Positions 1 through 41,869 of a DNA stretch of 41,869 bases are shown here, one piece after another. The stretch spans positions 1 to 41,869 of the forward strand of contig JAAFJW010000008.1 of assembly GCA_013298995.1 (NCBI GenBank), given 5' to 3'. Numbering within the stretch: position 1 is the first letter of the stretch; each line of letters starts with the position of its first letter. The translations under genes and the position numbers were made by a program. The notes beneath the pieces were generated by a model. It did no database searches, was not told where the DNA came from, and worked only from the letters and a program-made list of their open reading frames with translations. This DNA comes from Sphingobacteriales bacterium (lineage in GTDB: Bacteria > Bacteroidota > Bacteroidia > Sphingobacteriales > Sphingobacteriaceae).

Positions 1-59
1 TTATACCACAAAAAAGCATTTAAAATTTCAAAAAAGTGGAACATTATTCCCCCGAAACT

Positions 60-641
60 TTAGTAAATAATTTTCCCTACCGAAGTTACCAACGAAGCTA
101 TCCTGACGGCATCAAAAATTCGTTCTTCTTTACAACCAAGTTTTATAAGCGAATCTTCGTGGGCGTTTACACACATTTCGCAACCATTTACCGCCGAAAT
201 AGCTAGGCTCATTAGTTCAAAAAATTCTTTGCTTGTTACAGGTTTCATCATAATTTGCATGCGTATGCGGGCAGGTATTTGCGTATATTTTTCTTTTTGG
301 GTAAAATGCCTAAACCTGTAAAAAATATTGTTGCTGGCCAATAACGAAGCGCAAGATACGGCTTCGGCCAATTCATCATCGCTTGCTCCAAACTGTTGTG
401 CGTAGGTTTTGTAAAAATTAATTAATACCGCATTTTGGTTATTACTTGCTGTGCTTAAACCCAATAAACCACATTCTTTTTCGCTTATAAACTCCGAGCT
501 TAGGGTGCTGTTAAAATTAAGTTTTAAATCTCGTAGGTATTTAAACTCGGGGGCATTAACAATGGCTAAAGCTGGATTGTTGATTTCATGTAGGCCAAAA
601 ATATCTAAAAGTTCGGCGGTGGTTTCTTTTATATCGCTCAT
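60..641 (-). CDS. AhpD-like carboxymuconolactone decarboxylase family protein
   Basis: A 193-residue protein of the AhpD/carboxymuconolactone decarboxylase superfamily. The diagnostic C-x-x-C followed by a histidine is visible as NGCEMCVNAHE (Cys154, Cys157, His161), which in AhpD is the redox-active pair and proton relay that reduces a partner peroxiredoxin. An internal repeat of the fold is suggested by a second Ala-rich helical stretch near residues 90-105. It lies downstream of a peroxiredoxin gene on the same strand, the usual AhpC-AhpD pairing, although a hairpin terminator separates the two, so it may have its own promoter. The start is the ATG at 641. The family assignment is firm. 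The idea that it recycles the neighbouring peroxiredoxin is inference from context. Confidence 0.85.
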   Translation of the reverse strand: MSDIKETTAELLDIFGLHEINNPALAIVNAPEFKYLRDLKLNFNSTLSSEFISEKECGLLGLSTASNNQNAVLINFYKTYAQQFGASDDELAEAVSCASLLASNNIFYRFRHFTQKEKYTQIPARIRMQIMMKPVTSKEFFELMSLAISAVNGCEMCVNAHEDSLIKLGCKEERIFDAVRIASLVTSVGKIIY

Positions 642-719
642 GTTACTTGGTTTTTAATTATTGATTTTGGGTAGGATTTTTTAATGCATCTTAAAAGTAT
701 AAACGCATTAAAAAAATAT

Positions 720-759
720 AAAACCCGATAGATAAGATTTAAAAAATCTATCGGGTTTT
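720..759 (-). terminator. Intrinsic terminator after the peroxiredoxin gene
   Basis: A perfect 14-bp stem, AAAACCCGATAGAT paired with ATCTATCGGGTTTT, has a 12-nt loop. In the minus direction it is followed by a T-rich run (TTTTATATTTTTTT). It lies about 120 bp past the peroxiredoxin stop codon and before the AhpD-like gene. Confidence 0.75.
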
Positions 760-807
760 AAAAAATAAAGGTTTAAATAATTTTTTAACCTTAAAAAAGA
801 CATTCGG

Positions 808-877
808 CAGCTCAAGGCTCGCAAGCCCGTTGCCCGAGGCTCGAAAGCCCGAAGCTCGTTGCCCGCAGCCCGAAAGC
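808..877. repeat. GCCCGAA-rich dispersed repeat in the peroxiredoxin 3' UTR
   Basis: A 70-bp run of variations on GCCCGAA / GCTCG / GCCCGTT. It begins directly after the peroxiredoxin stop codon (878-880) and ends before the terminator. It is much richer in G+C than its surroundings. The same motif vocabulary recurs at 22062-22182, inside a coding sequence, so this is a dispersed family and not local noise. Confidence 0.7.
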
Positions 878-1420
878 CTATCCTAAAGTATCCTGTCCTT
901 TTTCCCAGTTGCAGGGGCAAAGTTCGTCGGTTTGTAAGCCATCTAATACACGTAAAACCTCTTTCACATTACGGCCTACGCTTAAATCGTTTACACAAAC
1001 CCAACGGATAATACCTTCGGGGTCGATAATAAAAGTAGCTCGGTAAGCCACTTTTTCGCCAGCTACCAAAATTCCTAAATCTTCGGCTAAGGATTTTGAG
1101 GTATCGGCAATCATCGGAAACTTTAAGCCACGCAAGTCATCGTGGTTATTTCTCCAAGCTAGGTGCACAAATTCCGAGTCGGTTGATGCGCCTAAAAGTG
1201 TGGTATCACGGTCTTTAAATTCGCCGTAATTGTTGTTAAACTCGGCAATTTCGGTAGGGCATACAAAGGTAAAATCTTTGGGCCACCAAAACATTACCGT
1301 CCAGCGGTTATCGCCGTTTACTAAACTATCTGAATTAATAAATTCAAATTCTTTACCTTTTTCTAAGCTCACTACAGCTTGTTTGTTAAATGCAGGAAAT
1401 TTTTCGCCTATGCTTATCAT
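878..1420 (-). CDS. Peroxiredoxin (AhpC/TSA family)
   Basis: A 180-residue thiol peroxidase of the AhpC/Prx family. It reduces hydrogen peroxide and organic peroxides through a peroxidatic cysteine in the motif FTFVCPTEIAEF (Cys54). A C-terminal CPC (Cys168/Cys170) could supply the resolving thiol. The length is typical of short cytosolic peroxiredoxins. The ATG at 1420 is the natural start and a TAnnTTTG promoter box lies 27 bp upstream. An AhpD-like protein with a CxxC is encoded downstream and is a plausible reductant. The gene ends in a GCCCGAA-rich repeat followed by a terminator. The family is certain, but the exact subfamily (AhpC versus the AhpD-coupled type) is not. Confidence 0.92.
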   Translation of the reverse strand: MISIGEKFPAFNKQAVVSLEKGKEFEFINSDSLVNGDNRWTVMFWWPKDFTFVCPTEIAEFNNNYGEFKDRDTTLLGASTDSEFVHLAWRNNHDDLRGLKFPMIADTSKSLAEDLGILVAGEKVAYRATFIIDPEGIIRWVCVNDLSVGRNVKEVLRVLDGLQTDELCPCNWEKGQDTLG

Positions 1421-1446
1421 AATTTTTATATTTAATTGTTGAGTTG

Positions 1447-1454
1447 CAAATATA
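1447..1454 (-). promoter_or_regulatory. Bacteroidota-type -7 box upstream of the peroxiredoxin gene
   Basis: On the minus strand the octamer TATATTTG matches the Bacteroidota sigma-A -7 consensus TAnnTTTG, 27 bp before the peroxiredoxin ATG. A clear -33 TTTG element was not seen at the ideal spacing. Confidence 0.45.
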
Positions 1455-1476
1455 AGCGTGATTAAATAATATAAAA

Positions 1477-1520
1477 ACTATAAATATTTATAAATATATA
1501 GTATTTATCTATATAGTATT
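1477..1520. promoter_or_regulatory. AT-rich palindromic and direct-repeat region upstream of the peroxiredoxin gene
   Basis: An imperfect AT palindrome reads roughly ACTATAAATATTTATAAATA and continues into TATAGT. It runs into a direct repeat of TATATAGTATT spaced by TATC. The placement just upstream of the -7 box would suit a peroxide-responsive regulator, but the strong AT bias makes chance symmetry likely. No regulator family is assigned. Confidence 0.25.
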
Positions 1521-1555
1521 GTTGATGGATTTTTGATATTTCTTGTATTTTAACC

Positions 1556-4363
1556 TTAATGTGCTTCTAGCCAGTTGTTTCCCTCGCCAATTTCAATCTC
1601 GATAGGTACTGTGGTTTTAATAGCGGTTTTCATACGGTGGCTAATAATGGTTTTTATGGCTTCTACCTCGGTTTTTAATACATCAAACACAAGCTCATCG
1701 TGTACCTGCATGGTCATTTTAGATTGTAGGTTTTGGCTTTTAATATCTTGGTGAATGTGTATCATGGCAATTTTTATCATATCGGCTGCCGAGCCTTGTA
1801 TGGGTGCGTTTATGGCATTTCGTTCGGCATAGCCACGTACGGTTGCATTGGCCGAGTTAATATCTCGCAAATAGCGCCTGCGCCCCATAAGGGTTTCTAC
1901 ATATCCGTTTTCGCGGGCAAAAGCCATGGTATCGGCCATATAACGCTTAATGCCTGGGTATTGCAAAAAATAGTTTTCGATAATTTCGGCAGCCTCCTTA
2001 CGGGGAATGTTTAAACTTTGCGATAAACCAAAGGCCGATTGGCCATAAATTATCCCAAAATTTACCGCTTTGGCATTGCGGCGTTGCTCGGGTGTAACTT
2101 CATTTAATGCAATGCCATAAACTTTGGCCGCTGTGGCGGTGTGTATGTCTAATTTGTTTATAAATGCTTCAAGCATATTTTGTTCTTTACTTATTTCGGC
2201 AATAATGCGTAGTTCAATCTGCGAATAATCGGCCGATAGCAATACATGGTTTTCGTTGCGTGGTATAAATGCTTTACGCACCTCGCGGCCTCGCTCGGTT
2301 TTTATAGGTATATTTTGCAAGTTGGGATTGTTAGAGCTTAGTCTGCCTGTAGCCGCAACTGCTTGGTTGTATGATGTATGTACACGGCCTGTACGCTCGT
2401 TTATCATTAATGGTAGGGCATCTACATAAGTTGATTTTAGTTTTTGTAACTGCCTAAAATCCAATATATCTTTTACAATATCACTTTTATGTGCCAATAG
2501 TTGTAACACATCTTCGCCAGTTTGGTACTGCCCAGTTTTGGTTTTTTTGGCTTTATCATCTAGTTTTAATTTATCAAAAAGCACTTCGCCTAATTGCTTT
2601 GGGCTAACTAAATTAAATTTTACGCCCGCTTTCTCATAAACGGTTTTTTCTAGCCTTGTTATCTCTATAGCTATGTCTTTAGAGTATAGATTTAATTGAT
2701 AAGTATCAATGCGTACGCCTTCACGCTCCATATCGGCAAGCACATAAATTAGCGGATTTTCTATTTCGTGTACTAGTTTTTCGCCGTCGGCAGCTTTTAG
2801 TAGTGGTTCAAAAATATGTTTTAATTGTAGGGTAATATCGGCATCTTCTACCGCATATTCTTTTACAATATCTACCTCTACATCACGCATATTGCCTTGG
2901 CTTTTACCTTTTTTACCGATAAGTTCGGATATTGAAACTGGTGTATAACCCAAATAATTTTGCGCCAAAATATCCATACCGTGGCGGGTATCGGGGTCTA
3001 TTACGTAATGCGCCAGCATGGTATCAAATAATTTTCCACTTACGTGGATGCCGTAGTTTTTTAGCACCATAATATCGTATTTTAGGTTTTGTCCTACTTT
3101 TTCGATGACTGGATTTTCTAATACGGCTTTAAATAATGTTACTGTTTTTAAGGCTTCGGTCTGGCTTGCATCAATAGGAATGTAAAAACCTTCGCCTAGC
3201 TTAAACGAAAACGAAAGACCTACCAGTTCGCAAGTATTGGCATCGGTACCTGTGGTTTCGGTATCAAAACAAAAATATTTTTGGGTATTTAGTTGGGATA
3301 TTAAATCGGCAATTTCTTCGGCCGTTTGCACCAATTGGTAATTGTGCGCTACGTTGTTTATGTTTTTACCGCCCGCTACTTCGGGTGCAGTGTAGGTGCT
3401 TTTTATTTCTTTAGCTGTGGATGCTTGGGGGCTACCAAATAAATCCATTTGGGCACTTGTGGATGCGGGTTTTGCATCGGCAATGTTAAAATCATCACCA
3501 AAAACCCTACGACCAAGGGTTCTAAATTCTAACTCCGCAAAAAGCGGTTCTAACACTTCTCGGTTGGGTTTTTCTAAGCGGTAGCTTTCTTCGTGGAAAC
3601 TTAAGGGTACATTTAATATAATGGTAGCCAGTTTTTTAGATAGCAAGCCTTGCTCGGCGAAAGCTTCTACATTTTCACGTTGTTTGCCTTTTAACTCGTG
3701 GCTATGGGCAATAATGTTTTCCATCGAGCCATATTGTTTTATCAATAATTTGGCGGTTTTTTCGCCAATGCCAGGTATGCCGGGTATGCCATCCACGGCA
3801 TCGCCCCAAAGGCCCAAAATATCTATTACTTGGTGTACATGTTCAATCTCCCACTTGGCCAGCACTTCGGGCACACCCATAATTTCGATATCGTTGCCCA
3901 TGCGGGCGGGCTTATACACAAAAATATTGGGCGATACGAGTTGGGCAAAATCTTTATCGGGTGTCATACAATAAACGGTAAAGCCCTCAAGCTCGGCTTG
4001 CTTGGCTAGGGTGCCAATAATATCATCAGCTTCGTAACCATCGTAGGTAATTACGGGGACGTTAAAGCCAGTAATTATTTTTTTTACATAAGGGAGGGCT
4101 GTTTTTAAATCTTCGGGCATGGCCTCTCGGTGGGCTTTGTATGCTTCAAAATCGGTATGGCGTTCGGTAGGGGCGGCGGTATCAAAAACTACGGCAATAT
4201 GGCTGGGGTTTTCTTTTTTAAAAATTTCTAAAAGGGTATTGGTAAAGCCCATAACGGCCGATGTATTGATGCCCGAAGCCGTAAATCGTGGGTTTTTACT
4301 TAATGCAAAATGGGCTCGGTATATTAATGCCATACCATCTAAAAGAAAAAGTTTTTTTGTCAT
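1556..4363 (-). CDS. polA: DNA polymerase I
   Basis: A 935-residue, full-length family A DNA polymerase that fills gaps and removes RNA primers in replication and repair. Three domains are visible in order. The 5'-3' exonuclease (about 1-290) has YEADDIIGTLA and the helix-hairpin-helix GIPGIGEKTA. The 3'-5' exonuclease (about 345-530) has FDTETTG and the YAVEDAD motif, so the DEDD-type proofreading residues appear intact. The polymerase domain has motif A LLSADYSQIELRI, motif B RRNAKAVNFGIIYGQ and motif C MQVHDELVFDV. A region of about 50 residues between the first two domains is low in complexity. The start is the ATG at 4363. It stands alone, followed upstream by the repeat-rich island. Essentially certain. 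Confidence 0.98.
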   Translation of the reverse strand: MTKKLFLLDGMALIYRAHFALSKNPRFTASGINTSAVMGFTNTLLEIFKKENPSHIAVVFDTAAPTERHTDFEAYKAHREAMPEDLKTALPYVKKIITGFNVPVITYDGYEADDIIGTLAKQAELEGFTVYCMTPDKDFAQLVSPNIFVYKPARMGNDIEIMGVPEVLAKWEIEHVHQVIDILGLWGDAVDGIPGIPGIGEKTAKLLIKQYGSMENIIAHSHELKGKQRENVEAFAEQGLLSKKLATIILNVPLSFHEESYRLEKPNREVLEPLFAELEFRTLGRRVFGDDFNIADAKPASTSAQMDLFGSPQASTAKEIKSTYTAPEVAGGKNINNVAHNYQLVQTAEEIADLISQLNTQKYFCFDTETTGTDANTCELVGLSFSFKLGEGFYIPIDASQTEALKTVTLFKAVLENPVIEKVGQNLKYDIMVLKNYGIHVSGKLFDTMLAHYVIDPDTRHGMDILAQNYLGYTPVSISELIGKKGKSQGNMRDVEVDIVKEYAVEDADITLQLKHIFEPLLKAADGEKLVHEIENPLIYVLADMEREGVRIDTYQLNLYSKDIAIEITRLEKTVYEKAGVKFNLVSPKQLGEVLFDKLKLDDKAKKTKTGQYQTGEDVLQLLAHKSDIVKDILDFRQLQKLKSTYVDALPLMINERTGRVHTSYNQAVAATGRLSSNNPNLQNIPIKTERGREVRKAFIPRNENHVLLSADYSQIELRIIAEISKEQNMLEAFINKLDIHTATAAKVYGIALNEVTPEQRRNAKAVNFGIIYGQSAFGLSQSLNIPRKEAAEIIENYFLQYPGIKRYMADTMAFARENGYVETLMGRRRYLRDINSANATVRGYAERNAINAPIQGSAADMIKIAMIHIHQDIKSQNLQSKMTMQVHDELVFDVLKTEVEAIKTIISHRMKTAIKTTVPIEIEIGEGNNWLEAH

Positions 4364-4741
4364 TTTGTTGAATTTTGGGATTGTTTTTGTGTGTGCAAGG
4401 TTTGGTATAGCGTATTACCCTTACACTATTTAAAGCAAATGTAATAAAATGTTGGAGCAAAAAGCGAGCGAGTTTTTGGGGACTTATTTTTAATATTTTA
4501 CTACTCGGTAATACGTAAGTTTTTACATTTTAGGTTTTACGCTGCAAGGTAAACCCGCATTAAAAAAAACTAAATCTCGAAGATCGGAACAGCAAGGGAG
4601 AGCATCCTACATACTTGGAACAGCAAGGTGGCGAATTGCAAACCCTACGATATGTATAAAACAATTAACAACATACATATTTAAGGTATTTGTTTTTTAC
4701 GGGTTGCAAACCCTACGATATGTAGTAAGTGATTAGGATTT
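4364..4741. other. Gene-free stretch with dispersed repeats between polA and the PIN toxin
   Basis: No credible ORF. It contains the motif GTAAACCCGCATTAAAAA (about 4551-4570), whose inverted copy is near 26977-26995 and a degenerate copy near 9610. It also holds two short GGAACAGCAAGG motifs and the repeat unit described at 4628-4726. Confidence 0.5.
4628..4726 (+). repeat. About 100-bp REP-pair repeat, copy A
   Basis: Two copies of GCAAACCCTACGATATGTA flank about 45 bp that includes TATAAAACAATTAACAAC. The whole unit recurs in the same orientation at 6284-6388. Read on the minus strand, each end is GTAG followed by a small hairpin (GGGTT-TGC-AACCC), the pattern of a REP unit. The two copies bracket the toxin-antitoxin pair and the RAYT gene. 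Confidence 0.75.
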
Positions 4742-5107
4742 TTACAATTCAATTAATATTAAATCTAAATCTTCAATATTAGAAAAGCCTTTATCTGCTG
4801 TAATTAATGGAAGTTGGTAAACTAAACTAGTCGCAGCAATTATTGCATCTGGTAATTTAATCGTATATTTTCGTTTCAATTGTATGGTTTGGTCTTTTAT
4901 TTTAGTATTCCATTCAATTAAAAAACAATCATTAATAAGTTCATTAAGTTTTATTACGTCAGCATTTGATATTCCTTTAAAACCCAGTAATTCAATTTCT
5001 GATACAAAAGAAACACCAAAATTATATTTTAAAAAAGGTTCAACAGTTTTATTGCCCTCGTGTACATAAATTAAAAAATTTGTATCTGCAATAAAATCAA
5101 TCTTCAT
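4742..5107 (-). CDS. PIN-domain toxin (VapC-like) of a type II toxin-antitoxin pair
   Basis: A 121-residue PIN-domain protein, expected to be a Mg2+-dependent endoribonuclease. The acidic constellation of the fold is visible: Asp8 in FIADTNFLIY, Glu39 in VSEIELLGFKG, the aspartate of KLPDAIIAATS and the aspartate of LITADKGF. An ATG four codons further upstream (5119) is possible, but MKIDFIADTN at 5107 fits the family better. The start lies inside the last codons of the upstream small gene (11-nt overlap), the standard translational coupling of antitoxin and toxin. It sits in a repeat-rich accessory region. The PIN assignment is solid. Toxin activity and RNA target are inference. Confidence 0.82.
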   Translation of the reverse strand: MKIDFIADTNFLIYVHEGNKTVEPFLKYNFGVSFVSEIELLGFKGISNADVIKLNELINDCFLIEWNTKIKDQTIQLKRKYTIKLPDAIIAATSLVYQLPLITADKGFSNIEDLDLILIEL

Positions 5108-5264
5108 TTTCTCTAGCAATAATTTGATACGTTAAACCATCAATGTTTCTTTTCATTTTACCAAAATGTTTTGATAAATTACCAATTTTTACCGCCTTTT
5201 TAAACTTTTCGCTGAGAATTTTAGGTGTATCTTTTACGTTTGATTTATCAATTAAAACTGTCAT
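5097..5264 (-). CDS. Putative antitoxin of the PIN-domain pair
   Basis: A 55-residue basic protein (MTVLIDKSNVKDTPKILSEK...) encoded immediately upstream of, and overlapping by 11 nt, the PIN toxin. The open frame extends further upstream to 5315, but those residues (MFHCNLYFSIF...) look non-coding, and ATG 5264 gives a compact protein. I recognise no DNA-binding motif. The antitoxin role rests on its size, the overlap and the partner. It probably neutralises the PIN protein and may autoregulate the operon. Confidence 0.7.
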   Translation of the reverse strand: MTVLIDKSNVKDTPKILSEKFKKAVKIGNLSKHFGKMKRNIDGLTYQIIARENED

Positions 5265-5330
5265 ACTATAATTTTTTTTATCAAAAATACTAAAATAAAG
5301 GTTGCAATGAAACACACCGATCTTCGAGGT

Positions 5331-5374
5331 TCCCCCAATAGGGCCGCATTTTCCCTATAAAAAGTTTTAGAACA
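5331..5374 (+). repeat. 44-bp perfect inverted repeat, left copy
   Basis: The 44 bp from TCCCCCAATAGGGCCGC to AGTTTTAGAACA recur exactly, reverse-complemented, at 6794-6837. A degenerate version (CCCAATGGGGCTCAATTTTT) lies at about 5548-5570. It is followed by a diverged tandem copy of the region after the left repeat (compare 5403-5447 with 5591-5632). Confidence 0.85.
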
Positions 5375-5464
5375 GCAGCTTGTGTGAATTTCTACAAGAA
5401 AAATTGCAACTGTAAATCAAACAGTTAAAATCTTCTGTATAGATTATTAAACAACAAACCACTT

Positions 5465-5529
5465 GTCACTCTGAACGATTGAAGAGTCTCATCAACGTAT
5501 TTTAGACTCTTCACTTCGTTCAGAGTGAC
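5465..5529. repeat. 25/26-bp imperfect inverted repeat (stem-loop element)
   Basis: The left arm GTCACTCTGAACGATTGAAG continuing to AGTCT (5465-5489) pairs with the right arm at 5504-5529, with one indel and about one mismatch, around a 14-nt loop. Elements ending in TTCGTTCAGAGTGAC are common dispersed palindromes in Bacteroidota genomes. It lies between the antitoxin and the RAYT gene. A terminator role is possible but there is no T-run. Confidence 0.7.
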
Positions 5530-5647
5530 AGGGTTCTTCAGATTTTGCCCAATGGGGCTCAATTTTTCCTATAAAATTTTTATAGGAAAATTATATCTGC
5601 AAATCAATCAGTTAAAAGCTGCTGTATAGAGTTTGCAACCTCGAAGC

Positions 5648-5663
5648 CAAAATTGTAGGGTTT
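5648..5663 (+). repeat. REP-like unit 3' of the RAYT gene (inverted relative to the others)
   Basis: GTAGGGTTTGTAACCC is a GTAG tetranucleotide followed by the hairpin GGGTT-TGT-AACCC. It is in the opposite orientation to the copy 5' of the RAYT gene (around 6289-6306), so the transposase gene is bracketed by inverted REP-like units. Confidence 0.65.
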
Positions 5664-5679
5664 GTAACCCGACTTTAAA

Positions 5680-6229
5680 CTAGCCATAATAACTCAACAC
5701 TAATAACCCTTTTCTAGTTCCAAAGTAATCGCCTGCGCTACTCAATAAATACTCTTCCTCTTTTTCTACCAAGCCAGCCCGTACTGGGTTTAGGTGTATG
5801 TAGTTTAATTTGGTATCAAAAAAATCTTTGGTAAAAATTTCCTCGCCGTGGTAACTTTCTTCCCAAAACCAAATTTTATCCTCTTTGGTAAGTAAAAAAT
5901 TTAACCATTCTCTTCGGCTTTCTTTAGCGTTTTGTTGTATGGCTTTTACAATGCTTTTTGCAGTAAATTTTTTAAAGTCTCTTATAATATCGCTCAAGTT
6001 TTCATTTTTGGCACTTATTATTAGATGGCAATGGTTGCTCATGATTACCCAGCCATAAATCTCTAATCCTTTATGCTCTTGGCAATAACGTAAACTTTCT
6101 AAAAGTATATCTGCATATAAGCGTCTTGTAAAAACCTGCCTACCGCAGGCAGGCATCTACCCATTGATGCACAGTAAATGTTACAAAATATACACCGGCT
6201 TGGTTTTTTATCGTGTTTGTAAATGCCAT
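5680..6229 (-). pseudogene. REP-associated tyrosine transposase (RAYT, Y1_Tnp), frame-broken by a palindrome insertion
   Basis: This encodes an IS200-like single-strand transposase of the RAYT group. The HUH motif (SNHCHLI) and the catalytic-tyrosine region (LNYIHLNPVRAGLV) are intact in the frame 5680-6156. The N-terminal strand (MAFTNTIKNQAGVYFVTFTV, then HQWVDA) is encoded in another frame from ATG 6229 and stops at a TAG inside the palindrome. Removing 19 nt (6136-6154) joins WVD to VFTRRLYADILLESL and gives a single 176-residue ORF with no other defect. A truncated product could still start at ATG 6156, but it would lack the first beta strand of the fold. REP-like hairpins flank the gene. 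Family assignment is strong and the inactivation mechanism is directly readable. Confidence 0.85.
6135..6153. repeat. 19-bp palindromic insert CCTGCCTACCGCAGGCAGG
   Basis: The palindrome (arms CCTGCCT/AGGCAGG) sits inside the RAYT reading frame and causes its frameshift. A longer member with the same outer 10 and 9 bases plus an 8-nt centre is at 26922-26948, so it belongs to a dispersed family. Confidence 0.8.
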
Positions 6230-6283
6230 CTTTTTTTACGAAAGGTAATAGTTTAGGCTTATATAAACAAATGCGGTTAATGT

Positions 6284-6388
6284 GTTGGCGGATTACAAAT
6301 CCTACGATAGGTATAAAACAATTAACAACTCGCATACTTTATAAGGCATTTATTTTGTTGGCGGGTTGCAAACCCTACGATATGTAGT
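6284..6388 (+). repeat. About 100-bp REP-pair repeat, copy B
   Basis: Direct repeat of 4628-4726 with the same order of parts: a unit with TACAAATCCTACGAT, then TATAAAACAATTAACAAC, then GGGTTGCAAACCCTACGATA. The first unit has a paired change of hairpin bases (GGATT-TGT-AATCC on the minus strand), which keeps the stem. Confidence 0.75.
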
Positions 6389-6409
6389 TCGACTTTACAA
6401 AAGTCGAAC
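6387..6409. repeat. Perfect 10-bp hairpin
   Basis: GTTCGACTTT and AAAGTCGAAC surround a 3-nt loop, followed by AGCAGG. The trailing GTCGAACAGCAGG recurs at 6840-6852 beside the right 44-bp inverted repeat. Confidence 0.6.
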
Positions 6410-6417
6410 AGCAGGGA

Positions 6418-6521
6418 GTTTGTTGTTGTAAAGCTAGTATTTTGTTTTAAAATGCAAAGTTATAAACTTTGCTTATCTAAACTCACAAGTGACGCTGAAA
6501 AAGCTTAACACTTGCGAGAGC
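6418..6521 (+). repeat. 104-bp dispersed repeat, copy 1
   Basis: It begins GTTTGTTGTTGTAAAGC and ends CACTTGCGAGAGC. Inside are a near-palindrome GCAAAGTTATAAACTTTGC and a CAAGTG...CACTTG stem. Further copies lie at 6551-6654 and 9430-9533 in the same orientation. Confidence 0.85.
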
Positions 6522-6525
6522 GGGA

Positions 6526-6656
6526 GATTTGGTTAAGGTTTCAAAGAACGGTTTGTTGTTGTAAAGCTAGTATTTTGTTTTAAAATGCAAAGTTATAAAC
6601 TTTGCTTATCTAAACTCACAAGTGACGCTGAAAAAGCTTAACACTTGCGAGAGCAT
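6526..6656 (+). repeat. 131-bp direct repeat, left copy (contains 104-bp copy 2)
   Basis: Identical by eye to 9405-9535. Its first bases, GATTTGGTTAAGG, are RHS coding sequence on the minus strand (Leu-Asn-Gln-Ile in the copy at 9405), so this copy carries a scrap of the RHS gene away from the rest. The 104-bp repeat occupies 6551-6654. Confidence 0.85.
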
Positions 6657-6793
6657 GAGGGAGCTATTTTTACTTCTAACCAGAATCTCGAAAGAGTTCG
6701 TGACATCAATATGCAAACGGTTTTTTTCTAAAGACGATGCAAAGTAATAACAAACAATGCTTTTATAAAATTTAGGTAGGTTTGTAGGGCAGT

Positions 6794-6837
6794 TGTTCTA
6801 AAACTTTTTATAGGGAAAATGCGGCCCTATTGGGGGA
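6794..6837 (-). repeat. 44-bp perfect inverted repeat, right copy
   Basis: Exact reverse complement of 5331-5374. The similarity goes a few bases further with mismatches. Together the copies bracket the RAYT gene and the first two 104-bp repeats. Confidence 0.85.
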
Positions 6838-6852
6838 AAGTCGAACAGCAGG

Positions 6853-6926
6853 AAAGCCTTCTAAAAAATCGCCCCCGAAGGCTAAATTGGTTAAACCTCC
6901 TGATACGCCATGCGCCCCTGCCCGTA
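6853..6926 (-). pseudogene. 74-bp fragment of the RHS linker, displaced copy
   Basis: Identical by eye to 7989-8062, which encodes part of the Gly-rich linker of the RHS protein (GGLTNLAFGGDFLEGFTSA). It sits directly past the stop codon of the putative immunity gene and in the same orientation as the RHS gene. This is the position expected for the left-over homology arm of an older, displaced RHS C-terminal cassette. Confidence 0.8.
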
Positions 6927-6927
6927 T

Positions 6928-7404
6928 TTACCTACATCTCTCGCAACATTTTGGGTTTTCTTTTGTAAAACCATATCCAGGTTTGATTGAGAATACTGTG
7001 CACCTGTTATAATTATTAGCTATTACACAAATACATAGTCCAAAGACTAAAATCAGCCACATTAATATGTTATTAATCGTTGTTTCGCTTTTAGAAAATT
7101 CTATTGCTCTTATATCTTGTTCTTTAAATACTTTTTTTAATATTAAATATATAATTGTACTTGTTATCAGAAAGAATAAAAAGATTATCCAATATTTTTG
7201 TTCAAACAAAAGATAAACAAAATGAAAAAGATTAAAAAAGTCTAAAAAAGCAAAAGCATAAATCATAAAAATAGCTAGATAAAAACAAGTAGCACTATAA
7301 TACTCAATTCCTCTATCCGCTTTGCTACCTTGATAAGACTTGTAAACTATTATAAATAATATTTTAAGAGGATTTAAAGTGTGAAATTTACTTCTTAGCA
7401 TCAT
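6928..7404 (-). CDS. Putative RHS immunity protein, multi-spanning membrane protein
   Basis: A 158-residue protein with no family I recognise. Hydrophobic segments lie at about residues 40-70, 72-90 and 112-130, so it is probably an inner-membrane protein with three or four passes. Its ATG overlaps the stop codon of the RHS C-terminal toxin segment (ATGA), which implies translational coupling. A small gene directly after an RHS C-terminus is normally the cognate immunity gene. A membrane immunity protein is usual when the toxin attacks the membrane, so that is the inferred toxin mode. The last residues (NPKCCERCR) end right at the border of the duplicated RHS fragment, so the C-terminus may have been altered by the rearrangement. 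Confidence 0.6.
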   Translation of the reverse strand: MMLRSKFHTLNPLKILFIIVYKSYQGSKADRGIEYYSATCFYLAIFMIYAFAFLDFFNLFHFVYLLFEQKYWIIFLFFLITSTIIYLILKKVFKEQDIRAIEFSKSETTINNILMWLILVFGLCICVIANNYNRCTVFSIKPGYGFTKENPKCCERCR

Positions 7405-8411
7405 CGTGTGTAGTTATCTACTTGATTGTAAAACCATTTTGTTCCTCCAGCTGCGTCTAATACTCCAATACCAATTGCAACATACGGATTTGCCCGTAAC
7501 GTCAAAGCTGTAACTCCAAATTTAACCCAAGCTCCATAAGACTTATAACCAGATTGATGAAGCTCTAAGCCTGCAACTCCAAGCTGTGTTATACCGCTTG
7601 CTCTACCTAGCCATTTGGTGCTCTTTTGTAAGAACTCACCAGCTTTTCCTAGTTCCCCTGTTTTCTGGGCTAATTTCAATAAACTTTCTTTAGTGTCCGC
7701 ATATACACCTAGACCCGTTGAAACTTCATCTACTTTATCAATCGTTGTGGTTTCTTTTTTGGGTTTCGGTTTCGGGCCATCCCCATCTAACGCCCTATGC
7801 GCCACATGATTTAACCCAGCTACAATAGCCCCCGTAGCTGCACCACGCCAAAAGTCACCACCTGTAAGCTCGGCACCTACGCCACCTGCTACCGAACTAA
7901 AGCTAATGGTTCCTACGGCACTTTTGGCAAAGTTGCCACCCCATGCTTGGAAACCACTACCCGCTAGTGAGCCTAATGCCGCTGAGGTAAAGCCTTCTAA
8001 AAAATCGCCCCCGAAGGCTAAATTGGTTAAACCTCCTGATACGCCATGCGCCCCTGCCCGTAAGAGTTCATGCCCAAATTTTCCTATATCCCCAAATCCT
8101 TGCCCTATACCGGCGGTTATAGCTCCAGAGAGTGCGCCCATACCCACGGCTTTGCCAAAACTTCCCCAGTTCCAATTGTTAAACCCTCCATCGCTTAATG
8201 CTACGCTTGCTGTATAACCCGCTGCACCTATGCCTGCTCCAATTGCTGCTCCTACTAGCATTTTTTTTGCAACAACCAATAAAGCGGCTAAAAATATTAA
8301 CTCCCCATCTGGGTCGACGTAGATAAGTGGGTTGTTATATACATACCCATACCGTATTGGGGCTTGTAGCAGTAGGGGTTTTATAGCACTTCTGTTTAGC
8401 CTTAGCCCCAC
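7401..8411 (-). CDS. RHS-family polymorphic toxin, C-terminal segment (5' end cut by cassette insertion)
   Basis: The open frame encodes 336 residues, but the first 18 or so come from the inserted cassette. Genuine RHS sequence starts at RYGYVYNNPLIYVDPDGE, the final motif of the RHS-associated core. It continues into a Gly/Ala-rich hydrophobic linker (residues 38-205), a Pro/Lys spacer (GPKPKPKK) and a variable C-terminal domain of about 120 residues ending DAAGGTKWFYNQVDNYTR. I do not recognise that domain or any nuclease or deaminase motif in it. Its Gly-rich hydrophobic end and the membrane-type immunity partner suggest a membrane-active toxin, which is inference. The rest of the core is at 8815-9424, separated by the 462-bp insertion. 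Any protein made from here would lack the encapsulating shell, so the locus is probably an inactive or donor cassette. Confidence 0.75.
   Translation of the reverse strand: MGLRLNRSAIKPLLLQAPIRYGYVYNNPLIYVDPDGELIFLAALLVVAKKMLVGAAIGAGIGAAGYTASVALSDGGFNNWNWGSFGKAVGMGALSGAITAGIGQGFGDIGKFGHELLRAGAHGVSGGLTNLAFGGDFLEGFTSAALGSLAGSGFQAWGGNFAKSAVGTISFSSVAGGVGAELTGGDFWRGAATGAIVAGLNHVAHRALDGDGPKPKPKKETTTIDKVDEVSTGLGVYADTKESLLKLAQKTGELGKAGEFLQKSTKWLGRASGITQLGVAGLELHQSGYKSYGAWVKFGVTALTLRANPYVAIGIGVLDAAGGTKWFYNQVDNYTR
7989..8062 (-). repeat. 74-bp RHS linker segment duplicated at 6853-6926
   Basis: Source copy inside the RHS gene. See the displaced copy. Both begin AAAGCCTTCTAAAAAATCGC on the plus strand and end CCCGTA. 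Confidence 0.8.
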
Positions 8412-8479
8412 AGCCCAATAGATGTAAATGGCTCAAAACTTATTCGTCTACCCCTATTGCTACAAACCCTTGTTAGCGG
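8353..8479 (-). other. attC-like recombination site (imperfect inverted repeat)
   Basis: On the minus strand: CCGCTAAC (R''-like), then GGGTTTGTAGCAATAGGGG, a spacer of about 70 nt, CCCCTACTGCTACAAGCCC, then CAATACG leading to the crossover. The inner arms pair over about 19 bp with two mismatches. The outer CCGCTAAC pairs perfectly with the GTTAGCGG that starts the cassette. A few unpaired bases between the outer and inner stems resemble the unpaired spacer of attC sites. Confidence 0.5.
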
Positions 8480-8526
8480 TAGTACGGTTTGATTTACAAG
8501 GGTTTAATTTTACAAAACATAATACA

Positions 8527-8802
8527 ATGTATAACGTAAAAGACATTCAATTTGTAGGCAAACACGACTACGACAAAGCAAGTGCAGAAAACTTTGCTTC
8601 TTGGAACGGAAAATCATTTTCTGTTAATATTTTTAAGTGGGAACTTAAATCAAATAAGAAAGAAATGAAAATGGGGAAATGTGTTGTTAGGGTTTCAGGA
8701 AGTCCGATTGTGAAAGATAAAGTTTTTGCAGAAGCTGAAAGAATAGTTAATCTTTTGGATGAAGGTCAATGGGATGGTCGCAAGTCGGTAACAGTAAAGT
8801 AG
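8527..8802 (+). CDS. Hypothetical 91-residue cassette protein
   Basis: The only gene in the inserted cassette and the only plus-strand gene of the island. The product begins MYNVKDIQFVGKHDYDKASA. It is hydrophilic and rich in lysine, with no signal peptide or membrane segment and no family I recognise. The open frame continues upstream to 8428 through the attC-like repeat, but that part is unlikely to be translated. The ATG at 8527 is therefore preferred. The stop codon TAG overlaps the right-hand inverted-repeat box (8802-8815). Function unknown. Confidence 0.6.
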   Translation: MYNVKDIQFVGKHDYDKASAENFASWNGKSFSVNIFKWELKSNKKEMKMGKCVVRVSGSPIVKDKVFAEAERIVNLLDEGQWDGRKSVTVK

Positions 8803-8810
8803 TATTACCG

Positions 8811-9424
8811 CTAACTATTAAAATTCTGCGTATTTGTAGGGTCTTGCACATAGTTATCGGGCGAGAGGAAACGGTGTAGCATAGGGTCGTATAACCTAGC
8901 GTTCATGTTAATAAGGCCTACACTTAATAAATGTTCGTGGCCGGTGTAGCCACGGTCGGTAATGAAAAAAGTGGTTAGTGGGGTGTTGTTGCCATTGGTT
9001 AATTTAACAAGGTTGCCCCAAGCATCAAACAATCTTTTTTCTTCTGCATAGCCTGTTGTGCCTGTTACCATTAATATAGTGCCTTGGTAATCACGGTGTA
9101 AATAGTACAGGTTTCTTCTCGACATTCCGCTAGGTATATGGAATTCTTCTTTCCATAGTGCTGGTGCGGTGTAGGCATCGCCACCTAGGTAAAAAGTAAA
9201 TGCGGTTACATCTACGTCTCTATCGTTGGTTATCTCCATGCTGCCATCTTCGCTGTAATGGCGGCGGTAGCGGCGTAGGGTTTGGTCGGTTTGCTCGCCT
9301 CCGTAAAACATGGTGCTACGCTCCTGCCCTGCATTGTACAAAAAGCTGATGCGGTCTTTCCCTTGCTCGTATATTTGGGCTGGGGTTTTAAAGGCGGTGT
9401 AGGTGATTTGGTTAAGGTTTCAAA
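8811..9424 (-). pseudogene. RHS repeat-associated core domain, middle fragment
   Basis: This encodes the RHS-associated core: LHRDYQGTILMVT, KRLFDAWGNLVKL, DRGYTGHEHL, LINMNARLYDP and HRFLSPDNYVQDPTNTQNFN. In an intact gene RYGYV would follow at once. Here a stop from the inserted cassette follows after one Ser codon. Upstream the frame is open to codons for LNQITYTAFKTPAQIY, then meets a TGA at 9425-9427, inside the 131-bp repeat. The N-terminal shell of the RHS protein (normally over 1000 residues) is therefore missing. A TTG at 9341 is the only start-like codon. Treated as a remnant that was once continuous with 7401-8352. Confidence 0.85.
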
Positions 9425-9535
9425 GAACGGTTTGTTGTTGTAAAGCTAGTATTTTGTTTTAAAATGCAAAGTTATAAACTTTGCTTATCTAAACTCACAA
9501 GTGACGCTGAAAAAGCTTAACACTTGCGAGAGCAT
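9405..9535 (+). repeat. 131-bp direct repeat, right copy (contains 104-bp copy 3)
   Basis: Matches 6526-6656. Here the first bases are continuous with the RHS reading frame, so this junction is where the repeat truncates the RHS gene. The two copies enclose the RHS core, cassette, toxin and immunity genes. Confidence 0.85.
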
Positions 9536-9653
9536 CGTAGTCCTAAAATTTTACTTTGATTTAATTAGAATTAACCCATCCGCTAAATAATTTGAACGTT
9601 TCTAAATCAAAAGTCACACATCCGCATTAAAAAATCCTAAATCTCTATTTCGT

Positions 9654-11072
9654 TTATTTTTTTCTAAACAAAATAACTTGCACCCTACCGCTGTTAAGCT
9701 CTTTTTCGATAATCCATTTACCCGAATTAAACAGTAGGTGCTGATAAGGCGGTGCTTCGTTGTACATATTAGAATAAAAAATGTACTGGTTTTTTAAGCT
9801 ATCAACTTCAACAAAACGTAAATCTTTATTGGCTAAATCAGTATTTTTAATAGACTGTAAATTAGGGAAAAATGAACCTATACTATTAAATGGTATTTGT
9901 TTTTCTACAATATAAACCATCATCAGGTTGCGTAAACTATAATACGGCCAATGTGCAGGCGTAGCATCCCACGATTGGTGTTTTGATGGATTTACATAGC
10001 CCGCTAAAGTGCAAATAAGCACAAAAACATATAATAATTTAGGCTGTTTTGCATGAGTAAATATCCAATATAGTGTAGCTATGGTTACAAAAATTATAAT
10101 AGGCAATAAATACTTGGGAGCCAACAAACTCTTATATATCACCAAGGGAAAAAATACTAAAAACTGTGCAAAGGCGACTAAAGCAATCGTTTTAAATGGT
10201 TTGCTAAACCAAGTTTTGGTTTTAACCATTTTGTATAACACATACACAAAAACTATATAGGTAGCCAACCGGCCATAATTAATTAATTGCCAAGCAAACG
10301 ATGCTATGTTGGTGGCAAACTTTTTAGGGCTCGCTATTTCGCCAGCATTGGCCCAATTATTTGATACGGTGTTATGTACTATCCAATGCTTATCTAAATA
10401 AAAGCACAAATAAAAAGTAAAAGCACACAATATGCCTGGTAAATAGAACAGATAACGTTTTAAATTTGGTTTGTTAAGGGATGTAAAATGGTATAAAATA
10501 TCGAACAGTAAAACCCCTCCAGCGCAAATAGTACCCCGCATACTGGTTAAAATTAAGCAAGTAAACGCTATGGCTAAAAACCATTTTTTATGATTTATAA
10601 TTGAATTTATACACCATAAAAAGAAAAAAAGTTGAACAACATCAAACGTTATAATAGACAATTGGCAAAGCAAGGTAACATCAAATAATACGGTTATAAA
10701 AATAATGCCTGTGTATAATTTGCCTAAGCCCAGTTTTTTAATAAAATGCAACAATTGATAACAAAAGCCATAAACAAAGGGTAAAAAAGCCAAATGTGTT
10801 ATCCACAAACTCCTACCAAAAACTTTCCATATTAGGGCAACATAATAAGCCACAAAAGTAGGATGTCCTGTAGCTAAGTTATTGGGCAAAAAGTAAGGCG
10901 TAAAATTATTATCGTAATAAAAATTTGCGGGTATGGCTATTTGTACAATGTTATCGAAAATAAAAAAATGGTTGTGGTTTATACATACAAAACCCAAGCA
11001 AGCGACAAAAAGTAGGAGTTGATTTTTTAAGGAGATAAAGGGCATTGGGTTAAGCTGTTTGATTAAATACAT
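9654..11072 (-). CDS. Predicted multi-spanning membrane protein, possibly a GT-C-type glycosyltransferase
   Basis: A 472-residue protein with roughly ten or eleven hydrophobic segments spread along its length and a soluble tail of about 90 residues. The arrangement resembles GT-C lipid-dependent glycosyltransferases: a first membrane helix, then an external loop with acidic and aromatic residues (FIFDNIVQIAIPANFYYD), then TGHPTFVAYY. No signature is decisive and no specific family is recognised. It stands alone between the island and the GT51 gene, with no surface-polysaccharide genes nearby. Start is the ATG at 11072; a second ATG nine codons in (MPFISL) is possible. Membrane location is confident, the enzymatic role is tentative. 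Confidence 0.55.
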   Translation of the reverse strand: MYLIKQLNPMPFISLKNQLLLFVACLGFVCINHNHFFIFDNIVQIAIPANFYYDNNFTPYFLPNNLATGHPTFVAYYVALIWKVFGRSLWITHLAFLPFVYGFCYQLLHFIKKLGLGKLYTGIIFITVLFDVTLLCQLSIITFDVVQLFFFLWCINSIINHKKWFLAIAFTCLILTSMRGTICAGGVLLFDILYHFTSLNKPNLKRYLFYLPGILCAFTFYLCFYLDKHWIVHNTVSNNWANAGEIASPKKFATNIASFAWQLINYGRLATYIVFVYVLYKMVKTKTWFSKPFKTIALVAFAQFLVFFPLVIYKSLLAPKYLLPIIIFVTIATLYWIFTHAKQPKLLYVFVLICTLAGYVNPSKHQSWDATPAHWPYYSLRNLMMVYIVEKQIPFNSIGSFFPNLQSIKNTDLANKDLRFVEVDSLKNQYIFYSNMYNEAPPYQHLLFNSGKWIIEKELNSGRVQVILFRKK

Positions 11073-11239
11073 ACACGCCCATAAAGATATAAAAAATATG
11101 GGCGTGTTTATTGTAGATATTCTCCTCCGCGGTTAGTGACACACCAAAAAATAGGTTTGGGTAATTTTTATGAGCTATGTTAAGGTAGGTGTGCCACCTT
11201 CCATAGGAGGGTTTTTATTAGCTACAAATATCTGGTAAA

Positions 11240-13369
11240 CTATTCGGGGTTTTTGTTGCGTAACTTACGCCTTTCCTCCCTACGTTCTTGCCGTAGTTGT
11301 TTTCGGGTTTTACCAGTAGAATCAGGCTTAGGTGTAATGCCTAGCAATTTATTAAAAAAACCAACTTTTTTTTCTAAGGTATCTTTGGGTTGTGATTTAA
11401 AAATGTTTAAGCCTAAAAAGCCATCGCCATCATCGGCGGTGCTATCGGGCAATAAATAATCTTGTGGGGCAATTTGCTGGCGCAGGCTTTCTTTAATGCG
11501 TACACCATAAAAACCGTAGGCGTTGCTATCGCGGGCTATGTAGCCTTTTTGCGCCATAAGCCGCCCTATTAAATTAAAATAGCCCCGTAAATGTGGTTTT
11601 AAGCCACCATCGGGCTGCCAAGCGTATAGGCCTGCTTTTGGTTTAGGCACAATGCTGGCCAAATAAATACCCTCGCCAAGGGATAATGCTGCTGGCGATT
11701 TGCCAAAATAGTACTGGCTAGCTTCGCCAATACCGTAAATATTGCGGCCCCATTCTATAATATTTAGATATACTTCGTACATCCTATTTTTTGTACTTAG
11801 GTGTTGATTTTCTATGAGCCAAACAATTAATATTTCTTCGATTTTACGGGCAATGGTTTTTTTACGGCTTAAATAAATGTTTTTTACCAACTGCATAGAT
11901 ATGGTACTGCCGCCCCGCTTAAACGATTTTGCTTTGTAATTGGTAGCAATAGATTGCCTGATAGATTCTTCCACAAAACCTTTGTGGCTGTAAAACGAGG
12001 GATCTTCGGAGGTAAGCAAGGCGTTTTTTATATTGGGCGATATTTGGTTTATAGGGGTGTAATTAGGGTTTTCGGGGGCTACCAAAATATCTCGTACAGG
12101 TTTACCTTTTTCGTAAGGGGTATAAACAAATGGGTTATTAATTTTTTGTAGATTGTTTTTCCCGAAAGCCAATATTTTAAAATCATTAGACGACTCTAAA
12201 TCCGAATTAAAAATTACACGGCTAGGGTGTTTGCTATCTAAATAAAGGTTTAAATCGTATTTCAGTTTGCCTGCAACTTTTATGCCTTCTAATGACCCAA
12301 ATAATCCGATAGGAAAAGCATCAAAAATTTCTTGCGCATTTTGTTCCTCGGCTTTAAGCTTAAGTTCGTAAATTTTAACAGGTTGTAGGGTGTATTTAAA
12401 ATAAGGATGTGCAAAAGCTTTGCCCAAAAATATAGTTGACGAGCTATCAACCGCTACAAAGTTTTCGCCAGCTATCATTTTTACGGCTATGCTACCATTT
12501 TTTATAATTACGTTTTCGGCCGATATGCGTGGGTGGTTTATCAGTAAGTTTTTTACCCCCCACGAGCCCACTACTTCAAAGTTTCCACCATGGCGTTTGG
12601 CACTTTCCATGGCAAATTGTAGGGTATCAAAATTAAGTTTTAGGCCATACTTTTTTTCGAGGTAAGGAAACTCAACCTTATGCCTGCCCGCATACCAAAA
12701 AATATTAAACTGCTGGTTGCTGGGGGCTAAAGTGCCATCTAAATGCCATATTGCCTCGGTTTTATTTAAAACAATGATTGATTTTAGCTGCCCACTTTTA
12801 ATGGTAGCCTTGGGCAATAAAAAATTTATATGGGTGGTATCGCTATTAAATGATATAGAAAAATTTTTAATATCCATATCGTCGGGCACTTTGTCCAGGG
12901 CTTTGTGTAGTAGTTTATAGCCTAGGTCGGCAAGGTTAAGTTTGGGTTTATTTAGGGTATCGGTAGGTTTTTTCTTTAATAAAAAATCGTAATTGCTAAG
13001 GCTATCTTTTTTTACGAGGGTAATTTTTGCATCACATACATTTAGTTCGCCAATTTTAATATCGCCCCATATTAGGGGTAAAAGTTTAACGCCAATGGTA
13101 ACTTGGTTTAGGTTTGCAAAGGTATCCCGCCCCAGCGGTACAATAGTTATATCCTTAAAATTTACCGTACTAAGCCCTGTAAAGCCAGCCTGCCCAATTT
13201 TAACTTGTAAATGGTAGGTGTTTTTTGCTTTTATAACCACCTTGTTTATAGCTGTTTTTAATAAGGCATCGCGTTTAGTAAACAAAACAGCCAAGCCACC
13301 TAAAACTACAATAGTTAAGGTAATTGATGTAACGATTAAAATTTTTTTAAGCCGCTTGTGTATGCGCAT
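11240..13369 (-). CDS. GT51 peptidoglycan glycosyltransferase with AsmA-like N-terminal region
   Basis: A 709-residue protein anchored by one N-terminal membrane helix (about 9-30). Residues 45-400 look like an AsmA-type beta-rich region (VNFKDITIVPLGRDTF, IKIGELNVCDAKITL). Residues about 435-620 are a GT51 domain with the catalytic SEDPSFYSHKG (Glu455), RGGSTISMQLVKN, RKIEEILIVWLIE and EVYLNIIEWGRNIYG motifs. There is no transpeptidase domain, so it polymerises glycan strands from lipid II without cross-linking. The tail is strongly basic (RKQLRQERREERRKLR). It is divergent from the mrp gene. The domain order is known for Bacteroidota transglycosylase-domain proteins, but the purpose of the AsmA-like part is unknown. 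Confidence 0.85.
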   Translation of the reverse strand: MRIHKRLKKILIVTSITLTIVVLGGLAVLFTKRDALLKTAINKVVIKAKNTYHLQVKIGQAGFTGLSTVNFKDITIVPLGRDTFANLNQVTIGVKLLPLIWGDIKIGELNVCDAKITLVKKDSLSNYDFLLKKKPTDTLNKPKLNLADLGYKLLHKALDKVPDDMDIKNFSISFNSDTTHINFLLPKATIKSGQLKSIIVLNKTEAIWHLDGTLAPSNQQFNIFWYAGRHKVEFPYLEKKYGLKLNFDTLQFAMESAKRHGGNFEVVGSWGVKNLLINHPRISAENVIIKNGSIAVKMIAGENFVAVDSSSTIFLGKAFAHPYFKYTLQPVKIYELKLKAEEQNAQEIFDAFPIGLFGSLEGIKVAGKLKYDLNLYLDSKHPSRVIFNSDLESSNDFKILAFGKNNLQKINNPFVYTPYEKGKPVRDILVAPENPNYTPINQISPNIKNALLTSEDPSFYSHKGFVEESIRQSIATNYKAKSFKRGGSTISMQLVKNIYLSRKKTIARKIEEILIVWLIENQHLSTKNRMYEVYLNIIEWGRNIYGIGEASQYYFGKSPAALSLGEGIYLASIVPKPKAGLYAWQPDGGLKPHLRGYFNLIGRLMAQKGYIARDSNAYGFYGVRIKESLRQQIAPQDYLLPDSTADDGDGFLGLNIFKSQPKDTLEKKVGFFNKLLGITPKPDSTGKTRKQLRQERREERRKLRNKNPE

Positions 13370-13483
13370 TGTAGCTATCGTAATTTTTTAGGATTTAATA
13401 TGATTAACCGCACAATCACACAAATAGTATTTTTGGGGCAAAACAAAATATTAAACAATACTATTAATAATTAATGGTTTTAG

Positions 13484-13491
13484 TAATTTTG
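13484..13491 (+). promoter_or_regulatory. -7 box of mrp
   Basis: TAATTTTG matches the Bacteroidota -7 consensus TAnnTTTG, 17 bp before the mrp ATG. No clear -33 element was identified. Confidence 0.4.
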
Positions 13492-13508
13492 ATTTTAAAA
13501 TAATTTAG

Positions 13509-14570
13509 ATGTTTAGTAACGAGCAAATATTAGCGGCCTTAAAAAATGTGGAAGACCCCGATTTGAAAAAAGATTTGGTGACTTTGGGGATGATTGAGGA
13601 TTTAAAAATTGATGGTCTAAAAGTTAGTTTTTCGGTGGTTTTAACCACCCCAGCTTGCCCTATGAAGGCAATGTTAGAAAACGCTTGCCGCAACGCCATT
13701 AAACATTTTGTAAGTGCCGATGCCGAGATTGCCATAAATATGACCAGCCGTGTTACCGCCCCGCAACAGCAATTAAACAGCAATATTAAAAATATTATTG
13801 CGGTAGCATCGGGCAAGGGCGGTGTAGGAAAATCGACCGTGGCGGCAAATTTAGCCTTAGGCCTAAGCCTAAACGGTGCAAAAGTAGGTTTGATAGATGC
13901 CGATATTTACGGCCCATCTATCCCTATTATGTTTGGGTTAGAGGGCGCAAAGCCGTTAGCAAGCGAAGTAAATGGCAAAACCCGCATTTCGCCCATAGAA
14001 AAATACGGGATAAAGTTACTTTCGATAGGCTTTTTTACCGACCCTAACCAACCTGTGCCTTGGCGTGGGCCAATGGTATCAACCGCTGTAAAACAATTGT
14101 TTAACGATGCCGACTGGGGAGAGTTAGATTACCTAGTGGTAGATTTGCCCCCTGGTACTGGCGATATACACATTACCATTACCCAAAGTTTCCCTATTGC
14201 GGGGGCGGTTATGGTTACCACACCGCAAAACGTTGCCCTTGCCGATGCTAAAAAGGGTTTAGGTATGTTTCTGATGGAGGCTATAAATGTGCCTATACTG
14301 GGTGTGATAGAGAACATGGCCTATTTTACCCCTGCCGAACTGCCCGATAACAAATATTATATTTTTGGTAAAGATGGCGGACGCACACTTGCCAGCACTT
14401 ATAACGTACCTTTTTTGGGCGAAATACCGCTAGTAAAAAGCATTAGCGATAGCGGCGATAGCGGCCAGCCAGTAATTTTAGATAAAGAAAATTTACTTTC
14501 GCCTGTTTTTATGGATTTGGCACAAAAAGTAGCGCAGCAAGTGGCAATTAGGAATGCGACTGGGAAATAA
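13509..14570 (+). CDS. apbC: Mrp/ApbC family iron-sulfur cluster carrier ATPase
   Basis: A 353-residue P-loop ATPase of the Mrp/NBP35 family that carries and inserts Fe-S clusters. The N-terminal MIP18/DUF59 domain (residues 1-85) has the TTPACPMKAM motif. The deviant Walker A is GKGGVGKST (about 102-110), with DADIYGPSIP and DLPPGTGDIH following. The CxxC pair that ligates a bridging cluster in classical ApbC/NBP35 is not visible: the corresponding segment reads YFTPAELPDNKYYIFGKDGG. This is common in Bacteroidota homologues, but cluster binding must then differ. A NifU-like gene often follows mrp in this phylum and is absent here. Confidence 0.93.
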   Translation: MFSNEQILAALKNVEDPDLKKDLVTLGMIEDLKIDGLKVSFSVVLTTPACPMKAMLENACRNAIKHFVSADAEIAINMTSRVTAPQQQLNSNIKNIIAVASGKGGVGKSTVAANLALGLSLNGAKVGLIDADIYGPSIPIMFGLEGAKPLASEVNGKTRISPIEKYGIKLLSIGFFTDPNQPVPWRGPMVSTAVKQLFNDADWGELDYLVVDLPPGTGDIHITITQSFPIAGAVMVTTPQNVALADAKKGLGMFLMEAINVPILGVIENMAYFTPAELPDNKYYIFGKDGGRTLASTYNVPFLGEIPLVKSISDSGDSGQPVILDKENLLSPVFMDLAQKVAQQVAIRNATGK

Positions 14571-15070
14571 GTGTGTAAAGTGGTAAATAGTTAGTAAGAA
14601 ATGGGGTGTATGGATTTAGCGTTATTTTCATCTTTGTAAGATTTCATTTTCATCTTAAAAACAAAACCAACTACTTAAAAACTAATTTTTTAATTGATAT
14701 TTATTAGAACGTTCATTGAAACTAATGCAGCGGTTACGATTTATTTCACAATATTTTAAATCATAAACAAAATGGGACTAAAATTATAGAACCAAAAAAT
14801 GTTGACTTTACCATTCAATCCAAAACCTTAGACAAACGAAGAATTACACGACTTTGGTTTAAGTTATTTTTTTAGCTTTATTAGGTAATATTTCGATGAA
14901 AAAATTACCCATAAATTTACCTCCCACTTAAATAAAAAATATGGCGTTAAAGGCACATCAACAAAAAGATTATACCAGCAAAAATATGAGGTATTTAAGC
15001 TTGTAGCAATGCAAAAATAGCGCAAAAAATAAAGGGTTTAACACAAAAATAGTTCACCAAATTTTTACAA
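14571..15070. other. Gene-free 500 bp with possible decayed coding remnants
   Basis: No intact gene. Two short open stretches on the plus strand have protein-like composition but no start: about 14774-14869 (contains VDFTIQSKTLDKRRI) and about 14892-15020 (contains HKFTSHLNKKYGVKGTSTKR). Both are bounded by stops and I recognise neither. They may be relics of a lost gene. Confidence 0.3.
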
Positions 15071-15766
15071 ATGCCTAATTTTAATCACCGCAGTACCGCA
15101 ATAGAAATTATGGACGATTTTGATTTGCCCAGCAACCAAATAAACCCCGTATTAAAAGAGCTACAAACCATAAATAAATTGCTTGGTGGATTTAGTGTTT
15201 TTTACGATGCTTTTAAAAACATAAAACTGCAAAACGGCGATACTGTAAGTGATTGGGGTTGTGGCGGTGGCGATAGCTTACAGGTGTTAAACCGATACTT
15301 TAGTGATAAAAATCTACACCTTAATTTTGTGGGGATTGATGCCACACCTGCCGCCGTACAATTTGCCCAGCAAGCCCATCATCAGCATAAAAATATACGT
15401 TTTAGCTTGGCCGATGTTTTAAAAAACAATTTTAAACCTGCCGAGTTTGATGTTGTTATCAGCAGCCTTTTTACCCACCATTTTGATGATGATAGCTGGG
15501 TTTTGCTTATCCAAAAAATGGCTGATGCCAGTAAAAAAGCGGTGGTGGTAAACGATTTACACCGCCATTGGTTTGCCTATTATTCCATTGGTTGGCTTAC
15601 GCAATTGTTTTCTAAATCGGCAATGGTAAAATACGATAGCAAGCTATCGGTTTTGCGTAGTTTTACCCGTAACGAGTTGGTGGTTTTGTTACACAAAGCT
15701 GGCATACAAAATTTTAGCATAAAATGGATGTGGGCGTTTAGGTGGCAAATAATTATCCTAAAATAA
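15071..15766 (+). CDS. Class I SAM-dependent methyltransferase
   Basis: A 231-residue methyltransferase. The SAM-binding motif I is SDWGCGGGDSLQVL (about 59-72), followed by the acidic end of strand 2 (FVGIDATPAA) and motif IV-like DVVISSLFTHHFDD. The hydrophobic C-terminal half (RHWFAYYSIGWLTQLF) suggests a lipid-like or aromatic substrate. The stop codon overlaps the ATG of the FAD oxidoreductase (TAATG), so the two are one transcription and translation unit. In other Bacteroidota this kind of pair commonly follows a type III polyketide synthase; none is present here. Substrate unknown. Confidence 0.8.
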   Translation: MPNFNHRSTAIEIMDDFDLPSNQINPVLKELQTINKLLGGFSVFYDAFKNIKLQNGDTVSDWGCGGGDSLQVLNRYFSDKNLHLNFVGIDATPAAVQFAQQAHHQHKNIRFSLADVLKNNFKPAEFDVVISSLFTHHFDDDSWVLLIQKMADASKKAVVVNDLHRHWFAYYSIGWLTQLFSKSAMVKYDSKLSVLRSFTRNELVVLLHKAGIQNFSIKWMWAFRWQIIILK

Positions 15767-16893
15767 TGGCAAAACCTAGCATTGCAATTATTGGCGGAGG
15801 CTTGGCAGGTTTAATAAATGCCATAATTTTAAGCAAAGCCGATTTTGAGGTTACCCTTATCGAACGCAAAAAATACCCTTTTAACCGTGTATGTGGCGAA
15901 TATGTAAGCAACGAAGTATTGCCGTTTTTAAACCGCTTGGGTGTTTTCCCTTTACAAATGGGGGCAGCGCAAATAAACACCTTAAAAGTTACCTCCGTTA
16001 GTGGCAATACGTTAAACCAGCAATTAGATGTAGGTGGTTTTGGCATAAGCCGATATAAGCTCGACGAGTTATTGTACCAAAAAGCATTATCTTACGGCAC
16101 AAAATTTATCCTCGAAACCAAAGTGAATGATGTAATTTTTAAGGATGAAAAATTTTATCTCGCCTTGGCGGATGAACAACCCCTGCAAGCCGATATAGTA
16201 ATTGGTAGTTTTGGCAAACGCAGCAATATCGACCAAAAACTAAACCGCCCTTTTTTTTACCAGCGCAGCCCTTACTTGGGGGTTAAGTACCACATAAAAA
16301 CCCAGTTCCCCAATAATTTAATACAGCTCGATAATTTTGAAGGCGGTTATTGTGGTATCAGCAAAATCGAAGACGATTTATATTGCCTTTGCTATCTTAC
16401 CAAAAACGGCCAGCTAAAAAAATACGGTAGCATCCCAGAAATGGAAAAAATAGTGCTACATAAAAACCCGCATTTAAAACACGTTTTCCAAAATTCGGAT
16501 TTTGTGTGGCCCAGGCCCGAAACTATCAACGAAATATCTTTTAAACCCAAAAGCACCATCACCAACCATATTTTAATGAGTGGCGATAGTGCGGGTATGA
16601 TAACGCCGCTATGTGGAAACGGTATGGCAATGGCCATACACTCGGCAAGTTTGCTTAGCCATTGTATTATTAAACATACCGCATTGGGTATTTCGCCCAG
16701 CATTAGGGCAACCCTAGAAGATGATTATACGCAACTTTGGCAACAAAATTTTGCGCAACGTTTGTTTATTGGGCGTAGCATACAAGGCTTATTTGGCAGC
16801 AATACGCTATCGAATATAGCGGTGGCTGTATTGGGAAAATTACCTCTGGTTAGCCGATTTTTAATTGCCAAAACCCACGGAAATATCTTTTAA
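15766..16893 (+). CDS. FAD-dependent oxidoreductase (geranylgeranyl reductase/hydroxylase-like)
   Basis: A 375-residue flavoprotein with an N-terminal dinucleotide-binding GxGxxG (AIIGGGLAGLINAIILSK), an acidic residue closing strand 2 (VTLIERKKYPFNRVCGEYVS) and the second FAD motif LMSGDSAGMITPLCGNGMAM near residue 270-290. The FNRVCGE motif is typical of the geranylgeranyl-reductase/FAD-monooxygenase group. A start at 15742 is possible, but ATG 15766, sharing a base with the preceding stop codon, gives the expected N-terminus. It probably modifies the same small molecule or lipid as the methyltransferase before it. Reaction direction and substrate are unknown. Confidence 0.82.
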   Translation: MAKPSIAIIGGGLAGLINAIILSKADFEVTLIERKKYPFNRVCGEYVSNEVLPFLNRLGVFPLQMGAAQINTLKVTSVSGNTLNQQLDVGGFGISRYKLDELLYQKALSYGTKFILETKVNDVIFKDEKFYLALADEQPLQADIVIGSFGKRSNIDQKLNRPFFYQRSPYLGVKYHIKTQFPNNLIQLDNFEGGYCGISKIEDDLYCLCYLTKNGQLKKYGSIPEMEKIVLHKNPHLKHVFQNSDFVWPRPETINEISFKPKSTITNHILMSGDSAGMITPLCGNGMAMAIHSASLLSHCIIKHTALGISPSIRATLEDDYTQLWQQNFAQRLFIGRSIQGLFGSNTLSNIAVAVLGKLPLVSRFLIAKTHGNIF

Positions 16894-17001
16894 AATTAGG
16901 GCATATCGTTGCTACAAAACTTTCGGTTCACAACCTAAAAGCAACTTTTAGCTTTGTTGTGTAAACAAAATTTACGAAACACAAAAACCAACTTCTTATA
17001 A

Positions 17002-17889
17002 TCAGCACATTTCCGTTGCCGAAAGGGTATTCATCCCCCTATTTACTTTTTTTACCAATCCTTGCAGTACATTACCTGGGCCTACTTCTATAAAATCGGT
17101 GGCACCGTTTTGTATCATCAGTTGCACCGTTTGGCTCCAGCGTACGGCACCTGTTAATTGGGCAATTAGGTTGTGTTTTATTTGAGTGATGGCTTGGTAG
17201 GGTTGTGCATCAATGTTTTGGTAAATAGGGCATATAGGTTCTTTAATATCCACGGCTACAATTGCTTTTTCTAATTCCACCCTAGCCGTTTCCATTAATG
17301 GCGAGTGAAAAGCTCCGCCTACATTTAATTTTAAGGCTCTTTTTGCACCTGCAGCGGTTAGCAATTCGCAGGCTTTATCAATACCTGCAATGCTACCACT
17401 AATTACCAATTGGCCAGGGCAGTTATAATTTGCAGGTACCACTACATCGCCAATAGTTTTACATATATTTTCAACCACATCGTCTTCTAAACCCAAAATA
17501 GCGGCCATGGTTGAGGGTTGTAATTCGCATGCTTTTTGCATGGCATTGGCCCTGGCAGCTACTAGTTTTAACCCATCTTCAAACGATAATGCACCCGCCG
17601 CTACCAATGCCGAAAACTCGCCTAGCGAATGCCCAGCAACCATATCGGGTGTAAAATTATGCCCCAACTCTTTAGCCAAAATTACCGAATGTAAAAATAT
17701 AGCAGGCTGTGTTACCTTGGTTTGTTTTAAATCTTCATCCGTTCCAGCAAACATTAAATCGGTAATGCGAAACCCTAAAATATCGTTTGCTTGTTCAAAT
17801 AATTGTTTGGCTTGCGCCGATGCTTGGTACAAGCCGCTACCCATACCTACAAATTGTGCCCCTTGGCCAGGGAAAATATATGCTTTCAT
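17002..17889 (-). CDS. fabD: Malonyl-CoA:ACP transacylase
   Basis: A 295-residue enzyme that moves malonyl groups from CoA to acyl carrier protein for fatty-acid elongation. Visible are the N-terminal FPGQGAQFVGMG, the nucleophile elbow AGHSLGEFSALVA (Ser near residue 91), the GGAFHSPLM segment carrying the catalytic His, and the C-terminal FIEVGPGNVLQGLVKK. Length and motifs are standard. It is convergent with the FAD oxidoreductase gene and lies 53 bp after folE on the same strand, so the two may be co-transcribed. Other fab genes are not adjacent. Confidence 0.96.
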   Translation of the reverse strand: MKAYIFPGQGAQFVGMGSGLYQASAQAKQLFEQANDILGFRITDLMFAGTDEDLKQTKVTQPAIFLHSVILAKELGHNFTPDMVAGHSLGEFSALVAAGALSFEDGLKLVAARANAMQKACELQPSTMAAILGLEDDVVENICKTIGDVVVPANYNCPGQLVISGSIAGIDKACELLTAAGAKRALKLNVGGAFHSPLMETARVELEKAIVAVDIKEPICPIYQNIDAQPYQAITQIKHNLIAQLTGAVRWSQTVQLMIQNGATDFIEVGPGNVLQGLVKKVNRGMNTLSATEMC

Positions 17890-17942
17890 TTTTTTGTTTC
17901 TTAAATTTAAAATTTTGTTTAATTAATTTTATCGGCGCAAGC

Positions 17943-18551
17943 CTAAGCCAGCTTTGCAGTTATCAAATGTAAAAATTCGGACCGGGTTTTATCATTAATA
18001 AATTCGCCTGTAAAAGCCGAAGTTGTAGTAACCGAATTTTGCTTTTGTATGCCCCTCATACTCATACATGTGTGTTTACACTCGATAACTACGGCCACAC
18101 CAGCAGGGTTTAAGGTATCTTGTATGCAATCTTTAATTTGGTTGGTAAGGCGTTCTTGCACTTGCAAGCGGCGGGCAAAAACATCTACCACACGGGGTAT
18201 TTTACTTAGCCCAACAATGTGTCCATTAGGGATATAGGCAATATGGGCCTTACCAAAAAAAGGCAATATATGGTGTTCGCACATCGAATATACTTCAATA
18301 TCTTTTACAATTACCATTTGGCTGTACTCTTCCTCAAACATGGCCGAGCGCAATATTTGGGCAGCATCTAAATGATAGCCATGGGTTAAATATTGCAAGG
18401 CTTTAGCCACCCGTTCGGGAGTTTTTAGTAAGCCATCTCGGTTAGCATCTTCACCCAAAAAACCTAATATTTCGGTATATTTAGCTGCTATATTTTCGGT
18501 TGTAGCGGTATTGTAATGGTCGGTTTTATGGTAATTGGGATAGTCGGACAT
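17943..18551 (-). CDS. folE: GTP cyclohydrolase I
   Basis: A 202-residue enzyme converting GTP to dihydroneopterin triphosphate, the first step of folate/pterin synthesis. The zinc and catalytic residues are visible in [20 protein letters not shown] (Cys-Glu-His-His), the [23 protein letters not shown] helix and HTCMSMRGI (His-Thr-Cys). Length and motifs are those of type IA enzymes, so it is zinc-dependent. The start is the ATG at 18551. Confidence 0.97.
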
Positions 18552-18810
18552 GGTTGTGGGTGCTGAGGTAAAATTTTATGAGGTATTTTTAATATAGTTT
18601 TGTAGTTATAAAATTTTGCGCTAATCTTCTTTATAGTAAAGATACATTTGATATTGCAAAATATAAATGTACATAGCTTACAAGTATATAAAATAGTTTA
18701 CTTTATGCAAATGGTTTTTAACAGCACTTTTGCATAAAGTAATTTTTAAAAAATCTCCAGCAAAACCAAACAATATTTTGTAAATTGCCAATTCGATAAA
18801 AAACTGGATT

Positions 18811-19875
18811 ATGACTGATACACTGGCTATAAAAATCACCAAAGTAACCCAATCACGTTTAGCAAGCGTTGATTTTGAAAATTTACAATTTGGTAAAACA
18901 TTTACCGACCACATGTTTACCGCCGATTATGCTAATGGCGAATGGGGTAATTTTCAAATTGTGCCCTACGGCGAGATTTCCATATCGCCAGCCATGTCGT
19001 CGTTACATTACGGGCAATCTTTTTTTGAGGGCTTAAAAGCATTTAAGCATGATAATGGTACAGTTAGCATATTTAGACCAGATAAAAATGCCGAACGTTT
19101 TAATGCCTCGGCCGAGCGCATGTGTATGCCTACATTACCCGAAGAAATATTTATCGAAAGCATAAGCACACTTGTAAATCTTGAAAAAAATTGGATACCT
19201 AACCAAGCCAATAGTGCCCTGTATATACGGCCATTTATGTTTGCTACCGACCCGTTTTTGGGCGTAGCACCATCAACAACGTATAAATATATGGTGCTTA
19301 CTGGGCCAGTAGGGGCATATTTTTCTAAAAATTTAAACGTAAAAATAGAAACCGAATATTCCCGAGCATCGGAGGGGGGCTTTGGTTATGCAAAATGTGC
19401 AGGCAACTATGGTGGTGCCATGTACCCCTCTAAATTGGGTACACAACAAGGCTACGACCAGTTAATGTGGACCGACTCGAAAGACCACGCCTATATCGAA
19501 GAAATGGGCGCAGCCAATATTATGTTTTTGGTAGCTGGCACATTAATAACCCCTACCACCCGCGATACCGTTTTAAATGGCGTTACCCGCGATAGTATTT
19601 TAACACTAGCCCAGCAGTGGGGCATACCTGTTGAAGAACGTCGGGTTTCGGTTGCCGAAATTATTGAAGCTGCCCAAAACGGTAAACTTACCGATGCCTT
19701 TGGCGCTGGTACAGCGGCTGGTGTAGCCTCGGTAATTTCAATTACGTATAAAAACCAAAAATACGATTTACCCAACCCTGCCCATAGCGAGTTTACCCAA
19801 CGTTTAAGCAAAACATTGTTAGATATTAAATACGGCAGGATTGAAGATGAAAATGGCTGGAATGTTGTGGTGTAA
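18811..19875 (+). CDS. ilvE: Branched-chain amino acid aminotransferase
   Basis: A 354-residue fold-type IV PLP enzyme, BCAT type, that interconverts valine, leucine and isoleucine with their 2-oxo acids using glutamate. Markers are the HYGQSFFEGLKAF segment, the arginine-rich YIRPFMFATDP, the PLP-lysine region GGFGYAKCAGNYGGAMYP and EEMGAANIMF. The length fits the longer, eukaryote-like BCAT group. The ATG at 18811 follows an AT-rich leader of about 250 bp in which I saw no attenuator. It is alone in orientation with trmB 36 bp downstream. Confidence 0.94.
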   Translation: MTDTLAIKITKVTQSRLASVDFENLQFGKTFTDHMFTADYANGEWGNFQIVPYGEISISPAMSSLHYGQSFFEGLKAFKHDNGTVSIFRPDKNAERFNASAERMCMPTLPEEIFIESISTLVNLEKNWIPNQANSALYIRPFMFATDPFLGVAPSTTYKYMVLTGPVGAYFSKNLNVKIETEYSRASEGGFGYAKCAGNYGGAMYPSKLGTQQGYDQLMWTDSKDHAYIEEMGAANIMFLVAGTLITPTTRDTVLNGVTRDSILTLAQQWGIPVEERRVSVAEIIEAAQNGKLTDAFGAGTAAGVASVISITYKNQKYDLPNPAHSEFTQRLSKTLLDIKYGRIEDENGWNVVV

Positions 19876-19911
19876 AAAAACAAGATTTAAAAACACCTAT
19901 TTTTACCCCTA

Positions 19912-20559
19912 ATGGCAAAAAGAAAATTAATACGATTTAAAGAAATAGGTGATTTTGATAACGTGGTTGAGCTTGATGCTGGCCTAACGTATAAAGGCAA
20001 ATGGGCCAGCAGTTTTTTTAAAAACAACAACCCCGTGGTATTGGAACTAGCTTGCGGCAAAGGCGAATACAGCGTAAACTTGGCTAAAAAATTCCCTGAT
20101 AAAAACTTTTTAGGCATTGATTATAAAGGTAACCGCTTATGGGTAGGTGCCAAAATGGCTATTGATGAAGGGATAAAAAACGTAGGTTTTTTGCGTATTC
20201 AAATTCAAAACCTGTTGGATTTTTTTGCCGAAAACGAGATTGACGAAATATGGCTCACCTTCCCCGACCCGCAAGCCCAAAGCCCGCTAGAGCGTAAGCG
20301 ATTAAGCAACCCACAATTTTTAGAAAAATATAAAACCGCCCTAAAACCTAGCGGAATAATGCACCTAAAAACCGATAACGATGGTTTTTATGAATATACA
20401 TTAGAAAAAGTAAACGAACTAAACCTAGAAATTTTGGTGCAAACCAACAACCTTTACCGCGATTTTTTTAAAGACGAAATCTTATCAATAAAAACCCATT
20501 ACGAAACCTTATACCTTAAACAAGGCAAACGCATAAATTATTTAAAGTTTAAATTTTAA
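19912..20559 (+). CDS. trmB: tRNA (guanine-N7-)-methyltransferase
   Basis: A 215-residue SAM enzyme forming m7G46 in tRNA variable loops. Visible are the SAM motif LELACGKGEYSVNLA, the acidic LGIDYKGNRLW, the family hallmark IWLTFPDPQAQ (the Pro-Asp-Pro is typical of TrmB), and LKTDNDGFYEYTLE. The stop overlaps the start of the alkyltransferase-like gene (TAATG), so it heads a small operon with two DNA-repair genes. Confidence 0.95.
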   Translation: MAKRKLIRFKEIGDFDNVVELDAGLTYKGKWASSFFKNNNPVVLELACGKGEYSVNLAKKFPDKNFLGIDYKGNRLWVGAKMAIDEGIKNVGFLRIQIQNLLDFFAENEIDEIWLTFPDPQAQSPLERKRLSNPQFLEKYKTALKPSGIMHLKTDNDGFYEYTLEKVNELNLEILVQTNNLYRDFFKDEILSIKTHYETLYLKQGKRINYLKFKF

Positions 20560-20894
20560 TGCAAAGCAGCACCTTTTACCAAGATGTTTACGAAGTGGTA
20601 AAACTTATACCAGCAGGTAGGGTAACCAGCTATGGTGCTATTGCGGCTTATTTGGGCACAAAAGGCTCGTCTCGCTTGGTGGGTTATGCCATGAATAATA
20701 GCGTAAAAACCGAAGCCAGCATACCCGCACACAGGGTGGTAAACCGCAATGGCTTGCTTACGGGTAAGTTTCATTTTGGCCCGGGCAACGAAATGCAAAA
20801 CCTATTGGAGCAAGATGGCTTGGAAGTAATTGATAACCAAGTTAAAAATTTTAAATTGGTTTTTTGGAACCCCGCTATCGAACTCGAAATGTAA
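20559..20894 (+). CDS. Alkyltransferase-like protein (ATL; MGMT family without the active cysteine)
   Basis: A 111-residue protein equal to the C-terminal DNA-binding domain of O6-alkylguanine-DNA alkyltransferases. The helix-turn-helix (TSYGAIAAYLG) and the arginine finger in GSSRLVGYAM are present. The acceptor motif PCHR reads PAHR (Ala57), and VNRNG follows. With no acceptor cysteine it cannot dealkylate. Known ATL proteins of this kind bind and flip O6-alkylguanine and hand it to nucleotide excision repair. Its place between trmB and tag, with 1-nt and 8-nt junctions, supports a role in the alkylation response. Confidence 0.92.
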   Translation: MQSSTFYQDVYEVVKLIPAGRVTSYGAIAAYLGTKGSSRLVGYAMNNSVKTEASIPAHRVVNRNGLLTGKFHFGPGNEMQNLLEQDGLEVIDNQVKNFKLVFWNPAIELEM

Positions 20895-20902
20895 CTTATT
20901 TT

Positions 20903-21472
20903 ATGATAAACACAGGCGAAAATACACGTTGCCCTTGGTGTAAAAACGATACACTTTATACCCAATACCATGATAATGAATGGGGTAAGCCTGTAAGCAA
21001 CGACCGTATATTGTTCGAGTTTTTAATTCTCGAATCGGCGCAGGCGGGTTTAAGCTGGATAACCATATTGCGTAAGCGAGAAAATTACCGCCGCTTATTT
21101 GCCGATTTCGACCCAGTTAAAGTGGCCGCTTTTACGCAAATCGAGGTAGAAACCATCATGCTTGATGCTGGCATTATCCGTAACCGACTTAAAATAAATG
21201 CTGCAATAAGCAACGCACAACTATTTCTTAAAACACAAAAAGAGTACGGCTCATTTTACACCTACTTGTACTCGTATATGCCACAAAATAAACCCCTAAT
21301 AAATAATTTTGCATCAATGAAAGAGGTGCCCGCCCGAACCGAAATATCAGATACTATAGCAAAAGATATGAAAAAACGAGGTTTTAAGTTTTTTGGTTCG
21401 GTAATATGTTATGCGTTTATGCAAGCCGTAGGCATGGTAAACGACCATATATTAGGTTGTAATTTTAGATAA
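20903..21472 (+). CDS. tag: DNA-3-methyladenine glycosylase I
   Basis: A 189-residue base-excision glycosylase removing 3-methyladenine. The zinc-staple residues are all there: Cys of RCPWC, His of YHDNEWG, and His/Cys of NDHILGC. The motifs ESAQAGLSWITIL and FKFFGSVICYAFMQA match the family. The open frame extends 13 codons upstream into the previous gene, but ATG 20903 gives the conserved N-terminus. It lies 8 nt after the ATL gene. Confidence 0.95.
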   Translation: MINTGENTRCPWCKNDTLYTQYHDNEWGKPVSNDRILFEFLILESAQAGLSWITILRKRENYRRLFADFDPVKVAAFTQIEVETIMLDAGIIRNRLKINAAISNAQLFLKTQKEYGSFYTYLYSYMPQNKPLINNFASMKEVPARTEISDTIAKDMKKRGFKFFGSVICYAFMQAVGMVNDHILGCNFR

Positions 21473-21523
21473 TTGTGCGCCCCTGTGTGGGTACATTTGT
21501 TAAAAAAAAAGCTAAAAACCCGA

Positions 21524-21568
21524 GTTCGATTAATAAACATTGTCAAAAACAATATCTATAAATCGAAC
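21524..21568. terminator. Nested hairpin between convergent tag and TIGR02757 genes
   Basis: Outer arms GTTCGATT/AATCGAAC and inner arms ATTGT/ACAAT. There is no strong T-run on the tag side, so terminator function is uncertain. Confidence 0.35.
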
Positions 21569-21645
21569 CAAGCTTATTAGGCACTTAATTACTCCAATTT
21601 TACCATGCGTAGCTTAAAAAAATAGCGATAAAATCAAAACAGCAA

Positions 21646-22551
21646 TTATAAAACCCCCTCAACGCCCAAGCCAAATAATGCAAAATCGTATTTAACAGGG
21701 TCGTATGCATCAAAGTTTTTGAGGGCTTGTGTAAGTTCTAGGGCGGTAAGCCAGTCGGTTTGTTTGCGGTTAATTAAGCCTAATACTCGGGCAACCCTAT
21801 CTACATGCACATCGCAAGGGCATATCAATTGTGCAGGCACAATGCGCTGCCAAATCCCAAAATCAACACCGCAATTATCCTTACGCACCATCCAGCGTAA
21901 AAACATATTTAAGCGTTTACAAGTTGATTTTTGCATGGGAGATGAGATATGTTTTTGGGTTCGAGCAGGGAAATCATCCAACGAAAAAAAGTAAGCCCTA
22001 AAATAATTTAAGCAACTTTCTATATTTGGGTTTCCCTCGATTTCGGTTGTACCACCTACATTGCCCGAAGCCCGTAGCCCGAAAGCCCGATTTCTACCAG
22101 CTAAGCCCGAAGCCCGCTGCCCGAAAGCCCGATCTCTACCAGCATCGCCCGAAGCCCGCTGCCCGATTGCCCGCTGCCCGCATGGCAAAAAAGCATCTTC
22201 TAAACTATTAAAATTTGTGTAATGATGTTTTAAAAAATGGATAAAATACAGGGCATCAGTAGTGTTAAAGGTGCGGTGCTTAAAGTTTAAAAACGGTTTT
22301 AAATCGGCCTCTTGGTGGTTTATAATAAAATCGTGGGGTGCGCCATCCATCAAAGTAATCAGTTCTTTACTTTTATTGATAATGGTAATGCGCTGTCCCC
22401 AAGCCAATATTGCCGCCCAAAAACCCATAATTTCTATGTCCTGCTTTTTGCTAAAAAGGTGCGGTATGCACACAGGGTCGTTGGCTATAAAATGGGGCTG
22501 GTTGTACTGCGCAACTTTGGCATCCAAAAAATCTTTTAGGTTTTCTATCAT
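21646..22551 (-). CDS. TIGR02757 family protein with a repeat expansion
   Basis: A 301-residue member of the uncharacterised TIGR02757 family, which is typically near 250 residues. Conserved parts flank an insert: DPVCIPHLFSKKQDIEIMGF and AAILAWGQR in the N-terminal half, and MFLRWMVRKDNCGVDFGIW and LICPCDVHVDRVAR in the C-terminal half. Residues about 124-164 are instead made of 14-residue repeats of the type GRDRAFGQRASGLA, encoded by GCCCGAA-rich DNA with a 42-nt period. The expansion falls in the loop before the segment IESCLNYFRAYFF and leaves the frame open. The HhH-glycosylase-like layout of the family hints at a nucleic-acid role, but no function is established. Confidence 0.8.
   Translation of the reverse strand: MIENLKDFLDAKVAQYNQPHFIANDPVCIPHLFSKKQDIEIMGFWAAILAWGQRITIINKSKELITLMDGAPHDFIINHQEADLKPFLNFKHRTFNTTDALYFIHFLKHHYTNFNSLEDAFLPCGQRAIGQRASGDAGRDRAFGQRASGLAGRNRAFGLRASGNVGGTTEIEGNPNIESCLNYFRAYFFSLDDFPARTQKHISSPMQKSTCKRLNMFLRWMVRKDNCGVDFGIWQRIVPAQLICPCDVHVDRVARVLGLINRKQTDWLTALELTQALKNFDAYDPVKYDFALFGLGVEGVL
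22062..22182. repeat. GCCCGAA-rich repeat inside the TIGR02757 gene, 42-nt period
   Basis: Three units start at 22063, 22105 and 22147 (GCCCGAAGCCCG, then YWGCCCGAAAGCCCGAT, then YTCTACCAGC). The last is a partial unit. The period of 42 nt keeps the reading frame. It is related to the repeat at 808-877. Confidence 0.85.
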
Positions 22552-22564
22552 CCCACCTAAAAAA

Positions 22565-23704
22565 CTAAGCCAAGGCTTGTTTTAAATCGTCTAGCAAATC
22601 GTCAATATCTTCGATACCTACGCTTAGGCGCAATAAATTATCGGTTACACCTACTTTTTCACGTTCGGTTTTGGGGATAGAGCCGTGGGTCATGCTGGCG
22701 GGGTGGTTAATAAGCGACTCTACACCGCCCAGGCTTTCGGCCAAGGTAAACACTTTAAAAGCCGATGATATGCGGAAAGTTTCTTGCAAATCGGCATTTT
22801 TTAATGTGATAGAAATCATCCCACCAAAACCCCTCATTTGCTGTTTTGCAATGGTATGGTTGGGATGGTCGGTAAAACCGGGCCAGTAAATTTTATCAAC
22901 TTTAGGATGATTTTTTAAAAAATGGGCAATTTTTTCGCCGTTTTGGCAATGCGCTTGCATACGCAGGTGTAGGGTTTTTATGCCCCGCAGTACCAAAAAA
23001 CAATCTTGCGGGCCTGGCGTTGCGCCACAAGCGTTGTATATAAACCAAAGTTTTTTGTAAAGTGCTTCATCGTTGGTTATCAATGCGCCCATTACCACAT
23101 CGCTATGGCCAGCAATATATTTGGTTACCGAGTGCATTACCACATCGGCACCTAAATCTAGCGGGTTTTGTAGGTAGGGCGATGCAAAGGTATTATCAAC
23201 GGTTAGCAGTAAATTGTGTGCTCGGGTTATTTGGGCAATGCCTGCAATATCCACAATTTGCATGGTAGGGTTGGTGGGTGTTTCTATCCATACCTGTTTG
23301 GTGTTGGCGTTTATGTAAGGTAAAATATTTTCGGGCTTGCTTAAATCTATGAAATGAAATTTTATGCCATAATTGGCAAATATTTTGGTAAACATTCGGT
23401 ACGAACCACCATACAAATCGTTGCCTGTAATTACCTCGTCGCCAGGTTGTAAAAGTTTCATCACGGCATCGGTAGCTCCCATTCCGCTGCTAAAAGCTAG
23501 GCCGTGTTTACCGTTTTCTAAGGCTGCCATACAATCTTCTAAAGCCTTGCGGGTAGGGTTGGTTCCTCTACTATACTCGTAGCCTTTATTATCGCCTGGG
23601 CTTTTTTGCCAGTAGGTTGATGTTTGATAAATGGGAGTCATTACGGCTCCTGTACTAGGGTCGGGCTGTTGGCCAGCATGTATGGCTTTGGTGGCAAATT
23701 TCAT
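22565..23704 (-). CDS. Cys/Met metabolism PLP-dependent enzyme (cystathionine gamma-synthase/lyase type)
   Basis: A 379-residue trans-sulfuration enzyme. The PLP lysine is in SVTKYIAGHSDV. Other marks are YEYSRGTNPTR, FSSGMGATDAV, ETPTNPTMQIVDI, DNTFASPYLQNPL and SLGGVESLINHPA. ATG 23704 (MKFATKAIHAG) is preferred over the ATG at 23740, which adds an atypical basic leader. The family fits cystathionine gamma-synthase (MetB) and also gamma-lyase. No neighbouring methionine gene helps to decide. It is 13 bp upstream of the TIGR02757 gene and may be co-transcribed with it. Confidence 0.9.
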   Translation of the reverse strand: MKFATKAIHAGQQPDPSTGAVMTPIYQTSTYWQKSPGDNKGYEYSRGTNPTRKALEDCMAALENGKHGLAFSSGMGATDAVMKLLQPGDEVITGNDLYGGSYRMFTKIFANYGIKFHFIDLSKPENILPYINANTKQVWIETPTNPTMQIVDIAGIAQITRAHNLLLTVDNTFASPYLQNPLDLGADVVMHSVTKYIAGHSDVVMGALITNDEALYKKLWFIYNACGATPGPQDCFLVLRGIKTLHLRMQAHCQNGEKIAHFLKNHPKVDKIYWPGFTDHPNHTIAKQQMRGFGGMISITLKNADLQETFRISSAFKVFTLAESLGGVESLINHPASMTHGSIPKTEREKVGVTDNLLRLSVGIEDIDDLLDDLKQALA

Positions 23705-23835
23705 GATTTTATTTTTGATTAAATGTTTCCAAAAATACATCTTATCAAAATATAAAATCCGATTGTTAAATATTTTTTATTGTGGGTTAAACCTAGTAGA
23801 AAAAATGGCATCTTACCCAAAAAATAAAAAAATAT

Positions 23836-24705
23836 ATGAGAAAAATTATTTCCTACAGTTTTATTATGCTAGGCATAATAACCTTAACATTTACGGCTTG
23901 TAAAAAAGATAAAGCCCTTAACGATGACACGAGCGATACCGCAGCCGTTGACGAAAACGCCCAAGCCGACGAAACTTTTAGCGATATTTTTACCAGTATA
24001 AGTAATTTTTCGACCGAAAATGATGCCTCTTTTACAGCTGTGGCTGCCCCAAATAAATCTGAAACACAATCGTTAGGTTTAAAAGTTTTGGCTGTTGCCA
24101 GTAGCCCTACTATTACGATTGCACCTTTGGGAAATACTTGGCCCAAAACGGTAATATTTGATTTCGGTACGGGTATTACCAAAAACGATATCACCCGCAA
24201 AGGGAAAATTATTGCTGTTTACAGCAAAAAATTTAAAGAAATGGGTGCTGTAATTGCCATTACATTTGATAATTACTTTGTTAATAATACCAAAATCGAG
24301 GGTACCAAAACCATTACCAATAATGGCAAAAATGCGGCAGGCAATTATACTTTTAGCGTTGTGGTAGCCAAAAGCCGTATAAACGATAGCAGAGGTACTT
24401 TTACTTACGAGGCTAGCCGTACATTGGAGTGGACTAAAGGCGAAAGCACCCTTGCAATATTGGATGATGAATACGCAATTACAGGCGCATCAATTGGTGT
24501 AAACTCTAAAGGTATTACTTATAGCACCAACATTACCAGCCCTTTAATTAAAAAAATAGGTTGGCCGTACTTGGTTGCTGGCATTATCGAAATTAAACCC
24601 AGTAGCAAAAGCCTTAGGATTTTAAATTATGGTAATGGCGAGTTAGATGCCAAAGCTATTTTAACCATTAATGGGGTAAGCAAAGAAATTTTTTTACGAA
24701 AATAA
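23836..24705 (+). CDS. Hypothetical lipoprotein
   Basis: A 289-residue exported protein. The N-terminus (MRKIISYSFIMLGIITLTFTACKKDK) is a signal peptide ending in a lipobox (FTAC), so residue 21 or so is the lipidated cysteine. The mature part is Asp/Thr/Asn-rich at first, then beta-strand-like with a repeated alternation of polar and aliphatic residues. I recognise no domain. It is a single gene with a strong terminator and no partner. Similar lipoproteins are common in Bacteroidota and mostly uncharacterised. Confidence 0.7.
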   Translation: MRKIISYSFIMLGIITLTFTACKKDKALNDDTSDTAAVDENAQADETFSDIFTSISNFSTENDASFTAVAAPNKSETQSLGLKVLAVASSPTITIAPLGNTWPKTVIFDFGTGITKNDITRKGKIIAVYSKKFKEMGAVIAITFDNYFVNNTKIEGTKTITNNGKNAAGNYTFSVVVAKSRINDSRGTFTYEASRTLEWTKGESTLAILDDEYAITGASIGVNSKGITYSTNITSPLIKKIGWPYLVAGIIEIKPSSKSLRILNYGNGELDAKAILTINGVSKEIFLRK

Positions 24706-24726
24706 GTTTGTAAAGTGTAAAGCATT

Positions 24727-24764
24727 AAAAAGCCCCCTTTTTTTAGTTAAAAAGAGGGCTTTTT
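24727..24764. terminator. Bidirectional terminator between the lipoprotein gene and clpX
   Basis: AAAAAGCCCCCTTTTT and AAAAAGAGGGCTTTTT form a stem with one mismatch. T-runs lie on both sides, so it can serve both convergent genes. Confidence 0.85.
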
Positions 24765-24776
24765 AGCAAATTTTAT

Positions 24777-26015
24777 TTACGCCACTTTCAATTTCCTAAT
24801 ATCCGATTTTTCAAATTTTTCTTTGGCATAAGCCATATCAATAAGCAAGTTTTTGGCATCTTTTTGCGATGGTATCTCAAACATGGCATCTATCATTATC
24901 GATTCGCAAATAGAGCGTAAGCCCCTTGCACCTAGCTTATATTCCATGGCTTTATCTACAATAAATTCAAATACAGCTTTATCAAACGTTAGTTTAATGC
25001 CCTCGTATTCAAATAATTTCTCGTACTGTTTTACCAACGAATTACGTGGTACGGTTAAAATATTCAGTAGCGCTTGCCTATCTAATGGGTTTAAATGGGT
25101 AATTACGGGTACACGGCCAATAAGCTCGGGTATCATGCCAAAAGCCTTTAAATCTTGTGGTGTAATGTATTTGTATAGGTTATTAAGGTCTATATCTGTT
25201 TCCTCGGCTCTAAATTTATAGCCTACGGTTTGGGTGCGTAAGCGGTTGGCTATTTTTTTCTCAATCCCATCAAAAGCACCACCGCATATAAACAAAATAT
25301 TATTGGTGTTTACGGGTATCATTTTTTGGTCGGGGTGTTTACGGCCACCCTGCGGCGGTACGTTTACAATGGTTCCTTCCAGTATTTTCAGTAAAGCCTG
25401 CTGTACCCCCTCGCCCGATACATCACGGGTGATAGATGGGTTATCGCTTTTGCGAGCTACTTTATCCACCTCATCAATATACACAATACCACGTTCGGCA
25501 GCGGTAACATCATAATCGGCAGCTTGTAGCAAGCGGGTTAAAATGCTTTCTACATCTTCGCCCACATAGCCAGCCTCGGTTAATACGGTAGCATCGCATA
25601 TACAAAAAGGTACATTTAATATTTTGGCAATGGTTTTGGCAAGTAAAGTTTTGCCTGTACCGGTTTCGCCTACCATCATAATATTCGATTTTTCTATCTC
25701 CACCTCATCTTTACCTACCTTGTGGTTTAGCCTTTTGTAATGGTTATACACAGCTACGGCCAATACTTTTTTGGCATTATCTTGGCCAATAACATATTGG
25801 TCGATATGGTTTTTTATCTCAATAGGTTTTAGCAAAGTAAAACCTCCCGATGATGATTTTCCCTTTTTTTGGCTTAGCTCTTCGGCCAATATATCGCCAG
25901 CTTGGGCTACGCATTTATCGCAAATATGGGCATCTAAGCCTGCAATAAGCATCAGCGAATCTACCTTACCGGCACCGCAAAACGAACATTTTATTTCTTT
26001 TGTACTCTTACTCAT
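24777..26015 (-). CDS. clpX: ATP-dependent Clp protease ATP-binding subunit ClpX
   Basis: A 412-residue AAA+ unfoldase. The N-terminal zinc-binding domain has the four cysteines CSFC...CDKC. The Walker A motif is GETGTGKT, Walker B is VYIDEVDKV, the pore loop is GYVGEDV, the RKH-type loop region starts [14 protein letters not shown], and sensor 2 is GARGLRSI. It unfolds substrates and feeds them to ClpP, encoded directly upstream with an 8-nt overlap, so the two are translationally coupled. Confidence 0.98.
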
Positions 26016-26709
26016 TTTCTTTTTTATCTTTTGTGCCTAGCAAAATTTCGTCAACCATACCGTATTGTTTTGCTTCGTCGGCTTTCATCCAATAATCACG
26101 GTCTGATGCTTTTTCTACCCATTCGTAACTTTGGCCGCTATGTTTAGAAATAATATCGTACAATTCTTTTTTTAGTTTTAGCATTTCACGCAGGTTAATT
26201 TCCATGTCCGATGCTACGCCTTGTGCCCCGCCCGATGGCTGGTGAATCATAATACGGGCATGTGGCAAAGCCGCTCTCTTCCCTTTTGTACCCGCACACA
26301 TTAAAACCGCACCCATTGATGCCGCCATACCTGTACATATTGTGGCTACATCGGGGCTTATAAATTGCATCGTATCATAAATACCTAAACCAGCATATAC
26401 CGAACCGCCTGGCGAGTTAATGTAAATTTGAATATCTCTTTTGGCATCGGCCGATTGTAAAAATAACAATTGCGCTTGTATAATATTCGCATTTTGATCG
26501 TAAATAGCATCACCCAAAAAAATAATCCTATCCATCATTAACCTCGAAAACACATCCATTTGGGCTACATTAAGCTGGCGTTCTTCGATAATATAAGGCG
26601 TCATGTTTTTAGGTACCGTTACACCACCTATAAATTTATCTACATGGTGGCCACCAATGCGGTGGTGTTTTACAGCGTATTTTCTAAATTCGTTTTTATC
26701 AATATTCAT
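26008..26709 (-). CDS. clpP: ATP-dependent Clp protease proteolytic subunit ClpP
   Basis: A 233-residue serine protease. The catalytic serine is in GMAASMGAVL and the histidine in ARIMIHQPSGG. The aspartate lies later in the C-terminal half, and YINSPGGSVYAGLGIYD forms the oxyanion region. The first 35 or so residues are longer than in E. coli and contain a basic stretch (HHRIGGHHVDKF). Trigger factor (tig), often found before clpP, is not upstream here. The upstream stretch is gene-poor and holds a palindromic repeat. Confidence 0.98.
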   Translation of the reverse strand: MNIDKNEFRKYAVKHHRIGGHHVDKFIGGVTVPKNMTPYIIEERQLNVAQMDVFSRLMMDRIIFLGDAIYDQNANIIQAQLLFLQSADAKRDIQIYINSPGGSVYAGLGIYDTMQFISPDVATICTGMAASMGAVLMCAGTKGKRAALPHARIMIHQPSGGAQGVASDMEINLREMLKLKKELYDIISKHSGQSYEWVEKASDRDYWMKADEAKQYGMVDEILLGTKDKKENE

Positions 26710-27392
26710 AGCTTTATTTTAAAATTTTTATAACAATATGGTAACATTGGCTATTAAAAACCAAAGGTGCAAATTATTTAATTGTTTTGGATAAATTGAT
26801 TACACAACATCAATAAAATGTAATATTTACTATTTGCTTAATTTTATTGGGGTATTGATGCGTTTTTTTATTTTTTTGAAAAACCAAGGCTGGTATTTCA
26901 TTACATCAGCTAGCCCCGCCACCTGCCTACCTGCGGTAAGCAGGCAGGCTGTCGGGTTTAGGTATGCAGGCTGGTGCTTTTTAATGCGGGTTTACTTTAC
27001 ACCGTATTTGCTACATTTAGGTGCTTATAAAATGGATATAATTTCGCAAAGTTTCGCAACAAAAAAAATCTTTGAGATAGGATATTTACCGCTCATATAC
27101 ATATTGCTGGCAAATAAATAAAGGCGAGGCCACCAAAAATAGAAAAGAATATACAATCAACAACCGTTTTGAAACTTTACACATATTGCCCAAAAGTGCC
27201 GATGAAAGTTGGGGTGGTTTTATCAATCAAGTTTAGATTCAAGAAATTACTAGCTCGGGGTATATTAAAATTCGAATTTTTTAGAGCTTAACCCAACAAA
27301 ATTTTATTTTTGCACTTAAAGTACTTGGCACAAGTATCAGCAGCTACAACAAATCGTATAAATACCTTAAACTATAACCCAGCCTAACCTTT
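26710..27392. other. Gene-free 683 bp upstream of clpP with a palindromic repeat and coding relics
   Basis: No intact gene. It contains the palindrome at 26922-26948, an inverted copy of the GTAAACCCGCATTAAAAA motif (about 26977-26995), and a plus-strand relic around 27132-27235 that reads KEYTINNRFETLHILPKSAD and on to ESWGGFINQV before a stop. The relic has protein-like composition but no start and no recognised family. Confidence 0.35.
26922..26948. repeat. 27-bp palindromic repeat, relative of the RAYT-breaking insert
   Basis: CCTGCCTACC and GCAGGCAGG are the same arms as at 6135-6153. Here an 8-nt centre (TGCGGTAA) is present between them. Confidence 0.7.
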
Positions 27393-28046
27393 ATGCCCGA
27401 CCCTAAAATAGATATATTGGTAAAATACATTCCCGCCGCTGCCGCACCATTAATAGCACAATGGATAAACGATTATAAATGCTTTTTTAAAATCTCAAAA
27501 ACCCGAAGCAGTAAATTTGGCGATTATACCCCACCACAACGCGGGCAGGGGCACAAAATATCGGTAAACTATAACCTAAATGTATATGCTTTTTTGGTTA
27601 CCACGGTACACGAATTTGCACATTTACACACCTGGAACCAGCACCAAAACAAGGTAATGCCACACGGCACCGAGTGGAAAGCTAATTTTAAAGCCATGAT
27701 GCAGCCATTTTTTGATATGGATGTTTTCCCGCCCGATTTAAAAAAAACAATAGCCCATTATTTGCAAAACCCAGCGGCTTCTAGCTGTTCGGATTTAAAC
27801 TTATTTAAGGCACTAAACCAGCATAATATAAACCAAACCCCCGTTTTTACAGTCGAGAGTGTACCCCTAAACAGCTTATTTGAGTTTAAACCTGGCCGTG
27901 TTTTTAAAAAGATAGAGCGTATTAGAAAACGTTATAAATGTATTGAGGTTAAAACAGGCTTGGTTTACTTGTTTAGCCCACTAGCCGAAATTAAGCCTTT
28001 GGAGGCAAATGGGTTATTCAAAACAAGTTTTAATGCCATTAGCTAG
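27393..28046 (+). CDS. SprT-like zinc metalloprotease domain protein
   Basis: A 217-residue protein with the metalloprotease motif HEFAH in TTVHEFAHLHTW, followed by MPHGTEWKANFKAM, matching SprT/Spartan-like domains, where a third ligand His and a short helix follow HExxH. The C-terminal part lacks the obvious zinc-ribbon cysteines of classical SprT. A basic KKIERIRKRYKC segment near residue 180 could contact DNA. SprT-like proteins in other organisms act on DNA-protein crosslinks; that role here is only inferred. Its stop codon shares a CTAG with that of the convergent DUF4293 gene. Confidence 0.8.
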   Translation: MPDPKIDILVKYIPAAAAPLIAQWINDYKCFFKISKTRSSKFGDYTPPQRGQGHKISVNYNLNVYAFLVTTVHEFAHLHTWNQHQNKVMPHGTEWKANFKAMMQPFFDMDVFPPDLKKTIAHYLQNPAASSCSDLNLFKALNQHNINQTPVFTVESVPLNSLFEFKPGRVFKKIERIRKRYKCIEVKTGLVYLFSPLAEIKPLEANGLFKTSFNAIS

Positions 28047-28504
28047 CGCAACCTATCTGCCGATTTTACCAGTTTTTCATCCCGGCCAACGGCTTTAGCA
28101 GCCAATACCAAAAACAATATTGCCACCGAAGGTAAGCCTGCACCTATGCCATAATCGCTTATTTTTAAAATAGTTTCGCTGGTGTTTTGCACCGTTTGCG
28201 TAAGCCAATAACTATGCGCCAATACAATTACAATAAAACCGTAAATAAGTACTTGCTGGCGGTTACGGTTTTTATATAAAAAAATTAATACCAAAGGCAA
28301 TAAGCCTAAAATAACGGTGGCGATACTTAATGGTAAAAAATTTTGGGTTTGTACCACTTGGTTACCCAATGATTGATAAGCACCTGTTACCATTATTTTT
28401 TGAGCCCCTATATTGTTAAACACGCTGGCAACTGGAAACAAAAACAAAGCATAAATAGCCAAAGACGCAATAAAAAGGTAAACAGTTTGTATTCTTTGTA
28501 GCAT
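28043..28504 (-). CDS. DUF4293 family membrane protein
   Basis: A 153-residue protein beginning MLQRIQTVYLFIASLAIYAL, the signature start of DUF4293 proteins. Four membrane helices lie at about residues 7-25, 55-77, 84-102 and 118-137. It is restricted to Bacteroidota as far as I know and has no known function. The tail ends in charged residues (GRDEKLVKSADRLR). Confidence 0.85.
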   Translation of the reverse strand: MLQRIQTVYLFIASLAIYALFLFPVASVFNNIGAQKIMVTGAYQSLGNQVVQTQNFLPLSIATVILGLLPLVLIFLYKNRNRQQVLIYGFIVIVLAHSYWLTQTVQNTSETILKISDYGIGAGLPSVAILFLVLAAKAVGRDEKLVKSADRLR

Positions 28505-28679
28505 ATTACTGTGAGAAAAGTTTTAGGAAATTTAATAATTTAGTGTAAAATTAGGGGGGATTTTGAAAGATTGTGAGGTAAGCTACGTATAGCTACTTTC
28601 TAAAATGTTAAAGTATGTGGCAAATGTAAATGTTTAAACCAATACGATTTTTCGGATTCCCATAGTTGGTAACAAAAAA

Positions 28680-28710
28680 TGCCGAGAGTTATTTATGATA
28701 ACCCTCGGCA
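28680..28710 (-). terminator. Intrinsic terminator after the small secreted protein gene
   Basis: TGCCGAG-GTTAT arms with a short loop. On the minus strand the stem is followed by a TTTTTTG run. Confidence 0.8.
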
Positions 28711-28719
28711 ATAAATTTT

Positions 28720-28899
28720 TTAATCTTTTTTGGCTGCTGGTTTTGCTGCTTCTTCGGTTTTCGAGCAAGATTTTTTGCAACATTTCTTTTTGCTACAATC
28801 TTTTTTAGTTTCAACTTTTGCAGTTGGCTTTGCGCCTTCCTGTGCCGATACAAAATTGGCACTTACGGCCACAAATAATACAATCAGTAACTTTTTCAT
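28720..28899 (-). CDS. Small secreted Cys/Lys-rich protein (59 aa)
   Basis: A short gene with a clear signal peptide (MKKLLIVLFVAVSANFVSAQ, cleavage expected after SAQ or at FVSA-Q). The mature peptide of about 40 residues is nearly all Lys, Ala, Glu and Cys: KKDCSKKKCCKKSCSK carries four closely spaced cysteines, flanked by Ala/Lys/Pro-rich ends. It starts 12 bp after the psd stop and is followed by a terminator, so it is the last gene of the psd unit. The cysteine cluster could bind metal or form disulfides. I know of no family. The signal peptide, spacing and terminator argue that it is real. Confidence 0.7.
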   Translation of the reverse strand: MKKLLIVLFVAVSANFVSAQEGAKPTAKVETKKDCSKKKCCKKSCSKTEEAAKPAAKKD

Positions 28900-28911
28900 A
28901 ATATTAACTTT

Positions 28912-29571
28912 TTAAATGGTTGCTAAAACAGTAACGCCACCTTTAACAACTTGTTGCAAGCCTACGTTTATTTTAGTGCCTAAAGGTAAAAAAATATCTA
29001 CCCTCGAACCAAATTTTATAAAGCCAAATTGTTCACTTTGTGTAACATTTTCGCCTTCGCTAATATACCATACAATACGCCTAGCCAGTGCACCCGCAAT
29101 TTGCCTATACAATACCTGTACACCCGTTTTTGTTTCTACAACGGTAGTGGTACGTTCGTTTTCGGTGGATGATTTTGGATGCCAAGCCACCAAATATTTA
29201 CCTGGGTGGTATTTAAAGTATTTTACAATACCGCTTACAGGATTGCGGTTTACGTGTACGTTTACGGGCGACATAAATATAGATACCTGTACACATTTTG
29301 TTTTTAAAAACTCGGGTTCGTCCACCTCTTCTATTACCACTACTTTACCATCGGCAGGGCATATCACTTGCTTGGGGTTAATTACCCATTTGCGTTGTGG
29401 GCTTCTGAAAAATTGTAAAATAACCACAAAAACAAATGCCGAAAATGCGTACCAAAGCCATAATAACCAGCGGGTTTCGGGTAAATAATAATGCAATATG
29501 GCATTACTTACAAATATAAATAATATACAAAGGGCTAGCGATGTATAACCTTCTTTATGAAATTTTATCAT
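28912..29571 (-). CDS. psd: Phosphatidylserine decarboxylase family protein
   Basis: A 219-residue membrane-bound enzyme of the short (archaeal/Bacteroidota-type) Psd group, converting phosphatidylserine to phosphatidylethanolamine. Two N-terminal membrane segments (about 10-28 and 32-50) precede the catalytic part. The key motifs are MSPVNVHVNRNPVSG, with the conserved histidines, and FGFIKFGSRVDIF, in which the Gly-Ser bond is cut to make the pyruvoyl cofactor. The phosphatidylserine synthase gene often found next to it is absent. Confidence 0.93.
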   Translation of the reverse strand: MIKFHKEGYTSLALCILFIFVSNAILHYYLPETRWLLWLWYAFSAFVFVVILQFFRSPQRKWVINPKQVICPADGKVVVIEEVDEPEFLKTKCVQVSIFMSPVNVHVNRNPVSGIVKYFKYHPGKYLVAWHPKSSTENERTTTVVETKTGVQVLYRQIAGALARRIVWYISEGENVTQSEQFGFIKFGSRVDIFLPLGTKINVGLQQVVKGGVTVLATI

Positions 29572-29685
29572 TTAATGTTTTTTTGCAAAAATAGTAATAA
29601 AGCTGGTTTTTGATACATAATTAATTGGGCAATAAAATGTGTTGAAACCAACTTTGGGTGTTTATAGCAGTGTATTACGGAAAGC

Positions 29686-29725
29686 ACTACGGCAATGTGC
29701 CGATTTTTTGGCACATTGCCGTAGT
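29686..29725. repeat. Perfect 16-bp hairpin
   Basis: ACTACGGCAATGTGCC and GGCACATTGCCGTAGT enclose an 8-nt loop. There is no T-run, so it is not an obvious terminator. Weaker symmetry (TATAGCA on each side) extends outward. It lies between the VOC gene and psd. Confidence 0.7.
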
Positions 29726-29819
29726 ATAATTGCTGCCGTTGTACTTTGCATTAGCGTTTCATAAAAGTATTTCGGTTGCTATATAGCCCAACCTATGATA
29801 GTGGTTGTTTATTTTGTAA

Positions 29820-30311
29820 TTATTGTTTTGATTGGTATAAGGCAATTCGGTTACCTTCTGTGTCTTTAAATTCAGCAACAAGTCCAATTCCGTTATCTGT
29901 TTTAGGATAAAGAACTTGACCACCGTTTAAAGTAGCTAATTTTAGGGTTTCATCAATATTTTCGGTATTGAAATAAATTAAAACTCCGTTTATTGTAGGT
30001 TTGTATATTTTGCCTTTAGCTAATGCCCCCGAAATCCCTAAGTTTCCATCAACAAATGGGAATAACGCCATTTCGTTGTTGTCAATAATTTCTTTACCAA
30101 AATCAAAATGGAATACTGTTTTATAAAAATTAATTGCTCGGTTAATATTGTTTACTGGGATTTCAAAGTAAACAACAGGATTTGATTTTTTTGCCATAGT
30201 ATTTTGTTCAGTTTGCTTAATTCTTGTTTCTGGGGTATTACCACAAGAAATCAATAGTTGAATTAAAACTCCCAAGATTATTAGGCTCAATATGCTTTTA
30301 TTTCTGTTCAT
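29820..30311 (-). CDS. VOC (glyoxalase/bleomycin-resistance) family protein with a lipoprotein signal
   Basis: A 163-residue protein. The first 23 residues are a lipoprotein signal ending LLISC. From about residue 45 the VOC fold follows, with VVYFEIPVNNINRAINFYKTVF, then GVLIYFNTENIDETL, and ending VAEFKDTEGNRIALYQ. The metal-ligand pattern (Glu in YFEIPV and Glu in VAEFKD) is partly visible. An internal ATG (MAKKSNP, position 30197) would give the usual soluble cytoplasmic form, so the lipoprotein leader may be a recent fusion or the true start. Flanks are AT-rich and structured, unlike those of its neighbours. Confidence 0.75.
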   Translation of the reverse strand: MNRNKSILSLIILGVLIQLLISCGNTPETRIKQTEQNTMAKKSNPVVYFEIPVNNINRAINFYKTVFHFDFGKEIIDNNEMALFPFVDGNLGISGALAKGKIYKPTINGVLIYFNTENIDETLKLATLNGGQVLYPKTDNGIGLVAEFKDTEGNRIALYQSKQ

Positions 30312-30435
30312 TTTTTAAAAAGTTAATAGGTTTGTTAATAAATAAAGTACGGCGTGTTAAAACGCCCAAATCATTATAAAAAACAATTATTATAAACAGA
30401 ACTTGGGGTACTAATAATGCCAACGAAAAATTTAG

Positions 30436-31254
30436 TTATACATTATTTGCCCAAATATTTTTTTGTTGTAAATTAATTTTGTTGCCAAAAAATAGGCGGG
30501 TACTGTTTTCGAACGAGGTGGTTTTGTCGGAAACAAAAAACTGGTCTTTCCCTGTTTTGGTACCGCTTAATAAATTTTTTTCGAGCAATTGCTGTTTTAC
30601 ATGCGATGCCACAATGTGTGCGGTATTTAAAATATCAATTTTACCATTATAAAATTGGTTAATTTCTTTTTGTATCAATGGGTAATGGGTGCAGGCCAGT
30701 ACAATGGCTTCGATATTTTTAAGTTTTGAAGATGATAAATAAGTGTTAATAACTGTTTTACTAATATTGTTTTCAAAAAAACCTTCTTCTATCATGGGTG
30801 CTAATAAGGGTGTAGCCAATGATTTAACAACCAAATTAGGCGTAAGGGGCAATAATTTTTTTGGATAAACAGCCGATTTTATGGTTGCTTTGGTGCCTAT
30901 AACGCCAATATTTTTATAAGTTCCTTGTTGGGCTATATGGGCTACCACGGGGTCTATCACGTTCATTATTGGTAATGTTTCACCCAAAAAATCTTTTACA
31001 TCTTGGTAAGCGAGCGATGAAGCTGTATTGCAGGCAATAACAATGGCTTTGCAGCCCATAAGTTGTAAAAACTTTGCTATTTTAAGGCTATAATATTTTA
31101 TGGCTTCGGCCGATTTATCGCCATAAGGCATGTGTGCGGTATCGCCAAAGTATATTAAGGTTTCGTGGGGCAATGCCTTGCGGATGGCATTGGCTACGGT
31201 TAAGCCACCAATACCCGAGTCGAAAACACCAATGGGATTATTTTTATAATTCAT
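30436..31254 (-). CDS. murI: Glutamate racemase
   Basis: A 272-residue cofactor-independent racemase making D-glutamate for peptidoglycan. The two catalytic cysteines lie in IVIACNTASS and VLACTHYPLI. The N-terminal PIGVFDSGIGGLTV and YFGDTAHMPYG are diagnostic. An upstream in-frame ATG (31311) is rejected because a terminator hairpin (31262-31300) would fall inside the gene. ATG 31254 (MNYKNNPIGVF) is the better start. Confidence 0.95.
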   Translation of the reverse strand: MNYKNNPIGVFDSGIGGLTVANAIRKALPHETLIYFGDTAHMPYGDKSAEAIKYYSLKIAKFLQLMGCKAIVIACNTASSLAYQDVKDFLGETLPIMNVIDPVVAHIAQQGTYKNIGVIGTKATIKSAVYPKKLLPLTPNLVVKSLATPLLAPMIEEGFFENNISKTVINTYLSSSKLKNIEAIVLACTHYPLIQKEINQFYNGKIDILNTAHIVASHVKQQLLEKNLLSGTKTGKDQFFVSDKTTSFENSTRLFFGNKINLQQKNIWANNV

Positions 31255-31261
31255 ACTAAAA

Positions 31262-31300
31262 CAAAAAATGCGAAGCAAGGGTTTAAACCTACTTCGCATT
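31262..31300 (-). terminator. Intrinsic terminator after the second ompH gene
   Basis: AATGCGAAG and CTTCGCATT with an inner GGTTT/AAACC pairing, and TTTTTTGTTTT after it on the minus strand. It ends the bamA-ompH-ompH transcript before murI. Confidence 0.75.
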
Positions 31301-31321
31301 AAAACTAACAAATATTATTGC

Positions 31322-31834
31322 TTATTTAATACCTAATTTTGCTTTTACATCGGCCAAAATATTTACGCCACCATCGTAGTAAATTACAGCTTGCTGCGAT
31401 ACATCAATTACATAAGCCAAGCCTTTTTCTTTAGCCACAGCTTTTACCGCTTCTTCGGCTTTTTTTAATATTGGGTCGTACAGTTCGCCACGTTTTTTTT
31501 CAAAATCTTGCGATGCTTTTTGTTGAAACTCTTGTATGCGTTTCTCTAAATCTTGAATTTCTTTCACTTTGGCTTCTTTTAAAGCCTCGCTCATGGTTTT
31601 TTCTTTGGCCTGAAAATCGGCTACTTTACTTTGGTACTCGGTGTACATTGTTTTTCCATCGGTATCTAAGGTGCCTTTATACACTTCTAGTTGTTTATCG
31701 GCAACAACAATTTCGGGCATTGCTTTTATTAACTCGGCCGAATTAATATGGGCAATTTTTTGTTGCGCCTTTACAGTACCTATACTTAGTATTAAAGCGG
31801 CGGATAGGATGGTGATTTTTAATAGATTTTTCAT
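31322..31834 (-). CDS. OmpH/Skp family periplasmic chaperone
   Basis: A 170-residue periplasmic protein with a signal peptide (MKNLLKITILSAALILSIGTVKA-QQ) and a long charged coiled coil in the middle, the jellyfish-like tentacle of Skp/OmpH. It binds unfolded outer-membrane proteins and delivers them to the BAM complex. The start KIAHINSAELIKAMPE and the end VSQQAVIYYDGGVNIL match the family. It is the second of two adjacent ompH genes after bamA, with a short spacer between the two. Confidence 0.9.
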   Translation of the reverse strand: MKNLLKITILSAALILSIGTVKAQQKIAHINSAELIKAMPEIVVADKQLEVYKGTLDTDGKTMYTEYQSKVADFQAKEKTMSEALKEAKVKEIQDLEKRIQEFQQKASQDFEKKRGELYDPILKKAEEAVKAVAKEKGLAYVIDVSQQAVIYYDGGVNILADVKAKLGIK

Positions 31835-31890
31835 TTTTGGGGTTTTCTCTTATTTTTAGTTTGTTGTTTACGTTATTTTATTTTTTAACC

Positions 31891-32418
31891 TTATTTAGCC
31901 GCACCTACTTTGTAGCCTAGTTTGGTAATAATATCGCTACTTTTATCGTACGTGTTTCGGCCAAATAATAAGGTTACGCCAGCACTTTTATCAAATACCA
32001 TATCCAAATCTTCGGTTTCGGCATATTCTTTAATGGCGGCAGCCACCCTATCTTGTATGGGTTTAATTAGTTTAACTCTTTCTTTAAACAAATCGCCTTC
32101 GTAGCCAAATTTAAGTTTTTGGTAATCTTTGGCGGCTTTTTCTTTATCAATTATTTCGTTTTCTCGGCGTTTTTTCATCTCGGCCGATAGCAAAACTTGG
32201 TCGGCTTGGTAGGTTTGATACATTTTTTCTATTTCTTGAAACCTTGTATCTACTTCTTTTTGCCACATTGCCGATTGGTTATCCAATTGTTTTTGTGCCG
32301 ATTTATAATCGGGAATATGTTTTAAAATATACTCCGAATCCACATACGCCAAGCGCTGGGCCGAAACAGATAAATGACAACTAACAACAAACAATAAAGC
32401 TAAAATATAATTTTTCAT
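31891..32418 (-). CDS. OmpH/Skp family periplasmic chaperone (first copy)
   Basis: A 175-residue paralogue of the next gene, also with a signal peptide (ending VSA-QRLAY) and a coiled coil rich in Lys, Glu and Gln. The core YVDSEYILKHIPDYKSAQKQ resembles the family N-terminal strand. It lies 63 bp downstream of bamA, consistent with one envelope-biogenesis operon. Duplicated ompH genes after bamA are usual in Bacteroidota. Confidence 0.9.
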   Translation of the reverse strand: MKNYILALLFVVSCHLSVSAQRLAYVDSEYILKHIPDYKSAQKQLDNQSAMWQKEVDTRFQEIEKMYQTYQADQVLLSAEMKKRRENEIIDKEKAAKDYQKLKFGYEGDLFKERVKLIKPIQDRVAAAIKEYAETEDLDMVFDKSAGVTLLFGRNTYDKSSDIITKLGYKVGAAK

Positions 32419-32481
32419 GTTTTTAAGTTTTTTAAAATGTTTTTTAAATTATTTTATCTGACCGTTTATATGCTTAAAGGT

Positions 32482-35004
32482 TTAATTAAAACCACCCATT
32501 TGTTGTGCAATGCTAAATGTGAACGATTGCTTTCCTCCATCTTGTATGCCCGGTATAGGGTCGAAACCGTGGCCATAATCTAAACCTAGCAAGCCAAAAA
32601 TAGGTAAAAATATCCTCGCACCTACACCTACCGAGCGGCGTACGTTAAAGGGGTTAAAGCTGCTAAATTTATTCCATGTATTACCACCCTCGGCAAAACC
32701 TAATACAAACACCGTTGCCGATTGGCTAAGGGATATTGGATAGCGCATTTCGAGCATGTACTTGGTAAAAATTGGGCTTCCCGAATTGGTTGCCACGCCT
32801 TCGGATACTACGGCATTGTTGGCATAACCACGCATGGCTATTACTTCGGAGCCTTGTAAAAAATCGAAACCTTGCATACCATCGCCACCTAGTTTAAACC
32901 TGCCAAAGGGGGCTTGCCCTACTTGCTTGTTGTAAAAGCCTAAGAAACCAAATTGTGCTTGTGCTTTTAATATTAGCTTGCCATATATTTTTTGAAAAAA
33001 CTGTGATTCGAATTTCCATTTATGATACTCCGAAAACTGGTACCGCTGCGAGGTAGTTAAATTATCGTAATTTTTTCCGTTAAGTAAGGAGTAAGGCGGG
33101 GTAGCCTGTACCGTAAATTTTAAATTAGAGCCCGATGTGGGAAATATAGGTGCATCAACCGAGTTGCGGCTTAATACTTGGCTTAGGCTTAAATCGTACG
33201 AATCGCCGTTACTAAATAAAAATCCACTGTAATTTCTTAATTTATACTGTTGTAAATTGGCGGCGTAATCTATCCTAAAATAATCGTCGGGAAATTTCAA
33301 CTGCTTACCCAAGCTAAAGGTAATACCGTTTAGCCTAATTTTTTGTTGGTTAATATCGCCGTTAGGCCTACCATTGCTTTGTAACGATGTAAAGGCACTT
33401 ATGCCAAAGTAAACAGGTTTTTTACCTCCAAACCAAGGCTCCGAAAACGAAAAACTGTACGATTGGTAAAATTTACCATTGGTTTGCCCTCTGATGCTTA
33501 GTTTTTGGCCATCGCCTTTTGGTAATGGTTTATAGGCTTTTAGGTTAAAAATATTTTTGGCCGAAAAGTTATTAAACGTTAGGCCTAGTGTACCTACAAT
33601 ACGGCCACCACCAAATCCTCCCGATAGTTCTACTTGGTCGGATGGTTTTTCAACTACGGTGTATTGTATATCTACGGTACCATCGGCGGGGTTGGGTATG
33701 GGTTTCATATCCAGTTTTTGCTCATCAAAATTACCCAATTGTACAATTTGCCTTTGCGAGCGTATAAGGGCTTCTTTAGAAAATTTTTGCCCAGGTTTGG
33801 TGCGTATTTCGCGTAGTATTACTTTATCGTTGGTAAGTTCGTTGCCTTTTAATATTATTTTGTTTATGGTGTATTGTGGCCCTTCGGATAGGCGTATTTC
33901 TATATCAATGGTATCTTTGTATATACGGGTTTGTATAGGGTCGATATTAAAGGTAAGGTAGCCATCATTTAAGTATAAGGATGAAATATCATCGTTAGAT
34001 GGGCTACTACGCAGGCGTTTTTCTAGTTTTTCTTCGCTAAATACTTCGCCTTTTTCTATACGCAATATTTGTTTTAATACATCGCTGCTGTATTTGGCAT
34101 TGCCTGCAAAGGTTAAGTTTCCGAAATAATAAATAGGTCCTTCGTGTATTTTAAGGTCGATGTTTACGGTATTTTTATCGTAACGATATACAGAATCTGA
34201 TAAAATTTCGGCTTCACGGTAGCCTTTGGCTCGCATTTTTGCTACCATTGTTTGTTTGTCTTCTTCGTATTTTTCTTTCAAAAATTTACCCGAGCCAAAT
34301 ACTTTATAAAAAGCTTTTTCTTTAGTTTTTTTAAGAAACTTTTTTAGCCTCGCATCTTTAAATACGGTGTTGCCTTCTATGTTTATGGCATGTACTTTAA
34401 CTTTTCGTCTTTTATTTACGTTTATAGCCACTATGCGGCTATTTACGTCCGATGTATCGTTGCTTAGCGCAATATCTACCGAAGTGTTTAAATATCCTTT
34501 ATCAATAAAATGTTTTTTTATTACGTTATTGATGGTGTTGTTAAGATTTTCGCTTACAATTTTCCCTTTTTGATTGTTTAGTTTTTCTCGAATATCGGTG
34601 GTTTCGCTTTTGCTAAGGCCTTTAATATCTATACGGCCTACACGTGGTTTTTCGTTTAGGTTTAAATCAAAATAAATGGTATCTTGTTTTATACTGGCAA
34701 TGGCTAGTTCTACATCGTCGAATAAGCCTTGTGTCCAAAGATTTTTTACGGCATTGGAGGTGGCATCGCCTGGTACGGTAATGGTTTCGCCTACGGTAAG
34801 TTTTGATAAAGTAACCAGTACCGATTTATCTAAAAAAACCACTCCATTTACATTTACCCCTCCAATTACATATTGTTTTGGATTTAGATATGCCGAGCTA
34901 TCGGTAGCACTTTGGGTAGTGTTTCTTGGTCGTAAAGATGGTGTTTGAGAAAAACCCGCTATCGCAAAACCAAGTAAAACTAGTGTAATAAAGTATTTGT
35001 TCAT
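32482..35004 (-). CDS. bamA: Outer membrane protein assembly factor BamA
   Basis: An 840-residue Omp85 protein, the core of the machine that folds and inserts outer-membrane beta-barrels. After the signal peptide (MNKYFITLVLLGFAIAGFSQ) come POTRA-type repeats (about residues 45-450), with IDIKGLSKSET, INIEGNTVFKDARLKKFLKK and IILKGNELTNDKV marking strand starts. The C-terminal barrel follows. The conserved loop-6 motif reads AMRGYAN and the last strand ends SFTFSIAQQMGGFN. It is followed by two ompH genes and preceded by uppS. Confidence 0.97.
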   Translation of the reverse strand: MNKYFITLVLLGFAIAGFSQTPSLRPRNTTQSATDSSAYLNPKQYVIGGVNVNGVVFLDKSVLVTLSKLTVGETITVPGDATSNAVKNLWTQGLFDDVELAIASIKQDTIYFDLNLNEKPRVGRIDIKGLSKSETTDIREKLNNQKGKIVSENLNNTINNVIKKHFIDKGYLNTSVDIALSNDTSDVNSRIVAINVNKRRKVKVHAINIEGNTVFKDARLKKFLKKTKEKAFYKVFGSGKFLKEKYEEDKQTMVAKMRAKGYREAEILSDSVYRYDKNTVNIDLKIHEGPIYYFGNLTFAGNAKYSSDVLKQILRIEKGEVFSEEKLEKRLRSSPSNDDISSLYLNDGYLTFNIDPIQTRIYKDTIDIEIRLSEGPQYTINKIILKGNELTNDKVILREIRTKPGQKFSKEALIRSQRQIVQLGNFDEQKLDMKPIPNPADGTVDIQYTVVEKPSDQVELSGGFGGGRIVGTLGLTFNNFSAKNIFNLKAYKPLPKGDGQKLSIRGQTNGKFYQSYSFSFSEPWFGGKKPVYFGISAFTSLQSNGRPNGDINQQKIRLNGITFSLGKQLKFPDDYFRIDYAANLQQYKLRNYSGFLFSNGDSYDLSLSQVLSRNSVDAPIFPTSGSNLKFTVQATPPYSLLNGKNYDNLTTSQRYQFSEYHKWKFESQFFQKIYGKLILKAQAQFGFLGFYNKQVGQAPFGRFKLGGDGMQGFDFLQGSEVIAMRGYANNAVVSEGVATNSGSPIFTKYMLEMRYPISLSQSATVFVLGFAEGGNTWNKFSSFNPFNVRRSVGVGARIFLPIFGLLGLDYGHGFDPIPGIQDGGKQSFTFSIAQQMGGFN

Positions 35005-35064
35005 CTATTGTATGTAGGGGGCTAATTTAGCGGTAAACTTTGTTAATTTTTGTTAATTAAAAAT

Positions 35065-35805
35065 TTAGGTGAGTTGCTCGCTAGTAAGTCCAAATCTGCG
35101 TTCGCGTTTTTGAAAATTATAAATGGCTTCAAATAAATCGTTTCGCCTAAAATCGGGCCAAAGTTTATTGGTAAAATATAGTTCGGCGTAGGCTATTTCC
35201 CATAGTAAATAATTGCTTACTCTATGTTCGCCACTGGTGCGTATTAGCAGTTCGGGGTCGGGCAGGTTATGGGTATTAAGGTGTTTACTAAATAGGTTTT
35301 CGTCAATTTCATCAGGTTGCAATTGGCCAGCTTGCACTTTTTTGGCAATGGTTTTGGTGGCTTGTGTAATATCCCATCGGGCACTGTAACTTAAAGCCAA
35401 TGTTAATGTAAGGCGATAATTATGGGCTGTTTTATTAATGGCTTCGTTTAACTCACGTTTACAGTTTGCTGGTAATGCGTTGGTGTTTCCTATAACGTTT
35501 AGCCTTACATTGTTATCTATTAATGTTTGGGTTTCTTTGTGTATGGTTGATATTAATATCTCCATAATGGCGGCTACTTCTAGCTTTGGGCGGTTCCAGT
35601 TTTCGGTTGAGAAAGCGTATAGTGTAACATATTGGATACCTATTTCGGTAGCTCCTTCTATTACATCTTTTACCGATATTATCCCGTTTTTGTGGCCAAA
35701 TACACGAAGTTTACCTTTTTCTTTTGCCCATCGGCCGTTACCGTCCATTACAATTGCAATGTGCTTGGGTAGTTTTGATAGGTTTATCTGATCCTTATAA
35801 TCCAT
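35065..35805 (-). CDS. uppS: Isoprenyl transferase (undecaprenyl diphosphate synthase)
   Basis: A 246-residue cis-prenyltransferase that builds the C55 lipid carrier for cell-wall synthesis. The motifs are VMDGNGRWAKEKG (catalytic Asp), YAFSTENWNRP, and LIRTSGEHRVSNYLLWEIAYAELYF. Length and motifs are standard. It stands between DUF6089 and bamA in the usual Bacteroidota gene order. Confidence 0.96.
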   Translation of the reverse strand: MDYKDQINLSKLPKHIAIVMDGNGRWAKEKGKLRVFGHKNGIISVKDVIEGATEIGIQYVTLYAFSTENWNRPKLEVAAIMEILISTIHKETQTLIDNNVRLNVIGNTNALPANCKRELNEAINKTAHNYRLTLTLALSYSARWDITQATKTIAKKVQAGQLQPDEIDENLFSKHLNTHNLPDPELLIRTSGEHRVSNYLLWEIAYAELYFTNKLWPDFRRNDLFEAIYNFQKRERRFGLTSEQLT

Positions 35806-35824
35806 TAATTAATAAAAAAATGCT

Positions 35825-36628
35825 TTAAAACGAATAACATTTTTGGCTCACAAAGGTATAAGATAAGGTTATACCACCAAATAGATAGGTGTCGTTTTTT
35901 CTAAAATCGCCTCTTTGGGTTTCGGGGCCTGCTGTTGTATTTATCGATCTGTCGGATAAAGCCACCCTTAATGCTGTAAAATTGGCATCGGTGGAGGTAA
36001 GTTGGCTGGCTTTGGGGTAATAGCCACTTACATCATCTATATAATCGGTAAATGCCTTGCGGTAGCCAAATTCGCCAATAATATTTAAGTTTCGGCTTAG
36101 GTTACATTTTATACCTATGCCAAAAGGGATGGCTAATGCCGTAGTTCGGTAGTTGCTTGCTTGGCCTTCGGTACGGTAATTTTTTAGTTCGTAGGTAGTG
36201 TTGTTAAAATTTACTTTGGGGTTAAAGTTAAAGCCCGATATGCCTGTAAACAAAAATGGGGTGATTCTTTTTTTACCAAAAAGCCGTCCATAATCAAAAA
36301 AATTAAATTCTACTTGTAAGCTGGCTTCGGTAATTGGGCTGTAAAAGCTAAGGTTGCGTTCTTTTTCTTGCGGGTTTGTTGATTTTGACATATCGGCTTC
36401 TATTTGGCCTTGTAATACCGAAAGTTTAACCGACCAATATCCATCGATATTGTTTTTTATCATCCCACCAAAAGCAATATGAGGGCTAAGTTTTTTATAA
36501 TTGCTTTGGTTAAGGTCGCCTATGTAGCCCATACTGCCTCCTGTGATGCCTATTTCCCATGTTTGGGCTTCGCTACTAAAACAAATTAGGCTATAAAATA
36601 AGGTGATAATTATAAGTTTCGATTTCAT
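35825..36628 (-). CDS. DUF6089 family outer-membrane beta-barrel protein
   Basis: A 267-residue exported protein. The signal peptide (ending SSEAQ) is followed by TWEIGITGGSMGYIGDLNQ, the typical start of DUF6089 proteins found between nadK and uppS in Bacteroidota. Alternating hydrophobic stretches and the aromatic C-terminus (GGITLSYTFVSQKCYSF) fit a small beta-barrel in the outer membrane. Function is unknown. The conserved location suggests a link to envelope assembly. Confidence 0.85.
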   Translation of the reverse strand: MKSKLIIITLFYSLICFSSEAQTWEIGITGGSMGYIGDLNQSNYKKLSPHIAFGGMIKNNIDGYWSVKLSVLQGQIEADMSKSTNPQEKERNLSFYSPITEASLQVEFNFFDYGRLFGKKRITPFLFTGISGFNFNPKVNFNNTTYELKNYRTEGQASNYRTTALAIPFGIGIKCNLSRNLNIIGEFGYRKAFTDYIDDVSGYYPKASQLTSTDANFTALRVALSDRSINTTAGPETQRGDFRKNDTYLFGGITLSYTFVSQKCYSF

Positions 36629-36634
36629 TAATTT

Positions 36635-37516
36635 TTAATAGTTTCGGGTATCAATGCCCCAAAGTAGTTTGTTTCTTAACGTAGATAGGTAGCTTTCATT
36701 GTTTAGCCTGATAAGATTGATGTTAAACGAGGCTCGTTTTACTTGTAATTTTATGGTGCTATCTATTACTTCGGTTCGCGAATCGCAGCTTACCAAGTAT
36801 TTGGCACTACGGCCTTCTATCTCAAAAGTTAAAACACTGGTATCGCTTAGTACCACAGGGCGTACATTTAGGTTGTGGGGCGATATAGGGGTGATAACAA
36901 AGTTGCCCGACCGTGGGAAAACAATGGGGCCGCCACAGCTCATCGAGTAAGCGGTGGACCCTGTTGGGGTGGCTATTATTAAACCATCGGCCCAATAGGA
37001 GTTTAAAAATTCGCCATCTTGGAAACAGTGTATCAATATCATGGCCGATGTATCTCTTTTATGGATGGTAAAATCGTTTAATGCGAAATTAAAATCGCCA
37101 AAAAGTTTTTGGTTAGCACTTACTTCTAGCATGCTGCGTACATCTAGCGTAAAATGGTTGTTTATAATGCCATCAATAGCCCTTTGTATGCCTTCTTTGT
37201 TGATGCTGGCCAAAAAACCCAAGCGGCCAAAATTTATCCCAATAATGGGTATGCCTGTATCTTTTATTAGCGTTACGGTATCAAGCATGGTACCATCGCC
37301 GCCAAGGCTTACCAATACATCGATGGTGTTTTTTAAATCAACCTGTGTATTAAAGGTGTTAAACTGTGTGGGTAAAAATAATTTATCGGATATAAATTGG
37401 TAAAATTTATCATATACAAATACCTCTGCTTTGCTTTGTATTAAGCAATCAAAAACCTGTTGTACATAAGGTAAAACTGTGTTGTTAAAATCTCTGCCGT
37501 AGATGCCAATTTTCAT
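36635..37516 (-). CDS. nadK: NAD kinase
   Basis: A 293-residue ATP-NAD kinase making NADP. The catalytic GGDGTMLDTV motif, the NxFALNDFTIH region that binds nicotinamide, and the TPTGSTAYSMSCGGPIV motif are all visible. The gene is 7 bp after the CBS-domain gene and 6 bp before DUF6089, in one operon. Confidence 0.97.
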   Translation of the reverse strand: MKIGIYGRDFNNTVLPYVQQVFDCLIQSKAEVFVYDKFYQFISDKLFLPTQFNTFNTQVDLKNTIDVLVSLGGDGTMLDTVTLIKDTGIPIIGINFGRLGFLASINKEGIQRAIDGIINNHFTLDVRSMLEVSANQKLFGDFNFALNDFTIHKRDTSAMILIHCFQDGEFLNSYWADGLIIATPTGSTAYSMSCGGPIVFPRSGNFVITPISPHNLNVRPVVLSDTSVLTFEIEGRSAKYLVSCDSRTEVIDSTIKLQVKRASFNINLIRLNNESYLSTLRNKLLWGIDTRNY

Positions 37517-37523
37517 CCTGTTA

Positions 37524-38186
37524 TTAAAAGCTTAAGTAGTTCATTAATGATTGGTACCTATCGGTTACGTTATTGTATTTATCTTGATGGTTAAAAATTG
37601 CTTTTACATCAATTTTATAGCGGGTAAATGCCACTAAAATTTGGCTAATATCGGTTTTGTTTACTTTTATGGTAAGCTCGGTTTGGGTTGATTGTGGTAT
37701 ATGGCGGGTGTAGGTGCTTAAAATTTGGGTGTCTTGGGCTTCGATAATGTGGGCTATAAATGCCAACGAATTATCGTGTGGGCCTAGTTCTAATACAATT
37801 ATTGCGCCTGCTTGGCTTGATGATTGTAGGCTTGCCATGTTTTCGACCAAGGTATTTAGGGTAATTAAGCCTTGGTATTTTTTGCTATCGTCCAGTACGG
37901 GTACGATAGATAAATTTTGTTCGTACACGGTTCTAATTACATCATAAATATGTTGTTGCTGGTACACAAAATTGGCGTAGCTGGATAATGCGATTGTGTG
38001 TAATGTATCTTGGGGTTTTGCTTCAATCAAATCGTCATCGGAAACGAGGCCTAAAAAAGTTAAATCGGGGCTTACTACGGGTAAGTGATTGATTTTAAAA
38101 TCTAGCATAAGCGAACTTGCCCAAGCAACGGTATCGCTGGGTTTTAAGGGTGTTATAATATTCGCTATAAGGTCTAAGGCAATCAT
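37524..38186 (-). CDS. CBS domain-containing protein with ACT-like C-terminus
   Basis: A 220-residue protein. Residues 1-60 and 70-125 form a CBS pair (INHLPVVSPDLTFLGLVSDDD; LSIVPVLDDSKKYQGLITLN), the usual adenine-nucleotide sensor. Residues 130-220 look like an ACT-type regulatory domain (IIVLELGPHDNSL, ELTIKVNKTDISQILVAF). No catalytic domain is present, so it probably senses energy or redox nucleotides. Tight linkage to nadK suggests a link to nucleotide cofactors, but this is inference. Confidence 0.85.
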   Translation of the reverse strand: MIALDLIANIITPLKPSDTVAWASSLMLDFKINHLPVVSPDLTFLGLVSDDDLIEAKPQDTLHTIALSSYANFVYQQQHIYDVIRTVYEQNLSIVPVLDDSKKYQGLITLNTLVENMASLQSSSQAGAIIVLELGPHDNSLAFIAHIIEAQDTQILSTYTRHIPQSTQTELTIKVNKTDISQILVAFTRYKIDVKAIFNHQDKYNNVTDRYQSLMNYLSF

Positions 38187-38191
38187 TACAA

Positions 38192-38947
38192 TTATAATCT
38201 GTCCAAAAACTTGCGTAGTATTTTATTAAACTCATCGGGATGTTCCATCATGGGTGCATGGCCACAGTGGTTAATCCAAGCTAATTCGGCATCGGGTAAT
38301 AACGATTCAAATTCTTCGGCTACTTCGGGTGGGGTTATTTTATCGTTTTTGCCCCATATAAGCATTACGGGTATTTTTATATGGTGTAAATCTTTTGACA
38401 TATTGTGCCTAATGGCCGATTTTGCCATAGCCAATATGCGTATTACTTTGTTACGGTCGTTTACGGTTTGATACACCTCATCTACCAATTCTTTGGTTGC
38501 TACTGCGGGGTTGTAAAACGTATATTCTACTTTTTCTTTTATAAAATCGTAGTTTTCTCGTTTAGGAAACGAGCCTCCAAAGGCGTTTTCGTAAAGTCCC
38601 GAGCTACCAGTTAATACCAAGCCTTTTACATACTCGGGATGCGAGGTTACATAAATTAAGCCTACATGCCCGCCTAGTGAATTACCTAAAACGGTAATTT
38701 GTGTGTATTGTTTAAACTTTACAAATTTATGTACAAATTTTGCCAAGCTTTTTACACCTGTTGTTAAAAGGGGTAAATCGTAAATAGGTAGCATGGGTAT
38801 AACTACGGTATAGTTGCCTTTAAATTCATCTATTACTTTTTCCCAATTGCTTAATGTACCCATTAAACCGTGGAGCAATAATAAAACTGGCCCTTCGCCT
38901 ACCTCAATGTATCTAAAACCGTTTTCTTCTTTAATTGCCAATTCCAT
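38192..38947 (-). CDS. Alpha/beta hydrolase
   Basis: A 251-residue alpha/beta-hydrolase. The oxyanion motif LLLHGLMGTLSNW comes first, then the nucleophile elbow LGNSLGGHVGL (Ser near 94), the acid region IWGKNDKITPPEVAEEF and the catalytic His in HCGHAPMMEHPDEF. It is the first gene of the nadK cluster on this strand, 5 bp from the CBS gene. Substrate unknown. Confidence 0.88.
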   Translation of the reverse strand: MELAIKEENGFRYIEVGEGPVLLLLHGLMGTLSNWEKVIDEFKGNYTVVIPMLPIYDLPLLTTGVKSLAKFVHKFVKFKQYTQITVLGNSLGGHVGLIYVTSHPEYVKGLVLTGSSGLYENAFGGSFPKRENYDFIKEKVEYTFYNPAVATKELVDEVYQTVNDRNKVIRILAMAKSAIRHNMSKDLHHIKIPVMLIWGKNDKITPPEVAEEFESLLPDAELAWINHCGHAPMMEHPDEFNKILRKFLDRL

Positions 38948-39063
38948 ATAGTAATAAATCGCAAATTATGCTTTTTATGGTGAATTATATATTATGAGTG
39001 CAAAGTTATTGTAAAAATTTATTCTTTATTAAAAAACGTTTTAGTAAAGAAATTAAATATGGC

Positions 39064-39513
39064 TTAGGCCAACAAGGTTTTTATAGCTTCGGATATTGCT
39101 TTGCCATCGGCCTTGCCTGCCATTTGTTTATTTGCTTCGGCCATTACTTTGCCCATTTCTTTTATCGATGTGATGTTTAAATTTTTTATGATGCTAGCTA
39201 CCGCAAGGGTGATTTCTTGGGCTGATAGTTGCTGGGGTAAATATTGTTCTATTACCTCGGCTTCGTCTATTTCTATTTGGTAAAGGTCGGGCCGATTTTG
39301 GGTTTGATAAATTTCGGCCGATTCTTTTCTTTGTTTTATCAATTTTTGTAAAACCTTAATTTCGGTTTCGCCCGATAAAATATCGGTGGCTCCTTTTTCG
39401 GTTTTTGCAATTAAAAGAGCCGATTTTATAGCTCTTAATGCCCTTAAAGCTACCTCTTGCTTACCTAGCATGGCGGTTTTTATGGCTGTATTTATAGTGA
39501 TTTCTAATGACAT
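39064..39513 (-). CDS. GatB/YqeY domain-containing protein
   Basis: A 149-residue YqeY-family protein, the tRNA-binding domain also found in GatB. Signature: GKQEVALRALRAIKSALLIA, then IEIDEAEVIEQYLPQQLS, then ITSIKEMGKVMAEANKQMAGKADGKAISEAIK. It may interact with tRNA, but the stand-alone function is not established. Confidence 0.92.
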   Translation of the reverse strand: MSLEITINTAIKTAMLGKQEVALRALRAIKSALLIAKTEKGATDILSGETEIKVLQKLIKQRKESAEIYQTQNRPDLYQIEIDEAEVIEQYLPQQLSAQEITLAVASIIKNLNITSIKEMGKVMAEANKQMAGKADGKAISEAIKTLLA

Positions 39514-39545
39514 GGTACGTGTTTGAAATAATATTTTGGCTAAAA

Positions 39546-39765
39546 TTAAGAATTTTTATTCCAATAAGTAGCCGAAGCTTGTGCCAAAGGCATAATTACA
39601 ATATCATTTATGTTTACATGAGCAGGGGTATTACAGGTAAACCATATCGTTTCGGCAATATCTTCGGGCTTTAAAGCATCGTAGCCTGCATATACTTTTT
39701 TGGCTTTTTGTTTATCGCCCAAAAATCTGATTTCCGAAAACTCGGTTTCTACCGTCCTTAGGTGA
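39546..39765 (-). pseudogene. Truncated short-chain dehydrogenase (C-terminal end only)
   Basis: The minus strand encodes VETEFSEIRFLGDKQKAKKV, then YAGYDALKPEDIAETIWFTC, then HVNINDIVIMPLAQASATYWNKNS and a stop. This is the C-terminal third of a YdfG-like NADP-dependent dehydrogenase. The Rossmann region and the catalytic Ser-Tyr-Lys are missing upstream, where the sequence turns into unrelated intergenic DNA near 39766. A clear 3' remnant. Confidence 0.8.
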
Positions 39766-39824
39766 AGTGTTTAAATTTAGTATTTTGTTTTTTATCCGTG
39801 GTTGGTGTGCCGCAAAACACAAGA

Positions 39825-39860
39825 CTGGAGTATTAAAAAAAAGTTTTTTTAATACTCCAG
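39825..39860 (-). terminator. Terminator overlapping the end of the Lrp gene
   Basis: CTGGAGTATTAAAAAAAA pairs with TTTTTTTAATACTCCAG. The stem includes the last codons and stop of the Lrp gene. A/T-runs on both sides make it a bidirectional candidate. Confidence 0.7.
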
Positions 39861-40313
39861 CGGTACAATAGGTTCTTTTTTGTTGGTGCTCATAATCATC
39901 ATGGTTTGAAACGTTTTTACTACCCGTATTTTGCTTATTTTTTGCATAATCAGCTGTTCGTATGTTTTAATATCTTTAACATAAGCTTTTAATACAAAGT
40001 CGCATTGGCCTGTTACGTGGTGGCACTCGGTTATTTCTTTTATTGCCTGTATTTCTTCCAAAAAAACTTGTATGGTATCGTTTTGATGAAAATCTAACGA
40101 TACCTGTATAAACGTTTTTATGCCCAAGCCCAGTTTTTCTTCATCAACCAAGGCATGGTAACTTTTAATATAGCCCAATTGCTCTAGCTTGCGTACCCGC
40201 TCTAGCGTAGGTGCTGGCGATAAGCCTATATTTTGCGATAACTGAAGATTGGTTATTCTTCCGTTTTCTTGCATTATTTTTAAAATATTGAGGTCTATTT
40301 TATCAATTTCCAT
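39849..40313 (-). CDS. Lrp/AsnC family transcriptional regulator
   Basis: A 154-residue regulator with an N-terminal winged helix (DLNILKIMQENGRITNLQLS and NIGLSPAPTLERVRKLEQLGYI) and a C-terminal RAM/AsnC ligand-binding domain (ECHHVTGQCDFVLKAYVKDI). It senses amino acids or related metabolites. The target is unknown. It is divergent from the MntR-type gene and next to the broken SDR gene. Confidence 0.93.
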   Translation of the reverse strand: MEIDKIDLNILKIMQENGRITNLQLSQNIGLSPAPTLERVRKLEQLGYIKSYHALVDEEKLGLGIKTFIQVSLDFHQNDTIQVFLEEIQAIKEITECHHVTGQCDFVLKAYVKDIKTYEQLIMQKISKIRVVKTFQTMMIMSTNKKEPIVPLEY

Positions 40314-40409
40314 GGCTGTAATAATTAGTCAAATTTAACTTTTAAACGCAAAAACCAAATTATATTTTATAAAAAGGGTAAAAATATTTTAAATGTTTTT
40401 AATAATTTA

Positions 40410-40431
40410 TTTTTTAGGCTAACCTAAAAAA
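40410..40431. promoter_or_regulatory. DtxR/MntR-type operator
   Basis: TTTTTTAGGCTAACCTAAAAAA is palindromic except at the central C/A pair and contains TTAGG-CTAA-CCTAA, closely resembling the DtxR/IdeR/MntR box. It lies just upstream of the -7 box of the mntR-mntH unit, where a bound repressor would block the -33 region. Confidence 0.75.
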
Positions 40432-40436
40432 ATTAT

Positions 40437-40444
40437 TAGCTTTG
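40437..40444 (+). promoter_or_regulatory. -7 box of the mntR-mntH unit
   Basis: TAGCTTTG matches TAnnTTTG, 18 bp before the ATG at 40463 and 5 bp after the operator palindrome. Confidence 0.6.
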
Positions 40445-40462
40445 TGTATATTTTATTATTGT

Positions 40463-41122
40463 ATGATAACAACATCTTTTACAGAAGAAAACTACCTAAA
40501 AGCTATTTTTCATTTAAGCCCGCAAGAAGCCGAAGCTGTAAGTACCAATGCTATTGCCGAGGCTTTGCAAACCAAAGCGGCATCAGTAACCGATATGCTT
40601 AAAAAACTAGCCGATAAAAACCTGATAAACTATGTAAAATACCAAGGCGTTACCCTTACCCATAATGGTAGGCAAGCCGCCATTGGCATTATCCGAAAAC
40701 ACCGCTTATGGGAGGTTTTTTTGGTTGATAAATTAAATTTTAAGTGGGATGAGGTACATGAGCTAGCCGAAGATTTGGAGCATATTAACTCTGCCAAACT
40801 TATCGATAGCTTAGAAGCGTTTTTAGGTTTCCCAAAGGTAGATCCGCATGGCGACCCTATCCCCGATAAAAATGGGGTATTAAAAGAGCCCATCTTGGTA
40901 CCTGTTTCTAAAATGAACATCAACCAAACGGGTATAATTAGCGGGGTAAAAGAGCATTCTACTTTGTTTTTAAACTATTTAGAAAAAACAGGTTTGGTAT
41001 TGGGCAAGCGGGTAAAAGTGCAAGATTTGATTGAATTTGATGGTTCGGTAATTATAGCACTTGATAAACAGGTATTAACCATAAGCCGCGATGTGGCAAA
41101 AAACATATTGATAGCGGTATAA
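40463..41122 (+). CDS. mntR: DtxR/MntR family metal-dependent repressor
   Basis: A 219-residue regulator. The N-terminal winged helix (TSFTEENYLKAIFHL, VSTNAIAEALQTKAASVTDM) is followed by the metal-binding dimer domain (RKHRLWEVFLVDKL, WDEVHELAEDLEHI) with the expected His/Glu ligands, and a C-terminal SH3-like domain (residues about 150-219). ATG 40463 is chosen over an upstream TTG. The operator lies directly upstream, so autoregulation is likely. The stop overlaps the ATG of an Nramp transporter, favouring Mn(II) (or Fe(II)) as the ligand. Confidence 0.9.
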   Translation: MITTSFTEENYLKAIFHLSPQEAEAVSTNAIAEALQTKAASVTDMLKKLADKNLINYVKYQGVTLTHNGRQAAIGIIRKHRLWEVFLVDKLNFKWDEVHELAEDLEHINSAKLIDSLEAFLGFPKVDPHGDPIPDKNGVLKEPILVPVSKMNINQTGIISGVKEHSTLFLNYLEKTGLVLGKRVKVQDLIEFDGSVIIALDKQVLTISRDVAKNILIAV

Positions 41123-41869
41123 TGGATAAGCAAAATAATTCGTTAAGCGAGGTACACGCATCGGTATTAACCGACCAAAAAAAAGGCTGGAAAAAAATAT
41201 TTGCCTTTTTAGGGCCAGCCTACTTGGTAAGTGTAGGCTATATGGACCCAGGTAATTGGGCTACTGATATTGCGGGAGGCTCGCAGTTTGGTTATAAATT
41301 AATTTGGGTATTGTTGCTATCTAACCTTATAGCCTTATTGCTACAATCACTTAGTGCAAGGCTGGGCATAGTACGTGGGCTCGATTTGGCACAAGCATCT
41401 AAAAATGCCTATCCTAATTGGGTAAATTTACCTTTGTATGCTTTGGCGCAAATTGCCATTATAGCCTGCGATTTGGCCGAAATTATAGGCATGGCCATAG
41501 GCTTACAGTTACTGTTTGGTTTGCCCCTTATTTGGGGGATTTTAATTACCGTATTTGATACCTTGTTACTGCTTTTTTTGCTTAAAAGAGGCATGCGCAC
41601 CATGGAGCGTTTTATCGTATCAATGGTATTTATTATTGGACTGGCATTTTTAACCGAAATGCTTATTGTGCAACCTGCTTATAGTGATGTTATTAAAGGT
41701 TTTTTACCTACTAGCCTTAACGGCAATGCCCTGTATATTGCTATTGGCATTATTGGTGCTACGGTAATGCCGCATAATTTATACTTACACTCGTCATTAG
41801 TGCAAACCCGTAAAATAAACCGTAGCCCGCAAGGCATAAAACAAGCCCTTAAATTTAATTTTATTGATA
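41122..41869 (+). CDS. mntH: Nramp-family divalent metal transporter, 3' end outside the window
   Basis: At least 249 residues encoded, open to the last base. The TM1 metal-binding motif is GYMDPGNWATD and the TM6 motif is GATVMPHNLYLHSSLVQTR. These are the residues that coordinate Mn2+ or Fe2+ in proton-coupled Nramp carriers. Hydrophobic segments alternate regularly as expected for an 11-12 TM carrier. The start ATG shares a base with the mntR stop (TAATG), so it is translationally coupled and under the same operator. Confidence 0.93.
   Translation, partial: MDKQNNSLSEVHASVLTDQKKGWKKIFAFLGPAYLVSVGYMDPGNWATDIAGGSQFGYKLIWVLLLSNLIALLLQSLSARLGIVRGLDLAQASKNAYPNWVNLPLYALAQIAIIACDLAEIIGMAIGLQLLFGLPLIWGILITVFDTLLLLFLLKRGMRTMERFIVSMVFIIGLAFLTEMLIVQPAYSDVIKGFLPTSLNGNALYIAIGIIGATVMPHNLYLHSSLVQTRKINRSPQGIKQALKFNFID

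Follow-up and report, generated by a model that had tools for sequence, protein, structure and literature searches.

The stretch of DNA analysed here (the window, 41,869 nt) is contig 190 of a genome of 2.78 Mb in 211 contigs, and carries on its minus strand a RAYT gene divided by a 19-bp palindrome. The features to which the analysis refers are the following:

5323-5379: left arm of a 57-nt inverted repeat around the RAYT gene (arms 93% complementary; a dispersed family)
5680-6134, minus strand: 3′ part of the divided RAYT gene, in which the NHCH and YIHLNP motifs lie (PF01797); listed as a 158-aa ORF from the ATG at 6156
6135-6153, plus-strand reading: 19-bp palindrome CCTGCCTACCGCAGGCAGG (7-bp arms, 5-nt centre ACCGC) in the RAYT gene; the next plus-strand base is C
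6155-6229, minus strand: 5′ part of the divided RAYT gene, MAFTNTIKNQAGVYFVTFTVHQWVD, for which 27 of the 30 relative loci gave an alignment
6789-6845: right arm of the 57-nt inverted repeat
26922-26948: 27-bp relative of the palindrome, CCTGCCTACCTGCGGTAAGCAGGCAGG, between the CTAGCCCCGCCA and CTGTCGGGTTTAG modules of a larger repeat
30348-30371: empty version (2-3 differences) of a junction that is filled by an 18-bp palindrome at L068, L079 and L088

Read on the minus strand, the frame that opens at the ATG at 6229 runs for 25 codons (MAFTNTIKNQAGVYFVTFTVHQWVD) before entering the palindrome (CCTGCCTGCGGTAGGCAGG, 6153-6135), inside which a TAG stop, read by hand, ends it. The remainder of the gene (FTRRLYADILLES...) lies in a different frame, within the 158-aa ORF at 5680-6156. 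Pfam Y1_Tnp (PF01797) matches this 3′ part (E 2.5e-9, profile positions 17-91 of 121), and both the HUH motif and the catalytic tyrosine motif of the family are present (NHCH and YIHLNP, as read from the ORF), while the N-terminal part is not complete in any one frame, being split by the 19 bp. A preliminary description of this DNA had proposed that excision of the 19 bp restores a single 176-residue ORF from the ATG at 6229, and the arithmetic bears this out: positions 6229 to 5680 span 550 nt, which less 19 leaves 177 codons, or 176 residues and a stop. The placement of the insert at 6136-6154 given there is equivalent to ours, because 6135 and 6154 are both C.

The junction was then compared with that of related genes. 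A protein search of 60 genomes (source included) returned a match in 39, about 30 residues at the start of the query being out of frame and thus uninformative. The two RAYT pieces were aligned separately to 30 relative loci (L001, L019-L047), comprising 29 loci in other genomes and the paralogue L001; the source genome has two RAYTs. Both flanks aligned in 27 of the 30 loci, and the short upstream piece had no match in the other three (L039, L040, L041). Exactly one codon joins the flanks in 25 of these 27 relatives (17 Val, 5 Ile, 3 Leu), as compared with 22 nt in the window; in the other two (L019, L022) the 19 bp are likewise absent, and the flanks lie 2 nt apart because of apparent frameshifts elsewhere in these genes (before the junction in L019, after it in L022). 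At L022 and L023, the empty junction could moreover be matched over 24 nt with 3 differences each. The window thus carries 19 surplus bases in the conserved WVD-VFTR motif, with nothing missing. A search for the insert in related RAYTs, which the preliminary description had put forward as a check, thus showed it to be absent from every relative in which the place could be read. We regard it as confirmed that the gene is split by the 19-bp palindrome, and as supported that this is a clean insertion. The gene is now probably a pseudogene. Apparent frameshifts were seen in two of its four closest relatives (L019 and L022, with none in L020 and L021), and the break is itself a modest event in a gene type that may often decay.

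The surroundings of the gene hold further repeats. Searching the genome with positions 5315-5400 gave 21 matches to the inverted-repeat family, both arms included and some of them partial. At 5467-5532, directly downstream of it, the DNA is palindromic (gtcactctgaacg...cgttcagagtgac). Two adjoining small ORFs at 4742-5315 on the minus strand may form a toxin-antitoxin pair, as one looks PIN-like by eye and the other like its small partner. A 134-nt direct repeat is present in three copies (6390-6656 and 9402-9535), two in tandem and the third 99% identical to the second.

Within the window, a scan for the 7-bp arms with a free 5-nt centre gave one mismatch-free occurrence, and allowing up to 3 mismatches gave 4 matches against 0.83 expected, a number reached by 0 of 100 shuffles; three of the four are overlapping readings of one element at 26922. 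The relative that the preliminary description had pointed to at this position is thus real, although it is a longer, 27-bp variant inside a larger repeat, and the sole ORF of at least 60 aa across it is a 95-aa frame with a TTG start. In the whole genome, CCTGCCT-N1..30-AGGCAGG has 66 matches (backwards control: 0). Among the matches listed, an 18-bp perfect palindrome, CCTGCCTGCGCAGGCAGG, makes up the majority, and some are the 27-bp form of 26922. The exact 19-mer is single-copy in the source genome, occurring in the RAYT gene only, which implies a donor outside this genome or a variant.

Reading 45 of these occurrences in 40 stretches placed many at junctions of recurring modules (e.g. GTTAACGACGGTAGCGG/CATCCTTTTT and CGTGTTA/AAACGCCC), with 1 of the 45 in an open frame of at least 100 aa and 9 in one of at least 80 aa. 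An uninterrupted 24-nt junction was found in 0.15 Mb of the genome's own sequence for 13 of 49 sites, against 1, 1 and 1 with mismatched flanks; nesting of palindromes plays a part in a few of the 13, with L012 matching itself. Near contig ends, the 18-bp or 27-bp palindrome adjoins TACTGTCTTAAAAAGCAAATAAAA at L071, L072, L096, L105 and L082; TACTGTCTTAAAAAGCAAATAAAA looks like the end of a multicopy insertion sequence, of which the palindrome may be the target.

The 19-mer is also present far outside the source genome. With at most one mismatch, it occurs in 11 of 61 same-family genomes (source included), with 24 sites in G030, 10 in G076, 5 in G032 and 4 in G080. The exact 19-mer occurs at 26 sites, spread over 13 of the 198 Bacteroidota genomes scanned, and is thus sparse in the phylum; the reversed pattern, as a control, occurs in 0 of the 198. 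In a species-level collection it was found in at least 118 stretches, of which the 80 that are named cover at least eight phyla, with some genomes repeated. By title, the carriers among the stretches named include Bacteroidota, Ignavibacteria, Patescibacteria (WWE3, SR1, Uhr-, Campbell-, Veblen- and Jorgensenbacteria), Beta- and Deltaproteobacteria, Acidobacteria, Planctomycetota, Omnitrophica, WOR-3/Stahlbacteria and Fermentibacteria. It is found in six viral contigs as well. The 19-mer is not random sequence: at equal base use, 257 billion bases would hold it about twice by chance.

To compare filled and empty junctions, we took 145 distinct exact sites with 40 nt on each side and searched 1.35 Mb for the joined 12+12 nt with at most 3 differences. 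An empty copy was found for 29 of the 145 sites, against 2, 3 and 1 of 145 when flanks of different sites were joined; of the 29, at least four should be set aside as artefacts (nested palindromes explain L154, L209 and one of L242, and L142 matches its own flank), and the remaining 116 sites had no empty copy in the sequence compared. Zero-difference empties lie in the filled site's own contig at L140, L144 (two) and L177. The filled and empty pairs that were read differ by +19 bp, with nothing lost and nothing duplicated. By these counts and those of the source genome, palindromes of this kind look like clean insertions at other places too, and the earlier proposal that such short palindromes can insert as very small pieces is supported. 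In the broad sense the 19-mer would qualify as a mobile palindromic unit, its identical sequence standing at unrelated sites for which matching empty sites exist. Some copies may have spread with a host repeat, since many of the neighbouring junctions are themselves repeats.

The insertion sites are polar. With the unit in the ACCGC orientation, the base that follows it is C at 90, T at 34, G at 17 and A at 4 of the 145 sites, a pyrimidine at 124 of 145. When flanks were grouped into 113 clusters, a pyrimidine stood at +1 in 93 (background 0.474, p 3e-14) and a purine at –1 in 72, the latter bias being the weaker (difference p 0.0026). The +1 bias makes the sites polar beyond what the palindromic arms alone would give, from which we infer a strand-specific process. 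An origin of the +1 C in extension of the stem was rejected, as G(–1) with C(+1) was seen 34 times against 34.8 expected. Insertion at hairpin tips, convincing by eye at L141, L203 and L229, showed at most a slight excess when tested: the best stem averaged 3.40 at the junction and 3.41 at +4, with averages of 2.85-3.12 elsewhere, stems of at least 6 numbered 12 and 14 against 5-12 of 136, folding placed 27 junctions in hairpin loops against a mean of 31.6 of 136 at positions at least 8 nt away, and a hairpin test that tolerates wobble pairs was positive for 32 of 113 junctions, with 19-35 when the position was shifted.

The preliminary description had also proposed a look at insertion points in other genes. 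Among 150 occurrences screened by open frames of at least 40 aa on both sides and judged by eye, no other clean frame-breaking insertion in a protein gene was recognised, so that coding targets are rare, purged or missed. At L181 (2000-3700), two exact 19-mers lie about 440 nt apart in a composite repeat, inside an open frame that by eye is cell-wall hydrolase-like; this was rejected as a clean intragenic insertion.

Taken together, these data make it probable that the RAYT gene lost its function when one copy of an ultra-short, dispersed palindromic unit inserted into it. Movement is read here from presence and absence, and for the RAYT gene from one draft assembly; the occurrence of the identical 19-mer at clean sites in several phyla suggests that pieces of DNA as small as 19 bp can move by themselves. 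As a short hairpin, the unit would be copied or mobilised through a cut-and-join reaction that is strand-specific and supplied in trans.

It is improbable that the 19 bp are instead the remnant of a larger element, such as the 27-bp form or the longer composite repeats, left after deletion between its inverted ends. Inverted pairs of the 27-bp form or its variants, about 80-90 bp apart, do occur (C209, C2, C83), and removal of two 4-nt blocks from the 27-bp form yields the 19-bp form. However, the identical 19-mer stands alone at unrelated sites in several phyla, where flanks inspected by eye contained no longer form, and the filled and empty junctions that were read are clean.

Quite improbable, too, is a REP (or RPE-like element) that is cognate to the RAYT and was moved by it into its own gene. 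Such a reading could draw on one RAYT subclass that, as passages of PMC6006769 describe, carries its own REPs within the gene and in frame, and on a 19-mer at L183 that lies 125 nt from a RAYT, with a RAYT-like ORF 2.5 kb from the unit at L229. Against it, neither end of the unit bears GT[AG]G or CGTC, and base counts at –1 to –6 and +1 to +6 over 145 sites show no GT[AG]G either. At an E threshold of 0.001, PF01797 has no match in the carriers G032 and G080 (5 and 4 sites at up to one mismatch), and in the scan of palindrome loci a RAYT lay less than 1 kb from the unit in the window and at L183 only. Moreover, the exact 19-mer is single-copy in the source genome, and the RAYT gene is flanked by a different, repeated inverted repeat. 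Because carriers exist with no Y1_Tnp match and RAYTs are uncommon beside the units, the RAYT is unlikely to be the mover, and it is probably a victim or bystander.

That the 158-aa ORF, with an alternative start in the palindrome, is a normal functional protein is highly improbable. It has an ATG at 6156 and a frame open to its end; such a start inside the insert would, however, yield a protein that presumably lacks the first strand of the Y1 fold, as we take it from the alignment. It is unlikely to be the normal form because the part it lacks is kept in relatives (the 25 of 27 joined by one codon are uninterrupted there) and gives a weak alignment, via L020, with the beginning of E. coli TnpA_REP (4er8; whole alignment E 0.0003, best stretch by itself 0.22). 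Equally hard to credit is an assembly or library artefact, which the 211-contig draft and the position of several palindrome-bearing repeats near contig ends might suggest, since the 19-mer and its one-mismatch variants recur in the records of many projects, isolates such as Pedobacter sp. Leaf170 among them.

With the RAYT as a bystander target of the inserted unit, the activity may come from small stand-alone GIY-YIG nucleases. When ORFs of at least 70 aa near the units were compared, the neighbour common to the most loci was a small GIY-YIG gene (6 loci). Such a gene was found at seven loci, within 54 nt of the 19-mer at six of them; the unbiased count is 3 of 4, because L164, L191 and L221 had seeded the search. 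At these three loci the order is a displaced 5′ tRNA-Arg(CCT) fragment with the 19-mer in its D-arm, the GIY-YIG ORF, and an intact tRNA-Arg. L212 has an equivalent arrangement of displaced and intact copies for tRNA-Leu, with no GIY-YIG match. At all four loci the displaced fragment is filled and the intact tRNA is empty, and an earlier reading of them as broken tRNA genes was rejected, as the fragments are displaced ones beside an intact gene. ARAGORN found no tRNA at the similar-looking site of L247.

To sample such loci blind to the palindrome, a GIY-YIG protein was searched against 118 genomes of the phylum, of which 18 matched at E 1e-15. The resulting set of 26 GIY-YIG loci comprises 24 of the 30 from that search together with L262 and L267, with five repeats of one place and L312 (no tRNA) left out. 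A partial tRNA copy, recognised by 11-mers in common, lies near an intact tRNA in 25 of the 26, and a hairpin (stem of at least 6 with at least 4 G-C pairs) lies by the partial copy in 17 of these 25, as compared with 38 of 774 windows taken there as controls. Terminators probably explain some of the 17 hairpins (L293, L296, L301, L306). Palindromes of the CCTGCC kind clearly interrupt the displaced copy at L285 (two), L286, L289, L290 (two copies) and L267, and other, different palindromes lie in displaced tRNA copies, e.g. at L298, L299, L300 and L305. By eye, many insertion points fall in D-, anticodon- or T-arm regions. Across L164, L191, L221, L267 and L285-L313, which belong to other Bacteroidota, the displaced tRNA copy often carries palindromes, several of them unrelated to the 19-mer.

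The association is partial. Five of eleven GIY-YIG loci checked (L263, L264, L265, L272, L193) had no tRNA in the stretch, and most solo palindromes have no GIY-YIG gene in the stretch examined. Nor do small GIY-YIG genes predict carriers within the family: at least 8 of the 11 carriers have them, but so do at least 23 of the 50 non-carriers (p 0.18). We nevertheless infer that a stand-alone GIY-YIG nuclease family in tRNA loci is the most promising source of the activity. A fuller model can be sketched only tentatively, and as a whole we think it rather unlikely, if possible: the CCTGCCT...AGGCAGG units and a wider set of palindromes of about 13-35 bp would be cross-phylum micro-mobile DNA, inserted in trans by GIY-YIG nucleases of tRNA loci. 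These would cut before a pyrimidine and a hairpin would be joined, destroying the displaced tRNA copy (as a target or a faulty tRNA), with stray events, such as that in the RAYT gene, leaving solo palindromes.

If a 19-bp hairpin inserts precisely, the lower size limit of mobile DNA falls below REPs, RPEs and MITEs, and frameshifts and new intergenic hairpins would have in these units a source that goes unnoticed. The identity of the 19-mer in unrelated phyla calls for an explanation of how so short a unit spreads and persists. As filled and empty copies stand in one contig, in displaced and intact tRNAs and in copies of repeats, both the target rule and the enzyme are directly testable. The RAYT case is one event inside a coding frame; the main interest lies in the unit itself, which is identical across phyla, has clean and polar sites and is partly tied to GIY-YIG genes of tRNA loci, with these as the hypothetical enzyme.

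A search of mostly open-access literature, chiefly top-ranked titles and the starts of abstracts, returned no description of the 19-mer or of palindromes in GIY-YIG/tRNA loci, and the strings CCTGC and GGCAGG are absent from the main text of PMC3733652. Among known systems, REPs and REPINs with their RAYTs (TnpA_REP) share with the present case short dispersed palindromes and the involvement of a RAYT gene. REPs, however, bear GT[AG]G at the foot of their hairpin and go with a cognate RAYT, whereas the 19-bp unit has no such foot, occurs in genomes with no Y1_Tnp match (G032, G080), is identical across phyla and breaks the frame, unlike the in-frame REPs of the one RAYT subclass mentioned above. 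The unit does not have the make-up of a MITE either, with its IS-derived terminal inverted repeats and target-site duplication: the filled and empty pairs read differ by the unit alone, and the whole unit is one hairpin. Rickettsia palindromic elements (RPEs) and CGTC-tagged REPs resemble it as palindromes inserted within genes, but RPE-1 inserts are called longer and RPEs are reported to be in frame, and the 19-bp unit has no CGTC end and is common to several phyla.

The RAYT gene itself is closest to RAYT subclass 2.6 by its length, an SS motif and its Bacteroidota setting, a comparison made by motif description. According to passages of PMC3733652 and PMC6006769, TIRtron/TIRYT and subclass 2.6 resemble it as RAYTs of Bacteroidetes that lie between inverted repeats of which the genome holds further copies, with a mean length of 179 and YIHxNP and SS motifs; in PMC6006769, the genes of the subclass have atypical flanking structures, copies of which lie elsewhere. 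The window gene has NHCH, WE and YIHLNP where the subclass table in that source has NH[LIV]H, WQ and YIH[QN]NP. This likeness concerns the victim gene and not the inserted unit. For the unit, the nearest parallels in size are mitochondrial: the double-hairpin elements, the repetitive hairpin elements of sponges (PMC2800124, in part) and the palindromes of Fusarium mitochondria are likewise very small, and their optional presence is taken as mobility, tiny mobile palindromes having been proposed for mitochondria in passages of PMC7218506. Those elements belong to organelle genomes and have other sequences, and the portions of these sources that we cite mention no identical unit across phyla, whereas the 19-mer described here is one.
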